Origin: Colwellia sp.
GTDB taxonomy: Bacteria; Pseudomonadota; Gammaproteobacteria; Enterobacterales; Alteromonadaceae
Direction: 5' to 3'
Length of the DNA stretch: 64,000 bases
Assembly (NCBI GenBank): GCA_013215385.1
Contig: JABSOY010000019.1
Location: 1-64,000 of the forward strand
Part shown: one piece after another, positions 1 through 64,000 of the stretch
Position numbering within the stretch: position 1 is the first letter of the stretch
Layout of the letters: each line of letters starts with the position of its first letter
Notes under the pieces: model-generated
The model's input: only the letters and a program-made list of their open reading frames with translations
What the model was told of the DNA's origin: nothing
Database searches by the model: none
Made by a program: the position numbers and the translations under genes

Positions 1-65
1 TGAAACGTGTTAGCGCCGATGGTAGTGTGGGAGTTCCCATGTGAGAGTAGGACATTGCTAGGCTT
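1..65 (+). rRNA. rrf: 5S ribosomal RNA, 3' part
   Basis: The first 65 bases match the 3' half of gammaproteobacterial 5S rRNA, including the highly conserved stretches GTAGCGCCGATGGTAGTGTG-like and GAGAGTAGG, and end in the usual GCTAGGCTT closing strand. The 5' half lies outside the window. It is the last gene of an rRNA operon and is followed at once by a strong terminator. Confidence 0.95.
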
Positions 66-75
66 CTAATAAAGA

Positions 76-105
76 AAAGCCCGATACGAAAGTGTCGGGC
101 TTTTT
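76..105 (+). terminator. rRNA operon terminator
   Basis: A 12-bp stem (AAAGCCCGATAC pairing with GTGTCGGGCTTT, one G-T pair) with a GAAA tetraloop is followed by a T run. It lies 10 bases after the 5S rRNA end and terminates the rRNA operon. Confidence 0.92.
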
Positions 106-214
106 GCTGTCTGGCCTATTAATTTATATTTGCTATCACAGACTAGTTATGGACTATCTAACTCTATATTATATAAATAATCTTATGGCCTAGACTTCTT
201 TAAAAGGAAATTAC

Positions 215-1342
215 ATGCGATATTCTATTATATTACTCTTTATCATCATGCCTATGAGTAATGCTTTTGAATTTTCCATAGATAAAGGGATTGATATTCC
301 ACAACTAGCAGACTTTAAAGGGAGTGAATTATGTACAGTTGGAGAAAACACTCAAAAGTATTTAAATAATTTTCCAGAGGATAAGTTTGCGGTACATGCG
401 GGGTCTGTTTTCAAGCGCAAAATCACATTGAATCGTATTAAAGAAACCCTAAACTTTATTTGTATTACATATCGCGATGATGTTAAAGCAAAGCGACAGA
501 GCCGGTTACACAATAGAGAATTCATTAAGCAGCACTTTGATTTTTACAGTTGGAGTCCCGATATAAAGACAGCTAGGGAAATCGCTGATAAAAGTAATAA
601 TACAATAAAAAGCCGTCTGTTAAATAATATTCCATCAGACCAAATATTTTTAACCAAATATTACACGAAACTATTGGATGCAAGCGAAGTAAGAACGGAT
701 AAATATACACAAGCTTTATATGCTTTACCTGAAGACGAAAAAATGCTGTCTGCTGAACAATCTAAGAAAATAAAATCTCAACTTACCCGTTTTAAATATA
801 CACGTCAGCAAGTAATTTCAGGTGCTTTATTAGATAACAAACTAGTAAAACCTTTAATATGGCTAACAGAAGAGGCACTTCATGATGTTTTATTACAAGG
901 TACAGGTGTAGTTATCGTTAATGGTATAACACGTTATTTTAATGTCCATCGCAATAACGGGATTGCCTATAACTATAGTGTTGGAAAGCGAGAGCAAGCT
1001 CGTTATTGGTATTTTATTGAAGTACCTAGCATTATGGGTTACGGACAGAAACAAGAAAATAAAATAGCAATTAAAGCACAGGTTACTTTTGCCGGTAATG
1101 TTAAGCAGTTAGGACTTGGTAAGCTATTTATGGTGAGCTACACCCGTGATAATAAAAAAATCGCCAGACTTGGCGTGTTAGCTGATCAGGGGGGGGCATT
1201 TGCCAATAACCTGTTTCAATTAGATCTCTTGGTTAATAGTTACAAAGGATGGCAAGATTATCATCAAGCAAACAATAACTTACCAGACTATGCCAAGGCT
1301 TGGTTAATGATGGTCAAAGTATCAGAAAAAAATATATATTGA
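215..1342 (+). CDS. hypothetical exported protein
   Basis: A 375-aa protein with a cleavable signal peptide (about residues 1-17, hydrophobic core then SNA-F) and no family that I recognise. The mature part is charged and basic, with no further membrane segment, so a periplasmic or secreted location is inferred. The start is supported by an AAAAGGAA ribosome site 5-6 bases upstream. It is monocistronic between the rRNA terminator and the convergent polysaccharide cluster, whose last gene ends 2 bp away. An 8-G tract inside the reading frame (around 1189-1196) is a possible slippage site. Function is unknown. Confidence 0.8.
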   Translation: MRYSIILLFIIMPMSNAFEFSIDKGIDIPQLADFKGSELCTVGENTQKYLNNFPEDKFAVHAGSVFKRKITLNRIKETLNFICITYRDDVKAKRQSRLHNREFIKQHFDFYSWSPDIKTAREIADKSNNTIKSRLLNNIPSDQIFLTKYYTKLLDASEVRTDKYTQALYALPEDEKMLSAEQSKKIKSQLTRFKYTRQQVISGALLDNKLVKPLIWLTEEALHDVLLQGTGVVIVNGITRYFNVHRNNGIAYNYSVGKREQARYWYFIEVPSIMGYGQKQENKIAIKAQVTFAGNVKQLGLGKLFMVSYTRDNKKIARLGVLADQGGAFANNLFQLDLLVNSYKGWQDYHQANNNLPDYAKAWLMMVKVSEKNIY

Positions 1343-1343
1343 G

Positions 1344-3263
1344 CTAAATCGGAGAAGTACCTGTAGGTTTAATGATGTCTTCAACAATAGTATTTAGGTT
1401 AATATTGCCATCAGGATTGGGTTGATACTGTAATGGAGCATCCATTAATAATTGTTTGATTTTTGTTACATCTTCTTCGCGCATAGCATCAGTGAGATTC
1501 GATATTATTTTCGCCACATCGGCCCAAGGCAAAGAACGTTCATTCGCGCTAAGTATACGTTTATGAAATGTTTTCTTAGCGTTATCGTCAATCAATAACT
1601 CTTCAAACAATTTCTCTCCTGGCCTTAGCCCAGTAAATTTGATGGCAATATCCCCCGTAGGGTTTTTATCATCCTTGATGGTTAAACCCATTAAATGGGT
1701 CATTTTATAGGCTAGATCAATAATTTTAACAGGGTTTCCCATGTCTAATACAAATACGTCACCACCAGTACCCATAGCTCCAGCCTGTAGCACTAATTGT
1801 GCAGCTTCAGGTATAGTCATAAAATAACGAATAATATCAGGGTGAGTAATAGTGATAGGCCCCCCCTTTTTAATTTGTTTCTTAAATAAGGGCACAACAG
1901 AGCCAGATGAACCTAAAACATTACCAAAACGTACCATAACAAATCGTGTTTGATGTTCTTTTTTAGCTAAACCTTGCAATATAAGTTCAGCTAAACGCTT
2001 AGTAGCACCCATTACATTAGTAGGTCGAACAGCTTTATCAGTAGAAATGAGCACAAAGGTTTCTACTTCACAATAAATAGCGGCTTGTGCTATTTCGTAA
2101 GTGCCCAACACATTGTTAGTAACACCTGCAATAACATTGTGTTCAACCATAGGTACGTGCTTATATGCAGCGGCATGATAGATAGTTTGCACGTTATATT
2201 TATGGAAGATATGGCTCATTAACATGCCATTTTGAACATTACCGATAAGTGGCTCAATAATAAGTGTCTTCTGGTTATCCAATAAATATTCAGTCAGCTC
2301 TTGATGGATTTCATAAAGAAAAGCTTCGCATACATCAAGTAAGATTAGTTTGCTTGGGTTGTGTTGGGTTATTTGTCGACAAAGCTCCTTTCCTATAGAC
2401 CCGCCAGCACCTGAAACCATAACGACTTTTTTGTAAATATTGGCTGATAATAACTCGGCAATAGGCTTAACTGCTTTTCGGCCAAGCAGTTCATCAACGG
2501 AAACTTCACGTAATTCATCAATGGTTCTTTTGCCTGAAACAATATCAGACATGCTAGGGATAATTAATAATTCTAATGCGAAAGGCTCAAGAGAAGCTAC
2601 TATTTGCTTTAGTCTAATGGGGTCCACTTGCGGTACAGCAATGAGTACTTTGAATTGGCCGTATTTTTTTACAAGCTGGTCAATTTTTAAGTGAGAAAAA
2701 ATTTTCAAACCCAATACTGTTCTGCCTTGATAACGTTTTTTTTCATCGAGAAAAGCAAGGGGATGGTATTTATTTCCTAGTGATAAGGCATGTACTAATT
2801 GACGACCGGCATTACTTGCGCCATAAATCACTACTCCTTCCCGCTCATCGAACCAATGCTTCTCTATGACAAAACCAACTAAAGCCCTTGCCCCGGCAAT
2901 CATGACACTGGTTAATACTAAAAAAACAATTGGCACAGAACGAGGAACAAAGGCATCAAAAATAAAGCCGGTTAAGTAAAAGATGGCAGTAACCACTATG
3001 AGTAAACTCTGTACTTTCAGGAAGGCCTTAGCATTAAAATACCTGACAATGGAGTGATACATATCGAAGAGGTAAAACAAAAGGAAAGTGCTAAGGGTTA
3101 CTGTCAAAAAAACGGACATTTCTTTCAATGAAATATCTATTCCCTCGATGCCAACACGAATAAAGTATGCGAGAAAAAAAGCGGTACAAATGGCAAATAA
3201 ATCATAAGCTAATACAATTAATAACTTGATAGAACTAGGAATTAAATCGACTCGTCTTACCAT
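1344..3263 (-). CDS. pglF: UDP-GlcNAc 4,6-dehydratase, PglF/WbpM/CapD type
   Basis: Membrane-bound extended-SDR dehydratase converting UDP-GlcNAc to the 4-keto-6-deoxy sugar, first step to UDP-N,N'-diacetylbacillosamine. At 639 aa it has the full WbpM-type length. Four N-terminal membrane helices lie between about residues 12 and 130, then a first Rossmann fold (YGASNAG near 147) and the catalytic SDR domain (GAGGSIG, 285-291). The active site reads STDKAVRPTNVMGATK (407-422): Met418 and Lys422 replace the usual Tyr-x3-Lys, as is known for this inverting/large-type dehydratase group. It is the last gene of the minus-strand cluster, 113 bp after the aminotransferase gene, and the pglF-E-D-C order supports the specific assignment over a general CapD label. 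Confidence 0.88.
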   Translation of the reverse strand: MVRRVDLIPSSIKLLIVLAYDLFAICTAFFLAYFIRVGIEGIDISLKEMSVFLTVTLSTFLLFYLFDMYHSIVRYFNAKAFLKVQSLLIVVTAIFYLTGFIFDAFVPRSVPIVFLVLTSVMIAGARALVGFVIEKHWFDEREGVVIYGASNAGRQLVHALSLGNKYHPLAFLDEKKRYQGRTVLGLKIFSHLKIDQLVKKYGQFKVLIAVPQVDPIRLKQIVASLEPFALELLIIPSMSDIVSGKRTIDELREVSVDELLGRKAVKPIAELLSANIYKKVVMVSGAGGSIGKELCRQITQHNPSKLILLDVCEAFLYEIHQELTEYLLDNQKTLIIEPLIGNVQNGMLMSHIFHKYNVQTIYHAAAYKHVPMVEHNVIAGVTNNVLGTYEIAQAAIYCEVETFVLISTDKAVRPTNVMGATKRLAELILQGLAKKEHQTRFVMVRFGNVLGSSGSVVPLFKKQIKKGGPITITHPDIIRYFMTIPEAAQLVLQAGAMGTGGDVFVLDMGNPVKIIDLAYKMTHLMGLTIKDDKNPTGDIAIKFTGLRPGEKLFEELLIDDNAKKTFHKRILSANERSLPWADVAKIISNLTDAMREEDVTKIKQLLMDAPLQYQPNPDGNINLNTIVEDIIKPTGTSPI

Positions 3264-3376
3264 TAAAACTAAACCTTAGGGCAACATTAAATTATTAGTA
3301 TTTTTTAACCCCAAAGGATTAACAAATATAGTACAAGTTTTATTACAATTGTCATTAACTATTAACATTTTTATTT

Positions 3377-4555
3377 TTAAAATACTTCTATAGCGTCAAA
3401 TACTGATGTAAGGGTGTGGCAGGTTTTCCTGATCTCATCCTGCGATAATGTCGGATGTACTAAAAACATTAGGCTATTCTGGCCAAGCAGTTGTGCATTA
3501 TTTAGAGGTTCTTGAGGTAGGAAGCCTGTATTGTCAAAAGCTTTTTCTTTGTAAACCTCAGAACAACTTCCTGAAAAACATGGGACACCCTTATTGATTA
3601 TTTCGATAATAATCTTTTCGCGAGAGTAATTATTAGGCAGCTTATCTAAATCTATTTGTATATAACATTTGTAATACGCATGTTCAATATAGTGTGGTAT
3701 CTCAGGTACAATTAGCCAGCTGTAATTGTGGCAAATAGCTCGAATCTTTGCGGCATTATCATTTCGACATCTTTTCCATTCGGGCATGTGTGTTAATTGA
3801 ATACGACCAATCGCGGATTGCATTTCAGTTAAGCGCCAATTTGTACCAAATGATTCGTGTAACCAACGATAGCCAGGTGGATGCTCTTTTTCATATACAG
3901 CTGCATATGATTTCCCATGATCTTTATAGGCCCATGCGTCGCGCCATAGTTGTTCATTGTTAGTGGTCAGCATGCCTCCTTCACCACCAGTCGTCATAAT
4001 TTTATCCTGACAAAATGACCAAGCGCCTATGTGACCTATACTGCCAACAGGTTTTCCCTTATAAGTAGAACCATGAGCTTGTGCACAATCTTCAATAACA
4101 AATAAATCATATGTTTGTGCTAAAGCCATAATATCATCCATTTCACACGGCCAACCAGCTAGATGGACACACATAATTGCTTTCGTTCTTTTACTTAAAA
4201 CGTCAGCAATGGTACGAGCACTAATGTTCTGACTATCAAGTTCAACATCGGCAAATACAGGGGTAGCACCAATATTTATTATGCTGCTGATGGAAGCGAT
4301 AAATGTGCGTGGGGTTACAATAACTTCATCACCGGCCTTAATATCAAGGACCTTGAGCGCCAAGTCTAAAGCTAAAGTACCGTTGGCAACAGCCACGGCA
4401 TATTTACTATCACAAAATTGAGCAAACTCTTTTTCAAAAGCTTTACCTTCTTGTCCTGTCCAGTAATTCACTTTGTTTGAGCGAAGAACAGTACTGACTG
4501 CATCAATTTCTTGGTCAGTGAAACTTGGCCATGGTGAAAATGGAGTATTAAGCAC
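3377..4555 (-). CDS. pglE: DegT/DnrJ/EryC1/StrS aminotransferase, probable UDP-4-keto-sugar aminotransferase (PglE-like)
   Basis: PLP-dependent aminotransferase of 392 aa that would aminate C4 of the UDP-4-keto-6-deoxy sugar made by the neighbouring dehydratase, with glutamate as donor. The fold-type I sugar-aminotransferase signature is complete: ANGTLAL near 58-64, EDCAQAHG at 155-162 (Asp156 contacts PLP, Gln159) and SFCQDK with the Schiff-base Lys185 followed by GGEGG. It sits 12 bp downstream of the acetyltransferase gene in the same operon. The substrate is inferred from gene order; related enzymes make other amino sugars such as Qui4N or FucN. Confidence 0.82.
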   Translation of the reverse strand: MLNTPFSPWPSFTDQEIDAVSTVLRSNKVNYWTGQEGKAFEKEFAQFCDSKYAVAVANGTLALDLALKVLDIKAGDEVIVTPRTFIASISSIINIGATPVFADVELDSQNISARTIADVLSKRTKAIMCVHLAGWPCEMDDIMALAQTYDLFVIEDCAQAHGSTYKGKPVGSIGHIGAWSFCQDKIMTTGGEGGMLTTNNEQLWRDAWAYKDHGKSYAAVYEKEHPPGYRWLHESFGTNWRLTEMQSAIGRIQLTHMPEWKRCRNDNAAKIRAICHNYSWLIVPEIPHYIEHAYYKCYIQIDLDKLPNNYSREKIIIEIINKGVPCFSGSCSEVYKEKAFDNTGFLPQEPLNNAQLLGQNSLMFLVHPTLSQDEIRKTCHTLTSVFDAIEVF

Positions 4556-4567
4556 AGTTTGTCCTAT

Positions 4568-5203
4568 TCAAATTTTTGTTAAAGAGCGCACGCGTTTTGC
4601 GGGTACACCTAAGTAAAGTGAGTTGGCTTGTGTTGATTGAGTTATTACTGCGCCTGCTCCAACTTGGGTATTGTCTGCAAGTGTTATGTACTCAACTATA
4701 GTACTACCAATACCAATCCAAGACAGCTGCGCGATATGAACACCTCCTGCGATATTTGCTCCGGGTGAAACATGTATACATTGGTGTAATTCACAGTCGT
4801 GATCTACCGTAGCGGCGGTATTAATAATACAACCATCAGCAATACTTGCTCCGATGTTTATAACCGCATTAGCAAAGACCACCACACCTTTACCAATAAA
4901 GGTATGCGGACTAACAACAGCGGAAGGATGAATGAGGGACACAATACTAGCTTTTGCTTTTTTGAGTTGGTCAAGAATCTCTTTACGTAAATGGTTGTTA
5001 CCAAATGCTACGATAAAGTCAGCCTCATCAATATATTGAGGGAAATCTTTAACTGAGCCTACCACTTGCCATTCACTATTTTCTTTACGCTCATAAAAGC
5101 AATCGTCCAAAAAAACAATTTGGCTATATTTACCTTGCTGTTGTGCGCAATCAGCGACAACACGGCCATGTCCGCCAGCACCAATAATAATCAATTTTTT
5201 CAT
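4568..5203 (-). CDS. pglD: sugar N-acetyltransferase, PglD/NeuD family
   Basis: Acetyl-CoA-dependent acetyltransferase of 211 aa, predicted to acetylate the 4-amino group to give UDP-N,N'-diacetylbacillosamine. The N-terminal sugar-nucleotide-binding domain has GAGGHG (8-13). From about residue 95 on there is a left-handed beta-helix of hexapeptide repeats, with the catalytic His135 in VDHDCEL. Its ATG overlaps the pglC stop by 4 bp, indicating translational coupling. NeuD-family proteins also O-acetylate sialic acid; the pgl gene order makes the bacillosamine role more likely here. Confidence 0.85.
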   Translation of the reverse strand: MKKLIIIGAGGHGRVVADCAQQQGKYSQIVFLDDCFYERKENSEWQVVGSVKDFPQYIDEADFIVAFGNNHLRKEILDQLKKAKASIVSLIHPSAVVSPHTFIGKGVVVFANAVINIGASIADGCIINTAATVDHDCELHQCIHVSPGANIAGGVHIAQLSWIGIGSTIVEYITLADNTQVGAGAVITQSTQANSLYLGVPAKRVRSLTKI

Positions 5204-5808
5204 TCTTTATTCCCCGAAAATTTAGACATGGTCGCTTCTCCTGTTGCATTAATATCGCTACGTGCAAAAACTTTTTTAACCGTTAGCAAAAGAATTTTTA
5301 TATCTAACCCAAAAGACTGATTGTCAACATACCATACATCGAGTTCAAACTTCTTTTCCCAACTAATAGCGTTACGACCGTTAGCTTGTGCCCATCCCGT
5401 GATACCTGGCTTAACGTCATGACGGCGGGCTTGTTCATTAGAATACAAAGGAAGATATTCAACGAGCAACGGTCTTGGGCCAACTAAGCTCATATCGCCT
5501 TTGAGTACACACCATAATCCCGGGAGTTCATCTAAGCTTGAATTTCTTAAAAATCGTCCAAACGCAGTTAAACGTATAGAATCCTCAAGTAAGTTTCCAT
5601 TACCGTCTTTTTCATCGGTCATTGAACGGAATTTAAACATATCAAAGTAATGAGCGTTATAACCTGGCCGTGTTTGCTTAAATAACACTGGGCGACCTAA
5701 AAATACTGCTACGAATATTGCTACCAATAAAATAACAGGGGATAACGTAAGTAAGATACTTACAGATACAAGGATATCAAAAAATCGTTTAAGCATATAT
5801 TCCACCAT
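5200..5808 (-). CDS. pglC: initiating sugar-phosphate transferase, PglC-like
   Basis: Monotopic phosphoglycosyltransferase of 202 aa, the small PglC size that lacks the WbaP/WcaJ N-terminal membrane domain. It would move diNAcBac-1-phosphate to undecaprenyl phosphate and so start the lipid-linked repeat unit at the inner membrane. Visible family marks are the N-terminal re-entrant helix (about 6-32), KFRSM, the LDELPGLW segment and VGPRPLL, then GITGWAQANGRN. An internal ATG at codon 5, preceded by GGTGGA, is an alternative start. It follows the GT4 gene by 23 bp. Confidence 0.88.
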   Translation of the reverse strand: MVEYMLKRFFDILVSVSILLTLSPVILLVAIFVAVFLGRPVLFKQTRPGYNAHYFDMFKFRSMTDEKDGNGNLLEDSIRLTAFGRFLRNSSLDELPGLWCVLKGDMSLVGPRPLLVEYLPLYSNEQARRHDVKPGITGWAQANGRNAISWEKKFELDVWYVDNQSFGLDIKILLLTVKKVFARSDINATGEATMSKFSGNKE

Positions 5809-5831
5809 CTACCCTAAATTTGTAATACGGG

Positions 5832-6974
5832 TTACACATTTAATAAATCTTCATAAAACTGTAATTGTGCTTGCCATATTATTTGAGGAGTAAACTTACT
5901 TTTAATTTGAATCCGACCATTTTCACCATGCATCTTTCTTATTTCTGGATAGTCGTGATAGTGTTTTATTGATTGAACAAGCGCCTTTTTATTGTCCGGT
6001 TCAACTAAAAAGCCAGTTTTATTATTTACTATAGAGTCACGGATACCTGCAATGTTATAGGCTACCACAGGTACCTTTAGCGCATTTGCCTCTGCTGTTA
6101 CAAGTCCAAATCCTTCTCGGTAAGAAGGGAAAAGCATAACATCAAATACTGAAATATACAGTTCTGGTTGAGGCGTTCTTGGAATATAAATATATGAAGT
6201 ATTTAACTTATCTTGGAAAAAACGGTCTATATCTACTGGTAACTCATTAGGCCCAACGAAAACCATAATTAAATTAGGAATTGATTTAGATAATGTATTA
6301 ATGACATCAATAATGTCATATATTCCTTTATCGTTATTTATGCGGCCTAAATAGCCAATTACGAACTTATCTTCGATTTTTAGCTCTTTCTGTAATTTTG
6401 TCGTTTCGTCAATTATCCTTTTGCGGTTGAATTTATTCGCATAATCAATGCCGTTAATAGAACCATTCGCTAATATCATTATTTTTTTAGCTGATATAAA
6501 ACGATTATCAACACATAATTGGGCTAGGCTTTTGCTGACACATATTACTTTATGGGATAATAGTAAAGGCACTCTTTCCATGAGTAAAGTAAGCCCTTTT
6601 ATAGGAATATTAAACTTCAACGATACCAAACCATGTAAATGAAAGATGATATTAGGATGGCCTAGAATCCTTCCTGCAATAGCACCTAAAAGAGATGCTT
6701 TTGGTGTATGTAAATGAATAATATCAAACCGTTCCTTTCTAAATAGTTTGATGAAATAAAATAAAGCTTTAAAATCGCTTATCAGGTTGATTGGTCTAAC
6801 TATAGGTATAATGTGTATTTTTACATTTGGGAACATCGTTTTTAATTGATCTATAAAACCATCATCAGGCACTGCAAACGCAATAGTATGACCGTGTTTT
6901 TGCATATATTGAATTTGGCCGTCAAGAAAATAATAGGCTGATTGAGAAGAGGAAAAACAATGACAAATTTTCAA
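5832..6974 (-). CDS. glycosyltransferase family 4
   Basis: A 380-aa GT-B retaining glycosyltransferase, probably adding the first or second sugar to the lipid-linked diNAcBac, by analogy with PglA. The N-terminal half has the GT4 acceptor-domain pattern HLHTPKAS, and the C-terminal donor domain has GYLGRINNDKG and the E-x7-E type motif REGFGLVTAEA near residue 290. No membrane helix is seen. Its ATG overlaps the stop of the upstream GT2 gene by 4 bp. Sugar specificity cannot be read from sequence. Confidence 0.83.
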   Translation of the reverse strand: MKICHCFSSSQSAYYFLDGQIQYMQKHGHTIAFAVPDDGFIDQLKTMFPNVKIHIIPIVRPINLISDFKALFYFIKLFRKERFDIIHLHTPKASLLGAIAGRILGHPNIIFHLHGLVSLKFNIPIKGLTLLMERVPLLLSHKVICVSKSLAQLCVDNRFISAKKIMILANGSINGIDYANKFNRKRIIDETTKLQKELKIEDKFVIGYLGRINNDKGIYDIIDVINTLSKSIPNLIMVFVGPNELPVDIDRFFQDKLNTSYIYIPRTPQPELYISVFDVMLFPSYREGFGLVTAEANALKVPVVAYNIAGIRDSIVNNKTGFLVEPDNKKALVQSIKHYHDYPEIRKMHGENGRIQIKSKFTPQIIWQAQLQFYEDLLNV

Positions 6975-7852
6975 GTGTTTTTCCTTATTTTTTTAACTTC
7001 TTCTTCGAGTTTATCGATTAAAGTGTTGTCTTGTTCAGTTCCTTTATTTCTCATATAAAGTAATTTGTCTGAAAGGTTAAAAAGGTTGGCTGCACTGACA
7101 ACTGTAATTTTTATTATAGTTAAAAGTGTTATTCTAATTTTATCATGTAAGCTTAAGTAATTAAAGTATTGATTAAATACGATTTTATAACAATTGAAGT
7201 AGGCTTTAACGGCCTTTCTATAATTAACGCTACTCTCTTCTCTATAAAAATAAAGAGGTTTCTTAATGTATGCGATATTCAAGTCATTTTTGATGGTTGC
7301 ATCTATCCATAATTGGTAATCTTCCATGAGTTTTGCTTTTTCGTTATATTTATTACGCAGGTACCAAGATTTTCGCGCTAAAATTGTAGCATGCGCGATC
7401 TCATAACGGGCAAAAATTGCATCTGTTATGGAAGATGTCATATTTTTATTTCTTGAAGGGATTCGATAACCAATAACATGGTTATCATTAGTGATTGAAC
7501 ATATACCTGTAGCTATGATATCAACATCGGTTGTTTCGTCTAATAAAGCTACTTGTTGTGCGATTCGATCAGGCGATGATAAATCGTCTGCATCCATTCT
7601 AGCGATAAACTCACCTTGCGAAATATCAATTAACTGATTTAATCGGTAGGGTAATCCTTTATTTTTACCGTCACTGATCACCTTAATTCTACTATCTACA
7701 AAAGAGCGAGCTACATTTAGAGAGTTATCTGTAGAACCGTCATCTAGCAAAATCAATTCAAAATCAGTGTAAGTTTGATTAAGTATGGAATGAATACTTG
7801 TATTAAAGTAATCACCAGGATTAAAAAATGGAATGCCAATGCTAACTTTCAT
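6971..7852 (-). CDS. glycosyltransferase family 2
   Basis: A 293-aa GT-A inverting glycosyltransferase. The N-terminal nucleotide-sugar fold opens with VSIGIPFFNPGD and has LLDDGSTDNS (36-44) and the metal-binding ARMDADD (DAD at 87-89). The C-terminal part is basic and lysine-rich, consistent with peripheral membrane contact. It overlaps the polymerase gene by 11 bp upstream and the GT4 gene by 4 bp downstream, so it is firmly within the operon. The acceptor and sugar are unknown. Confidence 0.83.
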   Translation of the reverse strand: MKVSIGIPFFNPGDYFNTSIHSILNQTYTDFELILLDDGSTDNSLNVARSFVDSRIKVISDGKNKGLPYRLNQLIDISQGEFIARMDADDLSSPDRIAQQVALLDETTDVDIIATGICSITNDNHVIGYRIPSRNKNMTSSITDAIFARYEIAHATILARKSWYLRNKYNEKAKLMEDYQLWIDATIKNDLNIAYIKKPLYFYREESSVNYRKAVKAYFNCYKIVFNQYFNYLSLHDKIRITLLTIIKITVVSAANLFNLSDKLLYMRNKGTEQDNTLIDKLEEEVKKIRKNT

Positions 7853-8933
7853 TGTGTATTTCTACTATTGGGTTAAATCGGTAGGGCGTTAAATTACTGA
7901 ATGCTGTTGTTGTTAAATAAAAATAAAGTGTCATTAGTACAACAATGCAAAAAGTTATAATATACCGAGTACTGTCATCTCGAAAACTCATTATTGTCAT
8001 AGGTAGTAAAAATATGTTCATTTGAATAAAATATATACTCATTCTAAGGAATCCAGAAGGGTCAATTTTCAATATTATTGATAAAAGGCTGACTAATGTT
8101 CCAAGGAGATATAAAGACAATAAAATATCAAAGGTACGGGTATTAAGGGTTTTAATATTGATGACTCTACAAAGTATAAACCAACAAAAAAGAATGATAT
8201 TAAAGGTAGATACAACCAATCCACCATGAGAGTCTTGTTGATCTCCATATGATGAGTATCGATCATCAACACTGGAAGCAAAGTTAATAAAACTTTGAAA
8301 AAAAATGATAACAATAAGAAAGCCAAAGATGATTACCGCAATTTTTCGGGGTTTAATTTCACCTTTAAAAATAAAGTACAATGGTAAGCATATTATTATA
8401 GATTTATGGAATAGGAAGCCTATGAAAATAGATAAAATATAACGTATAGGTTGTTTCTTAATTATAAAAATAACTGAGATGGAAAAAATAGCGATGGCAA
8501 TCCCCTGTCGAGTGCCATTTATCTGGAAGTAATACGGTCCAATAAATAATAAAGTAAAGAGCGATAAAGTTTTTAAATTAAAAGATTTTAAACAATAAAA
8601 ATAACAACCAGTAATAATTAAAGAACTCAATAGAAAAATAATAAAATAATCATGAGAAATTAAATGACCTAAATAGTTCATGTACCAAAAACCAGCTTCA
8701 CCTTGTTCATCGATAATTGAAAGGGTGGCATCTATACTGTTAATTTTATCGAAATAATAAACATAACTTACTGTATCAGTACCTACTTTTATGTACTTGA
8801 AACTAGTGATAATGATTAGCGGTATTGCTGAAAGGAGAAAAACACCAAATAATGCTATGCTATTGAATTTAAATCGATATCCTACATGAAAAAAACTTAG
8901 TGAAATAATGTTGGCGATAATGTAAGGGAGCAC
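7842..8933 (-). CDS. polysaccharide polymerase, EpsG/Wzy-like
   Basis: A 363-aa polytopic membrane protein with about ten hydrophobic helices spread over its whole length and a long loop around residues 55-85. It has the EpsG-family look (SFKYIKVGTDTVSYVYYF near 64, NGTRQGIAIAIF near 137). By position between glycosyltransferases and the Wzx gene it is the likely O-unit polymerase that joins repeat units on the periplasmic face. Wzy proteins are poorly conserved, so the family is judged by topology and context. It ends 11 bp inside the downstream GT2 gene. Confidence 0.72.
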   Translation of the reverse strand: MLPYIIANIISLSFFHVGYRFKFNSIALFGVFLLSAIPLIIITSFKYIKVGTDTVSYVYYFDKINSIDATLSIIDEQGEAGFWYMNYLGHLISHDYFIIFLLSSLIITGCYFYCLKSFNLKTLSLFTLLFIGPYYFQINGTRQGIAIAIFSISVIFIIKKQPIRYILSIFIGFLFHKSIIICLPLYFIFKGEIKPRKIAVIIFGFLIVIIFFQSFINFASSVDDRYSSYGDQQDSHGGLVVSTFNIILFCWFILCRVINIKTLNTRTFDILLSLYLLGTLVSLLSIILKIDPSGFLRMSIYFIQMNIFLLPMTIMSFRDDSTRYIITFCIVVLMTLYFYLTTTAFSNLTPYRFNPIVEIHNES

Positions 8934-8934
8934 G

Positions 8935-10137
8935 TTAATTTTTCTCCGAGGTCTGCAAATTCATTATTCTGTAAAGTTTGTTTAACTCATTGTTATTTTG
9001 ATAATCTTGCCCTTGACAATATTTACTTAACTTGGTTCGTTGATCAGGGTTTTTGTATAAAGAGATTATCGCTTTAGCAATATTATCTATCGAATTTTCG
9101 CAAATTACTCCATCAATGAGATGGTCAATTTGACTTGGTGCTGTTGGATAGTTAGTTACTAATATAGGCTTACCTAGAATTTTAGCCTCAGATACTGTAA
9201 CTGCTTTACCTTCATATCTTGAAGGCTGTACATATAAATCACATGCGTTCATGTATGGGTAAGGGTTATTGATTTTTCCTAATAATATAAAACTACTCTG
9301 AAGGTTATGTTTTTCAATTAATTCGATAAGTGTTTTTTCATCGGGACCATAACCGATAATGTACCACTTTATATTTCGATAACCTTGTTGATGTATCAAA
9401 TTCAGAACTTTTATTGCTTTATCAAATGCTTTTGGATGGCATAAACGGCCGACGGATAATAGGTTAAACTCACCTTTACAGAATACAGCCTTAGAAAGGT
9501 TTTCTTTTGACATTTCATTAATAAATTTGGGGGCTGTTATGTTTTCAATCATAACTAATTTATCTTCTAAACAAGGGTAGGTTTTAATAAAGGCGTTTGT
9601 ACAATCTTCAGATATCGAAACTATATAATCAAACTGTTGCCAAATATGTAAATCTAACTTGGGATCAATTGCAATAGCTGAAAAATCAGTATGGATCCAT
9701 GCAATTTTAGTTTTTGCATTCACTTTATGAGCAACAAAGTGATGTGGCCATAAATAACTAATCGCTACATCATATTCTGTCAAATATTTTGGAAAAAAAG
9801 GAAGACAGTATTTCCATATATATTGAGTTTGTAAATAATCTGCTTCTTTTACATTTGATAGTATGATTTTTATTTTTGCGAAAATTCGTGCAATGCCAAT
9901 AGACCACATTTTTGCCACAAAAATATCTTTTATTGATTGCCTTACTGTTTTATATGCTTTTACTTCGTCGGCAAGTTTGGTTTCTTCAGGCAATAAATTA
10001 AGAAAATCGCCACTTTGACTATACAGAAATAAATCGATATCAAATTGCTGATAATCAAAGTTATTGAGCATACTCAATAAACTTCGCTCTACACCACCCA
10101 CTTCCATATCAAAGGAAGAAATTAACACTTTTTTCAT
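8935..10137 (-). CDS. glycosyltransferase family 4
   Basis: A GT4 transferase, about 400 aa from the preferred ATG at 10137 (MKKVLISSFDMEVGGVE, the usual family start). A GTG at 10182 would add 15 residues and overlap the upstream gene by 17 bp. The donor domain has SVGRLCHPKAFDK, GYGPDEKTL and the PSRYEGKAVTVSEAKILGKP motif with the conserved glutamates. It stops 1 bp before the polymerase gene starts. It adds one sugar of the repeat unit; which one is unknown. Confidence 0.82.
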   Translation of the reverse strand: MKKVLISSFDMEVGGVERSLLSMLNNFDYQQFDIDLFLYSQSGDFLNLLPEETKLADEVKAYKTVRQSIKDIFVAKMWSIGIARIFAKIKIILSNVKEADYLQTQYIWKYCLPFFPKYLTEYDVAISYLWPHHFVAHKVNAKTKIAWIHTDFSAIAIDPKLDLHIWQQFDYIVSISEDCTNAFIKTYPCLEDKLVMIENITAPKFINEMSKENLSKAVFCKGEFNLLSVGRLCHPKAFDKAIKVLNLIHQQGYRNIKWYIIGYGPDEKTLIELIEKHNLQSSFILLGKINNPYPYMNACDLYVQPSRYEGKAVTVSEAKILGKPILVTNYPTAPSQIDHLIDGVICENSIDNIAKAIISLYKNPDQRTKLSKYCQGQDYQNNNELNKLYRIMNLQTSEKN

Positions 10138-10165
10138 AAGTTCAACTTTGTAAATTTTATTTTTG

Positions 10166-10900
10166 TTATTTAAGAAGCTCACTTAGTTTCTTATAATTTT
10201 TAGACCCAATCAATTTGATGATAAAGCTTTTTATTAATTTCTTATATTTAAATGTTGAAGAGGCCCATGTTGCGCCAAAATGATGAATAGCATATGTACT
10301 TTCATTACTGTGATCTATTTGATTAAGATAATCATAGGGTGATAATTTAAATCGATCTAAAATTATGATTTTTTCTGTGTTAGGGCCTTCTATCTTTTGA
10401 TATTCACCGTTAGTTATTAACCCATATTGTTCTAATAATTTGGTGATTTTTGTAACATTAGTCGTAAGATCCAATTCTCCGTTAGGAGAAATAAAACATT
10501 TATTGTTATAAGTATTCATAAATTTTTTTATAAATTGTGACTGTTTACTCGCGCAAATAGTACTTGTAGCAACATAATTTTTTTCTTCAAAACCAAGAAT
10601 GACATCATTGTTGAGTAGATCATCAAAAACTTTGAAAACTTCGACATCAGTATCAAGATAAATTCCACCGTGGTTATATAAAGCAAATAATCTGGCATAG
10701 TCGCTGACAAAAGCATATTTTTTAGCATTGTATGCTTCTTCAACATAACGATTACTTTTAATGTTGAAGTTATCTTCATTCCATTCGATTATTTGATAAT
10801 CCGGAAGAACACGACGCCATCCTTCAATATAGTACAAAACATCTTGCGGTTTATCTCCTCTACCAAACCAACAGAAATGTATGATCTTTGGGATAGCCAT
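10166..10900 (-). CDS. glycosyltransferase with DXD motif, GT32-like
   Basis: A 244-aa transferase of the Gly_transf_sug/GT32 group. The N-terminus IPKIIHFCWFG is the typical opening, followed by SDYARLFALYNHGGIYLDTDVEVF with the metal-binding DTD at residues 83-85. Such enzymes transfer mannose, galactose or related sugars to capsule or LPS repeat units. It follows the upstream GT2 gene by 41 bp and is cytoplasmic, with a basic C-terminus. Confidence 0.85.
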   Translation of the reverse strand: MAIPKIIHFCWFGRGDKPQDVLYYIEGWRRVLPDYQIIEWNEDNFNIKSNRYVEEAYNAKKYAFVSDYARLFALYNHGGIYLDTDVEVFKVFDDLLNNDVILGFEEKNYVATSTICASKQSQFIKKFMNTYNNKCFISPNGELDLTTNVTKITKLLEQYGLITNGEYQKIEGPNTEKIIILDRFKLSPYDYLNQIDHSNESTYAIHHFGATWASSTFKYKKLIKSFIIKLIGSKNYKKLSELLK

Positions 10901-10941
10901 TGCTTTATTTACCTTACCGATTTAAAAAGTTAATATTATTG

Positions 10942-11877
10942 TTATTTCAAGCATGTACGCAACGTTTGCTTTATTTTGATCATTATCTGAAAAAAAACAG
11001 TTAGCGCTGAAAAAAAACATTTGTTATTAGCCGTCATCATAATACAACAGCTTTTAAACCCTAGCGTTGAAAAAGGATAGTGATAATGATTCTTAATTTG
11101 CATGAGTAACTTTAGTAGCTCTTCATGTTGTTTTTGCAGTAGTATTTTATTTAACTGTGATGAAATAAAAAGGGCATGCCAACAAGTGGGTAATGATTTA
11201 TTCATAAAACTGATTGAAGCACCAAAATTATATGTTGAACTCATATTAGTACCAGTCGACAAGGTATAATTCAGCCCGTAGTAAGGAGATTGCCCTAAAG
11301 TATATTTTTTAGTATAGCGAATTAAAAAATCCCAATCCTGATGTTTGAATAAGCTATTATCAAAATGTATATCAAGTAATGTCGATCTTTGAATGACTAA
11401 ACTTGAAGTAACTGAAATGCCGTTTCGATTAAAAATAAATTCACAAATGTCAGTTTTTTCTTGATAGTAAGGTAATGACTTTTCATTGCTCTTATTGGTG
11501 ATTAACTTAACTTTACTAAAGCAGCCATCAAGTACTTTGTTTTCTATTGTCTGTATGCATGATATTAGATGCTTTGGGTTCCATGTATCATCAGCATCTA
11601 AAAATGCAACATATGGATATTGGGCTTGTTCAATTCCAATATTTCTTGAAACGTTCGCATTGCCTTTCTGTCTAAGTTGTTTAACTGTTATAGACACTTG
11701 ACCCTTTAATAGTGTTATTTTATCTTGTAGTAATTGAAAGTCGTCAGAACAGTCATCCACTACGATTATCTCAATAACGACATCAATTTGTAGCAAAGCC
11801 GAATTTATTGCAACCGCAATAAAGTTTGCGCTGTTGAAAGTAGTAATTATTACAGAAACATTGCGTACGACTGTCAA
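10942..11877 (-). CDS. glycosyltransferase family 2
   Basis: A 311-aa GT-A glycosyltransferase with VSVIITTFNSANFI at the N-terminus, VVDDCSDD near 40-46 and AFLDADDTWN (DAD at 94-96). The C-terminal third is not like the catalytic fold and may bind membrane or acceptor. It lies between the Wzx gene (56 bp upstream) and the GT32 gene, transcribed with them. It is the second GT2 of the cluster; sugar unknown. Confidence 0.83.
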   Translation of the reverse strand: MTVVRNVSVIITTFNSANFIAVAINSALLQIDVVIEIIVVDDCSDDFQLLQDKITLLKGQVSITVKQLRQKGNANVSRNIGIEQAQYPYVAFLDADDTWNPKHLISCIQTIENKVLDGCFSKVKLITNKSNEKSLPYYQEKTDICEFIFNRNGISVTSSLVIQRSTLLDIHFDNSLFKHQDWDFLIRYTKKYTLGQSPYYGLNYTLSTGTNMSSTYNFGASISFMNKSLPTCWHALFISSQLNKILLQKQHEELLKLLMQIKNHYHYPFSTLGFKSCCIMMTANNKCFFSALTVFFQIMIKIKQTLRTCLK

Positions 11878-11933
11878 TATTTTTTCCTAAAGTTAAATGT
11901 TAGTTGGAGCTAATTAATCATACCACTGTAAAG

Positions 11934-13376
11934 TTACTCATTATTGACTTTATTCTTAGGCAATAATGTAACTTTCAACATATTAAAATTAAAAATGGCT
12001 AATAAAATTAAAAGCAAAGTTCCTGAGAGTAATAAATCAAAAAAAATTATATTTGTACTTATCGATAATTGCCAAATAATTACAGGGTACAATAAAATTA
12101 CGGGTGCATAACACCATGTTATTTTCACTATAGTTCGATAAAAGTCAAAGCAAGAAATACAGAAAGCATATTTAAATAACACATGATAAATAACGATAAA
12201 GCTCAAGGTATAACTAATACATAAACAAATAGCCACAGAAACTATATTACCTAAATAAACACCAGTAATAATAAAAGCAATATTAATAACCGCTGCAATA
12301 GCACCACTATAGAATAATAGCTGTGGTTTTTTTAGAGATTGAAAGAAAGCTCCGGAAGTAGATAAGACCATTTGGATAGGAATAATACAGCTTAAAATAC
12401 TTACTAGCACATTAACTTTCCCCCATTGTTCCCCAAAAAGTACTAATACAACATGTTCACTGTTAATACCCATGAATAAAGCAATAGGTATTGAAATAAC
12501 TAATAATTTTTCTATCAGTTTATTGTGCTCTACTATGATTAGTTCCCTTTTTTCGCCACTAAGAATAGGCTGAATTGCAGGGTTTATAGAATAGGTTATT
12601 AGCTGGAGTGGATAGCGCATCAATTGATAAGACTTATCATAAATGCCAAGCGCTTCAATACTGAGGTACTTTCCTATTAATATGTTGTCCAAATTTCTTG
12701 AAAAGTAGTTTACAACATTAAATGAAAACTGAAACAAAGAAAATCGCATGACCTCAGATAAATGACTGAAATTAACACTTAACTTCGCTAATTTTAAAAT
12801 TGTATTTCTAGATAATATATATAACAATAAAAACCGTAAAATAGAAAATAAAAGTATACGAATAAATAAAATCACAACACCGTAATCAAGGCTATATAGT
12901 ACCATTACTACTATAAAAGTGAATATTTCACTGAATATGTTAACAGCTGCGATGGCGTAAAATTTAGTTTCTCTATGCAGTGCAACGGTTGGAATGGTTG
13001 CCGTAGTTTGAAAAATAATAGCTATTGAAATAAAAATACCATAAAAAGAATAAGATGGGTTTTCATAATAAATATTTAAAAAAAATGTAAAGCCATAAAA
13101 AATTAATCCTATGACTACACCTAATACAATCGTAAAAGTGAACACACTATCTCTTAACTCGTCCTTTATTTTTTCTAAACTAAGTAAAGCTGGCGACAAG
13201 CCTAAATCTGAGAATAACTGGAAAAATATAACAAAAACTTGAACAGATGCAACAATGCCAAACTCCGCAGGAGTAAACATACGAGCGTAAAAAATCATTG
13301 AAATTATCTGTAATAGATAAAAGGATAAATTTCCGAAAACACTTTTTTTAATCGAACTATAAAGTTTTTGACTCAT
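11934..13376 (-). CDS. Wzx-type polysaccharide flippase
   Basis: A 480-aa MOP-superfamily exporter with about 12-14 membrane helices. The N-terminal YSSIKKSVFGNLSFYLLQ and MFTPAEFGIVASVQVF pattern is typical of the polysaccharide_synt/MATE-like group that includes Wzx and WzxC. It would flip undecaprenyl-linked repeat units across the inner membrane for the Wzy-like polymerase. Start and the stop of the upstream acetyltransferase share one base, indicating translational coupling. Confidence 0.87.
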   Translation of the reverse strand: MSQKLYSSIKKSVFGNLSFYLLQIISMIFYARMFTPAEFGIVASVQVFVIFFQLFSDLGLSPALLSLEKIKDELRDSVFTFTIVLGVVIGLIFYGFTFFLNIYYENPSYSFYGIFISIAIIFQTTATIPTVALHRETKFYAIAAVNIFSEIFTFIVVMVLYSLDYGVVILFIRILLFSILRFLLLYILSRNTILKLAKLSVNFSHLSEVMRFSLFQFSFNVVNYFSRNLDNILIGKYLSIEALGIYDKSYQLMRYPLQLITYSINPAIQPILSGEKRELIIVEHNKLIEKLLVISIPIALFMGINSEHVVLVLFGEQWGKVNVLVSILSCIIPIQMVLSTSGAFFQSLKKPQLLFYSGAIAAVINIAFIITGVYLGNIVSVAICLCISYTLSFIVIYHVLFKYAFCISCFDFYRTIVKITWCYAPVILLYPVIIWQLSISTNIIFFDLLLSGTLLLILLAIFNFNMLKVTLLPKNKVNNE

Positions 13377-13990
13377 TATCTATCTGGCCATAATACCGCG
13401 AAGTGTTGGCCTTGCTCATCTAACTGATTAAATTTTTCTAAGTCTCGATGTTTTATAACACGCTGACCTGAACCTACTATTATTTCACCTGGCTTTACAT
13501 CTTTAGAAACTACTGTCCCCATACCTATGACTGCACCATCACCAATAGTAACTCCTGGCAAAATTAGCACATTCATACCTATCCATACAGACTCGCCAAT
13601 TTTCACGGGCTTTAATACATATTGATCATCATAAGGAATTGCTTTTCCTTCAATCTCATGATTAGCTGAATAGATAACAACATTACGGCTGATTTGAGTG
13701 TTATTACCAATGCTAATCCCCCCTAAAGCAAATAAGAAGCTACCAAAGCCAATTCGTATATCGTCACCAAGCTGCAATCCATCAGAATAGTAAACCTTAA
13801 CATCACCTTGGAATTTACAGTTTACCCCCTGTGATTTGATACTTTTAAGGGTGACATTTCCGATAGCTTTTCGTACTTTATCTTCTAAGACATGCTTATA
13901 TAACGTAACAAATTTCTCAATAATCCAATCGTTAAAAATTAACTCAACAAAACGGCGAAGTATTGTTTTTAATATTTTTTTAACGCTCAA
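13376..13990 (-). CDS. hexapeptide-repeat acetyltransferase (WcaF/LacA-like)
   Basis: A 204-aa acyltransferase with a basic N-terminal helix and, from about residue 60, a left-handed beta-helix of hexapeptide repeats. The catalytic-type His is in VIYSANHEIEGK, followed by VKIGESVWIGMNVLILPGVTIGDGAVIGMGT, the signature of the WcaF/Maa/NodL group. It probably O-acetylates a sugar of the surface polysaccharide. It is the first gene of the minus-strand cluster and its stop overlaps the flippase start by one base. Confidence 0.85.
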   Translation of the reverse strand: MSVKKILKTILRRFVELIFNDWIIEKFVTLYKHVLEDKVRKAIGNVTLKSIKSQGVNCKFQGDVKVYYSDGLQLGDDIRIGFGSFLFALGGISIGNNTQISRNVVIYSANHEIEGKAIPYDDQYVLKPVKIGESVWIGMNVLILPGVTIGDGAVIGMGTVVSKDVKPGEIIVGSGQRVIKHRDLEKFNQLDEQGQHFAVLWPDR

Positions 13991-14270
13991 TTTGAAGCCC
14001 TCTCGGATGGTTTTTTTAACTAATTTTTATCAGTCAACTATAGCTATTGTATAAGCTTAGAGTCATTAGTATTAGAAACTATATCTCCATTTAAATCAAG
14101 TGAACATATTGTTTTAACTAGTTTTTATTGTTTTTTGTTCTCCCTGTGGTATGTTTGTGGTTCATTGTATCATTTAGGGTTTTATGAAGGCTTTGATGTG
14201 ACTCTTATTACTGAAAGATGGAAAGCTGACTTAGTAGGGGCGTTTGGGGAGCCAGGAAGGAGATAAGTGA

Positions 14271-14774
14271 ATGACATTTTCATTTAAGAATAAGCTAGGG
14301 CATCGTGTTTTATCTGTTATTCAAAATTATAATCACCAAAAATATTGGCGGAGAAGAGCTACGGTAGTTAACCCTAACTCTAAGACTAATTTACTGATAA
14401 AACTATATTACTTATATTATATAAAAAAAACAGATGCATTCCATAATTGTTCATTTGGAACAAACCTTGGTTCAGGTACTACATTTGAAGAACCACCTCA
14501 CTTACCTCATGGGCCAAAGGGAATTATTATTGGACACGATTTAAAAATTGGAAAGGGAGTTGTGCTTTATCATAATGTGACCTTGGCGCATGGAGGGAGT
14601 GTCATAGGGGATAATGTTCTTTTTTCGACAGGTTCCGTTTTGCTTAGTGGCAAAAATATAGGTGGAAATGTTAAAATAGGCGCGAACGCTGTGGTTGTAG
14701 AGGATATACCCTGTGATTCAACTGTCGTTTTGTCTAAGCCTAGAGTAATAGTGAATATAAAAAAAATTAATTAA
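14271..14774 (+). CDS. serine-acetyltransferase-like hexapeptide transferase
   Basis: A 167-aa CysE-like acetyltransferase, shorter than true CysE (about 270 aa) because it lacks the N-terminal alpha-helical domain. The beta-helix begins near residue 60, with GSGTTFEEPPHLPHGPKG, GIIIGHDLKIGKGVVLYHNVTLAHGG and IGANAVVVEDIP, as in surface-polysaccharide-locus homologues. An AGGAGATAAG ribosome site precedes the ATG. It is divergent from the polysaccharide cluster, with 280 bp between, and likely acetylates a sugar rather than serine. Confidence 0.75.
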   Translation: MTFSFKNKLGHRVLSVIQNYNHQKYWRRRATVVNPNSKTNLLIKLYYLYYIKKTDAFHNCSFGTNLGSGTTFEEPPHLPHGPKGIIIGHDLKIGKGVVLYHNVTLAHGGSVIGDNVLFSTGSVLLSGKNIGGNVKIGANAVVVEDIPCDSTVVLSKPRVIVNIKKIN

Positions 14775-15081
14775 ACTGCTCATTGTTTAAATAAATTCAA
14801 TTTAAAAGCAAAGTGACAGAAATATTTTAGTGTAAGAGCACTATACTAAAACATCTATTAGTTGTATGAACTTCTATAATTTTTACTTTTAGTTGAAGAT
14901 TTAAGGAAGCAAATAGTGCTGTTTCTCCCTTAAGTTCAAATGGATTATAGTAGTAGGATTGATATGTTATTTTTATATAAACTAACGGGATATATTTAAC
15001 TCGTCCCTTATTTTATAAGCTTCACCCGCACTTTCTTATATCGAGTAATTTGTTTAATCCATATCAAATACAAACAAAAGA
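14775..15081. other. intergenic, no gene seen
   Basis: About 300 AT-rich bases between the acetyltransferase and the Fur-type promoter. Both strands have frequent stops and no ribosome site followed by an open frame. No RNA gene is recognised. Confidence 0.5.
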
Positions 15082-15125
15082 CATAATGATAATCGTTTGC
15101 ATTAAGTTTTGTACATGTGTATTAT
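15082..15125 (+). promoter_or_regulatory. Fur box overlapping a sigma-70-type promoter
   Basis: Positions 15082-15100 match the 19-bp Fur consensus GATAATGATAATCATTATC at 15 of 19 positions, with an unbroken ATAATGATAATC core. A plausible promoter, TTGCAT (15097-15102), 17 bp, TATTAT (15120-15125), overlaps its 3' end. Fur-Fe2+ binding would therefore block RNA polymerase. The porin start is about 50 bp downstream. Confidence 0.7.
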
Positions 15126-15177
15126 CGCCGCAATTATAAAACACTCTCTCAAAAAATAATTAACGGACATGACTCAC

Positions 15178-16341
15178 ATGATGAAGAAAACACTAATTGC
15201 TTCTGCACTTGTTGGCTTATTTGCTAGCACTGCTGTTATGGCTAATGACGATACGCAAGAATTACGTAAAGTTATTGCTGAGCAACAAAAAGTATTAAAA
15301 AGCTTAGAAAAACGTTTAGACGAAACAGAAGTTCGCCTTGAAGCTACGGCTGACCAAATTGAGTCAAGTACTTCTGCTAGCCCATTCGCTAAAACGACGA
15401 TTGGTGGTTACGGCGAATTACATTACAACAACTACGAAGATAAAGATGCAAAAGTTGATTTTCATCGCTTCGTTTTATTCTTCGGTCATGAGTTTACTGA
15501 CAAAATACGTTTTTTCTCTGAGTTCGAATTAGAGCACAGCATTGCAGGTGATGGTAAAGCAGGTGAAGTTGAACTAGAGCAAGCCTATGTTGAATATGAC
15601 TATAGCGACACAATCACCACTAAAACTGGTTTGTTCTTAATCCCTGTTGGCATTATCAATGAAACACATGAGCCACCAACATTTTACGGTGTTGAGCGTA
15701 ACCCAGTTGAAAAAAACATTATTCCAGCGACTTGGTGGGAAGCCGGTGTTGCGGCTAACTTTAAGTTAGCTCCTGGATTAGCTATCGATGCTGCTATTAC
15801 TAGTGGTTTAAACGTAGGTGATGATTATAAAATTCGTGGCGGTCGTCAAAAAGTTGCTAAAGCATCTGCTGAAAACTTAGCGTACACAGGTCGTGTAAAA
15901 TATACTGCGATCCCAGGTTTAGAATTAGCTGCTACAATTCAATATCAAACAGATGTTACTCAAAGCGCAGCTGGCGTAGACGAAGCTGGTGCGACATTGA
16001 TTGAAGCACATGCTATTTATCAAGTAAATAACTTCACAGTTCGTGCACTATACGCGACTTGGGATATTGACGGAGATGAAGCTAAAGCGTTAGGACGTGA
16101 TGAGCAAACAGGTTGGTATGTAGAACCATCGTACAAGGTAAATGAAGAAGTTGGCATTTTTGCTCGTTATGCAGAATACAATAATGAAGCAGGTTTAAGT
16201 TCTTCTGATGCTGTTGAATCAACAAGCGTTGGCATTAACTACTACTTACATGAAAACGTTGTATTAAAAATTGATTTTGAAGAACTTGGCGGAGCTAAAG
16301 ATTCAAAAGGCTTCAACTTAGGTTTTGGTTACCAGTTTTAA
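15178..16341 (+). CDS. outer-membrane porin-like protein, Fur-regulated
   Basis: About 387 aa, with a signal peptide (KKTLIASALVGLFASTAVMA), a short coiled coil (roughly residues 30-65) and then a beta-barrel of the phosphate-selective porin O/P-like or DcaP-like type, ending in the outer-membrane signature GFGYQF. The ATG at 15178 is chosen because GGA at 15165-15167 lies 10 bp ahead; the in-frame ATG at 15169 is too close to it. A Fur box upstream suggests induction under iron limitation. A terminator hairpin follows, then two genes for flavin and PepSY proteins. The solute carried is unknown; an iron complex is only an inference. Confidence 0.8.
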   Translation: MMKKTLIASALVGLFASTAVMANDDTQELRKVIAEQQKVLKSLEKRLDETEVRLEATADQIESSTSASPFAKTTIGGYGELHYNNYEDKDAKVDFHRFVLFFGHEFTDKIRFFSEFELEHSIAGDGKAGEVELEQAYVEYDYSDTITTKTGLFLIPVGIINETHEPPTFYGVERNPVEKNIIPATWWEAGVAANFKLAPGLAIDAAITSGLNVGDDYKIRGGRQKVAKASAENLAYTGRVKYTAIPGLELAATIQYQTDVTQSAAGVDEAGATLIEAHAIYQVNNFTVRALYATWDIDGDEAKALGRDEQTGWYVEPSYKVNEEVGIFARYAEYNNEAGLSSSDAVESTSVGINYYLHENVVLKIDFEELGGAKDSKGFNLGFGYQF

Positions 16342-16389
16342 TTAATACTTACTTTACGTAAATTCTACGTTAAGCCATAGTACATAGGG

Positions 16390-16428
16390 AAGTGAATGGG
16401 TATTATCTACTCGTTCACTTTTTTTTTA
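16390..16428 (+). terminator. terminator or attenuator after the porin gene
   Basis: AAGTGAATGGG pairs, with G-T pairs, with CTCGTTCACTT across a short loop and is followed by nine T. It separates the porin gene from the FMN-binding and PepSY genes, probably lowering but not abolishing their expression. It also shows that the GTG at 16392 cannot be the real start of the next gene. Confidence 0.7.
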
Positions 16429-16454
16429 AAAAACATTTAATTAACGAGTTATAC

Positions 16455-16970
16455 GTGGTTAAAATAATACTTACTTTACTATTAGCAATTAGCTTACAGA
16501 CCCCTTTACTCGCTAAGGGTGTTTATCAAACGTCTAAGCAGTTTGTTAGCCATGCGTTTAATGGTGAGCTGCCTAAATCGAAAGCGTTATGGTTATCAAC
16601 AGACGACAAAATGATTATCAGCGAAATCATGAGTCATCAGTTTAACCGTTTACGTTTACGCTATTGGCAACAGGGAAGTGAAACAGTATGGGTGTTAGAT
16701 GAAATAGGTAAAGAAAAACCTATCACCATTGGTGTTCATATTAAAAAGTCACAAATTATTGAACTGAAAGTATTAGCTTTTCGAGAGTCGCGTGGCGACG
16801 AAGTACGCCATGAATTTTTCACAAAACAATTTATATCAGCGACCTTAACAAAAGAAAACATGCTTAATCAACATATTGATGGTATAACAGGCGCAACCAT
16901 GTCGGTACGTGCGCTTACTAAAGTGGCTCGTTTGGCATTATGGTTAAATAACAAGGTAAAAGCATCATAG
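16455..16970 (+). CDS. exported FMN-binding domain protein
   Basis: About 171 aa from the GTG at 16455, which gives a proper signal peptide (VVKIILTLLLAISLQTPLLA). The C-terminal FMN_bind domain carries DGITGATMS, the motif whose threonine is covalently flavinylated by ApbE in RnfG/NqrC-type and related exported proteins. No haem motif is present. It lies 48 bp before the PepSY gene and behind a Fur-controlled porin, so a periplasmic one-electron carrier role, for example for ferric reduction, is an inference. No apbE gene is in the window. Confidence 0.8.
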   Translation: MVKIILTLLLAISLQTPLLAKGVYQTSKQFVSHAFNGELPKSKALWLSTDDKMIISEIMSHQFNRLRLRYWQQGSETVWVLDEIGKEKPITIGVHIKKSQIIELKVLAFRESRGDEVRHEFFTKQFISATLTKENMLNQHIDGITGATMSVRALTKVARLALWLNNKVKAS

Positions 16971-17018
16971 TTTTACAGGTGAAATCGGTTTAGCTCAGTA
17001 GATATAACGCGAACAGGC

Positions 17019-17783
17019 ATGATTAACAAAAAAACAAAAAAATCTATAAGCACTCGACTTATTCGCCAGTTACGTGAATGGCACCGCCGACTTGGCATTT
17101 TTGCCGCTTTTTTTCTTATTTTTCTTTCTCTTTCCGGTATAGCCTTAAACCATACAACATTATTCTCTTTATCTCACCAGTCAATCTCTAACTCCTGGTT
17201 ATTAAGCCATTATGGAATTAAAGCACCTACGGATGTTCGCTTTTACCAACAAAAAAATTGGTTAGTCACAGATCAGCTCGTTTGGTTAAATGACAAATTA
17301 GTCTTTGAAAGTGATGAAACCGTGATAAGTCTGGCTAAATTCCAATCGTATATTTTATTAGCAACACGCTCACAGTTGGTTATCTTTACTGAAACCGGCG
17401 ATATTGTCGAACAGCTTGATAGCTCAAGTGACTTACCCGCAGCCATATCAGCACTTAGTATTACCGCTGATAATATTGTTTTGAATACAGCTGATGGTTA
17501 TTATCAGAGTGACAGTGATTTAATGGCTTGGCAAAAAATTCAAACCTTTGTTGAGCCATCTTGGATATCGAATGAACCGGCTAGTCAATCAGAGTTAACC
17601 GTAGCGCAAAGGCAATTTCAATCGCAATTTTTGAACTGGGAGCGGGTGATCCTTGATGCTCATTCTGGTCGATTGTTTGGCGATTTTGGCGTGTGGTTTA
17701 TGGATATGGTCGCTTTTATTCTTATTTTACTTTCCATTAGCGGTATTTATATTTGGCTAAGGTATTCAAAGAGTAAACGTTAA
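17019..17783 (+). CDS. PepSY-associated TM domain protein
   Basis: A 254-aa inner-membrane protein with two helices: residues about 22-44 in the pattern REWHRRLGIFAAFFLIFLS, and about 225-248 (MDMVAFILILLSISGIYIW). A periplasmic domain lies between them. This is the PepSY_TM layout seen next to flavinylated FMN_bind proteins and in siderophore/ferric reductases, with conserved His in the first helix region. It likely passes electrons from the membrane to the neighbouring exported flavoprotein; this is family and context inference. Confidence 0.75.
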   Translation: MINKKTKKSISTRLIRQLREWHRRLGIFAAFFLIFLSLSGIALNHTTLFSLSHQSISNSWLLSHYGIKAPTDVRFYQQKNWLVTDQLVWLNDKLVFESDETVISLAKFQSYILLATRSQLVIFTETGDIVEQLDSSSDLPAAISALSITADNIVLNTADGYYQSDSDLMAWQKIQTFVEPSWISNEPASQSELTVAQRQFQSQFLNWERVILDAHSGRLFGDFGVWFMDMVAFILILLSISGIYIWLRYSKSKR

Positions 17784-17850
17784 CGATTTAGACTATGCGT
17801 ATTAATACAGAAATAGGCATAATTGAAACCTCCCTATAAAAGGTAAAAAA

Positions 17851-20505
17851 ATGAAGGTATTTATTAAGCGAGTATTTATAAGTCTTATGTTTTTAGTTTT
17901 TGCAGGTTGTGATTCAAGTAATGATAAAAGTGAATACTCGCAAACCTACTCCCCTCCTATTTCACAGCAGCAGCTAAACGACTTAGCAAAAAACCTTACC
18001 GTTAAATATCATTTTTTAAGTAATATAGAAATAGACTGCCCAAACTTTAACGGCGAAAAAGTTCTCCATTGCTATGGTGCTGAAATTAATTTTACTGTTA
18101 GTGAGGATATGTTAGTAAATGATTGGCAATTATATTTTTCACAAGTTTATCCTGCTTATGCAAGTCGTTCAACTGAGCTCTCGCTAGAGCATATCAATGG
18201 TGATATTCATCAAATCATACCGACAATAAATTTTTCAGGGTTTCATGCCGGCGAAACAAAAACGCTTAAGTTATGGGTAAAAAGTAGCTTAATTTCTGAA
18301 TCTGAATTAATGCCTAATTACTGGCTAACGGCAGAACACTTAACACCTGCGGTTATCGAAAGCACACGTACCACAATCGATCCCGATACGGGCTTAGAAA
18401 TACAGCCTTATGTTGTTTCATTTGATGATATTAAAAAGCAGATAAAGTCTGCAGCGAATGACATTAACCAATATGCTTCAGCAAAATGGTTATTTCAACA
18501 AAATGAAAAATTAAAAGTGGCTACCGAGCATCTGCCTTTCGCTGTTATTCCTACTCCAAAATCACTAAAAATTATTGATAAAAATAGCCGTATTGATTTA
18601 TCGCTAGGTATTAATGTTCGCTATACCAACATTAATAAAGATGATGTTAGTGCCGCATTTGAACGTTTAGCACTACTGGGTGTACAGCAAAGTGACAAGG
18701 GGATAGTCGTTGATATCTCATTGAAAGAAAAAACTAATAATGTTAGCGGAAGTTATCAGCTGAGCGTAAATAAAACCAAAATAATCATTAACGCTGGCGA
18801 TAAACAGGGAGCCTTTTATGGGGTACAAACCCTAGCAAGTTTGCTCACTTTAGCTGATTTATCTGTACCTATGGTGGAAATTGATGATGCACCACGTTAT
18901 CAATACCGCGGTCAGCATTTAGATGTTGCCCGAAATTTTCATAATAAAAATATGGTGCTGGCGCTTATTCAGCAAATGTCGGCTTATAAACTTAATAAGC
19001 TACATTTACATTTAGCTGAAGATGAAGCTTGGCGCTTGCAGTTGCCAAGCTTTCCAGAGTTAACCGATATTGGTGGTAAGCGCTGTTTAGCAATGGATGA
19101 TAAAAGCTGTATGCAGCCACAACTAGGCGGTGCACAAGCCTCAGATCGTGATGGTTATTATAGCGTTAGCGACTATCAAGAAATTTTAAGGTTTGCTTCA
19201 CGTCATTATGTGCAAGTGATCCCATCATTAGATATGCCAGGGCATTCACGCGCGGCAATTAAGGCGATGGAAGCGCGCTATCAATATTACCTTGAACAAG
19301 AAAATGAAGTCGAAGCCACCCGTTACTTACTCAGTGACTTTAACGACAAAACCCAATATAACTCTATTCAAAACTACAACGACAATACCATTAATATTTG
19401 TATGGAATCGTCATATCGTTTTGTTGATCGTGTTTTAGATGATTTAATTTTAATGCACAAGCAAGCTGAACATCCGTTAGAAATGTATCATATTGGCGCC
19501 GATGAAACGGCCGGAGCATGGTTAAAATCGCCGGTTTGTCAGGCATTAGTTGATGATAAATCAAATAACGTTAACGACATTAACCATCTCGGTGCACATT
19601 TTATTGAACGTGTTTCGCAAATGGTAAATAGTAAAGGTGTTGCTGTTGGAGGCTGGAATGACGGCTTAGGTGAAACACGCGTTGAAAATATGCCGAAAAA
19701 TGTCTACTCCTACATCTGGGGCGCATTACCTTGGGGAGCTCATCAGCAAGTTAGCGAACAAGCAAGAAGAGGTTGGAACGTGGTGTTATCAATTCCTGAT
19801 GTTCTCTATTTTGACTTCCCCTATGAAATTGACCCAAAAGAGCGTGGTTACCATTGGGCTTCAAGACGGGTAAACAGTCGCAGTATATTTAACTTCATGC
19901 CTGATAATTTACCTATTCACGCTGAGTTCAGGCTCGATACCTTAGGGCAAACATTCACCATAGACGATCGACTGAAAAAAGATGAAAGCGGTGAAATTAC
20001 TCATCAACCCTTACCTGAAAATTATCAAGTACTCGGTATTCAAGGGCAATTATGGAGTGAAACAGTTCGCAGTGAGCAACAAGCCGAATATATGATTTAT
20101 CCGCGTTTATTAGCATTGGCAGAACGTGCTTGGCATAAACCTAATTGGCAAGTGCCTTATAATTATCTAGGTGCGAAGTATGATGAAAATAGTGGTGTTT
20201 TTGATGAAAATCGACAACGGCAACGAGACAAACAATGGCAAAACTTTTCGAATACTATCGCACAAAAAGAATTAATAAAATTAGACAAACAGAATGTTTT
20301 TTATCGAATACCAACGGTAGGCGCTGAAATAATTGCTGGCAAGTTGCATCTTAATAATTCATTGTTAGGTTTACCGATGCAATATCGACAAAGCAATGGC
20401 CAATGGCAAAAATATCAACAACCCGTTGCAGTGACACTACCTGTCGACATTAGAGCCCAAACAGCAAATTTACAACGCTCAGGCCGAACCACTATAGTGC
20501 ACTAG
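17851..20505 (+). CDS. beta-N-acetylhexosaminidase (chitobiase), GH20 lipoprotein
   Basis: An 884-aa lipoprotein (lipobox FAGC, Cys20) of the bacterial chitobiase type, which removes terminal GlcNAc from chitobiose and chitin oligomers. Domain order: CHB_HEX carbohydrate-binding domain (about 35-180), GH20b domain (about 225-335), GH20 TIM barrel (about 338-760) and a C-terminal beta domain. The barrel has HLAEDEAWR and the catalytic pair Asp551-Glu552 in HIGADETAGAW, where the Asp orients the substrate acetamido group. Membrane attachment places it in the periplasm or on the outer membrane. It is separate from the PepSY gene (67 bp) and ends at a strong convergent hairpin. Confidence 0.93.
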   Translation: MKVFIKRVFISLMFLVFAGCDSSNDKSEYSQTYSPPISQQQLNDLAKNLTVKYHFLSNIEIDCPNFNGEKVLHCYGAEINFTVSEDMLVNDWQLYFSQVYPAYASRSTELSLEHINGDIHQIIPTINFSGFHAGETKTLKLWVKSSLISESELMPNYWLTAEHLTPAVIESTRTTIDPDTGLEIQPYVVSFDDIKKQIKSAANDINQYASAKWLFQQNEKLKVATEHLPFAVIPTPKSLKIIDKNSRIDLSLGINVRYTNINKDDVSAAFERLALLGVQQSDKGIVVDISLKEKTNNVSGSYQLSVNKTKIIINAGDKQGAFYGVQTLASLLTLADLSVPMVEIDDAPRYQYRGQHLDVARNFHNKNMVLALIQQMSAYKLNKLHLHLAEDEAWRLQLPSFPELTDIGGKRCLAMDDKSCMQPQLGGAQASDRDGYYSVSDYQEILRFASRHYVQVIPSLDMPGHSRAAIKAMEARYQYYLEQENEVEATRYLLSDFNDKTQYNSIQNYNDNTINICMESSYRFVDRVLDDLILMHKQAEHPLEMYHIGADETAGAWLKSPVCQALVDDKSNNVNDINHLGAHFIERVSQMVNSKGVAVGGWNDGLGETRVENMPKNVYSYIWGALPWGAHQQVSEQARRGWNVVLSIPDVLYFDFPYEIDPKERGYHWASRRVNSRSIFNFMPDNLPIHAEFRLDTLGQTFTIDDRLKKDESGEITHQPLPENYQVLGIQGQLWSETVRSEQQAEYMIYPRLLALAERAWHKPNWQVPYNYLGAKYDENSGVFDENRQRQRDKQWQNFSNTIAQKELIKLDKQNVFYRIPTVGAEIIAGKLHLNNSLLGLPMQYRQSNGQWQKYQQPVAVTLPVDIRAQTANLQRSGRTTIVH

Positions 20506-20518
20506 TTATTACAACGTT

Positions 20519-20552
20519 AGCAGTAGGTTGAACTTTTAAATAACCTACTGCT
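20519..20552. terminator. convergent hairpin terminator
   Basis: An 11-bp perfect stem, AGCAGTAGGTT with AACCTACTGCT, separates the converging hexosaminidase and TlpA-like genes. It probably serves both strands, though its T runs are short. Confidence 0.65.
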
Positions 20553-21059
20553 TTAATTCTTTTGATTAAGTAAAGCTTTTATTTCTTGCTCATAATGTGA
20601 GGATTTACTTTTGGAAAAACCAACATGCGTTGCTACCATTTTCCCCGAACGGTCTATCAAATAACTGCTGGGCATGCCTTTTAACTTAAATTTACGGGCA
20701 ACCTTTCCTTTAGGATCATAAAAAACAGTAAAATTAGCCGGTATTTCGTTAAGAAATTCTTCCGCTAATGACTTCTGATTGTCAACATTAACACTAATAA
20801 CCACCAAGCCTTGTTGCTGATATTGCTGCTGTATATCGTTCATCCACGGAAATGATTTACGGCAGGGACCACACCACGAAGCCCAAAAATCGAGATAAAT
20901 CACTTTACCTTTATGGGAAGCTATCAAGCTGTCAAAGCTTTGAAGGCTTGTCTCATTACTTTTTTCGTTAGCAAAAGTAGCAGGAATAAAACTTATGCAT
21001 GAAAATAAAACAAGTGAAACTAAAACGTTTTTAAGGCTGCTCATCATATTGTTGTTCAT
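20553..21059 (-). CDS. TlpA/ResA-like thioredoxin-family protein
   Basis: A 168-aa exported thiol-disulfide protein. A signal peptide covers about residues 8-30 and the thioredoxin fold carries the active site FWASWCGPCRKSFP (Cys63, Cys66), with the cis-Pro loop in GMPSSYLIDR. The family reduces or isomerises disulfides in the periplasm, for example in cytochrome c maturation, but no partner gene is adjacent. It is monocistronic on the minus strand. Confidence 0.88.
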   Translation of the reverse strand: MNNNMMSSLKNVLVSLVLFSCISFIPATFANEKSNETSLQSFDSLIASHKGKVIYLDFWASWCGPCRKSFPWMNDIQQQYQQQGLVVISVNVDNQKSLAEEFLNEIPANFTVFYDPKGKVARKFKLKGMPSSYLIDRSGKMVATHVGFSKSKSSHYEQEIKALLNQKN

Positions 21060-21282
21060 ATAAAATTTATATTATTAGAACATGACGGCTTATTTTTTAG
21101 AAGGTCTTTAGATGTTCTTTGTTAGGTAGAGTCAATAAAAATGGTATGAGAAACCAATAGAAATATCAGTAATAAGGAACGATGACATCAATGCGCTATT
21201 GCTAGCACTTAGTTTTGACCTTAAGTTTATTGCACGTTTCAAAGAAAGTCCTTAGTGGCGGCGGTAAGCTATTTTTGCCAAA

Positions 21283-21564
21283 GTGATGAAAACCACCAGT
21301 AGAACTGGCTTACTTTTTTCATCTGACCATAGCTTATTTTCAGTAAACCAAGCGATAGCGGCTAATATAATGTTATTGCTCGATCTGCTCATTAATATGG
21401 GAGTAGGGGCGTCTTTTTCTACAGCTCCTATCCTTGCTACATTACTTTTCCTTTTGGCTGGATTGCCGCCAGGGTTTTATAATGCGAATAAATTACAGGT
21501 TAATGCTGTAACAATAAATGAACAAATTGGCTTAGTTATGAACAGAAACTATTGGTTTATCTAG
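21283..21564 (+). CDS. possible small membrane protein
   Basis: A 93-aa frame with two hydrophobic stretches (about 27-42 and 46-64). No family is recognised and no clear ribosome site precedes it. It could be a chance frame or a gene remnant; the nearest genes are 220 bp upstream (minus strand) and 63 bp downstream. Confidence 0.3.
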   Translation: MMKTTSRTGLLFSSDHSLFSVNQAIAANIMLLLDLLINMGVGASFSTAPILATLLFLLAGLPPGFYNANKLQVNAVTINEQIGLVMNRNYWFI

Positions 21565-21626
21565 TATTCGCACTGGTAGGTATAAGATAAAGTGGCTAGA
21601 CAAATTAATAAAAAAGTGAAGCACTT

Positions 21627-22232
21627 ATGTCTTGGATCAAACATATTCCCTATGAAGAAGCGCAAGGAAAACTCTTAAAACTTTATAATCGGGTCAAAGG
21701 CCCTGATAATAATGTTGATAACATTATGCTAGCCCATAGTTTGCGCCCTCACTCTATGGAAGGGCATATGGCACTCTATAAAAATGTTTTGCATCATACG
21801 GGCAACTCTATAGATAAATGGTTTTTAGAAGCTATTGGCGTTTATACCAGCATGAAAAATCAATGTCATTATTGTGTCGAACATCACTTTTCTGGCATGG
21901 CTCGTTTATTAGCAGATCAGCAACTTGCCAATAACATGCGTACAGCACTAGCATGTGAAACATTTACTGATGCTTTTGATGAAAAACAAGCTGCGGCTTT
22001 AGTTTATGCTAATAAACTTACGGCGAATGTGGTTGCCATGGAACGCGCTGATGTTGTGCAACTATCCGATTGCGGTTGGAGCGACGGTGAAATATTAGAA
22101 ATAAACCAAGTTGTTGCATATTTTAATTATGCTAATAGAACGGTATTAGGTTTAGGCATATATACTGATGGTGACATTATTGGTCTGTCGCCAAATAATT
22201 CAGATGATCCCAATAACTGGAATCATGCATAA
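21627..22232 (+). CDS. carboxymuconolactone decarboxylase-family (AhpD-like) protein
   Basis: A 201-aa all-helical protein of the CMD/peroxidase-related family. The redox-type motif NQCHYCVEHH (Cys80, Cys83, His87) is intact, as in AhpD where it carries alkyl-hydroperoxidase activity. The N-terminal SWIKHIPYEEAQGKLLKLY is typical of the uncharacterised peroxidase-related subgroup. It ends before a clear terminator and is probably cytoplasmic. Real substrate unknown. Confidence 0.85.
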   Translation: MSWIKHIPYEEAQGKLLKLYNRVKGPDNNVDNIMLAHSLRPHSMEGHMALYKNVLHHTGNSIDKWFLEAIGVYTSMKNQCHYCVEHHFSGMARLLADQQLANNMRTALACETFTDAFDEKQAAALVYANKLTANVVAMERADVVQLSDCGWSDGEILEINQVVAYFNYANRTVLGLGIYTDGDIIGLSPNNSDDPNNWNHA

Positions 22233-22318
22233 CATTTTATTGAGCCCGCTTGCTTATGATGACCAGAGCTTGAACATTAAAATACTAACAGCTTGTCGCT
22301 TTACTCAATAAATTAAGC

Positions 22319-22347
22319 AAAAACGTCGCTATTGTGCGGCGTTTTTT
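22319..22347 (+). terminator. intrinsic terminator
   Basis: AAAACGTCGC pairs with GCGGCGTTTT (one G-T pair) around a 6-base loop and is followed by six T. It is 87 bp after the AhpD-like gene. Confidence 0.82.
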
Positions 22348-22394
22348 ACTGTATAGCTCCCCTATAAAGCGTTTATACTAGTGTTACCTCTTCA

Positions 22395-22907
22395 ATGCTG
22401 AATACACTTATTATGCTACGACCTTCATACTTAACTTCATCGTTACTGCTAACCTGTTTGTTATTATCTGTTCCTATTACCGCTACCGTTCATGAAAAAA
22501 CAGCCGAACAGCTTGAACACGACAAATGGCTAAAATTACGTTTTAGTGAGCAACATAAAAAGCTGATCCCAATAGTGGCAGTAGCGGATATATTTTTTGC
22601 CTGTGATAAAGCTAAAAATAGCGGCACTGCCAATTATAAAGTGATTGAACTTGTTGAGAATATGGACCGTAATCTACTCGCTGATAAATTATCAACATGT
22701 TTAGCAGGTGAAAGCATGCAGTCAGACATCGCCTTAAATTATGGCTTGTATGGCTGTTTTTACGAACAGTTAGATCATTTATCTAAAGGTAAAAAATTAG
22801 AAAAAATGCGAGTAGTCACTGTTAGTATTTCTTCATTAAGCCGGGAAGATAGACAAAAAAGTTTTTCACGATGTGTTACCGATCAATCGATTAGTTATTT
22901 AAAGTAA
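22395..22907 (+). CDS. hypothetical exported protein, four-cysteine
   Basis: A 170-aa protein with a signal peptide (about 14-31). An ATG at 22413 (codon 7) is an equally good start. The mature part has cysteines in FFACDKA, STCLAGE, YGCFYEQ and SRCVTDQ that could make two periplasmic disulfides. No family recognised. It stands alone between a plus-strand terminator and the minus-strand PEGA/SUMF1 gene, which converges on it. Confidence 0.7.
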   Translation: MLNTLIMLRPSYLTSSLLLTCLLLSVPITATVHEKTAEQLEHDKWLKLRFSEQHKKLIPIVAVADIFFACDKAKNSGTANYKVIELVENMDRNLLADKLSTCLAGESMQSDIALNYGLYGCFYEQLDHLSKGKKLEKMRVVTVSISSLSREDRQKSFSRCVTDQSISYLK

Positions 22908-22985
22908 GCAATTTATTGAATATAAAGAGTCAATAGATGCGATGCTAATAATAAAGGTTGCAGTGAAATAGGTGATTTTTCCATA

Positions 22986-23010
22986 AAAAAAGGAGCAATT
23001 AAGCTCCTTT
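22986..23010 (-). terminator. intrinsic terminator of the PEGA/SUMF1 gene
   Basis: On the minus strand AAAGGAGC, a 6-base loop and GCTCCTTT form an 8-bp stem followed by six T. It lies 22 bp after the stop of the minus-strand gene. Confidence 0.82.
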
Positions 23011-23031
23011 ATTAAAATAGTTTATTAACGT

Positions 23032-24936
23032 TTAATTTTCACGTAATGCTCTAAAACCTAAATAGTTAGAACGAAAACCAGAAGACAACTCTAAACGAAC
23101 TGACGTTCTAGCCAGTTTAGGTGCGAAATTCCAAGCGCCACCACGAGCAACAACCTTGTCGCCATTGGTTAATTCCCAGACATTACCTACAGTATCAAAT
23201 AAACCTAATTTGTTTGCTCTAAATGATTTTACCGGAGCTGTACTGCGGTTCGACCATTTACTGCCACAATATGCACAATTCGCCTTGCCATTGCCAATAT
23301 CATCACCCCACCAGTAATTTTCTACACTACCGGCGCGTGCAACATATTCCCACTCCATTTCGTTAGGTAAACGGTAATTGCGCTCAGTTTGTTTTGATAA
23401 CCATGAAAGGTAAGTTTTACTATCTTTATCGCTAACACATACTACCGGGTGGTCGTCTGCTTGGCTAAAACCCGGATTACGCCAGTTTAATACACTGTTG
23501 TATTTTGGCTCACCGTCGACAAATGCGGCACAACCGTTTTCACTTTCAGCTTCAGTAACATAGCTTGTTTCTTTAACAAAATGTTTGAAGTCACCGACCG
23601 TTATTTGATTTTGGCCAATGGCAAAAGCTTTCAATATTTGCTGACCATGGGCCGGTTTTTCATTACTTAGACCAGCGCCTATCATATCGCCCATTTGAAA
23701 TCTGCCAGCAGGAACACCAATAAGTTCAGGGCCTAATTCGTCGCCTGGAAGAATATCTTGAATTTTTTCACCATTAGCAAAATTTATTGGAGCTTTTACT
23801 AATTCCGCTTTTATCAAAGTGTTTTTTGCTAAACGAATTTTCTGTTGATAATCGCTGTAGCCAGGTTTAGTGACACTAATATCATGATGACCAGCAGATA
23901 ACATGACGTTAAGCTTGGTTGAACCATAACTTACACCATCAATAAAAACTTCATCATCGTATTGATCTGAACGGACCGTTAATTCATACAGTAAAGTATC
24001 GTCGTTTAAGCCAGTCGCTTGCTCAGAATTTGCATCTTCATTAACAACAGAAGTTGCTGGTTGACCTTCTTGATAACCACAATAACGCGCTGAAAGATTT
24101 AATAAGGTACAGGCTTCATTATTAGGTAGAGAACCCTGCATTTCTACGGTAATCGTTGTGCCGTAGTTACCTTGACCACTAAACTCACCAGCTTTAACTT
24201 TATGCTTAACTAAACGTACTTGTGCTGCAGAATCTTTTTTATACTGATTGATAAGGTTTGATTCAGTTGCGGTATTAAATAATTTATCTAAAAATATTTT
24301 TGACGCTTTTTGTTTGGCTAGGCGATTACCGCGAGTAATACATTTGTTCAGGGTTTCTTGCGTATCACATGTTACCACTTGATAAACTTCTAACTCATCT
24401 TGCTTTTCAAATTCATCACGGAGACGTTTAACACGAGCAATACGAATTTCTTCAATTAAACCTTCACGAGCATTTGCCAGTGTAAAACGGTCAATATTTG
24501 CTTGTGCTAATTCAGTCTTTTCGTCAGACAAGTTAGTGACACTGGCTTTTATAGCATCTTTGTTTTGTTTTTGGTTGATAATCGCTTGACGATAATCATT
24601 TTGAGCTTGGGCAATATCTTGCTCTGGATTATCTACCATTGCTTCATATTGCTCATTCATATTGAGCAAAGCTTCTTGGCGAAGTGTCGTTAGTGTTTTT
24701 CCTTGGGCGCGTAAATCATTTAAGCGCTCTTGTTCACCAGCGATTTGTGCATTTAAATCATTTAAAGAAGTGATGAAAGCACTGTACTGGGCTTCTTTAC
24801 TACTTAATTCAATTTCTAAACTTTCAACGGTTGTGTTTTTGTATGGAGTATTCTCAAAAGCATGAGTATATGAACTCATTGAAAGACAACTTATAGTCAG
24901 AGCGAGTAAAGCCAAGCGCATGTTTAATATTCCCAA
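23032..24936 (-). CDS. PEGA and SUMF1 (formylglycine-generating-enzyme-like) domain protein
   Basis: A 634-aa exported protein: signal peptide (1-26), coiled-coil region (about 35-180), a PEGA beta domain (about 310-385, FIDGVSYGSTKLNVMLSAGHHDISV) and a C-terminal SUMF1 fold (about 395-634) with PAGRFQMG, RLPNEMEWEYVARAG, LGLFDTVGNVWEL and ARGGAWNF. The copper-binding Cys pair of true FGE, expected shortly after GG-W near the end, is absent. The visible NCAYCG cysteines are the common bacterial accessory pair. A structural or ligand-binding role at the envelope is therefore likelier than sulfatase activation. It is a single-gene unit with its own terminator. Confidence 0.83.
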   Translation of the reverse strand: MGILNMRLALLALTISCLSMSSYTHAFENTPYKNTTVESLEIELSSKEAQYSAFITSLNDLNAQIAGEQERLNDLRAQGKTLTTLRQEALLNMNEQYEAMVDNPEQDIAQAQNDYRQAIINQKQNKDAIKASVTNLSDEKTELAQANIDRFTLANAREGLIEEIRIARVKRLRDEFEKQDELEVYQVVTCDTQETLNKCITRGNRLAKQKASKIFLDKLFNTATESNLINQYKKDSAAQVRLVKHKVKAGEFSGQGNYGTTITVEMQGSLPNNEACTLLNLSARYCGYQEGQPATSVVNEDANSEQATGLNDDTLLYELTVRSDQYDDEVFIDGVSYGSTKLNVMLSAGHHDISVTKPGYSDYQQKIRLAKNTLIKAELVKAPINFANGEKIQDILPGDELGPELIGVPAGRFQMGDMIGAGLSNEKPAHGQQILKAFAIGQNQITVGDFKHFVKETSYVTEAESENGCAAFVDGEPKYNSVLNWRNPGFSQADDHPVVCVSDKDSKTYLSWLSKQTERNYRLPNEMEWEYVARAGSVENYWWGDDIGNGKANCAYCGSKWSNRSTAPVKSFRANKLGLFDTVGNVWELTNGDKVVARGGAWNFAPKLARTSVRLELSSGFRSNYLGFRALREN

Positions 24937-25104
24937 AGGATAGAAGTTAATCGCAAAATCAATATTTTAATTAATGAAAGTATTGATATTCGCAGATTTA
25001 TTTCAATTTATCATTGATATAGTTTTAATTGATTCATCATATTTGCTCAAGGGCTAAATCGCAAGTGATAAACTGGATTTCCTATTGAATTATCATCTTT
25101 AAAA

Positions 25105-26007
25105 TTAATTATTCAACAAATTAGCGGGTGAAAACTGGTCGGTCAGTAACTTAGTTTTTTCTGGCCAGTCTTGGTCTATACGGGTTGATGTCATTTGCTT
25201 GCTGATTTTAGACAGGTTTACCGAAAAAGGGATTAACCTGTCGTGTAATTTTTTAGCACGTAGAGCAATAACTTCTGCGCTAGGTAACTCGCCTTTAGCG
25301 GTTAAAATAATACGATTACTGTTTTTATAATTACGGACATTGTAAAAGTCTCCAAACACTTCCTTGTAGGTTGCTGATTCATGAGCATATAGTTTACTTA
25401 CCGAAAAAGTATTCGCACTTAAAATTCCGTTCGGGGTGAGTATGCTTTTTGCTTCTTGTAAAAACTCTTTAGTTAACAAATGCTCAGGAATATAATCGCC
25501 GTTAAAAGCGTCAAGAATTATCCAGTCGTACTGTTGTTTTTTTATCACGGCACGTTTGATAAAAATTCTACCGTCTTGCACTACTGAAGAAACGCGTTGA
25601 TTTTCAAAAAAACCAAAATATTGACGAGCGACTTTAATAACCGCAGGGTCAATTTCAACATTGGTTATAGTCGTTTCAGGGTAAATTTGTTGCAAAGTGT
25701 TCGACATTGTTCCGCCGCCCAAACCAATAATCAAAATGCTCTTGGGATCATCTACCAGTAATAACCCTGAGAAAAGTAGCTTGGTATAATTAAAAACTAA
25801 CTTCTGAGGGGCGCTTTTATATAAGCAGCTCTGGTTGGTTTTATTGGTTTTAACATTAAATTTTAAACAGCGTAAGTCGTCTTGGTCTTCAACTAAAATG
25901 TTGCGGTATAAAGAGCGTTCTTGATGAATAACTTCTGCTGAAATACTTTTTACAATAAGTACGTTCACTAGAAAAATAGTTGAAATTACTATATATATTT
26001 TATTCAT
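25105..26007 (-). CDS. spermidine-synthase-like methyltransferase-fold protein
   Basis: A 300-aa protein with an N-terminal hydrophobic segment (about 7-24) and a spermidine/spermine synthase-like Rossmann fold: ILIIGLGGGTMSNTL, NVEIDPAVIKVARQYFG and DGRIFI, then DAFNGDYIPEHLLTKEF. The nucleotide-binding half is intact, but the catalytic motif differs from the DSSDP of true SpeE, as in the 'fused MFS/spermidine synthase' group. It overlaps the preceding membrane-protein gene by 8 bp. The two together match one fused protein in other bacteria. Substrate not known. Confidence 0.8.
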   Translation of the reverse strand: MNKIYIVISTIFLVNVLIVKSISAEVIHQERSLYRNILVEDQDDLRCLKFNVKTNKTNQSCLYKSAPQKLVFNYTKLLFSGLLLVDDPKSILIIGLGGGTMSNTLQQIYPETTITNVEIDPAVIKVARQYFGFFENQRVSSVVQDGRIFIKRAVIKKQQYDWIILDAFNGDYIPEHLLTKEFLQEAKSILTPNGILSANTFSVSKLYAHESATYKEVFGDFYNVRNYKNSNRIILTAKGELPSAEVIALRAKKLHDRLIPFSVNLSKISKQMTSTRIDQDWPEKTKLLTDQFSPANLLNN

Positions 26008-26662
26008 TAACAGTATCTACCGTATGGATGTTAAATGATTTTATTGATTTATTTAGAATTATCGCAATAACACCTAACACTGCTAACACGGCACTAAAAA
26101 CAATAATAATGTTGTTTACTTCAAAAAATAATACCAAATAGAATGAGGTAATAATTGTACCTAAGGCGCTACCCAGTGTGGAAACGAAATAGAGTTTTCC
26201 GGCCACTTGGCCACTTTTATCTTTGTCGGTTACCAATAATCGCACGGAGTAAGGGGATATCATGCCTAAAATAATGGTGGGAATAAAAAATAATGCGCCA
26301 CAGGCAAGTAATGAACCGTAGCGGGAGTCTTCAACATTAAGGAAGATAACTTCCATAATGTCTGTTGACCAAAAGGCGACGGGTAAAATGGTGATACCAG
26401 CAAATAGAAAAATAATGCCGTAGCGTTTTAATGAAGGGTTATGTGTAGAAAGTTTACCGCCCGCAAGGTAGCCAAACGATAAGCTCAACATAAAGACGGT
26501 AATAATACTGCCCCAAATATGCACACTACTACCAAAGAATGGCGCAAGAATTCTGCCACCCAGTAATTCAATGCCCATAATGCAAAAGCCACTACAGAAA
26601 GCGAGTAAGTAGATGAAAGGGTTTTGTCGAGAGTCTGTATCGATTTTTTTAGAGTTAGTCAT
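26000..26662 (-). CDS. MFS-like membrane half of a spermidine-synthase system
   Basis: A 220-aa protein with about six membrane helices; motif GFCIMGIELLGGRILAPFFGSSVHIWGSII is the typical start of the membrane part of fused MFS/spermidine synthases. It overlaps the synthase-like gene by 8 bp, so both are co-translated and probably act as one complex at the inner membrane. Whether it exports the product is unknown. Confidence 0.8.
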   Translation of the reverse strand: MTNSKKIDTDSRQNPFIYLLAFCSGFCIMGIELLGGRILAPFFGSSVHIWGSIITVFMLSLSFGYLAGGKLSTHNPSLKRYGIIFLFAGITILPVAFWSTDIMEVIFLNVEDSRYGSLLACGALFFIPTIILGMISPYSVRLLVTDKDKSGQVAGKLYFVSTLGSALGTIITSFYLVLFFEVNNIIIVFSAVLAVLGVIAIILNKSIKSFNIHTVDTVNE

Positions 26663-26757
26663 ATAAGCGGTATTAAAATCAAATGGATAAACATCATAAC
26701 CTCACACCACTATAAGACGCTAGTTTAAATATATAAATTTTCTGTAAGCATTTATTG

Positions 26758-26994
26758 TTAAGTTTTACTTATTGGCTTGATATCAAAATTCATTTTGTTT
26801 TTATTGAGAATTCTAATACCTGTATTTTTCTTTTTATCGACAAGTGTAATGCTTAGTTCATTTTTCTGTTTGTTTTCTCTCTCTGAAACCCATATTAATT
26901 CTGGGGCAGCTAAGGGAGTAACTGTGTTTTCTACGGCCAGTTCATTAGGCGTCGTAGCAGAAATTACCATTGTAAATAATTCTAAAATATTCAT
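26758..26994 (-). CDS. small hypothetical protein downstream of the CadC-like regulator
   Basis: A 78-aa frame, with a good ribosome site AAAGAGAG 5 bp before the ATG, starting 64 bp after the regulator stop on the same strand. The sequence is polar and lysine-rich in its second half, with a weakly hydrophobic start. No family recognised. A frame on the opposite strand covers the same bases, but without a ribosome site. Probably real but unproven. Confidence 0.5.
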   Translation of the reverse strand: MNILELFTMVISATTPNELAVENTVTPLAAPELIWVSERENKQKNELSITLVDKKKNTGIRILNKNKMNFDIKPISKT

Positions 26995-27058
26995 GTTATC
27001 TCTCTTTAGTTATGGCGTTATTAGTTGCCATAGACATTAAAAAAATCAATGGAATAAT

Positions 27059-29176
27059 TTATTTAGAAATTATTGTTTCAGCTTTTTTGGGTATTGTTAT
27101 TTTCCCAATAAAAGTATCATCAGGTGGTAGATCGTTAAAAATCAACCATTTCTCTTTTACTTTAAAACCTAAGATATCTTTTTTTGTAAATAATTTTATT
27201 TTCTCTTGGCGAGTTAAAAGATTTAACTCGATTAGATGTTTACCGTCTTTATTGATCTTGTATAATTTATTTTCACTGACAGACCATTGATCGTTTGCAG
27301 GGAATAATGTTTTACTAAAAAAAACTGATTTTTCAAAGGTATTGTCAGCTAAGTTGTAAGCATACAAACCTACTTTATTTTGCTTCGTCACTATATATTG
27401 TTGATAATTACAATTGCTTTGAATAGAGGTCACGGCATTAATAAATTTGCTCGATGAACCGTCGGTTAGGTTAATTTTATAAGTAGCCCAAACACCAGAC
27501 GATTGAGCAATAACTATAACTTCATTATTACTATCACAAGACCAAATAGCATTTCGAATTTTATCCGTCGGATGTGTAATGTTAATGACTTTATTTGTCT
27601 CTAATTTGAAAATTTTAAGTTGGTCATTAAGTTTAAATAGGATACTTCTGCCATCGCTAGAAAATAGTACATCGGTAATATAAGTATCGCTTTGTGTAAA
27701 CTGAGTTAATTGTGTTAATTGACCTTGTTTTTGTAACCATATTTGGTAATTACCCGAACGATTTGATACAAAAGCTATAGCTTTTATATCGTTAATCATA
27801 TGAATGTCGGCACTATGATCTTTAAATGTCGAATAAATTAATGACTCAACTTTTAGTTCATTCTCCGTTAAATCAACCTGTTTTATATTTGCTTTATACA
27901 AGTCACCAAAGGATAAAAGCAATTCATTGGCAGAGATAAAGGTATGTTCCATAATTACTTCTGAATGCTTAAATATAGCTGTAGTTTTTTTATTTATAAT
28001 ATTGGTTAAATAAAGCGTATTGGTATTATCAATGAAAGTTAAATAATTTGGATTTTTTGTCCAGGCAATAGAGTAAATAGCAAATCTTTTTTCTGTTATT
28101 ACTTCAATCTCGCCACTGGTAATATCTTGGATCATTACCGTGTTTTTATCATCATTAAACCGTCTTATATAGCTAATGTATTTATCGTCTGGACTTAAGC
28201 TCAGTCCGTAATCACCCGATAATTTATTGGGCGGAGCGGTTAAAGTTTCAATTTGTTTTGTTTCAAGGTGAATACGTTGAATGATACTGGCAGAACTAGC
28301 AGACTCATCAAATACATAATATAACCATTGCTGGTCTGAGCTTATTGCCATATTCGGTAGAGTATTTTCACCGCCACAAGATGTAATGTTTTCAATGTTA
28401 TTAATGTTTAAATATTTATCTACCTTTAATTTTTTAATAAAACACTGATTATTTATATGCGCAGCATAATAGACTTCATTATTTTCAATTGACCAAATGG
28501 GAGAGGTCGTTTCGATCATTTCATCAATAATAATAGTTTGCTTAGTTTTAATATTTTGAATGTGAATATGATAGTCAGCATGCTCATCTGCTAAGCTAAC
28601 ATAAGCGAGTAAGCTTTTATCTTGAGATAATGCTGGCTGAAACTCCCATCCCTCAGAGTAAGTCAGGGGTTCAATTTTTATTTTATCGTCGATTATCGTT
28701 ATTACGGCTTTATCCAGACTTGTTAATAATAGCCATAAAATGATAAAAAATACCATGGTGATAAGTGCGGCATACATCTTATATAGGGTTAAACTAGTTG
28801 TTGCTCTTTGTTCTACTTTTATCTTTTCTGGGGTCGGGCGATCTATAAACTTTACCGGAGCGGTAAACGAATAACCAAGTTTGGGATGGGTTTTTATGTA
28901 TTGCTCTTTATTACCACCAAGAATTTTTCTCAGACGAGAAACTGTGGCATTAATTGTACGATCATCAATAAAACGGTTATTCCAAACAAGCTCTATTAAT
29001 TGCTCCCTTGAGACTATTTTATCTTGTTTATCAATAAGACAATGTAATAAAGAAGCGTGCTTTGATTCCAAAGTTTCAGTTAGTATTGGGGCCTTATCAG
29101 TATCAATTGTCGTGAGGGTTTTTTTTAAAGGATCGAAAATCCAATCATTAATTAGAATTAGCTCTAGTTTGTCCAT
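27059..29176 (-). CDS. CadC/ToxR-type membrane transcriptional regulator with TolB-like propeller
   Basis: A 705-aa one-component regulator. Residues about 10-110 form an OmpR/ToxR winged helix (LLHCLIDKQDKIVSREQLIELVW, RTINATVSRLRKILGG, IKTHPKLGYSF). A single membrane helix follows (about 132-153). The rest is a periplasmic beta-propeller of TolB/WD40-type repeats (PALSQDKSLLAYVS, SPDDKYISYIR, SSDGRSILFKL). It would sense an envelope signal and bind DNA directly from the membrane. Its place next to the RiPP exporter operon makes it a candidate regulator of that locus; this is inference from proximity. Confidence 0.87.
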   Translation of the reverse strand: MDKLELILINDWIFDPLKKTLTTIDTDKAPILTETLESKHASLLHCLIDKQDKIVSREQLIELVWNNRFIDDRTINATVSRLRKILGGNKEQYIKTHPKLGYSFTAPVKFIDRPTPEKIKVEQRATTSLTLYKMYAALITMVFFIILWLLLTSLDKAVITIIDDKIKIEPLTYSEGWEFQPALSQDKSLLAYVSLADEHADYHIHIQNIKTKQTIIIDEMIETTSPIWSIENNEVYYAAHINNQCFIKKLKVDKYLNINNIENITSCGGENTLPNMAISSDQQWLYYVFDESASSASIIQRIHLETKQIETLTAPPNKLSGDYGLSLSPDDKYISYIRRFNDDKNTVMIQDITSGEIEVITEKRFAIYSIAWTKNPNYLTFIDNTNTLYLTNIINKKTTAIFKHSEVIMEHTFISANELLLSFGDLYKANIKQVDLTENELKVESLIYSTFKDHSADIHMINDIKAIAFVSNRSGNYQIWLQKQGQLTQLTQFTQSDTYITDVLFSSDGRSILFKLNDQLKIFKLETNKVINITHPTDKIRNAIWSCDSNNEVIVIAQSSGVWATYKINLTDGSSSKFINAVTSIQSNCNYQQYIVTKQNKVGLYAYNLADNTFEKSVFFSKTLFPANDQWSVSENKLYKINKDGKHLIELNLLTRQEKIKLFTKKDILGFKVKEKWLIFNDLPPDDTFIGKITIPKKAETIISK

Positions 29177-29415
29177 AATATTCTGTAGTTATCCGTATTC
29201 ATTACTGCATACAAATATTGGAAGACCTTACGCTAGAGTAAGATGTTCTGATAAATATTTGCTTTAATCATTTATTACCTTTGAGGTGAATGACACCACA
29301 TTAGCACATGTTTTACAAGAATTTTACAAATGTACAATAGATGAGAATATAGATACCTTTTATTACATTTCAATGAATTAGATAAAGTCTTGAGACTTGT
29401 ATACAAATAATGGGC

Positions 29416-29730
29416 TTACTTAAATAGTTTGTAATGGAGTAAGTAAAATGACAGCGGGATGAAAGTTAATGCTATGCATAAAATAATTGAAAAACGCGTA
29501 GAAAAAAACAATGCAAGAGAAAGTAATATGAGTAATGTATTGTGTAATTTGTCGACTTTTTTTGATTTAACGAAGGAAAAATGTAAATAATAACCACCTA
29601 AAAAGAATAGTGATATTTTAACCGCCACTAGCTCGAAAATATTATTTGGCAGTAACGCTAAACTTATTAGTCCTATAGCAACTAATTTAGATATAAAAAC
29701 GGAAAGGTCACGGCTTTCATCTTGGGTCAT
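29416..29730 (-). CDS. small membrane protein downstream of the RiPP exporter
   Basis: A 104-aa protein with three to four hydrophobic helices (about 12-28, 31-51, 62-82, 84-99), cytoplasmic N-terminus, no family recognised. It follows the C39-peptidase exporter gene by 93 bp on the same strand. Small membrane proteins in this position in peptide loci are often immunity or accessory proteins, but nothing in the sequence proves this. Confidence 0.6.
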   Translation of the reverse strand: MTQDESRDLSVFISKLVAIGLISLALLPNNIFELVAVKISLFFLGGYYLHFSFVKSKKVDKLHNTLLILLSLALFFSTRFSIILCIALTFIPLSFYLLHYKLFK

Positions 29731-29823
29731 ACGCTCTCTCGAAATTCAATGAATTTAATTTATACTCGATTTCTTGGGAATTAACGAATTATTTATCCCC
29801 CTTTTTATGAGGGCTCGTGTTGG

Positions 29824-31959
29824 TTAGCTACATTTTTTGCTCACGGATGTTAATTTGCCATTTTCCAGTAGCAGAATATGGTTTGCTTTATTAATGGTTT
29901 CTGGACGATGAGCAATAATAATACGTGTCATTTCTAAGTGCTTAATTTGCTCACTAATTTTGGCTTCATTATTAACATCTAAATGGCTTGTCGCTTCATC
30001 CATAAACAAAACACTAGGCTTTTTGTAAAGGGCTCTTGCTAAAAGTAATCGTTGTCTTTGACCTCCAGATAAACTTGACCCCATATCTCCTACTAGAGCG
30101 TTATACCCCATAGTCATCTTGGTGATATCTTTGTGAATGGCAGCTAGCAGGGCACATTTCTCGACTTGTAAGAAATTGGGTTCAGGATTAAAGAAGGTTA
30201 TGTTGTCAGCTATAGAGCCGGCCAGCAAAGTATCGTCTTGCATTACCGCCGCGACTTGTTGGCGATAGTTTTTTAAACCAATTTGTGTGATATCTTGCCC
30301 ATCTAATAAAATGCGACCTGAAGACGGTTGTAATAAACCGAGCATAAGCTTTGCTAATGTTGTTTTACCACAACCTGAATCTCCTGTAATTGCAACACAG
30401 TCACCTGCTGTAATTGTGATAGACAAGTTATCAATGATGTTGCTTTCGTCTTCACCGTAACTAAAGCAAACGTTTTCCAACGAAATCTCACCCTTTACCC
30501 CCTTGTTACTTGCCAGTAAAATATTGCCTTCACGATTAGGTTCTTGTTCATGCAAGGCAATGTCTGAAATTCGGTCGAGATGCAATCGCATCATTTTAAA
30601 TTGTATAAGCTGCTCAATTAAGCTTGTAACACGTAGGGTAAGTTGACCTTTATAGGCGATGAAAGCGAGCACCATACCTATTGATAGGCTGCCCTCTATG
30701 ACTAACATAGCGGCAAAATAAATAACGATAACATTTTCAAGACCAAATAATACTTTGTTAATACCATCAAATCCTATGCGTAATTTTCCTAAGCGAATAT
30801 CAGCGTTAATGACCTCTGCGTATCTATTTTGCCAGATACCTTGGCGTTGAGATTCATTACCAAAGAGTTTAATGGTCTGAATACCTCTAATATTTTCTAA
30901 AAAATTACTTTGCTCTTTAGCTGAATTTTGAATAGATTCTTCAGTTGCTTGATGTAAAGGTCGATATAAAGCAAGTCGTGCAATGACATATAATACGATT
31001 GCTGCTAATACTACCAGTGATAGCTTTACACTGTAGAGCATCATCATGACTAGAACAGTAATTGACATTACGCCATCAACAGTTGCCTCAACTAAACCTG
31101 TGGTAATACGCTCTCGAATTTGTGCCAAAGAGCCAAACCGTGAAACAACATCACCAATATGTCGAGACTCAAAATAGCTCATCGGTAGACGTAACAAATG
31201 TCGTAGTAAATTTACCCCCATCTGCATATTTAACAGACTCGATAGCCTTAACACCAGCCAGCTACGTACAGAGGTTGCTAATACATTAAATATACTTAAT
31301 AAACCAAAACCTATAGCAAGCACAATCAGTAGAGGTTGGTCGTGACTAATTAATACTTCATCAACTATCCACTGCATATAATATGGAGTAGCTAAAGCGA
31401 ATATTTGCAAAACAACAGACAGGGCAAAAAGTTTTAGTAGAGCACTTTTTAAACCGGTAATTTTGCTCCATAACTGTGACAACTTCATTTTTTGCTTTTC
31501 GTTTTTAGCTTCAAACTTATTTGTTGGTGTTAGTTCTAAAACAATACCGGTAAAATGCTGGCTAAACTCTTTAATTGATAATACTTTTTTCCCCATTGCA
31601 GGATCATTAATAAACACTTTTTTTTTGGTTGTTTTTGTTAAAACAACAAAATGATTCATATCCCAATGCAGCACGCAGGGTAAGGCTAGTTTTTGAACAT
31701 CTTCAACAGGACATTTCAATGCTCTACTTGCTAATCCTAAGCTATCTCCTAAATCAATCAGTTGTCGTAGGTTCATGCCTTTAAGATTTGCCGAAAAACG
31801 TTTCCGCATGGCGGGCATGTCTAACTGATGACCGTAATATGATGCAACCATAGCAATAGAAGCTAAACCACATTCTGCAACTTCTGCTTGTAAAATAAGC
31901 GGTACGCGCTTTGCGCTGGAGAACTCTAAAAGTTGCTCAGTATTCGCTGCTATATCCAT
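29824..31959 (-). CDS. peptidase-containing ABC transporter (C39 peptidase, PCAT)
   Basis: A 711-aa exporter that cleaves double-glycine leaders and exports the core peptide. The N-terminal C39 cysteine peptidase (about 18-140) has Cys30 in AEVAECGLAS, His103 in HWDMNHFVVL and Asp119 in INDPAMG, so the triad is complete. About six membrane helices follow (165-450), then the nucleotide-binding domain with Walker A GDSGCGKTT (near 522), LSGGQRQR and Walker B VLFMDEATS. It has its own copy of the upstream three-block element. With the HlyD-type protein encoded at 35788 it would form a type I secretion path, using a TolC encoded elsewhere. Confidence 0.93.
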   Translation of the reverse strand: MDIAANTEQLLEFSSAKRVPLILQAEVAECGLASIAMVASYYGHQLDMPAMRKRFSANLKGMNLRQLIDLGDSLGLASRALKCPVEDVQKLALPCVLHWDMNHFVVLTKTTKKKVFINDPAMGKKVLSIKEFSQHFTGIVLELTPTNKFEAKNEKQKMKLSQLWSKITGLKSALLKLFALSVVLQIFALATPYYMQWIVDEVLISHDQPLLIVLAIGFGLLSIFNVLATSVRSWLVLRLSSLLNMQMGVNLLRHLLRLPMSYFESRHIGDVVSRFGSLAQIRERITTGLVEATVDGVMSITVLVMMMLYSVKLSLVVLAAIVLYVIARLALYRPLHQATEESIQNSAKEQSNFLENIRGIQTIKLFGNESQRQGIWQNRYAEVINADIRLGKLRIGFDGINKVLFGLENVIVIYFAAMLVIEGSLSIGMVLAFIAYKGQLTLRVTSLIEQLIQFKMMRLHLDRISDIALHEQEPNREGNILLASNKGVKGEISLENVCFSYGEDESNIIDNLSITITAGDCVAITGDSGCGKTTLAKLMLGLLQPSSGRILLDGQDITQIGLKNYRQQVAAVMQDDTLLAGSIADNITFFNPEPNFLQVEKCALLAAIHKDITKMTMGYNALVGDMGSSLSGGQRQRLLLARALYKKPSVLFMDEATSHLDVNNEAKISEQIKHLEMTRIIIAHRPETINKANHILLLENGKLTSVSKKCS

Positions 31960-32051
31960 GGTCTATCCTTGCTTTGTGAATTATTCAATAGCACTTTTAC
32001 TGGTGATTATTTTATTAATAAAGTTGATATTGTTTATTACTTGCGAAATAA

Positions 32052-32160
32052 GTTAACAAGTCTTTTTTTTGTCAGCAAGGGGGAACGTCGCCGCACACCT
32101 TGCTTGTTTCTTAAGTTGTTGTTTATATGTTGTTTTGTTTGGGTTGTATTAATGTTGTGA
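32052..32160 (-). promoter_or_regulatory. three-block upstream element, copy A (before the exporter gene)
   Basis: Read on the plus strand: GTTAACAAG (32052-32060), TTAAGTTGTT (32111-32120) and TTGTATTAATGTTGTGA (32144-32160). The same three blocks occur upstream of the precursor and HlyD-type genes. The first-to-second block spacing is 59 bp in every copy. It ends 92 bp before the exporter start. Confidence 0.7.
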
Positions 32161-32283
32161 TTAGAACCCGAGGCAGGTTTTAAGCTAATAAGCGTTTTAA
32201 ATTAACAATTATATTTAACTTTATATCAAGGAAATATGTTTAGCAGTAGCTATATTTAGTAGCTTTTCTCTTCTTTATTGTTT

Positions 32284-32320
32284 GGAGCAGTCTTTAATTT
32301 TTTATTTAAAAGATTGCTCC
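32284..32320. repeat. long inverted repeat after the ATP-grasp genes
   Basis: GGAGCAGTCTTT pairs with AAAGATTGCTCC, with further A-T pairs around the loop. It lies about 45 bp beyond the stop of the second ATP-grasp gene. It may stop that transcript, though no T run follows on the minus strand. Confidence 0.5.
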
Positions 32321-32365
32321 ATAAAGAGAATATTAACTCGTTGGTTAATATCTTTATGCCAATAT

Positions 32366-33352
32366 CTATTTAGTTATATTATTGGCCAAGTGGTTTGCTA
32401 TAGCCGCACAAATTTCTTGTTTTTGGTATTTCTCTGCCCAATAAAATTCACCACAGGGATTAATTTCTAAAAATTTAAGTTCGCCTTTGGGCGTTAAAAT
32501 ATAATCAGCGGCTCCATAATTTAGTCCTAGGCTTTTTGTTAGCTTTATCAACTTTTGTGTTTCTTCATCAGGTAGTTGATAAGGGAACCAAGCTTCTAAA
32601 GTTGTTGAACCTTTTCTACGCCAATCGTAATTTTCAGTTTGAAATTTATTGCTATCGATAGCAATGCAAAAAACGTTATTACCAACGACGGTTGCCCGAA
32701 GCTCCAGCTCTTTTTGTAATGATTGCTGAAACTGCATAGGGCATAAACGTAGATCGGCTAAGTTTTCTAAATCGCTCTCTTTTACAGGATTGGTAAAGAC
32801 GACACTTTCTTTTCCATCGGCATAAATAGCGAAAGCTGTTTGCATTTTGGTAATAATATTACCCTGATGTTTATGATAGAAGTTAAGAGCAGCATCGGGG
32901 TTATTAGTGGTCAGCGTATCAGGGATATCAATGCCATGCTCTCGAGCTTTAATGAGCTGTAACTCTTTGGATGAAGCGCGACGAATGGCCCAATAGTCAT
33001 CTATTTTAAAAACATCTAAAGCATCAAAATAACCTAATAAAGTACGCTTAGACTCTTCAATACAAGCATCTCGAGTTTGCCTATCAATATCTTTTGGTAA
33101 ATCTCTGCCAATATGGAAACGACGATACCAAATAGCGCCAATATCCGCTAAGTTATATTGTTCGCCTGTTTCTAACGTTAATATTTGTTCGTTTTCAGTC
33201 CCTTGATATGATTCAATTTTAATTTTTGTTGGGAATAGATCTGAATTCAATCTGACCGCTTTAATACCGTGTTTGGCTAAATGCTCAGATACAGCAGCAA
33301 TACAAGGGTTATCATTACTATGAGTTATAATTAATACGACTTTATTGTTCAT
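32366..33352 (-). CDS. graspetide ATP-grasp ligase (MvdC/MvdD family), second
   Basis: About 328 aa from the ATG at 33352, which has AAAGGA 8 bp upstream; a TTG at 33370 would add six residues that include this ribosome site. It belongs to the ATP-grasp family that closes side-chain ester or amide rings in microviridin-type peptides. Marks: ITHSNDNPC near the N-terminus, WYRRFHIG, LELRATVVG, DYILTPKGELKFLEINPCGEF with the metal-binding Glu and Asn. It overlaps the first ligase gene by 11 bp. One of the two should make esters (MvdD-like) and the other the lactam (MvdC-like); sequence inspection alone does not say which. Confidence 0.88.
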   Translation of the reverse strand: MNNKVVLIITHSNDNPCIAAVSEHLAKHGIKAVRLNSDLFPTKIKIESYQGTENEQILTLETGEQYNLADIGAIWYRRFHIGRDLPKDIDRQTRDACIEESKRTLLGYFDALDVFKIDDYWAIRRASSKELQLIKAREHGIDIPDTLTTNNPDAALNFYHKHQGNIITKMQTAFAIYADGKESVVFTNPVKESDLENLADLRLCPMQFQQSLQKELELRATVVGNNVFCIAIDSNKFQTENYDWRRKGSTTLEAWFPYQLPDEETQKLIKLTKSLGLNYGAADYILTPKGELKFLEINPCGEFYWAEKYQKQEICAAIANHLANNITK

Positions 33353-34343
33353 GAAGGTGTCCTTTATCAATATTGTTTTTTATACATTGTGCGATATGAT
33401 CTGTGATTGGGTAATCGAGTGTTTTTTGTAACATGCCCCATTCACCGCAGGGATTAACTTCTAAAAAGACATAATCACCATTGGTTGCTCGTATAATGTC
33501 TAACGCGCCAAAATTTAGGGAGAGTTTGTTCATCAACTTATTTATTTTTTGACAAATGTTTTCGGGTAATTGATAGGCCTGCCAGAAAAAGTCTTCTTGT
33601 TTTGCCCGTCGCCAATCAGGCTTTTTGTCATCAGTTATCGCGCTCGTTGCTATTTTTCCGGTAAAATAATATCCGTCAACGTATATAACCCTTAATTCGT
33701 ATTCTTTTTGAATTTCTTGCTGAAATTGCATCGGGCAGTATTTTAAACCATCTAAATTGGCTAAATGCTTCTCTTCAACTTTTGAGGTATAGACAAAGCT
33801 TTTGGTCGATTTCATAAAATTAGTTAACGGCGTTAACATTTTAGAAATAATGCTGCCATTTTCTTGGTAATAGAAGTTTTTTACGGCAACTGGAGAATTG
33901 CTTAATAACGAGTTAGGTATAATTAAACCACATTGTTTGGCTAGGATAAGTTGCAGTTGTTTATTTTCAGCACGCTGGATATCAAAAGGGGAGTCGAACC
34001 AGAATATAGACTCTAAAGCATACAGCACTGCGTTTTTGGCTACGGTAGACTCTTTTGTCGCCTGATTCAGGGTTTTTCCAGCTAAAGCGGACGTTAAGTT
34101 TGAGTGTAAGTTCTTTCTAAACCAAACGGCTGCAAACTCTGATAGTTTGTGGGTTTCTTCTGCGATTCTAATTGAACCGCTAACCCCATCTACATTTTGC
34201 TGTGCGGAGATTTCGATGCTTAATGGAAACGTATCAGTATCCATTCTTATCATCTGTAAATTTAATTTGGCTAAACTAGCGGACATTAAATCCGTAACGT
34301 AATAATCTTGACTGTGGGTTAAACATAAAACTTTATTGTTCAC
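33342..34343 (-). CDS. graspetide ATP-grasp ligase (MvdC/MvdD family), first
   Basis: A 333-aa paralogue of the next gene, starting at a GTG behind an AGAGAA site. It shares NNKVLCLTHSQD, VWFRKNLHS, YELRVIYVDG, LNFGALDII and LEVNPCGEWG, with the metal-binding Glu and Asn at the end. It probably recognises the PFFxxFLE helix of the precursor leader and forms one class of ring. It begins 60 bp after the precursor stop, behind a hairpin with a T run, so it is expected to be made at a lower level than the precursor. Confidence 0.88.
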   Translation of the reverse strand: MNNKVLCLTHSQDYYVTDLMSASLAKLNLQMIRMDTDTFPLSIEISAQQNVDGVSGSIRIAEETHKLSEFAAVWFRKNLHSNLTSALAGKTLNQATKESTVAKNAVLYALESIFWFDSPFDIQRAENKQLQLILAKQCGLIIPNSLLSNSPVAVKNFYYQENGSIISKMLTPLTNFMKSTKSFVYTSKVEEKHLANLDGLKYCPMQFQQEIQKEYELRVIYVDGYYFTGKIATSAITDDKKPDWRRAKQEDFFWQAYQLPENICQKINKLMNKLSLNFGALDIIRATNGDYVFLEVNPCGEWGMLQKTLDYPITDHIAQCIKNNIDKGHLHEQ

Positions 34344-34363
34344 TTTTATTCTCTTTTCAAGTC

Positions 34364-34392
34364 AAAATAAAAAAGTGCTGCTAAGCAGCACT
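34364..34392 (-). terminator. partial terminator between precursor and ligase genes
   Basis: AGTGCTGCT and AGCAGCACT form a perfect 9-bp inverted repeat (34374-34392). On the minus strand it is followed by TTTTTTATTTT. It lies just after the precursor stop and before the first ligase start, the usual place for an attenuator that keeps precursor in excess. Confidence 0.75.
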
Positions 34393-34403
34393 CTCAGGGT
34401 GAA

Positions 34404-34577
34404 TTACATTTCTAATTCGCCGCCTTCATCACCGTCTGAAGGATATTTCATTGTATGTACTAATTCATCTTTACGTTTGTCAGTGATAACGCAGCCGCCG
34501 TCACCAGGTAGAATGCCACCAGTAACTTGCTCAATATCTTGCTCTTCTAAAAAATTACTAAAAAATGGTTTGTTCAT
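34404..34577 (-). CDS. microviridin/graspetide precursor peptide
   Basis: A 57-aa precursor. The leader has PFFSNFLEEQ (4-13), close to the PFFxRFLE helix that microviridin ligases bind. A double-glycine site follows (VTGG, 18-21) for the C39 peptidase. The C-terminal core reads TMKYPSDGDEGG from Thr42. TxKYPSD is the hallmark of microviridins, whose Thr-Asp and Ser-acid esters and Lys-acid amide make a cage; known members inhibit serine proteases. Here Thr42-Asp48 and Lys44-Glu51 have the canonical spacing, while the Ser47 partner at +3 is Asp50, not Glu. An AAGGAAT site precedes the ATG. It is followed by an attenuator and two ligase genes. Confidence 0.93.
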   Translation of the reverse strand: MNKPFFSNFLEEQDIEQVTGGILPGDGGCVITDKRKDELVHTMKYPSDGDEGGELEM

Positions 34578-34590
34578 TATTTATTCCTTT

Positions 34591-34623
34591 TAATATCCGA
34601 CATTATTTATTATTAGACGTCGG
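34591..34623 (-). promoter_or_regulatory. 5' leader motif of the graspetide precursor mRNA
   Basis: TAATATCCGACAT (plus strand, 34591-34603) recurs exactly upstream of the second peptide gene at 35531. CCGAC pairs with GTCGG (34619-34623) across an AT-rich loop, giving a small stem-loop just ahead of the ribosome site. It may be a shared mRNA element or protein site. Confidence 0.5.
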
Positions 34624-34743
34624 GTTCTTTGAATTATTAGTTCGTTTATTATTAAACGAGCTAACGGGACTTTATTAGCAAAAGGGCAGGTAATAGATAT
34701 TCAAGAATATCTGTATTTCCAGCTTCTTTTGCTTGAGAAATAC

Positions 34744-34862
34744 GTTAACAAGTCATTTTTTATCGAACAAGTGCGGCAGAGTGATAATATTTCATTGTGT
34801 TTTTAAGTTGTTATTTATCAATGGTTAACGAGGTTTTTTTGTGCGTTGTATTAATGTTGTGA
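34744..34862 (-). promoter_or_regulatory. three-block upstream element, copy B (before the precursor gene)
   Basis: Plus-strand blocks GTTAACAAG (34744-34752), TTAAGTTGTT (34803-34812) and TTGTATTAATGTTGTGA (34846-34862). The 59-bp spacing of the first two equals copies A and C; the last gap is 10 bp longer, about one helical turn. It lies about 166 bp before the precursor start and should drive precursor and ligases. Confidence 0.7.
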
Positions 34863-34920
34863 ATAGACTGTAATGATTTCCAACTAAAATTAGCTAACAA
34901 TTCATCTTAGACTTTAAATT

Positions 34921-34948
34921 TAATGGCTAATGGCTAATGGCTAATGGC
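34921..34948. repeat. 7-bp tandem repeat, four units
   Basis: Four perfect direct copies of TAATGGC lie just upstream (minus-strand sense) of element copy B. Copy number could vary by slippage and change promoter context. Confidence 0.85.
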
Positions 34949-35373
34949 TTTAAGCTGAGTGTATTTAAAAATGAGGTTTAATTCATCCTAGGGGAATGTT
35001 CTTTGTTTGTTGGAAGTATTTATTATTAGATTAGTGTTAGTTGCAAAGGAGCTATTATAAAAACTGATAAAGCATTCAATATATTGCTTTTCAAATTGAT
35101 GGGGGAAAATCGTTATATTAAAGAGTCTTTATAATTGTATGTTTAGCGTTTCCCTTGCCTGATATTTTGAGCTGTTTGCTTAAATTATGGTGGTCTAATG
35201 GAGAAGATGAATAATTCCCACATAATTAAATGTCACAAGAGGGTATTGAAATCATTTAAAGTTGTTAGTCGTAAATATCTAGTAACCTATTACCATTAGT
35301 TAATTCAAAGTCGGCACACATAAATTTAAGCAGTAAATTAACTACCATAAATTTTATTATGTTGAAATTATGT
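34949..35373. other. intergenic between the two peptide genes
   Basis: About 425 AT-rich bases with no supportable gene. Reading the minus strand for further leader-type peptides, only frames of fewer than ten codons were found after ATG. A 33-codon plus-strand frame near 35198 has no recognisable features. Confidence 0.5.
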
Positions 35374-35520
35374 TTAGCGCACTGGAGGCCCAGATAGCGC
35401 CTTGTTAAAATCATCAATGAACTTCTTTCTAGCATACGACCATTCAACTGCAACGTTGAAAATACTGGCGCTACCAGAAACTGTTTCAATTTCATTTGTT
35501 GATAATTCTTTCATCGTCAT
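35374..35520 (-). CDS. putative bacteriocin-like peptide precursor with double-glycine-type leader
   Basis: A 48-aa frame that is too short for most gene finders. The first 17 residues, MTMKELSTNEIETVSGS, fit the leaders cut by C39 peptidases (basic start, Leu-Ser-x3-Glu-Ile, Val-Ser-Gly, small residue). The remaining 31 residues begin ASIFNVAVEWSYARKK and end ALSGPPVR, with no Cys and a net positive charge. A second ATG is at codon 3. No strong ribosome site is visible. It shares a 13-bp 5' motif with the graspetide precursor and lies between the adaptor and precursor genes. It lacks a TxKYPSD core, so it is not an obvious ligase substrate. Confidence 0.65.
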   Translation of the reverse strand: MTMKELSTNEIETVSGSASIFNVAVEWSYARKKFIDDFNKALSGPPVR

Positions 35521-35530
35521 TCATTTATTA

Positions 35531-35566
35531 TAATATCCGACATATCTTTATTATTAATATGTTAGG
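35531..35566 (-). promoter_or_regulatory. 5' leader motif of the second peptide gene
   Basis: TAATATCCGACAT (35531-35543) is identical to the motif 13 bp upstream of the graspetide precursor start. An imperfect stem (CCGACATAT with ATATGTTAGG) follows on the same pattern. Position relative to the ATG (10 bp) is close to that in the other gene. Confidence 0.45.
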
Positions 35567-35787
35567 TGGGGTTTTGCTGTCGCTGTCGCGGCTTAACGGG
35601 GCGAGGGTATCACTCATTAAGAGTGTTTTTCACTAACCATTCTCAGATCGAGTAAGGGATGGTTAGTAATTAATCGCTAGTCTAATTGTTTATGGTAATA
35701 GCACTATTGATAAATTATCTGGTTAATCTTTGTTTAGCTAGATATACCCGTGTGATACTGCTGTAGATTTTCATGGGTTTACCTTAT

Positions 35788-37035
35788 TTAATTTAACCGG
35801 CCATTTAGACTGTAAATGGGTTCAAGCAGCCATTCTATTAATGTACGTTTGTCCAACATAATATCGGCATTAAAAAGCATACCACTTTTCAAGTTAAATT
35901 TTTTGCCATAGCCTTGAATAAATTGCGTATTTAACTCGGCCTGAAGGCGATAGACGGGTTCGTTCATCGATACGGGAAAATCAACGTCGTTTTGGGTGAT
36001 CAACGTTTTATCAATACGAATTATTGTACTGGCTAAAAAGCCAAATCGTTGGTGAGGAAAGGCATCAAACCGTAAACGAGCGATGTCGCCTTCTTCAATA
36101 AACCCAGCCGAGCGAGTTGGCAGTAACAGCTCGGCAACTAGTTGAGCTCCTTCTGGAAAAATGGTTAATAAAGGGCGTATAGAATTTAATGTTTCCCCTT
36201 CAACTACTTGAATAGACGTTACCATTCCTGCATGTGTTGCACTGACTACATAGCTATATTCGTTTTGCGTTTCACTGAGCTGGCGTGATAAGTCTGATCT
36301 TTTGCGTTTTAACTCACGTTTTTTTGTTATGTACTGCTGTGGAATATTAACTTGATCATACTTTAGTTGAGACAACTCATCTTGTTGGTTAATTAATGTA
36401 TAGATTAATAGTTCAGCTTCTTGGCGTACATTAATATGACGTTCTTGCTGTTCCTGATATTCAAGTTCAGAGATATGTCCTTTTTTTGCTAATTTTTCAA
36501 ATTGAATATTCTGCTGGTTAAATAGCGCTAGCTTCTCCTTTAAAAGGAGTTGTTGCGCTATTATCACTTCACGAGATTTATTTAATGAAGTTTGTTTTTG
36601 TTCAATTCTTATAAGCTCAAGTTGTTCAAGTTGAACAAGTTGCTCTTCCTCCTCAGCGAGTAGATTGATTTGTATTTCAAGTTCATTAATAAGTTTTTCA
36701 CTAAGTTCTTCACCATTATTCATATTTCGTTGACTAATAATACGGATTAACGGTGTGCCTTGAGTTACGAATTGACCTTCACTTATAAATATTTTCTCTA
36801 TAGTACCATTGCGATTAGAGTAACTTTTAATGAGCCCCTTATCAGGGCGCAAGAAACCTTGCACAGTCTCTTTTCGTGCATATTCAGCACTAAATAAAAA
36901 GATAATGGTCAAGATTACCACAGCAACAATAAGCGATGAGGTTATTTTTATTGATAACGGTTGAGCTAAAGAAATAGAGCCAACTAACCGTTGTGTTTGA
37001 GCTTCAACCGCTTCTTTTCTAAATAATTGAGTCAT
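35788..37035 (-). CDS. HlyD-family membrane fusion protein (peptide export adaptor)
   Basis: A 415-aa periplasmic adaptor: cytoplasmic N-terminus (1-30), one membrane helix (about 32-50), then a half-lipoyl domain (VQGFLRPDKGLIKSY, GTIEKIFISEGQFVTQGTPLIRI), a long coiled-coil hairpin (about 125-260), a second lipoyl half (HAGMVTSIQVVEGETL) and a beta-barrel (FPHQRFGFLASTI). It links the C39 exporter to an outer-membrane TolC. It is preceded by element copy C and followed, after 267 bp, by the second peptide gene, so both may be one transcript. Confidence 0.9.
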   Translation of the reverse strand: MTQLFRKEAVEAQTQRLVGSISLAQPLSIKITSSLIVAVVILTIIFLFSAEYARKETVQGFLRPDKGLIKSYSNRNGTIEKIFISEGQFVTQGTPLIRIISQRNMNNGEELSEKLINELEIQINLLAEEEEQLVQLEQLELIRIEQKQTSLNKSREVIIAQQLLLKEKLALFNQQNIQFEKLAKKGHISELEYQEQQERHINVRQEAELLIYTLINQQDELSQLKYDQVNIPQQYITKKRELKRKRSDLSRQLSETQNEYSYVVSATHAGMVTSIQVVEGETLNSIRPLLTIFPEGAQLVAELLLPTRSAGFIEEGDIARLRFDAFPHQRFGFLASTIIRIDKTLITQNDVDFPVSMNEPVYRLQAELNTQFIQGYGKKFNLKSGMLFNADIMLDKRTLIEWLLEPIYSLNGRLN

Positions 37036-37147
37036 TCTATTTTTCCATCATAACTGTCATCTTTAATTCATAAATCTTTATTTTTGGAGATTATTAATGT
37101 AAACCAAGTTAGCCGTACAATAAGGGCTTTTTTATTAGTAAAAATAA

Positions 37148-37254
37148 GTTAGCAAGTGTTTTTTTTATCAGCAAGCCTAAAAATAAAATAATGCGCCATC
37201 ATACTCTTAAGTTATTGTTTTTATGGGTGAATAAGTAGTGTTGTATTAATGTTG
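37148..37254 (-). promoter_or_regulatory. three-block upstream element, copy C (before the HlyD-type gene)
   Basis: Plus-strand blocks GTTAGCAAG (37148-37156), TTAAGTTATT (37207-37216) and TTGTATTAATGTTG (37241-37254). The first two blocks are again 59 bp apart and the last two 34 bp. It ends 112 bp before the adaptor start. Confidence 0.7.
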
Positions 37255-37454
37255 CAAATAAGTTGGGTAGTGTTTACTTTCACGGTTTTATTATTTTAAG
37301 GCTGCTATAGCAATAAGTTATGAAATTTAATCACAGCTATTATTGTTTTAGAGATTTCTTGAGTCTGCATTTTAGGAAAAATGACTTTATCAATTCCTAG
37401 TGAAATGAACTTTAATTTATACTTAAAGTGAATTGATTTATTTGAATATTAAAT

Positions 37455-37481
37455 AAAAAAGCGAACAAAATTTTGTTCGCT
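37455..37481 (-). terminator. uvrA terminator
   Basis: GCGAACAAAATTTTGTTCGC (37461-37480) is a perfect palindrome; on the minus strand TTTTTTATTT follows. It is 31 bp after the uvrA stop. Confidence 0.88.
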
Positions 37482-37511
37482 GTTGTTAGTAATCAACCTT
37501 TATATAATTAA

Positions 37512-40340
37512 CTAGGGATTTAAAATCGGCTTTAAAAACCTAGCGGTATGTGATGTTTTATGCTCGGCAACAACTTCAGGCGTTCCTGCTACGAGAATTT
37601 CTCCACCACCATCACCGCCTTCTGGTCCTAAATCAATAATCCAATCAGCGGTTTTTATCACGTCTAAGTTGTGCTCTATTACAACAACGGTATTACCATG
37701 ATCACGCAAACGGTGAATAACCTGCATTAATTGTTTAATGTCGTGAAAATGTAAACCTGTGGTCGGTTCATCGAGAATATACAAGGTTTTACCGGTATCA
37801 CGTTTTGACAATTCTTTAGACAACTTGATACGTTGCGCTTCACCGCCGGAAAGGGTAGTCGCTGATTGTCCTAGCTTGATATAACTCAGACCAACATCCA
37901 TTAAAGTTTGTAGTTTGCGATTCACCGCTGGAATAGGCGAAAAAAACGTTAAAGCATCTTCAATGGTCATATCAAGCACTTCGTGAATACTTTTGCCTTT
38001 GTATTTTACTTCTAGCGTTTCACGGTTATAACGTTTTGATTTACAGACATCACAAGGCACGTAAACGTCAGGTAAAAAATGCATTTCAACTTTAATCAAA
38101 CCGTCGCCCTGACAAGCTTCACAACGTCCACCTTTTACATTAAAGCTAAAGCGGCCAGGTTTATAACCACGAGAACGCGACTCTTGCGTTGCGGCAAAAA
38201 TTTCACGAATGGCGGTAAATATTCCGGTGTAAGTGGCGGGGTTTGAACGTGGTGTTCTTCCTATTGGGCCTTGGTCAATATCGATAACTTTATCGAGTAA
38301 GTCTAAACCAATAATTTCTTTATAGGGCGCTGGCACGTCGATGGTTGCGCCATTTAAGGCGATATGTGCAAGCTTATATAAAGTATCGTTAATAAGCGTT
38401 GATTTCCCCGAGCCTGAAACGCCAGTAACACAGGTCATTAAACCATTAGGAATGACTAAGTCGACATTTTTTAAGTTGTTACCTGTAGCGCCTTTAAGTT
38501 CAATAACATTCTTTTTATCAAAGGGCACACGTACTTTGGGTATTTCAATCGCTTCTTTTCCGGAAAGGTATCGTCCGGTCAATGAATTTTCACAGGCTAA
38601 AATATCGTTAACGTCGCCTTGAGCAATTATTTCACCGCCATGAACCCCAGCGCCTGGGCCAATATCAATCACGTAATCAGCGGCGCGAATCGCGTCTTCG
38701 TCATGTTCAACCACTATCACGGTATTGCCTAAGTCGCGCAAATGGATGAGGGTTTTTAATAATCGTTCGTTATCGCGTTGGTGCAAACCAATTGAGGGTT
38801 CGTCTAAAACGTACATAACACCAACCAAACCAGCGCCTATTTGACTCGCTAAACGAATACGTTGCGCTTCACCGCCAGACAATGTACCTGAGGCGCGTGA
38901 CAAATTAAGATAATTTAAGCCAACGTTAACTAAGAAACCTAATCGTTCACAGACTTCTTTAAGAATTTTTTCGGCAATTTGTGCTTTTTGGCCGGAGAGG
39001 TTTAATCCTTCAAAAAAGGCTAAGGCGTCTGAAATAGACAATTCGGCAATATGAGTTAGCGGTGTGTCGGCAATAAAAACATTACGCGCCTCAAGTCGTA
39101 AACGGGTGCCATTACAATCTGGACAATGCTGGCTATTCAAATATTTTGATAATTCGTCACGTACCGAGTTCGATTCCGTTTCACGAAAGCGACGTTCCAT
39201 GTTATTGAGAATACCTTCAAACGGATGTTTACGAATAACCACATCACCTCGGTCGTTCATATATTTAAATTGGATCTCTTGTTTGCCACTGCCACGTAGG
39301 ATTAAGTCTTGGTTACTTTTCGACAACTCATTAAAAGGGAGGTTAAGGTCAAACTCGTAGTGATCAGACAAGGCTTGTAACATTTGAAAATAATAAAAAT
39401 TGCGTTTATCCCAGCCACGAATCGCACCACCAGACAAACTTAGTTCTGGGTTAGTGATGACACGTGCAGTATCAAAAAATTGCTGGTTACCTAAACCATC
39501 ACAGGTCTTACAGGCACCTGCAGGGTTGTTAAATGAAAATAAGCGTGGCTCAAGTTCTTGCATACTGTAGCCACATTTTGAACACGCAAAATTGGCTGAA
39601 AACACTAATTCTTCGCGATCAGGTTCGTCCATAAAGGCAACTTTAGCGGTGCCGGCGGTTAAACTTAACGCGGTTTCAAATGATTCTGATAAACGCAGTT
39701 GAATATCGTCACGTACTTTTAAACGGTCAACCACAACTTCAATGGTATGTTTTTTATGAAGCTCTAAGGTTGGTGGATCAGATAAGTCGCAAACTTCTCC
39801 GTCGATTCTGGCGCGAATGTAACCTTGTGAGGCAAGGTTATCGAGTAATTTAACATGCTCACCTTTTCGGCCTTGTAGCACAGGCGCAAGCACCATAACC
39901 TTCGTTCCTTCTTCAAGTGCTAAAACTTTATCGACCATTTGAGAATTGGTTTGTGCTGCTAAAGGCTGATTATGTGTCGGACAGCGAGGTTCGCCAACAC
40001 GCGCATAAAGTAGTCGTAGGTAATCGTAAATTTCGGTGATAGTACCAACGGTTGAGCGCGGATTATGCGACGTTGATTTTTGTTCTATAGAAATGGCGGG
40101 TGACAACCCTTCGATATGGTCAACATCAGGCTTTTCCATTAACGACAAAAACTGGCGCGCATATGCAGAAAGTGACTCTACATAGCGACGTTGTCCTTCG
40201 GCATATAGCGTGTCAAAAGCTAATGAAGACTTTCCCGAGCCAGAAAGCCCGGTAATAACGACTAATTTTTCTCTAGGGATATTTAAGCTGATATTTTTCA
40301 GGTTATGTGTTCTAGCGCCACGCACTTCTATATATTTCAT
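37512..40340 (-). CDS. uvrA: UvrABC excinuclease subunit A
   Basis: A 942-aa ATPase that finds bulky DNA damage and loads UvrB for nucleotide excision repair. Length and layout match the E. coli protein (940 aa). Two ABC cassettes carry Walker [10 protein letters not shown] (31-39) and GVSGSGKST (near 640) and signature [11 protein letters not shown] and [11 protein letters not shown]. Zinc-binding modules are [10 protein letters not shown] and [16 protein letters not shown]. The start [13 protein letters not shown] is the family start. I saw no convincing LexA site upstream. It is divergent from the MFS gene, as in many relatives. Confidence 0.98.
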
Positions 40341-40789
40341 AATACCAACGTTAATAAGTTTCTTTTCGAACAGCGAAATTCAAAAAGCTCAAGGCAAGTT
40401 ATTGAGTGAAGATAATGGTTATTCTCGGTAATTGCTCCTGCATTACCCTAATCCTCTACATCCATGTAGAAACATTATCTAAATCAATAACGCGACCTGC
40501 AAGCCTGTTAAACTTACTCTTCAGGAATTTGTTAGCGATTCGATAACCGCAGATAATTTCTTTAATATAGGCTCACCATGTACAAAAGCTATTTGTTCTT
40601 AAACCACTGACCAGCGCTGAGTGGCAACAAACTTTATCGCTTTGTTATAGCTATTCACGTACAGATTGAGCCGAGTATTATTGCATAATAACTCGAAAGA
40701 AATCAGTATTAATCTCTGTTTTTGTTCAGGTCTTGGTCGTGATACTATAGCGCCGATTTTGCTTTTTTATGACACGTTTAGAGAATTCC
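40341..40789. other. divergent intergenic region uvrA / MFS gene
   Basis: About 450 bp that must hold both promoters. A short perfect inverted repeat, TCTACAT-CC-ATGTAGA (40455-40470), lies inside a GCTCCTGCATTACC-type context. No SOS box with CTG-N10-CAG spacing was found, and no gene. Confidence 0.5.
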
Positions 40790-42154
40790 ATGAGTATTAC
40801 AGGTTTAAACAGTATTGAGAAAAGAGCCGCATTTTCCTTAGCCGCCGTGTTTGGCTTACGTATGCTTGGGCTTTTTATGATCTTGCCGGTTTTTGCTATT
40901 TACGGCGAACAACTGATCGGCTTTAGCCCTATTTGGATAGGCTTAGCGATTGGGGCCTATGGTTTAACGCAAGCCATGCTACAAATTCCTATGGGTATTT
41001 TGTCTGATAAATATGGCAGAAAACCCATTATTCTCTTTGGTTTAGTGGTTTTCTTTTTTGGCAGTGTTGTCGCTGCTATGTCTGACACCATTTATGGTGT
41101 GGTTTTTGGCCGTGCGCTACAGGGAATGGGCGCTATTGCTAGTGCCGTTTTAGCCTTAGCTGCAGATTTAAGTCGAGAAGAACAACGCCCTAAAGTCATG
41201 GCCACTATCGGCATGTTTATCGGTTTGTCGTTTACTTTAGCCATGGTTTTTGGCCCTATTGTTGCGCAAGCTTTTGGCTTAAGTGGATTGTTTTGGTTTA
41301 CGGCAATACTAACTATTTTCGCCATGATAATGATTCAGTTTATGGTACCAAATTCGGTGAACAAAGCGCCAAAAGGCGATAGTGTTGCCTTACCTGAACA
41401 GCTCAGCAAACTTATTCGTCACCCAGAATTAACACGCTTAAATTGGGGGGTATTTATTCTTCATATGGCATTAACCGCCTGTTTTATCACTTTACCTAAA
41501 CAGTTTGTGGCCAGTGGTTTAGCCCTTGAACAGCATTGGCAATTATATTTGCCGGCGTTATTGGGGTCATTCTTTTTGATGGTGCCTTTTATGCTAGTAG
41601 CTATTAAAAAGCAAAAAGAAAAACAAATGTTCTCGGCAGCAATTTTATTACTTGCCGTTTCATTATTACTGCTATGGTATTTACCGCTTGGCTTTTGGAC
41701 GTTAGTGTTATCGGTGGTGATGTTTTTTACCGCTTTTAATTATTTGGAAGCGACTATGCCTTCAATATTATCGCGTATTGCCCCTGCTGGCGTAAAAGGT
41801 AGCGTAATGGGCATTTATTCGAGTAGCCAATTTTTAGGTGCTTTTACTGGTGGTGTACTCGGTGGCGCTATTGCCAGCCTATTTGGCGAACAAGCTATAT
41901 TTCTCGTTATGTCTCTTATGACCTTGTTATGGTTTTTGGGCGCGATAAGCATGAAACCATTGAAAAAGTCGAAAAATTATACCTTTGCAACGAGTATTGA
42001 TTGTGAAGAAAAAGCTCATGAAGTCGCAGAACAGTTAATCAACTTTCCTGGCGTTATTGAAGCGACCCTAGTAGCAGAAGAGTCGGTTGTTTATTTGAAG
42101 GTTGACGATAAATTAGTGAACTTAGTTGATATCAAAGCGGTGTTGAATCCATAA
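40790..42154 (+). CDS. MFS transporter, YajR-like
   Basis: About 454 aa from the ATG at 40790 (preceded by AGAG); an earlier ATG at 40769 adds seven residues. Twelve membrane helices, with the MFS motif A as GILSDKYGRKP and the start FGLRMLGLFMILPVFA typical of YajR. After the last helix comes a soluble ferredoxin-like domain of about 70 residues (ATSIDCEEKAHEVAEQL, INFPGVIEATLV), the YAM domain known from E. coli YajR. A proton-coupled drug or metabolite exporter is likely; the substrate is unknown. In related genomes it sits between uvrA and ssb. Confidence 0.88.
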   Translation: MSITGLNSIEKRAAFSLAAVFGLRMLGLFMILPVFAIYGEQLIGFSPIWIGLAIGAYGLTQAMLQIPMGILSDKYGRKPIILFGLVVFFFGSVVAAMSDTIYGVVFGRALQGMGAIASAVLALAADLSREEQRPKVMATIGMFIGLSFTLAMVFGPIVAQAFGLSGLFWFTAILTIFAMIMIQFMVPNSVNKAPKGDSVALPEQLSKLIRHPELTRLNWGVFILHMALTACFITLPKQFVASGLALEQHWQLYLPALLGSFFLMVPFMLVAIKKQKEKQMFSAAILLLAVSLLLLWYLPLGFWTLVLSVVMFFTAFNYLEATMPSILSRIAPAGVKGSVMGIYSSSQFLGAFTGGVLGGAIASLFGEQAIFLVMSLMTLLWFLGAISMKPLKKSKNYTFATSIDCEEKAHEVAEQLINFPGVIEATLVAEESVVYLKVDDKLVNLVDIKAVLNP

Positions 42155-42273
42155 ACTGAACGTCTCACTTTTAATCATGTCGGCACCCTGAATTTATTTG
42201 CTTGCATGTAGTATTTAGGCTTAGTCAGCAACTATAAATCTGTGTTTCAGGGGCTTGTTTTTAATGACCCCCT

Positions 42274-42756
42274 TTAATAAACCGCAATAATCTCGTCACA
42301 AAGTTTATTAACGCCAACCATTAATTCAACTTCATCGTCAATAAACTTACCCATTAAAGCTTTTGCCATGGGGGATGTTGGTGTGACCACCGTATAATTC
42401 TTTCCTTGAAGCTCGCCACGAAAACCACCGGCAGCTGGCGCAAGAAAAAACCAATGATTCTCATCACTGTCTTGCGCAAGTTGCACCAATGCGCCCACTG
42501 AAATAGCTGTTTTTTCATTAAAGTCGCGCAGCACTAACTGTGTTAACGCTTGTTTCGCTTGCTGAATTTGGGCGACACGACGAGACTGACCTTCTGCCAA
42601 ATAACTTGCTTCAATGGCTAGGGTGTCGTATTGGGTTTCAGCGACTGATTGGTCGTCGGTTGCGGCAAGATGCGCGTTATTAGCTGCGGTTATTGTCGCA
42701 GATAACTCTTGCTCTAAATGAGAAAATATATCACTAAGGATTTGCTTTTTATTCAT
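42274..42756 (-). CDS. GreA/GreB-family transcription elongation factor-like protein
   Basis: A 160-aa protein with a helical, coiled-coil N-terminal half (ETQYDTLAIEASYLAEGQSRRVAQI) and a C-terminal FKBP-like domain (ISVGALVQLA, FFLAPAAGG, YTVVTPTSPMAKALMGKFIDDEVEL) as in GreA/GreB and Rnk. The acidic tip that enters RNA polymerase in GreA is not clearly conserved, so activity may differ. It converges on the MFS gene and is monocistronic. Confidence 0.75.
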   Translation of the reverse strand: MNKKQILSDIFSHLEQELSATITAANNAHLAATDDQSVAETQYDTLAIEASYLAEGQSRRVAQIQQAKQALTQLVLRDFNEKTAISVGALVQLAQDSDENHWFFLAPAAGGFRGELQGKNYTVVTPTSPMAKALMGKFIDDEVELMVGVNKLCDEIIAVY

Positions 42757-42897
42757 AGCGCTTAGGATACTTGTTTGAAATTTTTAGTAAATATATTTCT
42801 AATCTGACAGGTGTCAAAATAGTGCTTGAGTTTTTAGTCATAAACGACTATTTTATAACTAACTGGTTTGACCATTAAAACGATCCTGATAAAGTGA

Positions 42898-44979
<2,082 letters not shown>

Positions 44980-45103
44980 TGGATTTGGTATTAGTCGATT
45001 GAAAAATAGATAAATTAATTTGAAATTAAGCCAGTCTTTTTATGGTCAACTGTTATGCTTACAATTATTAGCATAACGTTGACCTATAAAAATAAGAGTA
45101 ATT

Positions 45104-47047
45104 ATGTCTGCATTTCTTAAACCTGCGATTTCACTTTCGAATGCTTTGCGCTTTAAAGCAAAATTCCTTTTATTAGCCAGCATCTTCTTTTTACCAATGC
45201 TTATTGGCTCTGCTTGGATAGTACAAGAACAAAATGCCTTAATAGTACAATATCAAGAAGAATTATTAGGATTACAACAGATTCAACAAACGGTCGCGTT
45301 AGAAAAAACGATTGCTAATACCCGTATCGATAAATATTCTTTGTCGTCAGTAAAAAATAAAATTTCTGCTCTAGGGTCATCACAATATATTTCACCTTCA
45401 GCATTATCAAAAACATGGCAAGCTTTGCTTACTAGCGATGATGAAGCTCAGACCAACAGTTACGCAAAAGTTTATGAGCAAAGTTTATCGTTACGAGAAA
45501 ATATTGCGGCTTTAAGTGGCTTGACTCGCGAGGGTGATGCTATTGCCTTCTATTTTGCTGAGGCGAGTAGCCAGCGCATTCCCGCATTGTTAGAGTATTT
45601 AAAACGCATTCAAGCGATAAGCACACAGATTATTACCCAAGGATTTGACGCAGAGAGCTATACCTTGGTGGTAGCGTTAGATAAACGTATCGATGAATTG
45701 CAAGTTCAATTGGCAAAAACAATGAGCCAACTGAAGCGTGTTGCTAATAAAGAACTCTCGTCATTTTTACCAAAGTATACCGAGTTAAATAAACAGCTTG
45801 ATGATTATCAACAGACCTTACATCAGCAGATGATCGATCCTGATGATATTTCATTGAGCCAAGGGCAAGCAACGGCGTTGGCGAACAAGATTTATAAACA
45901 GGCTGAGTCATTGTTAAATACCAGTGACCAATTATTATTAACCCGTATTCATCATCTTAATGACATGAGTGTGCAAGCATTATGGATACTTGCCATTGTA
46001 CTTGCCCTAGTTATTTTACTGATCAGTTATTTATTAATGGGTATTTATCATTCTTTAATTAACAACGTTAATGCGATTAATCAAGCGGCAAAATATTTGG
46101 GCGATGGTGATTTTTCTCAATTATTAGAAGTTAACGCTGCAGATGAACTGGGTGATATCGCGAAAAACTTTAGTCAAATGCAACAGAAGATACACCAGCT
46201 ATTATCTGCTTTTTCCGGTGATATTAGTACCTTGCGTGATTCGGCTAATAATATTCATCAATTAACAGACAACATGGAGCAGAGTATTGCTCAACAACAA
46301 AAAAATACTCATAGCGTAGTGCAATCAATTAATGAAGTGAATGATTCTGTGCAGGTTATAAGTGAAAGCACAACTGCCACACAAAAGTTAACTCAGCAGG
46401 CAAGTGAGCACGCGAATCAAGGAAAAGATATTATCACGGGAACTGCGCAAACGATTATTAAAATAGCAGAAGAAGTGAATAGTTCGGCAGGCATTATTGA
46501 TGAATTAGCCAGCTACAGCAATGATATTGGTCAATTTGTGAAGGTGATTAAAGAAATAGCTGATCAAACTAATTTACTTGCCTTAAATGCTGCCATTGAA
46601 GCGGCTCGCGCGGGAGAACAAGGACGAGGCTTTGCTGTGGTTGCCGATGAAGTTCGAACGTTAGCTAGCAGAACCCAAGATTCAACGGAAGAAATTCAAC
46701 GCATTATAGAGTTATTACAATCGGGGACGAGTAGATCAGTAGAAGCTATGCACCAAGGTGTCGCAATGGCAGAACAAGGGGTTGAAAAAACGTCTTTGGT
46801 GAACAGCACTTTTTCTGAAGTTACTAATAATGTCGATGAGATTGTCGGGGCTACGCTACAAATATCTACGGCCGTTAATCAACAAGAAGCTATGGTTAAA
46901 GAGATGGCTGAAAATACCGAAAGTATTGCGCAAGGTGCCGATCAAGTAATGCAATCGGCAAAAGATGCAGCGTCAGCGGGGGAAAGCTTATTAGCATTGG
47001 CAGACCACCTTTCACAGCAATTAGCGCAATTTAAACTGCACAGTTAG
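45104..47047 (+). CDS. methyl-accepting chemotaxis protein
   Basis: A 647-aa chemoreceptor. A membrane helix (about 20-38), a helical periplasmic sensor of about 250 residues, a second helix (about 293-314), a HAMP domain and a cytoplasmic signalling hairpin with the invariant tip [35 protein letters not shown]-type motif (first 15 residues seen near 483). It controls CheA through CheW. The ligand is unknown, and no che genes are adjacent. Promoter unremarkable. Confidence 0.95.
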
Positions 47048-47129
47048 GCGAAATAAAGTGACTGTTTGGGCAAATCAGGTATTATTGCCCGTTAAAGTAA
47101 TCTGTTCATAAATAAGTAGATTTTTCTGA

Positions 47130-48455
47130 ATGAATAAAGTGTCAACGTGTATACCTCTTTTATCTGAAAACATTAATGTTTTATCAGGCGCTAAGCAATA
47201 TGCCAGTGCATTAATTCGTTTAATTGAAAATGCCCAATCACGTATTTATATTACAGCATTATATTTACAAAATGATGATGCCGGACAATTGGTTTTACAT
47301 GCTTTACATCAAGCAAAACAGAATAATCCACAATTAGATATTAAAGTTTTTGTAGATTTTCATCGTGCCCAACGAGGTTTAATTGGTGATAAATCTGGAC
47401 AAGGAAATCGTGACTTCTACCTTGAGCTTGCTCAGCAGTATAGTGAAGGTATTGCCATTTATGGTGTACCGGTTAAACGTAAAGAGCTAATGGGTATTTG
47501 GCATTTTAAAGGCATGGTTTTTGATGATACTTTGTTATATACAGGTGCCAGCATTAACGATATCTACCTACACCAACATGATAAATATCGTTTAGACCGA
47601 TATTACGAAATTCAATCAGCAGAGTTATGCGTAAGTTTTTGCCAATTTCTTGATGAACTCTTTGTTGACAGTGGTATTGCTCCACAATTAAATATTGCTA
47701 CTCTACCTAATAAACTACAAGTAAAAGGGAAAATAGCGAAGTTAAAAATAGCACTGAAAATCGCCCGTTTTAAATATTCAACCACGCCGGTAAATGAAGC
47801 TAATACTTTAAATGTAATGCCATTAATAGGCTTCGGACGTCGTAAAAATCAGCTCAACGATATTATTCGCAGAACCGTGCGTGCTTCTAAAAATGAGTTA
47901 TTACTGTTTACGCCTTACTTTAATTTACCTAAACCGGTAATGCGGGATCTTCGTTCAGCGTTAAAACGTGGTGTTGAAATTACTATTATTATTGGCGATA
48001 AAAAAGCGAATGATTTTTATATTGCCGATGAAAATAAATTCTCAATGATAGGTATAATCCCTTATATTTATGAAACTTTCCTAAAAAACTTCTTAAAAAA
48101 GCAAAAGAAATATTTAGACAATAATCAGCTGAAAGTTAGATTGTGGCAACATGAGAATAATAGTTTTCATTTAAAGGGCATCGTTGCTGACAAACGTTGG
48201 CATATTTTGACCGGCAACAATTTAAATCCACGAGCCTGGGGTTTAGATTTAGAGAATGGTTTGTTGATTGATGATGTTGAGCAAAAATTACTGCCAACAT
48301 TAACCAAAGAACTTGCTGAAATTAATCAGCATACTCAGTTGATAGAAAACCATTTGCAAATTGAGTCGCCAGAACAATATCCTGAAAAACCTAGAAAGCT
48401 GTTGAAAAAACTAAGAATTTCGCAAATTGACCGTTTGTTGAAACGTTTTTTGTAA
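47130..48455 (+). CDS. pssA: CDP-diacylglycerol-serine O-phosphatidyltransferase, PLD type
   Basis: A 441-aa enzyme making phosphatidylserine from CDP-diacylglycerol and serine, the first step to phosphatidylethanolamine. It is of the gammaproteobacterial PLD-superfamily type (E. coli PssA is 451 aa). Both HKD motifs are present: His125-x-Lys127-x4-Asp132 with GASIN, and His347-x-Lys349-x4-Asp354 with GNNLNPRAW. The lysine-rich C-terminus fits peripheral binding to acidic membrane and ribosomes. Confidence 0.93.
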   Translation: MNKVSTCIPLLSENINVLSGAKQYASALIRLIENAQSRIYITALYLQNDDAGQLVLHALHQAKQNNPQLDIKVFVDFHRAQRGLIGDKSGQGNRDFYLELAQQYSEGIAIYGVPVKRKELMGIWHFKGMVFDDTLLYTGASINDIYLHQHDKYRLDRYYEIQSAELCVSFCQFLDELFVDSGIAPQLNIATLPNKLQVKGKIAKLKIALKIARFKYSTTPVNEANTLNVMPLIGFGRRKNQLNDIIRRTVRASKNELLLFTPYFNLPKPVMRDLRSALKRGVEITIIIGDKKANDFYIADENKFSMIGIIPYIYETFLKNFLKKQKKYLDNNQLKVRLWQHENNSFHLKGIVADKRWHILTGNNLNPRAWGLDLENGLLIDDVEQKLLPTLTKELAEINQHTQLIENHLQIESPEQYPEKPRKLLKKLRISQIDRLLKRFL

Positions 48456-48485
48456 GTATTACTCTAAGCTAACTTTCTCGGTTTA

Positions 48486-49178
48486 TTAAGTGTATATTTT
48501 GTCCGCTTTATTAAACAACATCCAAGATGTTAAGACATACTTATCGCTTGATATGGGGACATTGCCTCGATGAGTGTGAGTAAAACCACAAGGAGCAATA
48601 ATCATAGTGCCTGCTTTAGGTTTAATGCTTTTTTCTTGATAGAAAAAGTCAGTTTCACCTCCCTCATCAACATCATTCAAATAAATGATAAAAAGCAGAT
48701 TTCTGTGTAACGCATCATTTTCACCTGCTTGCGGGTATATCTCAGAATGCCAGTAATTATAATTGCCTTTACCTTGTAGGTATTTTTGCGCATTAATAGG
48801 GGCTAATCTGAATAGATACTGTATTAAATTGATTAAATTAGGTTTTCCAATTTCTTCAAAATTATCAGCAGTTAATTGTACTGGCTGTTTAGTTACAGGG
48901 TGCTGCACTGTTAACGAAATGCCGCTAATTAAACTGAAATAATATTTATTTACATACTCAGCAATATGCGTTGTACAAGCATGTAAAATAGTTTGCAGTG
49001 CAGTTTGAAACTCGGGATGCTGGTTTAAATAAATATCTTGGCTAAGTTTTTTACTTACATCAACACCACCACCCGTACGGCCTTTATTTTTATGAGGGCT
49101 TTGTTCAAAATCCGCAATAAATTTTTTACAAAACTCTTGAGGTAGGGCATTAGGGTATATTTCAATAAAGTCAGTCAT
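48486..49178 (-). CDS. 2-oxoglutarate/Fe(II)-dependent oxygenase, prolyl-4-hydroxylase-like
   Basis: About 230 aa from the ATG at 49178 (MTDFIEIYPNALPQEFC, a usual family start); an upstream ATG at 49220 adds a hydrophobic stretch. The double-stranded beta-helix shows YWHSEIYP (iron His and acid), LLFIIYLNDVDEGGETDFFYQ, PKAGTMIIAPCGFTHTHRG (second His) and a Lys/Arg for 2-oxoglutarate in SSDKYVLTSW. The substrate (protein residue or small molecule) is unknown. It is divergent from the thioesterase gene. Confidence 0.83.
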   Translation of the reverse strand: MTDFIEIYPNALPQEFCKKFIADFEQSPHKNKGRTGGGVDVSKKLSQDIYLNQHPEFQTALQTILHACTTHIAEYVNKYYFSLISGISLTVQHPVTKQPVQLTADNFEEIGKPNLINLIQYLFRLAPINAQKYLQGKGNYNYWHSEIYPQAGENDALHRNLLFIIYLNDVDEGGETDFFYQEKSIKPKAGTMIIAPCGFTHTHRGNVPISSDKYVLTSWMLFNKADKIYT

Positions 49179-49316
49179 AGCTGTGATTGTTATTAATAAT
49201 AATGCTGATAAAACTAACATAGCGTTGTTTTATATTCTATAAACTTTGTTGCTGTGCTGTTCCTTAATGAAAAACGATGTAAAATAAAGCCCGATAAAAA
49301 TAGCGGTAAAAATTTG

Positions 49317-49715
49317 ATGTTTAGTGAAAAATTAATGCCAAGGTTTAGTGATACCGATGCACTTGGACATATAAATAATACTTTATTACCCGTATGGTTT
49401 GAAGGTGCAAGAGATCCTGTTTTTCGTTTATTTATGCCTGAACTCGATACAAAAAAATGGCAGCTGATTTTAGCTAAAATTGATGTGGAATTTCATGCGC
49501 AACTGTACTACGCACTAGAAATTGAAATTCGGACTTACATTGGCAGAATTGGTGGTTCTTCATTCACGGTTTACCAAGAAGCTTGGCAAAATAATATCAA
49601 ATGTGCTTCTGGTACTGCGGTTATGGTTCATTTTTGCTTTGAAAAACAATCGTCTTTAAAAATTCCTGAAATTATAAAGGAGAAAATGAAAGTGCACCTA
49701 TTTTCTCAAGAATAA
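49317..49715 (+). CDS. acyl-CoA thioesterase, 4HBT/YbgC-like
   Basis: About 132 aa from the ATG at 49317. The hotdog-fold motif PRFSDTDALGHINN, with the catalytic Asp and conserved Gly-His-x-Asn-Asn, begins eight residues later. A GTG at 49254 is open but gives an unlikely basic extension. Such enzymes hydrolyse short- or medium-chain acyl-CoA. It is a single gene ahead of ssb. Confidence 0.87.
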   Translation: MFSEKLMPRFSDTDALGHINNTLLPVWFEGARDPVFRLFMPELDTKKWQLILAKIDVEFHAQLYYALEIEIRTYIGRIGGSSFTVYQEAWQNNIKCASGTAVMVHFCFEKQSSLKIPEIIKEKMKVHLFSQE

Positions 49716-49889
49716 TGGTAGCTAGCTAAGATTAAAAATATTTATAAAAATGCGTGGAAAGCGAAGAATATTTTTATTCACAGTGATAGAATAATCGCCA
49801 CTTTAAAATTGCATCAACAAGTAACATCTTACTTGTTGATAACGTAAAATCAGTAAATAAAAATTTACGCACAAAGATAGGACTTTTTC

Positions 49890-50564
49890 ATGGCTGGTGT
49901 TAACAAAGTAATCATTTTAGGTAATTTAGGTAAAGACCCAGAAGTACGTTTTATGCCTAACGGCGGTGGGGTTGCTAACTTAACAATAGCTACATCTGAA
50001 TCCTGGAAAGATAAGCAAACTGGCGAGCAAAAAGAAAAAACAGAATGGCACCGTGTGGTTATGTTTGGCAAGTTAGCCGAAATCGCGGGTGAGTACCTTA
50101 AAAAAGGTTCTAAAGTTTACATTGAAGGTTCATTGCAAACACGTAAGTGGACAAACCAACAAGGCCAAGATCAATACACCACTGAAATTGTTGTACAAGG
50201 CTTTAATGGTACAATGCAAATGTTAGATTCGAAAGGTGGTCAAGGCGGCGCTGGTGGACAATCGGGCGGATTCTCACAGCAGGGTCAACAATCTGGTGGT
50301 TTTTCTGGACAGCAGCAGTCTGGTGGTATTTCTCAACAAGCACCACAACAAAATCAGCAGCCACAACAGCAACAGCAAGCATATAAACCTGCTCAGCAGC
50401 AACCTAGCTATAATCAAGGCCAGCAGCAGCAAGGTGGCTTTTCTCAACAAGCGCCACAACAGCAAGGTGGTTTTGCTAACCAAGGCCAACAACAAAATCA
50501 ACCCGCTCCTAAGGTGAATCCTCAAGAGCCAACGATAGATTTTGATGACGATATTCCGTTTTAG
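49890..50564 (+). CDS. ssb: single-stranded DNA-binding protein
   Basis: A 224-aa SSB, longer than E. coli SSB (178 aa). The OB fold covers about 1-110 ([43 protein letters not shown]). A long Gly/Gln-rich linker with repeated SQQAPQQ and GGFSQQ units follows (about 115-205). The acidic tip DFDDDIPF, which binds repair and replication partners, ends the protein. It forms tetramers on ssDNA. In related genomes it adjoins the uvrA-side MFS gene; here about 7.7 kb lies between. Confidence 0.97.
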
Positions 50565-50613
50565 GCTCCGGATTGTCTTTTTTGTAAAGACAATATAAAG
50601 TAAATTATATAAG

Positions 50614-50637
50614 ACCTCGTTAATACGGGGTTTTTTT
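50614..50637 (+). terminator. ssb terminator
   Basis: ACCTCGT pairs with ACGGGGT (one T-G pair) around TAAT and is followed by seven T. It is 50 bp after the ssb stop. Confidence 0.82.
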
Positions 50638-51118
50638 ATATATAAATATTGGCTAAAAGGGCCTTGGATTTTTGTAAACTTTAGTCAGTCATTCACTGCG
50701 TTAATTCCTTATAGCAATTTACCACTTGTTCAGAATTTCATGAGCCAAAGTTATAATAAATATGAGTTACAATATCCGCGCCTTTTGACCCCGTTATTTT
50801 TAAAGTCAGAACATATGAATTAATTATGGGATAGTTCGTCTAGCACTCACATTTGAGTAGCTATTTTTACATGACGCCTTGAACGATATTTAAGTATCGG
50901 CTAATACTATTCCTCTTAATATATAGGTGATAGACAGCTAAATAAATAAATGAGATACGCTAAAACTAGTATCTTGGCATAAATGAATTTGAAACAGTAA
51001 ATTAGGCGAGTCGAGTACAAGTTGCATGGCAGATAAACACTGATAACTTTGAAGAGTTGTATCTCAACAATAAAACCATGGAAAGACACTTCCAAATTTA
51101 CGTACATTCTTAAGTTTT
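50638..51118. other. intergenic, no supportable gene
   Basis: About 480 bp between ssb and the split exported-protein gene. Short open frames exist on the minus strand but without ribosome sites or family resemblance. It contains the promoter of the next gene. Confidence 0.5.
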
Positions 51119-51130
51119 AAGGACAATACT

Positions 51131-51436
51131 TTGAATAAATTAATATATATATGCTTGATATGCATGACCTTTGGCGCTTATGCTGGAGATGGTAGCATCT
51201 CCCCCTCAGTACAAGTATGCGATATTGACAATAGAATCACCTCGGAAAGTTTAACTAAAGACCATTACAAAAATTCGTTATTCCTTCTTTCAGATAAATA
51301 CTGCATTAGAGAAAGAGTTTTCAGAAGCAATATTGATGTAAATATCGCATTATTACCTGAGGCTGAAGAAGTCTATCGCATTAGAGCTCGTTATAGAAAA
51401 GCCTATGGTTCACTAAATCACAACAAAATAAGATAG
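51131..51436 (+). CDS. exported protein, N-terminal part of a frameshifted gene
   Basis: A 101-aa frame starting at TTG, with AAGGAC 7 bp ahead. The first 18 residues (MNKLIYICLICMTFGAYA) form a signal peptide. The stop falls in TAAGATAG, while the other frame stays open through this point and continues into the next entry. The two halves together would give a protein of about 212 residues. No family is recognised. Either a real inactivating shift or a sequencing error explains it. Confidence 0.6.
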   Translation: MNKLIYICLICMTFGAYAGDGSISPSVQVCDIDNRITSESLTKDHYKNSLFLLSDKYCIRERVFRSNIDVNIALLPEAEEVYRIRARYRKAYGSLNHNKIR

Positions 51437-51447
51437 CATTTGTCGAT

Positions 51448-51768
51448 TTGTTTTTACAAAGAGCGACTCATTCCTATTACATTACCCCGCATGCTCCGGT
51501 AAATAGTGAAATGGTCGGAGTAGTATTTATGCGCTCGACTGGTTACGGTAAAGTTGTCGGCGAGTTTATTAGATTATTTGGTAAAGACCTAGACAATAAA
51601 GACAAGGCAGATTTTTACCTCAGCTATATTAATCGAAATAAGGGAAAGACAAAAGTTACCAATAAGCTAAGTAAACTTGTTGACTACGTGTTAGAAAAAC
51701 CTAAAAAAACATTACAGGGTAATAGCTCAATCGTTTCTATGAGCTTTGGTTACGACGACGAATTGTAA
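51448..51768 (+). CDS. C-terminal part of the same frameshifted gene
   Basis: A 106-aa frame that opens in a TTG with no ribosome site and no signal peptide. Its frame is already open across the end of the previous entry (KIAFVDLFLQRATHSYY), which supports one original gene. It is lysine-rich, ending SMSFGYDDEL. Not recognised; not likely to be translated alone. Confidence 0.5.
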   Translation: MFLQRATHSYYITPHAPVNSEMVGVVFMRSTGYGKVVGEFIRLFGKDLDNKDKADFYLSYINRNKGKTKVTNKLSKLVDYVLEKPKKTLQGNSSIVSMSFGYDDEL

Positions 51769-51812
51769 AAATTACTACTATTCGTTTAAGCTGGTAAAGC
51801 GATTCTCCGCTT

Positions 51813-52916
51813 TTATAGTGTTTTGAATTTATTAAGCCATTGTTCTTTATCGATACTTTTGCTATTAGTGCCGTTTGAAATAGCAGAGATGCACTCTTCT
51901 ACATGTGGGGAAAGTTCGTTCATATTATTATTAATTTGGTCGAGAATTTGACTAACACTATCTTGAAATTGTAGAGAAACAATAACCTCATCAATGGCTA
52001 CTTTTACTGATTTACTTTCTTCTTCTAACTGACCTGCAGATTCAATGATTTGTGTACCTGAGTTCCTATATTGTTCTACCACCATTTCTATGGTTTTTTC
52101 TGCATCTGCAATCAAAATTGCGTCTTGCTCTGTAAATTTTTGTGTTTTTTCTAGCGTATTAAATAAGGTGCTATTTACTTGCCCAATCCGTTCGGTAATT
52201 CTTGCGCCTGTTTCACCAGAACGTGTCGAGAGCGTTCTAACTTCATCTGCAACAACAGCAAAGCCACGGCCTGCCTCTCCGGCTCGTGCGGCTTCAATTG
52301 CAGCATTTAATGCTAATAAATTTGTTTGCGAGGCAATACCAGCCACTTCTTCGCCCATTTTTGATAATTCATCGGCTATCGTTGTTAAATTACTAATTTC
52401 AGAAAGTAATTCATCTCGGCCAGACATTGCTTCATTAAGTGAATGAATAATCTGATTTAGTTCAGTATCTGCAGTTTTCATCACATGTATTAAACCTGTT
52501 TCGCTATGCATATCACCGGATGTGGCTTGTGATGTTTCTATGGCAATATCGAGTTTGTTGCGAATAACAGCAAAAGTTTCAGAAAGTTCATTAATGGAAT
52601 TATTACCTTGATAACGAGCGAGCTCTAATTGTTTCGCCCAAGCGGGTACTATTTCAGTAAAAAGTGATAAATATTGGTGACTGCCGTCAGTAGATGTTTG
52701 ACTGTCTATGGCACTTTGCTGCGCTTGTTCAAGTTGTTGTTGAATGTTTACTGTGAATTTCTGATGAGAAGAGAAGGCAAAATATGAACTTGCCATAACG
52801 ATGAGTAAAAGAGGAGTCGCAAACCATGTTGATATTGAACTATTAAACCAAAAGATAATAAAACAAGCGATGATCGTCATTAAACTTAATGTTATTTTTT
52901 GCGTTTCTGAAGACAT
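51813..52916 (-). CDS. methyl-accepting chemotaxis protein without HAMP domain
   Basis: A 367-aa receptor with two adjacent helices at the N-terminus (about 9-26 and 30-47) and almost no periplasmic part. A linker and the conserved signalling tip follow ([45 protein letters not shown], near 190-230). It lacks a recognisable HAMP domain and external sensor, so it may sense membrane or internal cues. It converges on the split gene. Confidence 0.9.
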
Positions 52917-53056
52917 TTTTTACCTTAATCAGCAAGATAATGTATTTAATAGCTTTAAATATAGTCAATATTTTATAAAAAGAGAGTTTTATCAGCGTTT
53001 TTTCAACGTATCAAGTGATATAAGGTAAAGGAGTTGGCTGGGTGAAATTTATTTAA

Positions 53057-53087
53057 TAAAAAACCTCTTAACAAAAGAGGTTTTTTA
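53057..53087. terminator. bidirectional terminator
   Basis: AAAAAACCTCTT and AAGAGGTTTTTT form a 12-bp stem around AACAA, with T-rich flanks in both senses. On the minus strand it ends the 63-aa gene at 53115. Confidence 0.85.
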
Positions 53088-53114
53088 TTGTGACATAACT
53101 TTTTAGCGACTTTC

Positions 53115-53306
53115 TTAGTAATAAGCGTCTTGTTTATTATGCGCTTGTGGGTCATAGATAATATCTTCAAAACCAACTTCGAAATTGTTATTTTCTTCGG
53201 TATTTGCCATATAAATAGTGCGGGTTGAGCCGTCAATCCAAGTGACAGTACCACTGCCCTTTTTACTACCACATTTCATACCAATATGAATGTCATTAAA
53301 TTCCAT
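53115..53306 (-). CDS. small conserved-type hypothetical protein
   Basis: A 63-aa soluble acidic protein, FNDIHIGMKCGSKKGSGTVT at the start, mostly beta in character like small barrel domains. A strong GAGGAGGA ribosome site 4 bp ahead of the ATG and a terminator right after show it is a real gene. No family assigned. Confidence 0.78.
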   Translation of the reverse strand: MEFNDIHIGMKCGSKKGSGTVTWIDGSTRTIYMANTEENNNFEVGFEDIIYDPQAHNKQDAYY

Positions 53307-53502
53307 TGTTCCTCCTCACCTGTGGTTTGGTTTGTTGCTGATTATACTTTCCGCCAGCTGATGATCGCGGCAAGTAATCATGTAGACATACTCTACTTAG
53401 ATGTAATACTTATTGATTAGTTCAATTTTCTTACTATCTATGTCTGTTTTTTAAACAGGGACATTTTATTATAGAGATAAAGTTAGTGAGGTCTATAGGG
53501 AA

Positions 53503-54627
53503 TTAAGATAAAAATTCACAACCAAGCACCGTTGGCTTGCTAGCCCCTGTAACCGCTGGGATATTGCCATAGATTTTTTTGTCATAAGCGAAAGCGAGCC
53601 ATGCAAATGCCATTGCCTCTAATGCGTTATTATTCAGGTTTAGTGCGTGTATTTTGTTAATGTGAAAATCATTAAGCTCTTGTTTTAAAAGCTTATAACA
53701 AAAGGTGTTATCTATTCCTCCACCGCAGAAGTAGACCTTTGCTGATGGCGATATTTTAACAATTTCTGCTGAAATTGAGCTGGCGGTAAGTGCAGTAAGG
53801 GTGGCCTGTATATCGGCAGTTGATAACTGTAAAGGCTGGATGAACTGCTCTAACCACGTAAGGGTGAAGTATTCTCGGCCGGTACTTTTAGGTGCGGGCA
53901 GTGAGAAATATTCATCAGCTAATAACTCAGCTAACAGTGCTTGGTTAATAGTGCCTGTTATCCCCCAGTCACCGTTATTATCGTACCTTTGCCCTGTATG
54001 CAGAAAACACCATGCATCTAAAAGCGCGTTACCTGGGCCGGTATCAAAGCCTAAAATACTTTTTGATGAACCAACTTTAGGCAAGAAGGTTAGATTAGCA
54101 ATGCCACCAATATTAACTAAGAAAGTGTCTTGTAAGTTTTTAGGTAATAAATACTGATGAAAAGCAGGAACTAACGGTGCTCCTTGGCCACCTAACGCAA
54201 CATCCTTTGTTCTAAAATCACCAATAACCCGAATGCCAGTTAATACCGCTAATGTTTGATTGCAGCCAATTTGTAAGGTAAAAGGAGCTTCAATATTGCT
54301 GTTTTTAGTGGGGCGATGACGAATGGTTTGGCCGTGATTTCCAATTGCAATAATGTCATCAGTGGTTAAGGTTTCTTGCAACAATAACTTTTTGATCGCA
54401 TCACCGAATTGGTGGGCAAGAAGTTTATCGAGTGAAAATGCTCTGTCTATTTCGTTATCTGAGGGTTGATAAAGGCCAGTTATTTTTTGTCTGGTAGCAT
54501 CATCGTAACCTTGGTAATAACTGGCAATGAGTTCGGTATTTCCCAAGCTAAAATCGACTAGGGCTAAATCAATACCGTCAGCACTAGTGCCAGACATTAT
54601 CCCAATATAAAACTTAGCTTTTGTCAT
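53503..54627 (-). CDS. anmK: anhydro-N-acetylmuramic acid kinase
   Basis: About 374 aa from the ATG at 54627 (MTKAKFYIGIMSGTSADGID, the family start); ATGs at 54645 and 54636 are also in frame. It phosphorylates and opens 1,6-anhydro-MurNAc in cell-wall recycling. Marks: GIMSGTSADGIDLALVDF (ATP-binding), IGNHGQTIRHRP, VIGDFRTKDVALGGQGAPLVP, NIGGIANLT, GFDTGPGNALLDAW and the catalytic region near CGGGIDN. Next to the mepM gene (18 bp), with which it may be co-transcribed, as in relatives. Confidence 0.95.
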   Translation of the reverse strand: MTKAKFYIGIMSGTSADGIDLALVDFSLGNTELIASYYQGYDDATRQKITGLYQPSDNEIDRAFSLDKLLAHQFGDAIKKLLLQETLTTDDIIAIGNHGQTIRHRPTKNSNIEAPFTLQIGCNQTLAVLTGIRVIGDFRTKDVALGGQGAPLVPAFHQYLLPKNLQDTFLVNIGGIANLTFLPKVGSSKSILGFDTGPGNALLDAWCFLHTGQRYDNNGDWGITGTINQALLAELLADEYFSLPAPKSTGREYFTLTWLEQFIQPLQLSTADIQATLTALTASSISAEIVKISPSAKVYFCGGGIDNTFCYKLLKQELNDFHINKIHALNLNNNALEAMAFAWLAFAYDKKIYGNIPAVTGASKPTVLGCEFLS

Positions 54628-54663
54628 ATTTACCATACTACTCATCTTGAGCTAAATAGATAA

Positions 54664-56034
54664 TTAGGGTGCTTGCATTGCCAATAATGCTTGTCTAGAG
54701 CCTGATAACTCTATTAACCGCTGACTGGCAAGTAAGGCGAATTCATCTTTATATTTTTTATTAATCGGTTTGGCATCAGGCAGTTTTACCGTTCGAGGGT
54801 TACGATGTACGCCATTTAATACAAATTCATAGTGTAAATGGGGGCCTGAGGCTAGACCGGTCGAACCAACATAACCAATCACTTGATCTTGTTTTACTCG
54901 TTGACCTTTTTTCACTGACGGGCGTTTATAGAAATGCAAATATTTAGTCACAATGCCATTACCGTGTTGAATAAAGACATAATTACCATTGTTTTTATTG
55001 TAGCCGGAATGCGTTACCTTGCCATTTCCTGCTGCCACCACTGGTGTACCCCTTTTCGCCGCATAATCAATACCGTTATGTGCTTTCCAGCGTTTTTGTA
55101 CTGGGTGAAAACGTTTTCTTTTAAAACTTGAACTTATGTATTTGAAATTAACAGGTGCACGTAAAAAAGCTTTACGCATGCTTCTACCATCTGGAGAATA
55201 ATATTCACCGTCAGAAAAACGTATGGCCTGGAAAGGGTCATCTTTATTAATAAACTCAGCGGCAAGAATTTTACCCGTACCGATGTAATCACCATTAATA
55301 TAGCGATTTTCGAAGACAACATGAAAGCTATCACCTTCACGAATATCTAAAGCAAAATCGATATCCCAGCCAAAAATATTAGCAAGATTGATTATTTGCC
55401 CATCGTTTAAGCCTGACTCAATACCGGCATTCCAAAAATTACTTTTAATAACGCCGTGAGCAATGCTCTCACGAGTCTCTACGGTTTTAGTTTCTTTGTT
55501 TGATTGGTATTTACCGTTATCAAGTAAGGTTACATGTAAGGTTTCTGTTTTTGAGAAAGGGTAGCTTAATGCTGCTAATTTTCCAGCTGAATTTTTGCCA
55601 ATCCGAAGGATATCACCAACATCTAATTTCTTTAATAACTTACTGTACTTCCCCTGAGCCGAACTAACATCGTGAGTCGTTCTAGCACTGTATCCAAGGC
55701 GTTTAAATATTTTTGCTAATGAATCGCCGTTACGGACTTTAGTTTTGTCCCAAGTTAGTGATTCATCAAACGTGCTAGCAAGTTGAATTTCAGTTGTCTG
55801 CTGCGATGTTTGTTGTTCACTCTTTTTTGGCGAGCTTAATGTTGTTTCTTGGTATGTAGGTAAAATTAAGTCGTAACGTTTGCCAACTTGCAGTGACGAA
55901 TCGTTAGTTTGACGGCTCGCGGTTGCCTTTTCTGAGGGGATAAGCAGCAATATCAACATGACTATGCTAAATGAGCTAATAATTACTTTATGCTGCTTTG
56001 GTAACTGTAAATAGAAATTTTGTATGCTTTTCAA
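54664..56034 (-). CDS. mepM: M23 peptidoglycan DD-endopeptidase, MepM-like
   Basis: A 456-aa membrane-anchored murein hydrolase: one N-terminal membrane helix (about 16-34), a LysM/OapA-type domain (about 90-155, VRNGDSLAKIFKRLGYS), a middle domain and a C-terminal LytM/M23 zinc peptidase. The zinc ligands are in HNGIDYAAKRG (His, Asp) and GPHLHYEF (HxH), so it should be active. It cleaves D-Ala-mDAP cross-links during cell growth. It is divergent from tyrS, with 257 bp between them. Confidence 0.93.
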   Translation of the reverse strand: MKSIQNFYLQLPKQHKVIISSFSIVMLILLLIPSEKATASRQTNDSSLQVGKRYDLILPTYQETTLSSPKKSEQQTSQQTTEIQLASTFDESLTWDKTKVRNGDSLAKIFKRLGYSARTTHDVSSAQGKYSKLLKKLDVGDILRIGKNSAGKLAALSYPFSKTETLHVTLLDNGKYQSNKETKTVETRESIAHGVIKSNFWNAGIESGLNDGQIINLANIFGWDIDFALDIREGDSFHVVFENRYINGDYIGTGKILAAEFINKDDPFQAIRFSDGEYYSPDGRSMRKAFLRAPVNFKYISSSFKRKRFHPVQKRWKAHNGIDYAAKRGTPVVAAGNGKVTHSGYNKNNGNYVFIQHGNGIVTKYLHFYKRPSVKKGQRVKQDQVIGYVGSTGLASGPHLHYEFVLNGVHRNPRTVKLPDAKPINKKYKDEFALLASQRLIELSGSRQALLAMQAP

Positions 56035-56291
56035 GAAATTACAACCTAACGTTAAACATATTAATACGACAACTATCGATTACTATATCAAAAAACAAGC
56101 TTTAGTAAAATTTTATTGCTGTTATAGCTAATATTATTGGGCTTTAGAGAGTAATTCTTTATCAAAAAACACCGGTCAGATAAGCAAAAAATAGAACAAT
56201 TGCTTTAAATTGAAAGTTAGGCTTTCAACCTAAGGCATTATTGCAGTAGAATCGGAGCATAAATTATGATGATATTTTTGGAGCTAAGTCG

Positions 56292-57497
56292 ATGACTGAT
56301 GTCAGCCAAGCGTTTGCTGAGATTAAACGTGGTGCAGAAGAAATTTTGCTAGAAAGTGAATTACTAGAAAAATTAAAAACCGGTAAATCGTTAAAAATTA
56401 AAGCGGGTTTTGATCCCACTGCACCTGATTTACATTTAGGGCATACCGTATTAATTAATAAGCTGCGCCAGTTTCAACAGTTAGGCCACGAAGTTATTTT
56501 CTTAATTGGCGACTTTACCGGTATGATCGGCGATCCAACCGGAAAAAATGTTACCCGCAAAGCGTTAACTAAAGAAGATGTACTCGCGAATGCTGAAACC
56601 TATAAAGAACAAGTATTTAAAATTTTAGATCCTGCTAAAACAACGGTAGCCTTCAATTCCACTTGGATGGATAAACTGGGCGCTGCTGGTATGTTAAAGT
56701 TGGCTTCTCGTCAAACGGTTGCTCGTATGATGGAACGTGACGACTTTAAAAAGCGTTATACCAGCGGACAGGCTATCGCCATTCATGAATTTATGTACCC
56801 GTTAGTTCAAGGTTGGGATTCTGTCGCGCTTGAAGCTGATGTTGAGTTAGGTGGTACTGATCAAAAATTCAATTTATTAATGGGACGTGAATTACAAAAG
56901 TCAGAAGGACAACGTCCACAAACAGTCTTGATGATGCCATTGTTAGAAGGTTTAGATGGCGTACAAAAAATGTCTAAATCATTAAATAATTATATTGGTA
57001 TTACGGATAGCCCGACAGAAATGTTTGGTAAAATCATGTCTATTTCGGATGTGTTGATGTGGCGCTATTACGAACTGCTTAGTTTCAAACCAATGGAAGA
57101 AGTAGCGGCATATAAAACAAAAATTACTGAAGGTATGAACCCTCGTGATGTAAAAATTGATTTAGCTAAAGAGTTAATTGCCCGCTTTCACAATGATGCT
57201 GCGGCCGAAGCTGCTCATCAAGAATTTATTAATCGCTTTCAAAAAGGCGCCATGCCTGATGAAATTGAAGAAAAAACTGTTAATACCTTAGATGATAGCG
57301 GTGTAATTGCGATTGCTAATTTGTTAAAAGAAGCCGGACTTACTGTTAGTACTTCAGAAGCCATGCGCATGATCAAACAGGGTGCGGCTAAAATTGAAGG
57401 TGAGAAAATCACCGATAATAAGTTACGTATTGCCTCAGGGACTACGGCTGTTTATCAAGTCGGTAAACGCAAATTTGCTAAAGTGACCGTTATATAA
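56292..57497 (+). CDS. tyrS: tyrosyl-tRNA synthetase, TyrZ-like class
   Basis: A 401-aa class I synthetase. The HIGH motif is HLGH (48-51) and the second signature is KMSKS (near 226-230), as in the shorter type-2 TyrRS group rather than the KFGKT of E. coli TyrS. A C-terminal S4 RNA-binding domain follows ([16 protein letters not shown]). A terminator comes right after. It charges tRNA-Tyr in the cytoplasm. Confidence 0.97.
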
Positions 57498-57522
57498 TTA
57501 ATTGTTGTTTTTCAGTATTATT

Positions 57523-57548
57523 AAGCCAGTAATCTTACTGGCTTTTTT
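57523..57548 (+). terminator. tyrS terminator
   Basis: AAGCCAGTAA and TTACTGGCTT make a perfect 10-bp stem with a two-base loop, followed by T4-6. It is 25 bp after the tyrS stop. Confidence 0.92.
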
Positions 57549-57747
57549 ATTGGTAAAATAATACCAAAAAGATTTTAGTTTCAAGCATGCTCCAGATACT
57601 CGCGGCTAAAGACGTAATATTTTGTTTTTATCATTCTATAAGATAGCGATATCATAAAAGGTCAAATAACCTTCGTCTGTTTTCTTTACACTCCTCTAAA
57701 ATGCACTTTATTTATAGCTGTTTATGTGGGTTATCTTATTGTAAAGT

Positions 57748-58158
57748 ATGCATAAAATAATTTTGGAATGGTTTGTGCTTATTCATGATAAGACAACTTA
57801 TTGTCATAAACCGTCAATAATCACTCATATAAGCCGTAGAGTAATCATTTTGTTAAACCGTATGTTAAATAACATGTTGGGTAGAACGATGGAAAATAAA
57901 CCGTTCAGAGATACCTTGATTGAACGTCGTGACCTTTGCGTTGCAGGCGACGCTAGTGCTAACAGTGATTGGCAAAGGCTAACGCTAGCCCAGCGTTTTT
58001 CAGCGACAAGCTTAACTAAATATGGCTATGAACTTCTGTTTATTCGTAATTCATGCAGTGGCAGTACCGCCGTTATGGTTTTGCAAAATGGTACACCAGC
58101 CACGATTAGCGAAGAAGGCGATATTAATACTACACCGGATATCTACATACGGTCGTAA
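57748..58158 (+). CDS. hypothetical protein, start uncertain
   Basis: A 136-aa frame. The first 40 or so residues look less protein-like, and ATGs at 57862 and 57889 (MENKPFRDTLIERRD) are alternative starts giving 98 or 89 aa. The C-terminal part (RNSCSGSTAVMVLQNG, ISEEGDINTTPDIYIR) is soluble and compact. No family recognised. Single gene. Confidence 0.6.
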   Translation: MHKIILEWFVLIHDKTTYCHKPSIITHISRRVIILLNRMLNNMLGRTMENKPFRDTLIERRDLCVAGDASANSDWQRLTLAQRFSATSLTKYGYELLFIRNSCSGSTAVMVLQNGTPATISEEGDINTTPDIYIRS

Positions 58159-58348
58159 CGCGTAAGTTCAGCCCGTTTTTCTTACTTATCTAAAAATATA
58201 GCTTTTATGTTGAACAGTTCAATAATCGCTTTCTTAAGGTAGCAGCGATTAAATAGTTAGCGAATAAACTTTGCTATTCTCTCGACAAATAGTTGTTATT
58301 TTTTCTCAGCAAGGTAGTCTAAAACAATTCGTCGCTAGATAAAATATC

Positions 58349-58945
58349 ATGCTTATCCGTATAGTCACTTTATTTACCGTTTTTATTTGTATCGTAAGCC
58401 TGCTCACAGGTTGTACATCTTCTCGTCCTGCGATCAGCCAATTTCGCATAAACTTTAATTTTGCTCAAGTAGATAGCTATCGATTTTATGAGCGTAGTTC
58501 TGACTTTAGTGATTATCAAAATATCAACGACACCACTAGAAATAATATCGAACTCGCTATAGAACAGGTATTAGATAAAAATGGTTTTGTATATCAAGGA
58601 GAAGGTAAAGCTGACATTATTGTTACTTACTATCTCATTAATGATGGTCAAAACGTTATTAAGTACAACAAAGGCATTGGCTATTGCTCGTATTGTTTGC
58701 GGGGTGGTGAAGCACAGAGAAATAAAAAACCGTTCAAAATAATTCCTGGCGCTTTAATTCTGGATATCGTTAACCCAGAAACTGAGCGTTCGGTCTGGCG
58801 TAGTGTTTATGATTTAAAGATTAAAGTAGATAAGGATAATAGTCAGGAAGTTCAGTTAAAAATTTATAAAGCAATTGATATGATGATGAAAAAGTTTCCT
58901 TACGCTCAAGATCCGAAAACACTTAAATTTGTTGCGAATCGCTAA
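58349..58945 (+). CDS. DUF4136-type lipoprotein
   Basis: A 198-aa lipoprotein (lipobox LLTGC, Cys22). The mature part fits the DUF4136 pattern: FNFAQVDSYRFYE, NIELAIEQVLDKNGF, ADIIVTYYL, GALILDIVNPETERSVWRS. Function of the family is unknown; it is bound to the inner leaflet of an envelope membrane. Its stop overlaps the start of the next gene by one base. Confidence 0.82.
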   Translation: MLIRIVTLFTVFICIVSLLTGCTSSRPAISQFRINFNFAQVDSYRFYERSSDFSDYQNINDTTRNNIELAIEQVLDKNGFVYQGEGKADIIVTYYLINDGQNVIKYNKGIGYCSYCLRGGEAQRNKKPFKIIPGALILDIVNPETERSVWRSVYDLKIKVDKDNSQEVQLKIYKAIDMMMKKFPYAQDPKTLKFVANR

Positions 58946-59406
58946 TGCTTAAATGGTTAATAATAACATTGGTAGCTATCGTCGTTTTCACTACATTATT
59001 ATTAGGTTTAGGCTATTTATTAAAAGAACATGAAACGGCTACTACGCTGCTAAAACAAGAGCTTGACCAACAACGAGCACAGATAAAAGCGAAGGAAATA
59101 AGAAAACAAGCAAAGTTCAAATCTACAATTTATCGGCCTCTAAGCAATGCCTCATTACCCCTTAAAGAATCATTAGGTCCTAATAAACAGCAAATTCTTC
59201 TTGAAAACTTAATATGTACTTCCACAAAACAATGTATCCTTATCGATATTCAATTTGAAGATTTAAGTTGTGTTTTTGCCATTAATACCATTGGTGCCTC
59301 TCTCTTGGCAAAAGTAGCCGGTGATTTTAGTTCGGTAGGAAAATGCCCTGATTACCCCCCAAATAGCCAATTGAGTTGTGAATTGAATATTTGTAGCTAT
59401 CAGTAA
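58945..59406 (+). CDS. hypothetical membrane-anchored protein
   Basis: A 153-aa protein with one N-terminal membrane helix (about 3-24), a short coiled coil (28-58) and a periplasmic domain with six cysteines (LICTSTKQCIL, LSCVF, GKCPDYPP, LSCELNICSY), probably disulfide-bonded. Coupled by overlap to the DUF4136 gene. Not recognised. Confidence 0.72.
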   Translation: MLKWLIITLVAIVVFTTLLLGLGYLLKEHETATTLLKQELDQQRAQIKAKEIRKQAKFKSTIYRPLSNASLPLKESLGPNKQQILLENLICTSTKQCILIDIQFEDLSCVFAINTIGASLLAKVAGDFSSVGKCPDYPPNSQLSCELNICSYQ

Positions 59407-59535
59407 CTTGCTCGACATTAAAGATAAAAAAATAAAGTTACCCTTAGTGGTTGTTATTCTGCTCTATTAAGCGTTTATTCTATAACCTATTCATTTATGT
59501 AATTAACATAAGAAGAGGTTAATTTGAATGGATAA

Positions 59536-59919
59536 GTGGAGTTGCACAAAATAGCTGAGTATAATGTTGATTCAATTAACAGAGATAATAATTTTATGAC
59601 TTTTCCAAACGATGAAACCGGCCAAATATTGACTGAAATGCAAGATGCGGGCATTGATTTAACCGTTATTCATCCAGTGGTGTTCTTTCAATTGTTTGAG
59701 AAAAAAGAACAAGCACAAGCAATGGCTGATTACCTAGCTGAAAATGCACCCGAGATGGCATTATCGATTCAGCCAGATGAAACACCTAATGTGTGGGACT
59801 TAGACTGTACTGTGAAGATGCTGCCTTGTTACGACGCAATTGTTGCACAAGAGGCGCAGTTCGAACAAATAGCGGGTAAGTACAATGGCTATAATGATGG
59901 CTGGGGCATTGAGGCCTAA
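59536..59919 (+). CDS. RraB-like ribonuclease E regulator family protein
   Basis: 127 aa from the GTG at 59536, or 107 from the ATG at 59596, which has AGAGAT about 9 bp upstream. It fits the RraB fold, with an acidic sequence, LTEMQDAGIDLTVIHPV and the C-terminal YNDGWGIEA (YDGWG in E. coli RraB). RraB binds RNase E and inhibits it; whether this divergent copy does so is open. An eight-codon frame with a good ribosome site (59528-59554) overlaps the upstream GTG. Confidence 0.7.
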   Translation: MELHKIAEYNVDSINRDNNFMTFPNDETGQILTEMQDAGIDLTVIHPVVFFQLFEKKEQAQAMADYLAENAPEMALSIQPDETPNVWDLDCTVKMLPCYDAIVAQEAQFEQIAGKYNGYNDGWGIEA

Positions 59920-60076
59920 GCTGCAAAGCTGACATATTTAGTTACTTGCAAAACTTAATAACAATCTTACAAAAATAAACATCTTATCAACACTTGTAAA
60001 ACAGAGTATAGGGAACTTTTCAATAATAATAGCTCCATCTTAATCCACACAGGGTTAACAACTAAGGACTGTTACT

Positions 60077-60688
60077 ATGAAACTCTCAAGCTCTCTTACT
60101 GCACTATTATTAACACTTTCAGCAAGTACGTTTTCGACTACTGCATTTGCCGATACCGATTTAGAATCCCCACATACCGTTGGTTTACAAGCTGCCGGCG
60201 GCGGTATTGAATATAAAGGCAAAGATACCGATAATGAAGGTGTTGCTCTGAGTTATCTTTATTACAATTATCAATTTGCACCTAGCTATTATTTTGAAGT
60301 TGCTTTGGTGGGTGCAGAAGATATTGATGATTGGGAATGCAAAGAAAATGCAGAAAGTAGCTGGGAATGCGTATCAGATTACGATAATAAGTTTGAACTA
60401 CAAGCTGATAACTTTGAATACAACGCCGTTGTTTTAGCATTAAAAACGGATTTATCCTTATCAAAGCGTAATCGCTTATATGTCAAAGTTGGCGCAGCAT
60501 TTTATGATTATCAAATTGATTTAGACCATGTCAGTATTGCTGACGAAGATGGGGCTGGCTTGTTTATAGAAGCAGGTTGGGAATATCGTTGGGATAACGG
60601 TTTTGGGCTTAATACCAGTTTACAATATCAAGATGCCGGCGACTTAGAAATGGATACTTTTAATGTTGGTGTAAGCTACTCATTTTAA
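60077..60688 (+). CDS. outer-membrane beta-barrel protein
   Basis: A 203-aa protein with a signal peptide (1-25, ends AFA) and a small barrel of about eight amphipathic strands ending VSYSF, with the C-terminal Phe needed for outer-membrane insertion. Two cysteines (WECKEN, WECVSD) lie in a loop and may pair. No specific family named. Followed by a hairpin that also serves the converging TRIC gene. Confidence 0.8.
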   Translation: MKLSSSLTALLLTLSASTFSTTAFADTDLESPHTVGLQAAGGGIEYKGKDTDNEGVALSYLYYNYQFAPSYYFEVALVGAEDIDDWECKENAESSWECVSDYDNKFELQADNFEYNAVVLALKTDLSLSKRNRLYVKVGAAFYDYQIDLDHVSIADEDGAGLFIEAGWEYRWDNGFGLNTSLQYQDAGDLEMDTFNVGVSYSF

Positions 60689-60740
60689 GGTATTACTGTA
60701 AAAAATTTATGGTATTGCGACTTTATTTAACACAGTACCA

Positions 60741-61370
60741 TTATTTTTTTTCTTCTTTTTCGATAATTTGAAATGCAGGAAGAGAAACTCGCCAATAAAT
60801 AGCGGCCAATCTAAGTGATAGCGCTCCTACTATTGCGGTAATTAAAGCAATATCTTCAGGCCATCCTAAATATTGAAATAGTGCAAATAAACTGCCACCT
60901 AATATTGCTGCTGTTGCGTAAATTTCTTGCCGTAAAATCATTGGAATTACATTACATAGCACATCACGGATCATCCCGCCGGCAACACCTGTAATAGTAC
61001 CCATTATCACAGCCACGGTTACAGGAAAACCTAAACTTAAAGCTTTTTCTGTACCTAAGACCGCAAAGAGAGCTAAGCCAAAGGCATCTGCAATTAATAA
61101 AAAACGTTTAGGGATAAGTTTAGGGCGGCGAATAATAAGAATGGTTAAAACGGCGGTAACTAAAATAACGTAAAGATAAATAGGGTTAGCGACCCAGAAA
61201 ACGGTGGTATCAAGAATTATATCTCGAATGGTACCGCCACCAATAGCGGTTACCGACGCCAATACAACAACACCAAATGGATCAAGTTTATAACGTCCTG
61301 CCATTAAGGCACCCGATAGGGCAAAAACGACGATACCAAATAAATCTAACCAATAAAGTAATTCATTCAT
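60741..61370 (-). CDS. trimeric intracellular cation (TRIC) channel-family protein
   Basis: A 209-aa inner-membrane protein with seven helices in two related UPF0126 repeats (about 5-90 and 92-175). The glycine-rich motifs SVTAIGGGTIRDIIL and GTITGVAGGMIRDVL mark both repeats, as in YicG/YadS, the bacterial homologues of TRIC potassium channels. It starts 8 bp after the CbiB-like gene stop and is in its operon. Confidence 0.9.
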   Translation of the reverse strand: MNELLYWLDLFGIVVFALSGALMAGRYKLDPFGVVVLASVTAIGGGTIRDIILDTTVFWVANPIYLYVILVTAVLTILIIRRPKLIPKRFLLIADAFGLALFAVLGTEKALSLGFPVTVAVIMGTITGVAGGMIRDVLCNVIPMILRQEIYATAAILGGSLFALFQYLGWPEDIALITAIVGALSLRLAAIYWRVSLPAFQIIEKEEKK

Positions 61371-61378
61371 TTTATGCC

Positions 61379-62362
61379 TTAGCCATTGAGGTTTAAAGAA
61401 TAAGTAAATAGTGCCAGTAAAGCTAAAAATAAAAAGCTGAAATAGAATATTTGACTAATACGTTTACTGGCATGAATAATATCGGTCGCCTGTGGCTGGC
61501 GTCCATGATCATTGAAACTTATTTTTCTAAGTTTACTGTCTTGATACATAGCGACGCCACCCAGTTTAATCTCTAATGATAAAGCAAATAAACTTAACGG
61601 ATAATTATTATTTAATTGGAAGAAATAAGTTCGGCTCAGTCGTGAATATAAGGTGAAGTTTTTACCTATACAGCTAAATAATAATAGCAATGAAAAAATA
61701 CGATTGGGTAGCCATTGCACCACATTGACTAAAAAGGCGATGCTATGGCCAAAAGGTTGAAAATGCTTTTGTTTGTTGTTCCAGCTATAGTGCATTTCAA
61801 TCAATAGTCGCGCACATAGTGCAGCAAGAGGGCCTAAGATTAAGAAGATAAAACTGATGGTGAATAGGTTTTGCATTGCCCTAAGTAGCAACATTTCAAT
61901 ACAGCTTTTCGATAAACCCAAAGAAGATAGCTGTTGCGTATCACGTAATACCCATGGATTTAGCAATTGCTTTGCTTCAAAGTTTTTGTTGGCGACAATC
62001 AGTTTGGCAATTTCTTTACTGGTTTTTGATAAATGTAAATTCCCTAATGCTAAATAAAGTAAAAATCCCTGCCAAAGCCAAGCGGCAGCAACAAACGATT
62101 CAAACAACCAAAGAATTATAAGCAAAGGTGTTAAGGTGACTAAAATTGCAATTAAACCAGAAATACTACGTTGGCGAGCACTGTTATTGCTTTTATTCAC
62201 CTTGCTGGCGAGTTGGTCGCAAAATAGACGAAAAAACCGTAGTGGTTCATGACTCGCTAAATATGACGCTAAAAACTTAACCATAATCACACCATAAAGG
62301 ACGACTATAGAATAAGTAAATGGACTGATTTCAATTAAATTCATTACGTTTTTAGCGGTCAT
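61379..62362 (-). CDS. CobD/CbiB-family membrane protein, divergent
   Basis: A 327-aa protein with about five or six membrane helices and the CbiB-type segments GPLAALCARLLIEMHY, FGHSIAFLVNVVQWLPNRIF, LEIKLGGVAMY and GRQPQATDI. The N-terminal D-x3-GDP-x2-HP motif of true CbiB (adenosylcobinamide-phosphate synthase) is missing, and no cobalamin genes are nearby. A role other than B12 assembly is possible. It lies 8 bp after mtnN, a position also seen in relatives. Confidence 0.7.
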   Translation of the reverse strand: MTAKNVMNLIEISPFTYSIVVLYGVIMVKFLASYLASHEPLRFFRLFCDQLASKVNKSNNSARQRSISGLIAILVTLTPLLIILWLFESFVAAAWLWQGFLLYLALGNLHLSKTSKEIAKLIVANKNFEAKQLLNPWVLRDTQQLSSLGLSKSCIEMLLLRAMQNLFTISFIFLILGPLAALCARLLIEMHYSWNNKQKHFQPFGHSIAFLVNVVQWLPNRIFSLLLLFSCIGKNFTLYSRLSRTYFFQLNNNYPLSLFALSLEIKLGGVAMYQDSKLRKISFNDHGRQPQATDIIHASKRISQIFYFSFLFLALLALFTYSLNLNG

Positions 62363-62370
62363 AGTTTTTA

Positions 62371-63081
62371 TTAATTTAACTTTTTACCTTGTAAGGCAAC
62401 CAGCATGTTTTCAACTAGCTGAGATGAATTTACCGAAGCGGTTTCTAAATAAGCTTCAAATGACGTCGGTGATTCTTTACCTGCAATATCAGACATCGAA
62501 CGAATAACGACAAAGGGTATGTTAAATTGATGACAAGTCTGCGCGATCGCAGCACCTTCCATTTCTACGGCGGCCATGCTTGGGAAATTTGCTCGTGCTT
62601 TAGCAATATCATCGTCGGCGGTCATAAAGGTATCACCTGTGGTGATTAAGCCGAGTAAGGTTTGAATGTTTTCTAATTCAGCAACGCCTGCTTGTGCAGC
62701 TGTCACTAAAACAGGGTGAGGAATATAAGCTGCTGGGTTTGCAGGCAACTGGCCAATTTCATAGCCAAAAGCGGTTACATCAACATCGTGATAACGAACT
62801 TCTGAGCTAATCACGATATCGCCAACTTTTAGAGATTGCTCAAAGCCGCCAGCAGAGCCGGTATTAACCACATAATCAGGTTGAAACTTGTCAATTAACA
62901 TCGCTGTTGCTAATGCCGCCGCTACTTTACCAATGCCTGACTGAACGATAACAACTGTCGTACCGTTAAGTTGACCTTGATAAAAGGTATAACCCGCATA
63001 TTCTGTTGTTGTTGCATTTGTTAGTTTTGCTTTTAAAATAGCAACTTCTGGCTCCATTGCGCCAATTATTCCAGCTTTCAT
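62371..63081 (-). CDS. mtnN: 5'-methylthioadenosine/S-adenosylhomocysteine nucleosidase
   Basis: A 236-aa enzyme that cleaves adenine from MTA, SAH and 5'-deoxyadenosine (E. coli is 232 aa). Marks: [12 protein letters not shown] (catalytic Glu), [22 protein letters not shown], and [11 protein letters not shown] and SDIAGKES with the catalytic Asp. It is the first gene of a three-gene minus-strand operon with the CbiB-like and TRIC genes. Confidence 0.95.
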
Positions 63082-63183
63082 ATGATTATCTTTTAGGTAA
63101 ATAAGTAAGTTATTGTGAAATTATACCCTAATGCAATGTTAAATCAGCTTTAAAATTATTATTTGCCGGCTTCTTATTCATAA

Positions 63184-63861
63184 CTAGTCTAGCTTTTCAT
63201 TTAAGGCACTGGCTAATTGTTCTACCCAGCCATCAAATACAGCTTTTATACTATCAATATTACTGGCTTGGTTGTCGACATTCATTTCGTCACTTTTACT
63301 ATTGATAATAATAGCAACTAATCCGTTACCGGTATTGGCATCAACAAATTCGGCTTCTAAACTTGCTTCGCCAATAACTGCTTTTTGGTCAGTGGCTAAT
63401 CGATAAGCACCTTCTCCAGCATTTAGAACAATACGAAAGGGTAAGATGTCGAGCACTTCAAACTCGGGTGATTTTTCCTCGAGGTTGGTCAAGGCTAGTC
63501 TGATTAATAATGAATCTTTCGTCCCTTTAGGAACTATTTGGTATTTATCGGCTAGTTTATCTTTTAGCAGTTGTTCAAAATAAGCATTCAGTGCTACTTG
63601 TTTACTTTTATCTTTTATATGAGTGGGTTTCGTTGCATCTAACCATAATTCTACTGGCGCAATAGCAATGCTTTTGTAGCTTTGTAACGTTGCAAGAGTG
63701 ATATTTTTCTTCGCTCTAACCCAAGAGTTATCCATACGCGGGTTCGGTTTGAATAAATGGTAATCGTTGAGGAAACCAGACTTTGAATCAGGTAGTTGCA
63801 AACGGTTACTACAGCCCGAAAGTAGGGCAATAGTCGTCAGTAAAAAAAATGTTGTTTTCAT
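63184..63861 (-). CDS. DUF3313-type lipoprotein
   Basis: About 225 aa from the ATG at 63861, which gives a clean lipoprotein signal (KTTFFLLTTIALLSGC, Cys17); a frame extension to 63921 has no sense as signal. The mature part fits DUF3313: FKPNPRMDNSWVRA, SIAIAPVELWLDA, LKDKLADKYQIV. Function unknown. Single gene at the window end. Confidence 0.8.
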   Translation of the reverse strand: MKTTFFLLTTIALLSGCSNRLQLPDSKSGFLNDYHLFKPNPRMDNSWVRAKKNITLATLQSYKSIAIAPVELWLDATKPTHIKDKSKQVALNAYFEQLLKDKLADKYQIVPKGTKDSLLIRLALTNLEEKSPEFEVLDILPFRIVLNAGEGAYRLATDQKAVIGEASLEAEFVDANTGNGLVAIIINSKSDEMNVDNQASNIDSIKAVFDGWVEQLASALNEKLD

Positions 63862-64000
63862 ATTAATAGCGCTATTTAGATGTAGATTATGGCGAAACAG
63901 TATCATAGTAATTTCTACCAAATGGTTACAATTTGTTTTCTAGCGCAGCTGAAATTGACAAGTATTAATATTATATTGGCAGCTAAAGCATTGGCACAAA

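What the first reader, a model, noticed from the sequence alone, without database searches (positions are those of the whole stretch)
29824..37254. Complete microviridin/graspetide locus with its own C39 exporter and adaptor
Seen: a 57-aa precursor with PFFSNFLEEQ, a double glycine and TMKYPSD; two ATP-grasp genes; a C39-peptidase ABC exporter with full Cys-His-Asp triad; an HlyD-type adaptor. Known: TxKYPSD plus MvdC/MvdD ligases define microviridins, which are protease inhibitors mostly known from cyanobacteria, with some in Proteobacteria and Bacteroidetes. Inference: this bacterium makes, cleaves at the double glycine and secretes a graspetide. No N-acetyltransferase (MvdB) gene is present.
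Basis: partly seen in the sequence, partly recalled or inferred. Interest (0 to 1): 0.85.

Follow-up and report, generated by a model that had tools for sequence, protein, structure and literature searches.

The report
Graspetide riding a microcin-type export locus
A marine bacterium carries genes for a microviridin/marinostatin-like protease inhibitor placed inside an export locus that in related bacteria goes with unmodified microcin-like peptides, and these peptide genes share a folded RNA leader for which no match was found in the RNA family library searched.

Summary
The locus is real. The 57-aa precursor matches the microviridin/marinostatin family (NF033738, 53.6 bits, cut-off 26); two ATP-grasp genes are MvdC- and MvdD-like; the exporter's C39 domain keeps Cys, His and Asp; an HlyD adaptor is present. 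As a graspetide it is a new member of a known kind (class III precursor, core TMKYPSDGDE).

Two things change the picture. First, the exporter is probably not the graspetide's own: 21 loci with close homologues (71-81% identity) carry candidate double-glycine (GG) microcin-like peptides but no graspetide ligase. In Colwellia sp. TT2012 five graspetide precursors lie beside eleven tiny GG peptides and a C39 exporter. Second, the precursor has a two-hairpin 5' leader (34591-34666, minus) also found before GG-peptide genes. In other genera a three-hairpin version covaries strongly (17 of 27 pairs changed on both sides), and 51 of 54 genome matches precede a GG-peptide ORF. No Rfam match was found. 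Exporter, graspetide and HlyD units share a promoter module whose core occurs perfectly only three times in the genome.

Chemistry, cleavage and regulation are inferred.

The parts
34404..34577 (-). graspetide precursor: leader MNKPFFSNFLEEQDIEQVTGG, then 36 residues ending TMKYPSDGDEGGELEM
33342..34343 (-). MvdC-like ATP-grasp ligase (predicted lactam former)
32366..33370 (-). MvdD-like ATP-grasp ligase (predicted lactone former); ATG at 33352 is the likelier start
29824..31959 (-). C39 peptidase-ABC exporter whose close homologues sit in GG-peptide loci
35788..37035 (-). HlyD-type periplasmic adaptor
35374..35520 (-). second candidate cargo: MTMKELSTNEIETVSGS / ASIFNVAVEWSYARKKFIDDFNKALSGPPVR, colicin V-like leader (recalled) but GS at the cleavage site; no family match; possibly degenerate
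34591..34666 (-). compact 5' leader RNA element of the graspetide gene (two hairpins, then the Shine-Dalgarno)
   Evidence: not found genome-wide by R1 at E<=0.1
35531..35606 (-). weak copy of the leader element before the second peptide
   Evidence: E 0.43, 0.14
32046..32165 (-). promoter module before the exporter
34738..34867 (-). promoter module before the graspetide unit
37142..37260 (-). promoter module before HlyD
27059..29176 (-). probable membrane regulator: winged helix (Trans_reg_C), one strongly hydrophobic segment, TolB-like propeller; homologue in 10 of 21 exporter loci
25105..26662 (-). split MFS/spermidine-synthase-like pair conserved beside the regulator in some relatives (flank of the locus, not claimed as part of the pathway)

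Best explanation
A graspetide module (precursor plus MvdC- and MvdD-type ligases) occupies a GG-peptide (class II microcin-like) export locus. The ligases bind the PFFSNFLEEQ leader and close two ester rings and one amide ring (predicted T42-D48, S47-D50 and K44-E51), giving a tricyclic inhibitor of a subtilisin- or chymotrypsin-like serine protease. The locus exporter cuts after VTGG and exports the 36-residue product with HlyD and an outer-membrane channel encoded elsewhere (not searched). The exporter, graspetide and HlyD units share a promoter module, probably bound by the CadC-like regulator next door. The precursor mRNA carries the same kind of folded 5' leader as GG microcin-like genes, so the graspetide is made and exported as one interchangeable cargo of this system. 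Shown: gene content, family membership, conserved residues, synteny, covariation of the leader. Inferred: chemistry, cleavage, target, regulator-promoter link, role of the RNA.
For: Family matches; closest structures are graspetide ATP-grasp ligases; C39 Cys/His/Asp kept. GG leader spacing fits the double-glycine pattern. T42, S47, D48, D50, E51 invariant in 6 of 6 precursors aligned. Same modules in Colwellia sp. TT2012, with 11 tiny GG peptides and 5 graspetide precursors beside a C39 exporter, and in Colwellia NORP201. 21 loci with exporters 71-81% identical: GG peptides by regex in 19 of 21, in the other two only by a looser pattern that also gives chance hits; ligases in 0 of 21 and regulator in 10 of 21. 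Leader element: window copy E=0.0022 in 104,833 bases with a model not trained on it; 18 of 20 hits of that search lie within 45 nt of a GG or graspetide start. Three-hairpin form: 17 of 27 pairs changed on both sides, 0 of 500 shuffles as high; 51 of 54 genome matches, 35 of 38 untrained, have a GG-leader ORF within 60 nt, against 538 of 9300 random positions. Promoter core: 3 perfect copies in 5.1 Mb, all here; same module at L006 (twice) and L023.
Against: No product, cleavage or expression data. Both ligases and HlyD score below NCBIfam cut-offs. The TT2012 exporter is more distant (56% identity), so that locus is not the same chassis. The second window peptide is weak: GS not GG, no family, leader element only E=0.43, fold z -1.16. 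Searched against the whole own genome, R1 finds no element at E<=0.1; R2 finds it but was trained on it. The three-hairpin model R3 finds nothing in the own genome at E<=0.01 and in the window only an opposite-strand match (E=0.095), so compact and three-hairpin forms are linked by shared loop letters, position and partial cross-hits, not by one model. The compact model's pair counts come from an alignment fitted to the structure, and one measure was unexceptional (further pair types, 214 of 500 shuffles). Three of 54 R3 matches have no GG ORF by the test. The promoter pattern was derived from the three sites it then found; six hits with up to one mismatch against three for the backward control.
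Confidence: 0.74

Rival explanations
1. A stand-alone microviridin cluster with a dedicated exporter; the resemblance to GG-peptide loci only reflects the shared C39 exporter family.
For: Exporter, adaptor, ligases and precursor are contiguous on one strand; graspetide clusters with C39 exporters are known (PMC13039773 introduction; PMC8939145 passages; PMC10885120 passages).
Against: Same flanking order (spermidine-synthase pair, regulator, exporter, peptides, HlyD) without ligases in L049; 0 of 21 loci have ligases; shared kind of leader RNA.
Confidence: 0.15
2. The cluster makes a marinostatin-like bicyclic peptide with ester bonds only, the second ligase being inactive or used differently.
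For: Core TMKYPSDGDE closely resembles the marinostatin-type TMRYPSDSDE; NORP201 and the marinostatin-type genome G025 each show one graspetide ligase.
Against: The window and TT2012 have both ligases, and their cores keep the acceptor Lys and the last Glu; the NORP201 genome is a 3.0-Mb metagenome assembly, so a missing gene proves little.
Confidence: 0.12
3. The hairpins before the peptide genes act as DNA (a recombination site for shuffling cargo genes, or paired protein-binding palindromes) rather than as RNA.
For: Tandem 287-293-bp repeats carrying element and gene in TT2012; three elements lie before aborted or missing ORFs (L049, L023, L022).
Against: Hits lie on the coding strand a few bases before the start codon and, in closely spaced peptide runs (L049, L061, L062, L064), only before the first gene; stems vary in sequence while pairing is kept.
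Confidence: 0.15
4. The cluster is decaying and silent.
For: Only 2 of 98 relatives, own genome included, hold the precursor family; the second peptide ORF looks degenerate.
Against: The precursor and the four large ORFs are open with intact motifs; ligases and core residues are conserved in TT2012.
Confidence: 0.07

Closest known systems
Microviridins (MvdC/MvdD with MvdE; class III precursors)
   Same: precursor family, two ligases, PFF leader motif, TxKYPSD core, GG motif plus C39 exporter as in class III (PMC13039773 introduction)
   Different: not cyanobacterial or Bacteroidetes but related to Colwellia loci; Asp at the second ester position instead of the usual Glu (recalled); a 20-residue segment between GG and the ring core; placed in a GG-peptide locus; shared kind of leader RNA
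Marinostatin (Alteromonadales graspetide; sequence recalled)
   Same: TM[RK]YPSDxDE core; the precursor of G025, same family of bacteria, reads PFATMRYPSDSDE
   Different: Lys instead of Arg and a second ligase here, so a lactam is predicted; the G025 precursor gene has no exporter homologue within about 8.5 kb on either side
Class II microcin systems (colicin V type; PMC9746304, passages read)
   Same: C39-ABC exporter plus HlyD, short GG leader, small peptides
   Different: non-enterobacterial; many tiny peptides in some loci; a modified graspetide as cargo; conserved leader RNA

Membership tests
microviridin/marinostatin graspetide (NF033738, Inhibitor_I10) | precursor scores over curated cut-off | tested here: met
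   53.6 vs 26 bits; 30.7 vs 21
microviridin/marinostatin graspetide | ATP-grasp ligase(s) of MvdC/MvdD kind beside the precursor | tested here: met
   best matches TIGR04185 and TIGR04184, though both below equivalog cut-offs; PDB homologues 7m4s, 5ig9
microviridin/marinostatin graspetide | ester/amide rings in the product | not testable with these tools
   needs mass spectrometry; ring residues conserved
tricyclic microviridin | Lys acceptor, terminal Glu and a second (lactam) ligase encoded | tested here: met
   K44, E51; MvdC-like gene 33342-34343; activity untested
class III microviridin precursor | GG motif, one C-terminal core after a long stretch, C39 exporter nearby | tested here: met
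   class definition
class II microcin (ORF 35374-35520) | GG or GA cleavage site in the signal sequence | tested here: inconclusive
   spacing fits but the site is GS; definition
any Rfam family (5' leader element) | match at E<=1 | tested here: not met
   no match on the element in L006, L022, L023, window 29000-37510, L070, L072, L073, L078

The most novel reading that the evidence does not exclude
A previously undescribed class of structured 5' leader RNA marks double-glycine microcin-like genes across this bacterial family and controls their translation or mRNA stability; a graspetide pathway has been plugged into the same RNA-controlled, multi-cargo export platform.
Probability: 0.65. Interest if true: 0.75.

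Novelty: new variant of a known kind. Interest (0 to 1): 0.6.

Why it matters
It links two peptide classes usually treated apart, ring-forming graspetides and unmodified microcin-like peptides, as cargo of one export system, which can be tested directly with one C39 domain and two substrates. The leader RNA is a strong search tool: 51 of 54 genome matches point at very short GG-peptide ORFs of a kind that gene finders easily miss. If it is regulatory, it would be a new RNA control layer for bacterial antagonism peptides. The relatives also give a small natural series (one or two ligases; Tyr or Ala in the core) for asking how ring number evolves.

Tried and rejected
Integron attC sites as an explanation for the repeated hairpins: the core-site consensus (recalled) does not fit the letters seen. 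A pseudoknot between the loop GTTTAG and a downstream CTAAAC was noted in some compact elements (sequences) but is broken in others (L022 14337 and 14649, L006 1250), so it was left out of the models. Rfam microRNA hits in the window at 32278-32326 are far below gathering scores and taken as chance. One search tested matches on the wrong strand for minus-strand loci and is replaced. Window matches of R1/R2 at 33494 and 32354 lie in or beside ligase coding DNA and are taken as chance. R2's score for the window leader (53.7 bits) is not independent, because that copy was in its training set; R1's 28.1 bits is. The three matches at E 0.43-0.63 (window 35531, L006 2715, window 33494) were dropped by the E<=0.005 limit before R2 was built. 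One weak R2 match (G213, E=0.039) had no GG gene beside it. Of the top exporter places I left out one with a stop codon inside (G208). L072:12210 and the L073 element before 10886 were left out of alignment A7. The printout was cut (parts of L073-L075 not seen); GG counts for these come. Literature: microviridin with Colwellia gave 0 papers; searches on GG peptides, graspetides, bacteriocins and RNA motifs listed no paper on a structured leader before such genes, judged from titles and abstract starts only; one search gave three papers with both marinostatin and microviridin. Papers: PMC13039773 abstract, introduction and section 2.1; PMC8939145 abstract and passages; PMC9746304 and PMC10885120 passages; all others listing only.
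Full report
Observation. The precursor passes the curated cut-offs of Pfam Inhibitor_I10 and NCBIfam NF033738. The ligases are best matched by the MvdC and MvdD models, both below the equivalog cut-offs, and their nearest solved homologues are AMdnB (7m4s) and the ATP-grasp ligase 5ig9. The exporter has a C39 domain aligned to 6mpz with Cys, His and Asp kept and an HlyD partner.

What the peptide is. The leader ends L-12, D-8, I-7, V-4, G-2, G-1, the spacing of double-glycine leaders; the strict pattern finds two ORFs of 25-130 aa in the 64-kb window, the precursor and a 48-aa ORF at 35374-35520. Six aligned precursors (window; Colwellia NORP201; the three distinct ones among the five of Colwellia TT2012; the marinostatin-type one of genome G025) keep T42, S47, D48, D50 and E51; Lys44 is Arg in the marinostatin type; Tyr45 is Ala in two of the five TT2012 copies. 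By the classes given in PMC13039773 (introduction read) it is a class III precursor. I predict two esters and one amide; ring assignments other than the Thr-Asp ester named in that paper (section 2.1 read) are recalled from the microviridin literature, as is the protease preference.

How rare it is. NF033738 is found in 2 of 98 relatives, own genome included, and in 2 of 369 genomes sampled from the class, own included. A scan of genome contigs with the MvdD-like ligase, which finds close relatives only, gave Colwellia NORP201 and Colwellia TT2012. NORP201 and G025 each show one graspetide ligase, TT2012 two.

The export locus. Homologues of the exporter at E<=1e-100 occur in 154 of 295 family genomes, own included, and in none of the five other genomes of its genus. 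I fetched 20 stretches around close homologues plus L049. L049, in another genus, has the window's order (spermidine-synthase pair, regulator, exporter, GG peptides, HlyD) with no ligases. Ligases were absent from all 21 loci and the regulator present in 10; GG peptides were found in 19 of 21 by the stricter pattern and in the other two only by a looser one that also gives chance hits. In TT2012 a C39 exporter is followed by eleven tiny GG peptides (33-36 aa), five graspetide precursors and both ligases, although that exporter is only 56% identical to the window's. NORP201 has a window-like exporter (89%) and regulator (55%) with two tiny GG peptides on one contig (L023), and the graspetide precursor, MvdD-like ligase and three GG peptides on another (L006).

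Shared promoter module. Two conserved blocks spanning about 120 nt precede the exporter, graspetide and HlyD units. The core ACTTGYTAACKTATTT has three perfect matches in the 5.1-Mb genome, all here, and three one-mismatch matches elsewhere; the backward control gave three in all. A looser form of it was found at six places in 235,840 bases of 12 sources: these three, before the NORP201 exporter, and before its graspetide and one GG gene. It holds a direct repeat TTGYTNA 19 bp apart in the window copies before the exporter and the graspetide (read by eye), as OmpR/CadC-type regulators often use (recalled); the neighbouring regulator has such a winged-helix domain, a hydrophobic segment and a propeller. 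The link is inferred.

The leader RNA, compact form. Upstream of the precursor and of GG peptides in NORP201 and TT2012 I saw hairpins just before the Shine-Dalgarno. A covariance model from five copies (R1) found 20 matches at E<=0.005 in 104,833 bases, including the window leader (28.1 bits, E=0.0022), which was not in training; 18 of 20 lie within 45 nt of a GG or graspetide start. Pair counts: 94.0% of cells paired against 86.5% in shuffles, 5 pairs with changes on both sides (8 of 500 shuffles as high), further pair types unexceptional (214 of 500). In eight whole genomes R1 hit only NORP201 (4) and TT2012 (14) at E<=0.1; the window copy did not reach that limit against its whole genome. 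R2, which was trained on the window copy, hit 3 of 295 family genomes: the own one, G190 (two places) and G213 (E=0.039, no GG gene beside it). In the syntenic loci R2 gave 17 weak to strong matches, 14 of them within 45 nt of a GG start.

The leader RNA, three-hairpin form. The GG genes of other genera, and one in NORP201, have a longer leader. On a plain sequence alignment of 17 of them, with the structure of one member, 87.0% of cells pair (shuffles 74.9%), 17 of 27 pairs have changes on both sides (shuffles 9.2; 0 of 500 as high), covariation 0.350 (shuffles 0.153; slid structures at most 0.069), further pair types 33 of 500 shuffles as high. RNAalifold on its own recovers hairpins 1 and 2 but not 3. 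Model R3 gives 53 matches in 33 of 295 family genomes, 16 of 52 genera, and matches 4 of 247 genomes sampled from the order, one of them (G061) outside the family. I tested all 54 places: 51 have an ORF with a GG leader starting within 60 nt downstream (31 of 31, 20 of 23). Sixteen of the 54 were training copies, so 35 of 38 untrained places pass. The three misses are a place where the GG reading frame lacks a normal start codon (L137), one with a short unrelated ORF (L145) and one weak match, E=0.00244 (L146). The same loose ORF test succeeds at 538 of 9300 random positions. Rfam at E<=1 gave nothing on the element. Single-sequence folding: window graspetide leader z -3.00, second window leader z -1.16, L006 copy z -2.78, L070 z -5.20.

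Limits. R3 does not detect the window's compact element, so the homology of compact and three-hairpin forms rests on the shared loop TTTAGCGA (weaker in the window copy), the shared last hairpin, position, and cross-hits in L049 (E=0.00075) and L023 (E=0.0039). Three compact elements stand before aborted or no ORFs (L022 13682, L023 4138, L049 6867), unexplained. What the RNA does is unknown; I favour control of translation or mRNA stability, because it ends at the Shine-Dalgarno and in closely spaced peptide runs appears only before the first gene.

Verdict. The graspetide is a new member of a known kind. The arrangement, a graspetide as one cargo of a GG-peptide export platform with a common kind of leader RNA, is a new variant; the RNA itself may be a new class.

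Noticed in passing
L022:9673-12919: Eleven tiny GG peptides of 33-36 aa in a row, several with about 19-residue hydrophobic mature parts, partly on 293-bp repeats.
   Followed up: partly
L022:14434-15806: Five tandem graspetide precursors, partly on 287-bp repeats; two have TMKAPSD and an 8-residue longer linker.
   Followed up: partly
L006:4252-6163: A group II intron with an ORF that looks like its reverse transcriptase lies among the GG-peptide genes of NORP201.
   Followed up: no
L025:5934-14015 (own genome, contig C37): A second C39 exporter and an HlyD-like ORF beside two large ORFs that look like lanthipeptide enzymes by eye; not tested.
   Followed up: no
L049:6867-6929, L023:4138-4199, L022:13682-13744: Near-identical compact leader elements before aborted or missing ORFs; two sit directly downstream of the exporter gene.
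   Followed up: partly
window 25105-26662: A split MFS/spermidine-synthase pair stays next to the regulator in L049, L066, L067, L068 and L077.
   Followed up: no
G025 contig C19:39458-39559 (L147): The genome with the marinostatin-type precursor has an R3 leader match before a GG peptide (MRELNLSETKNVNGG...) about 1.1 kb ahead of a C39 exporter, on another contig than the precursor.
   Followed up: partly
L137 (G148:C1:632073-632201, minus): A leader element precedes a GG-peptide reading frame that lacks a normal start codon.
   Followed up: no
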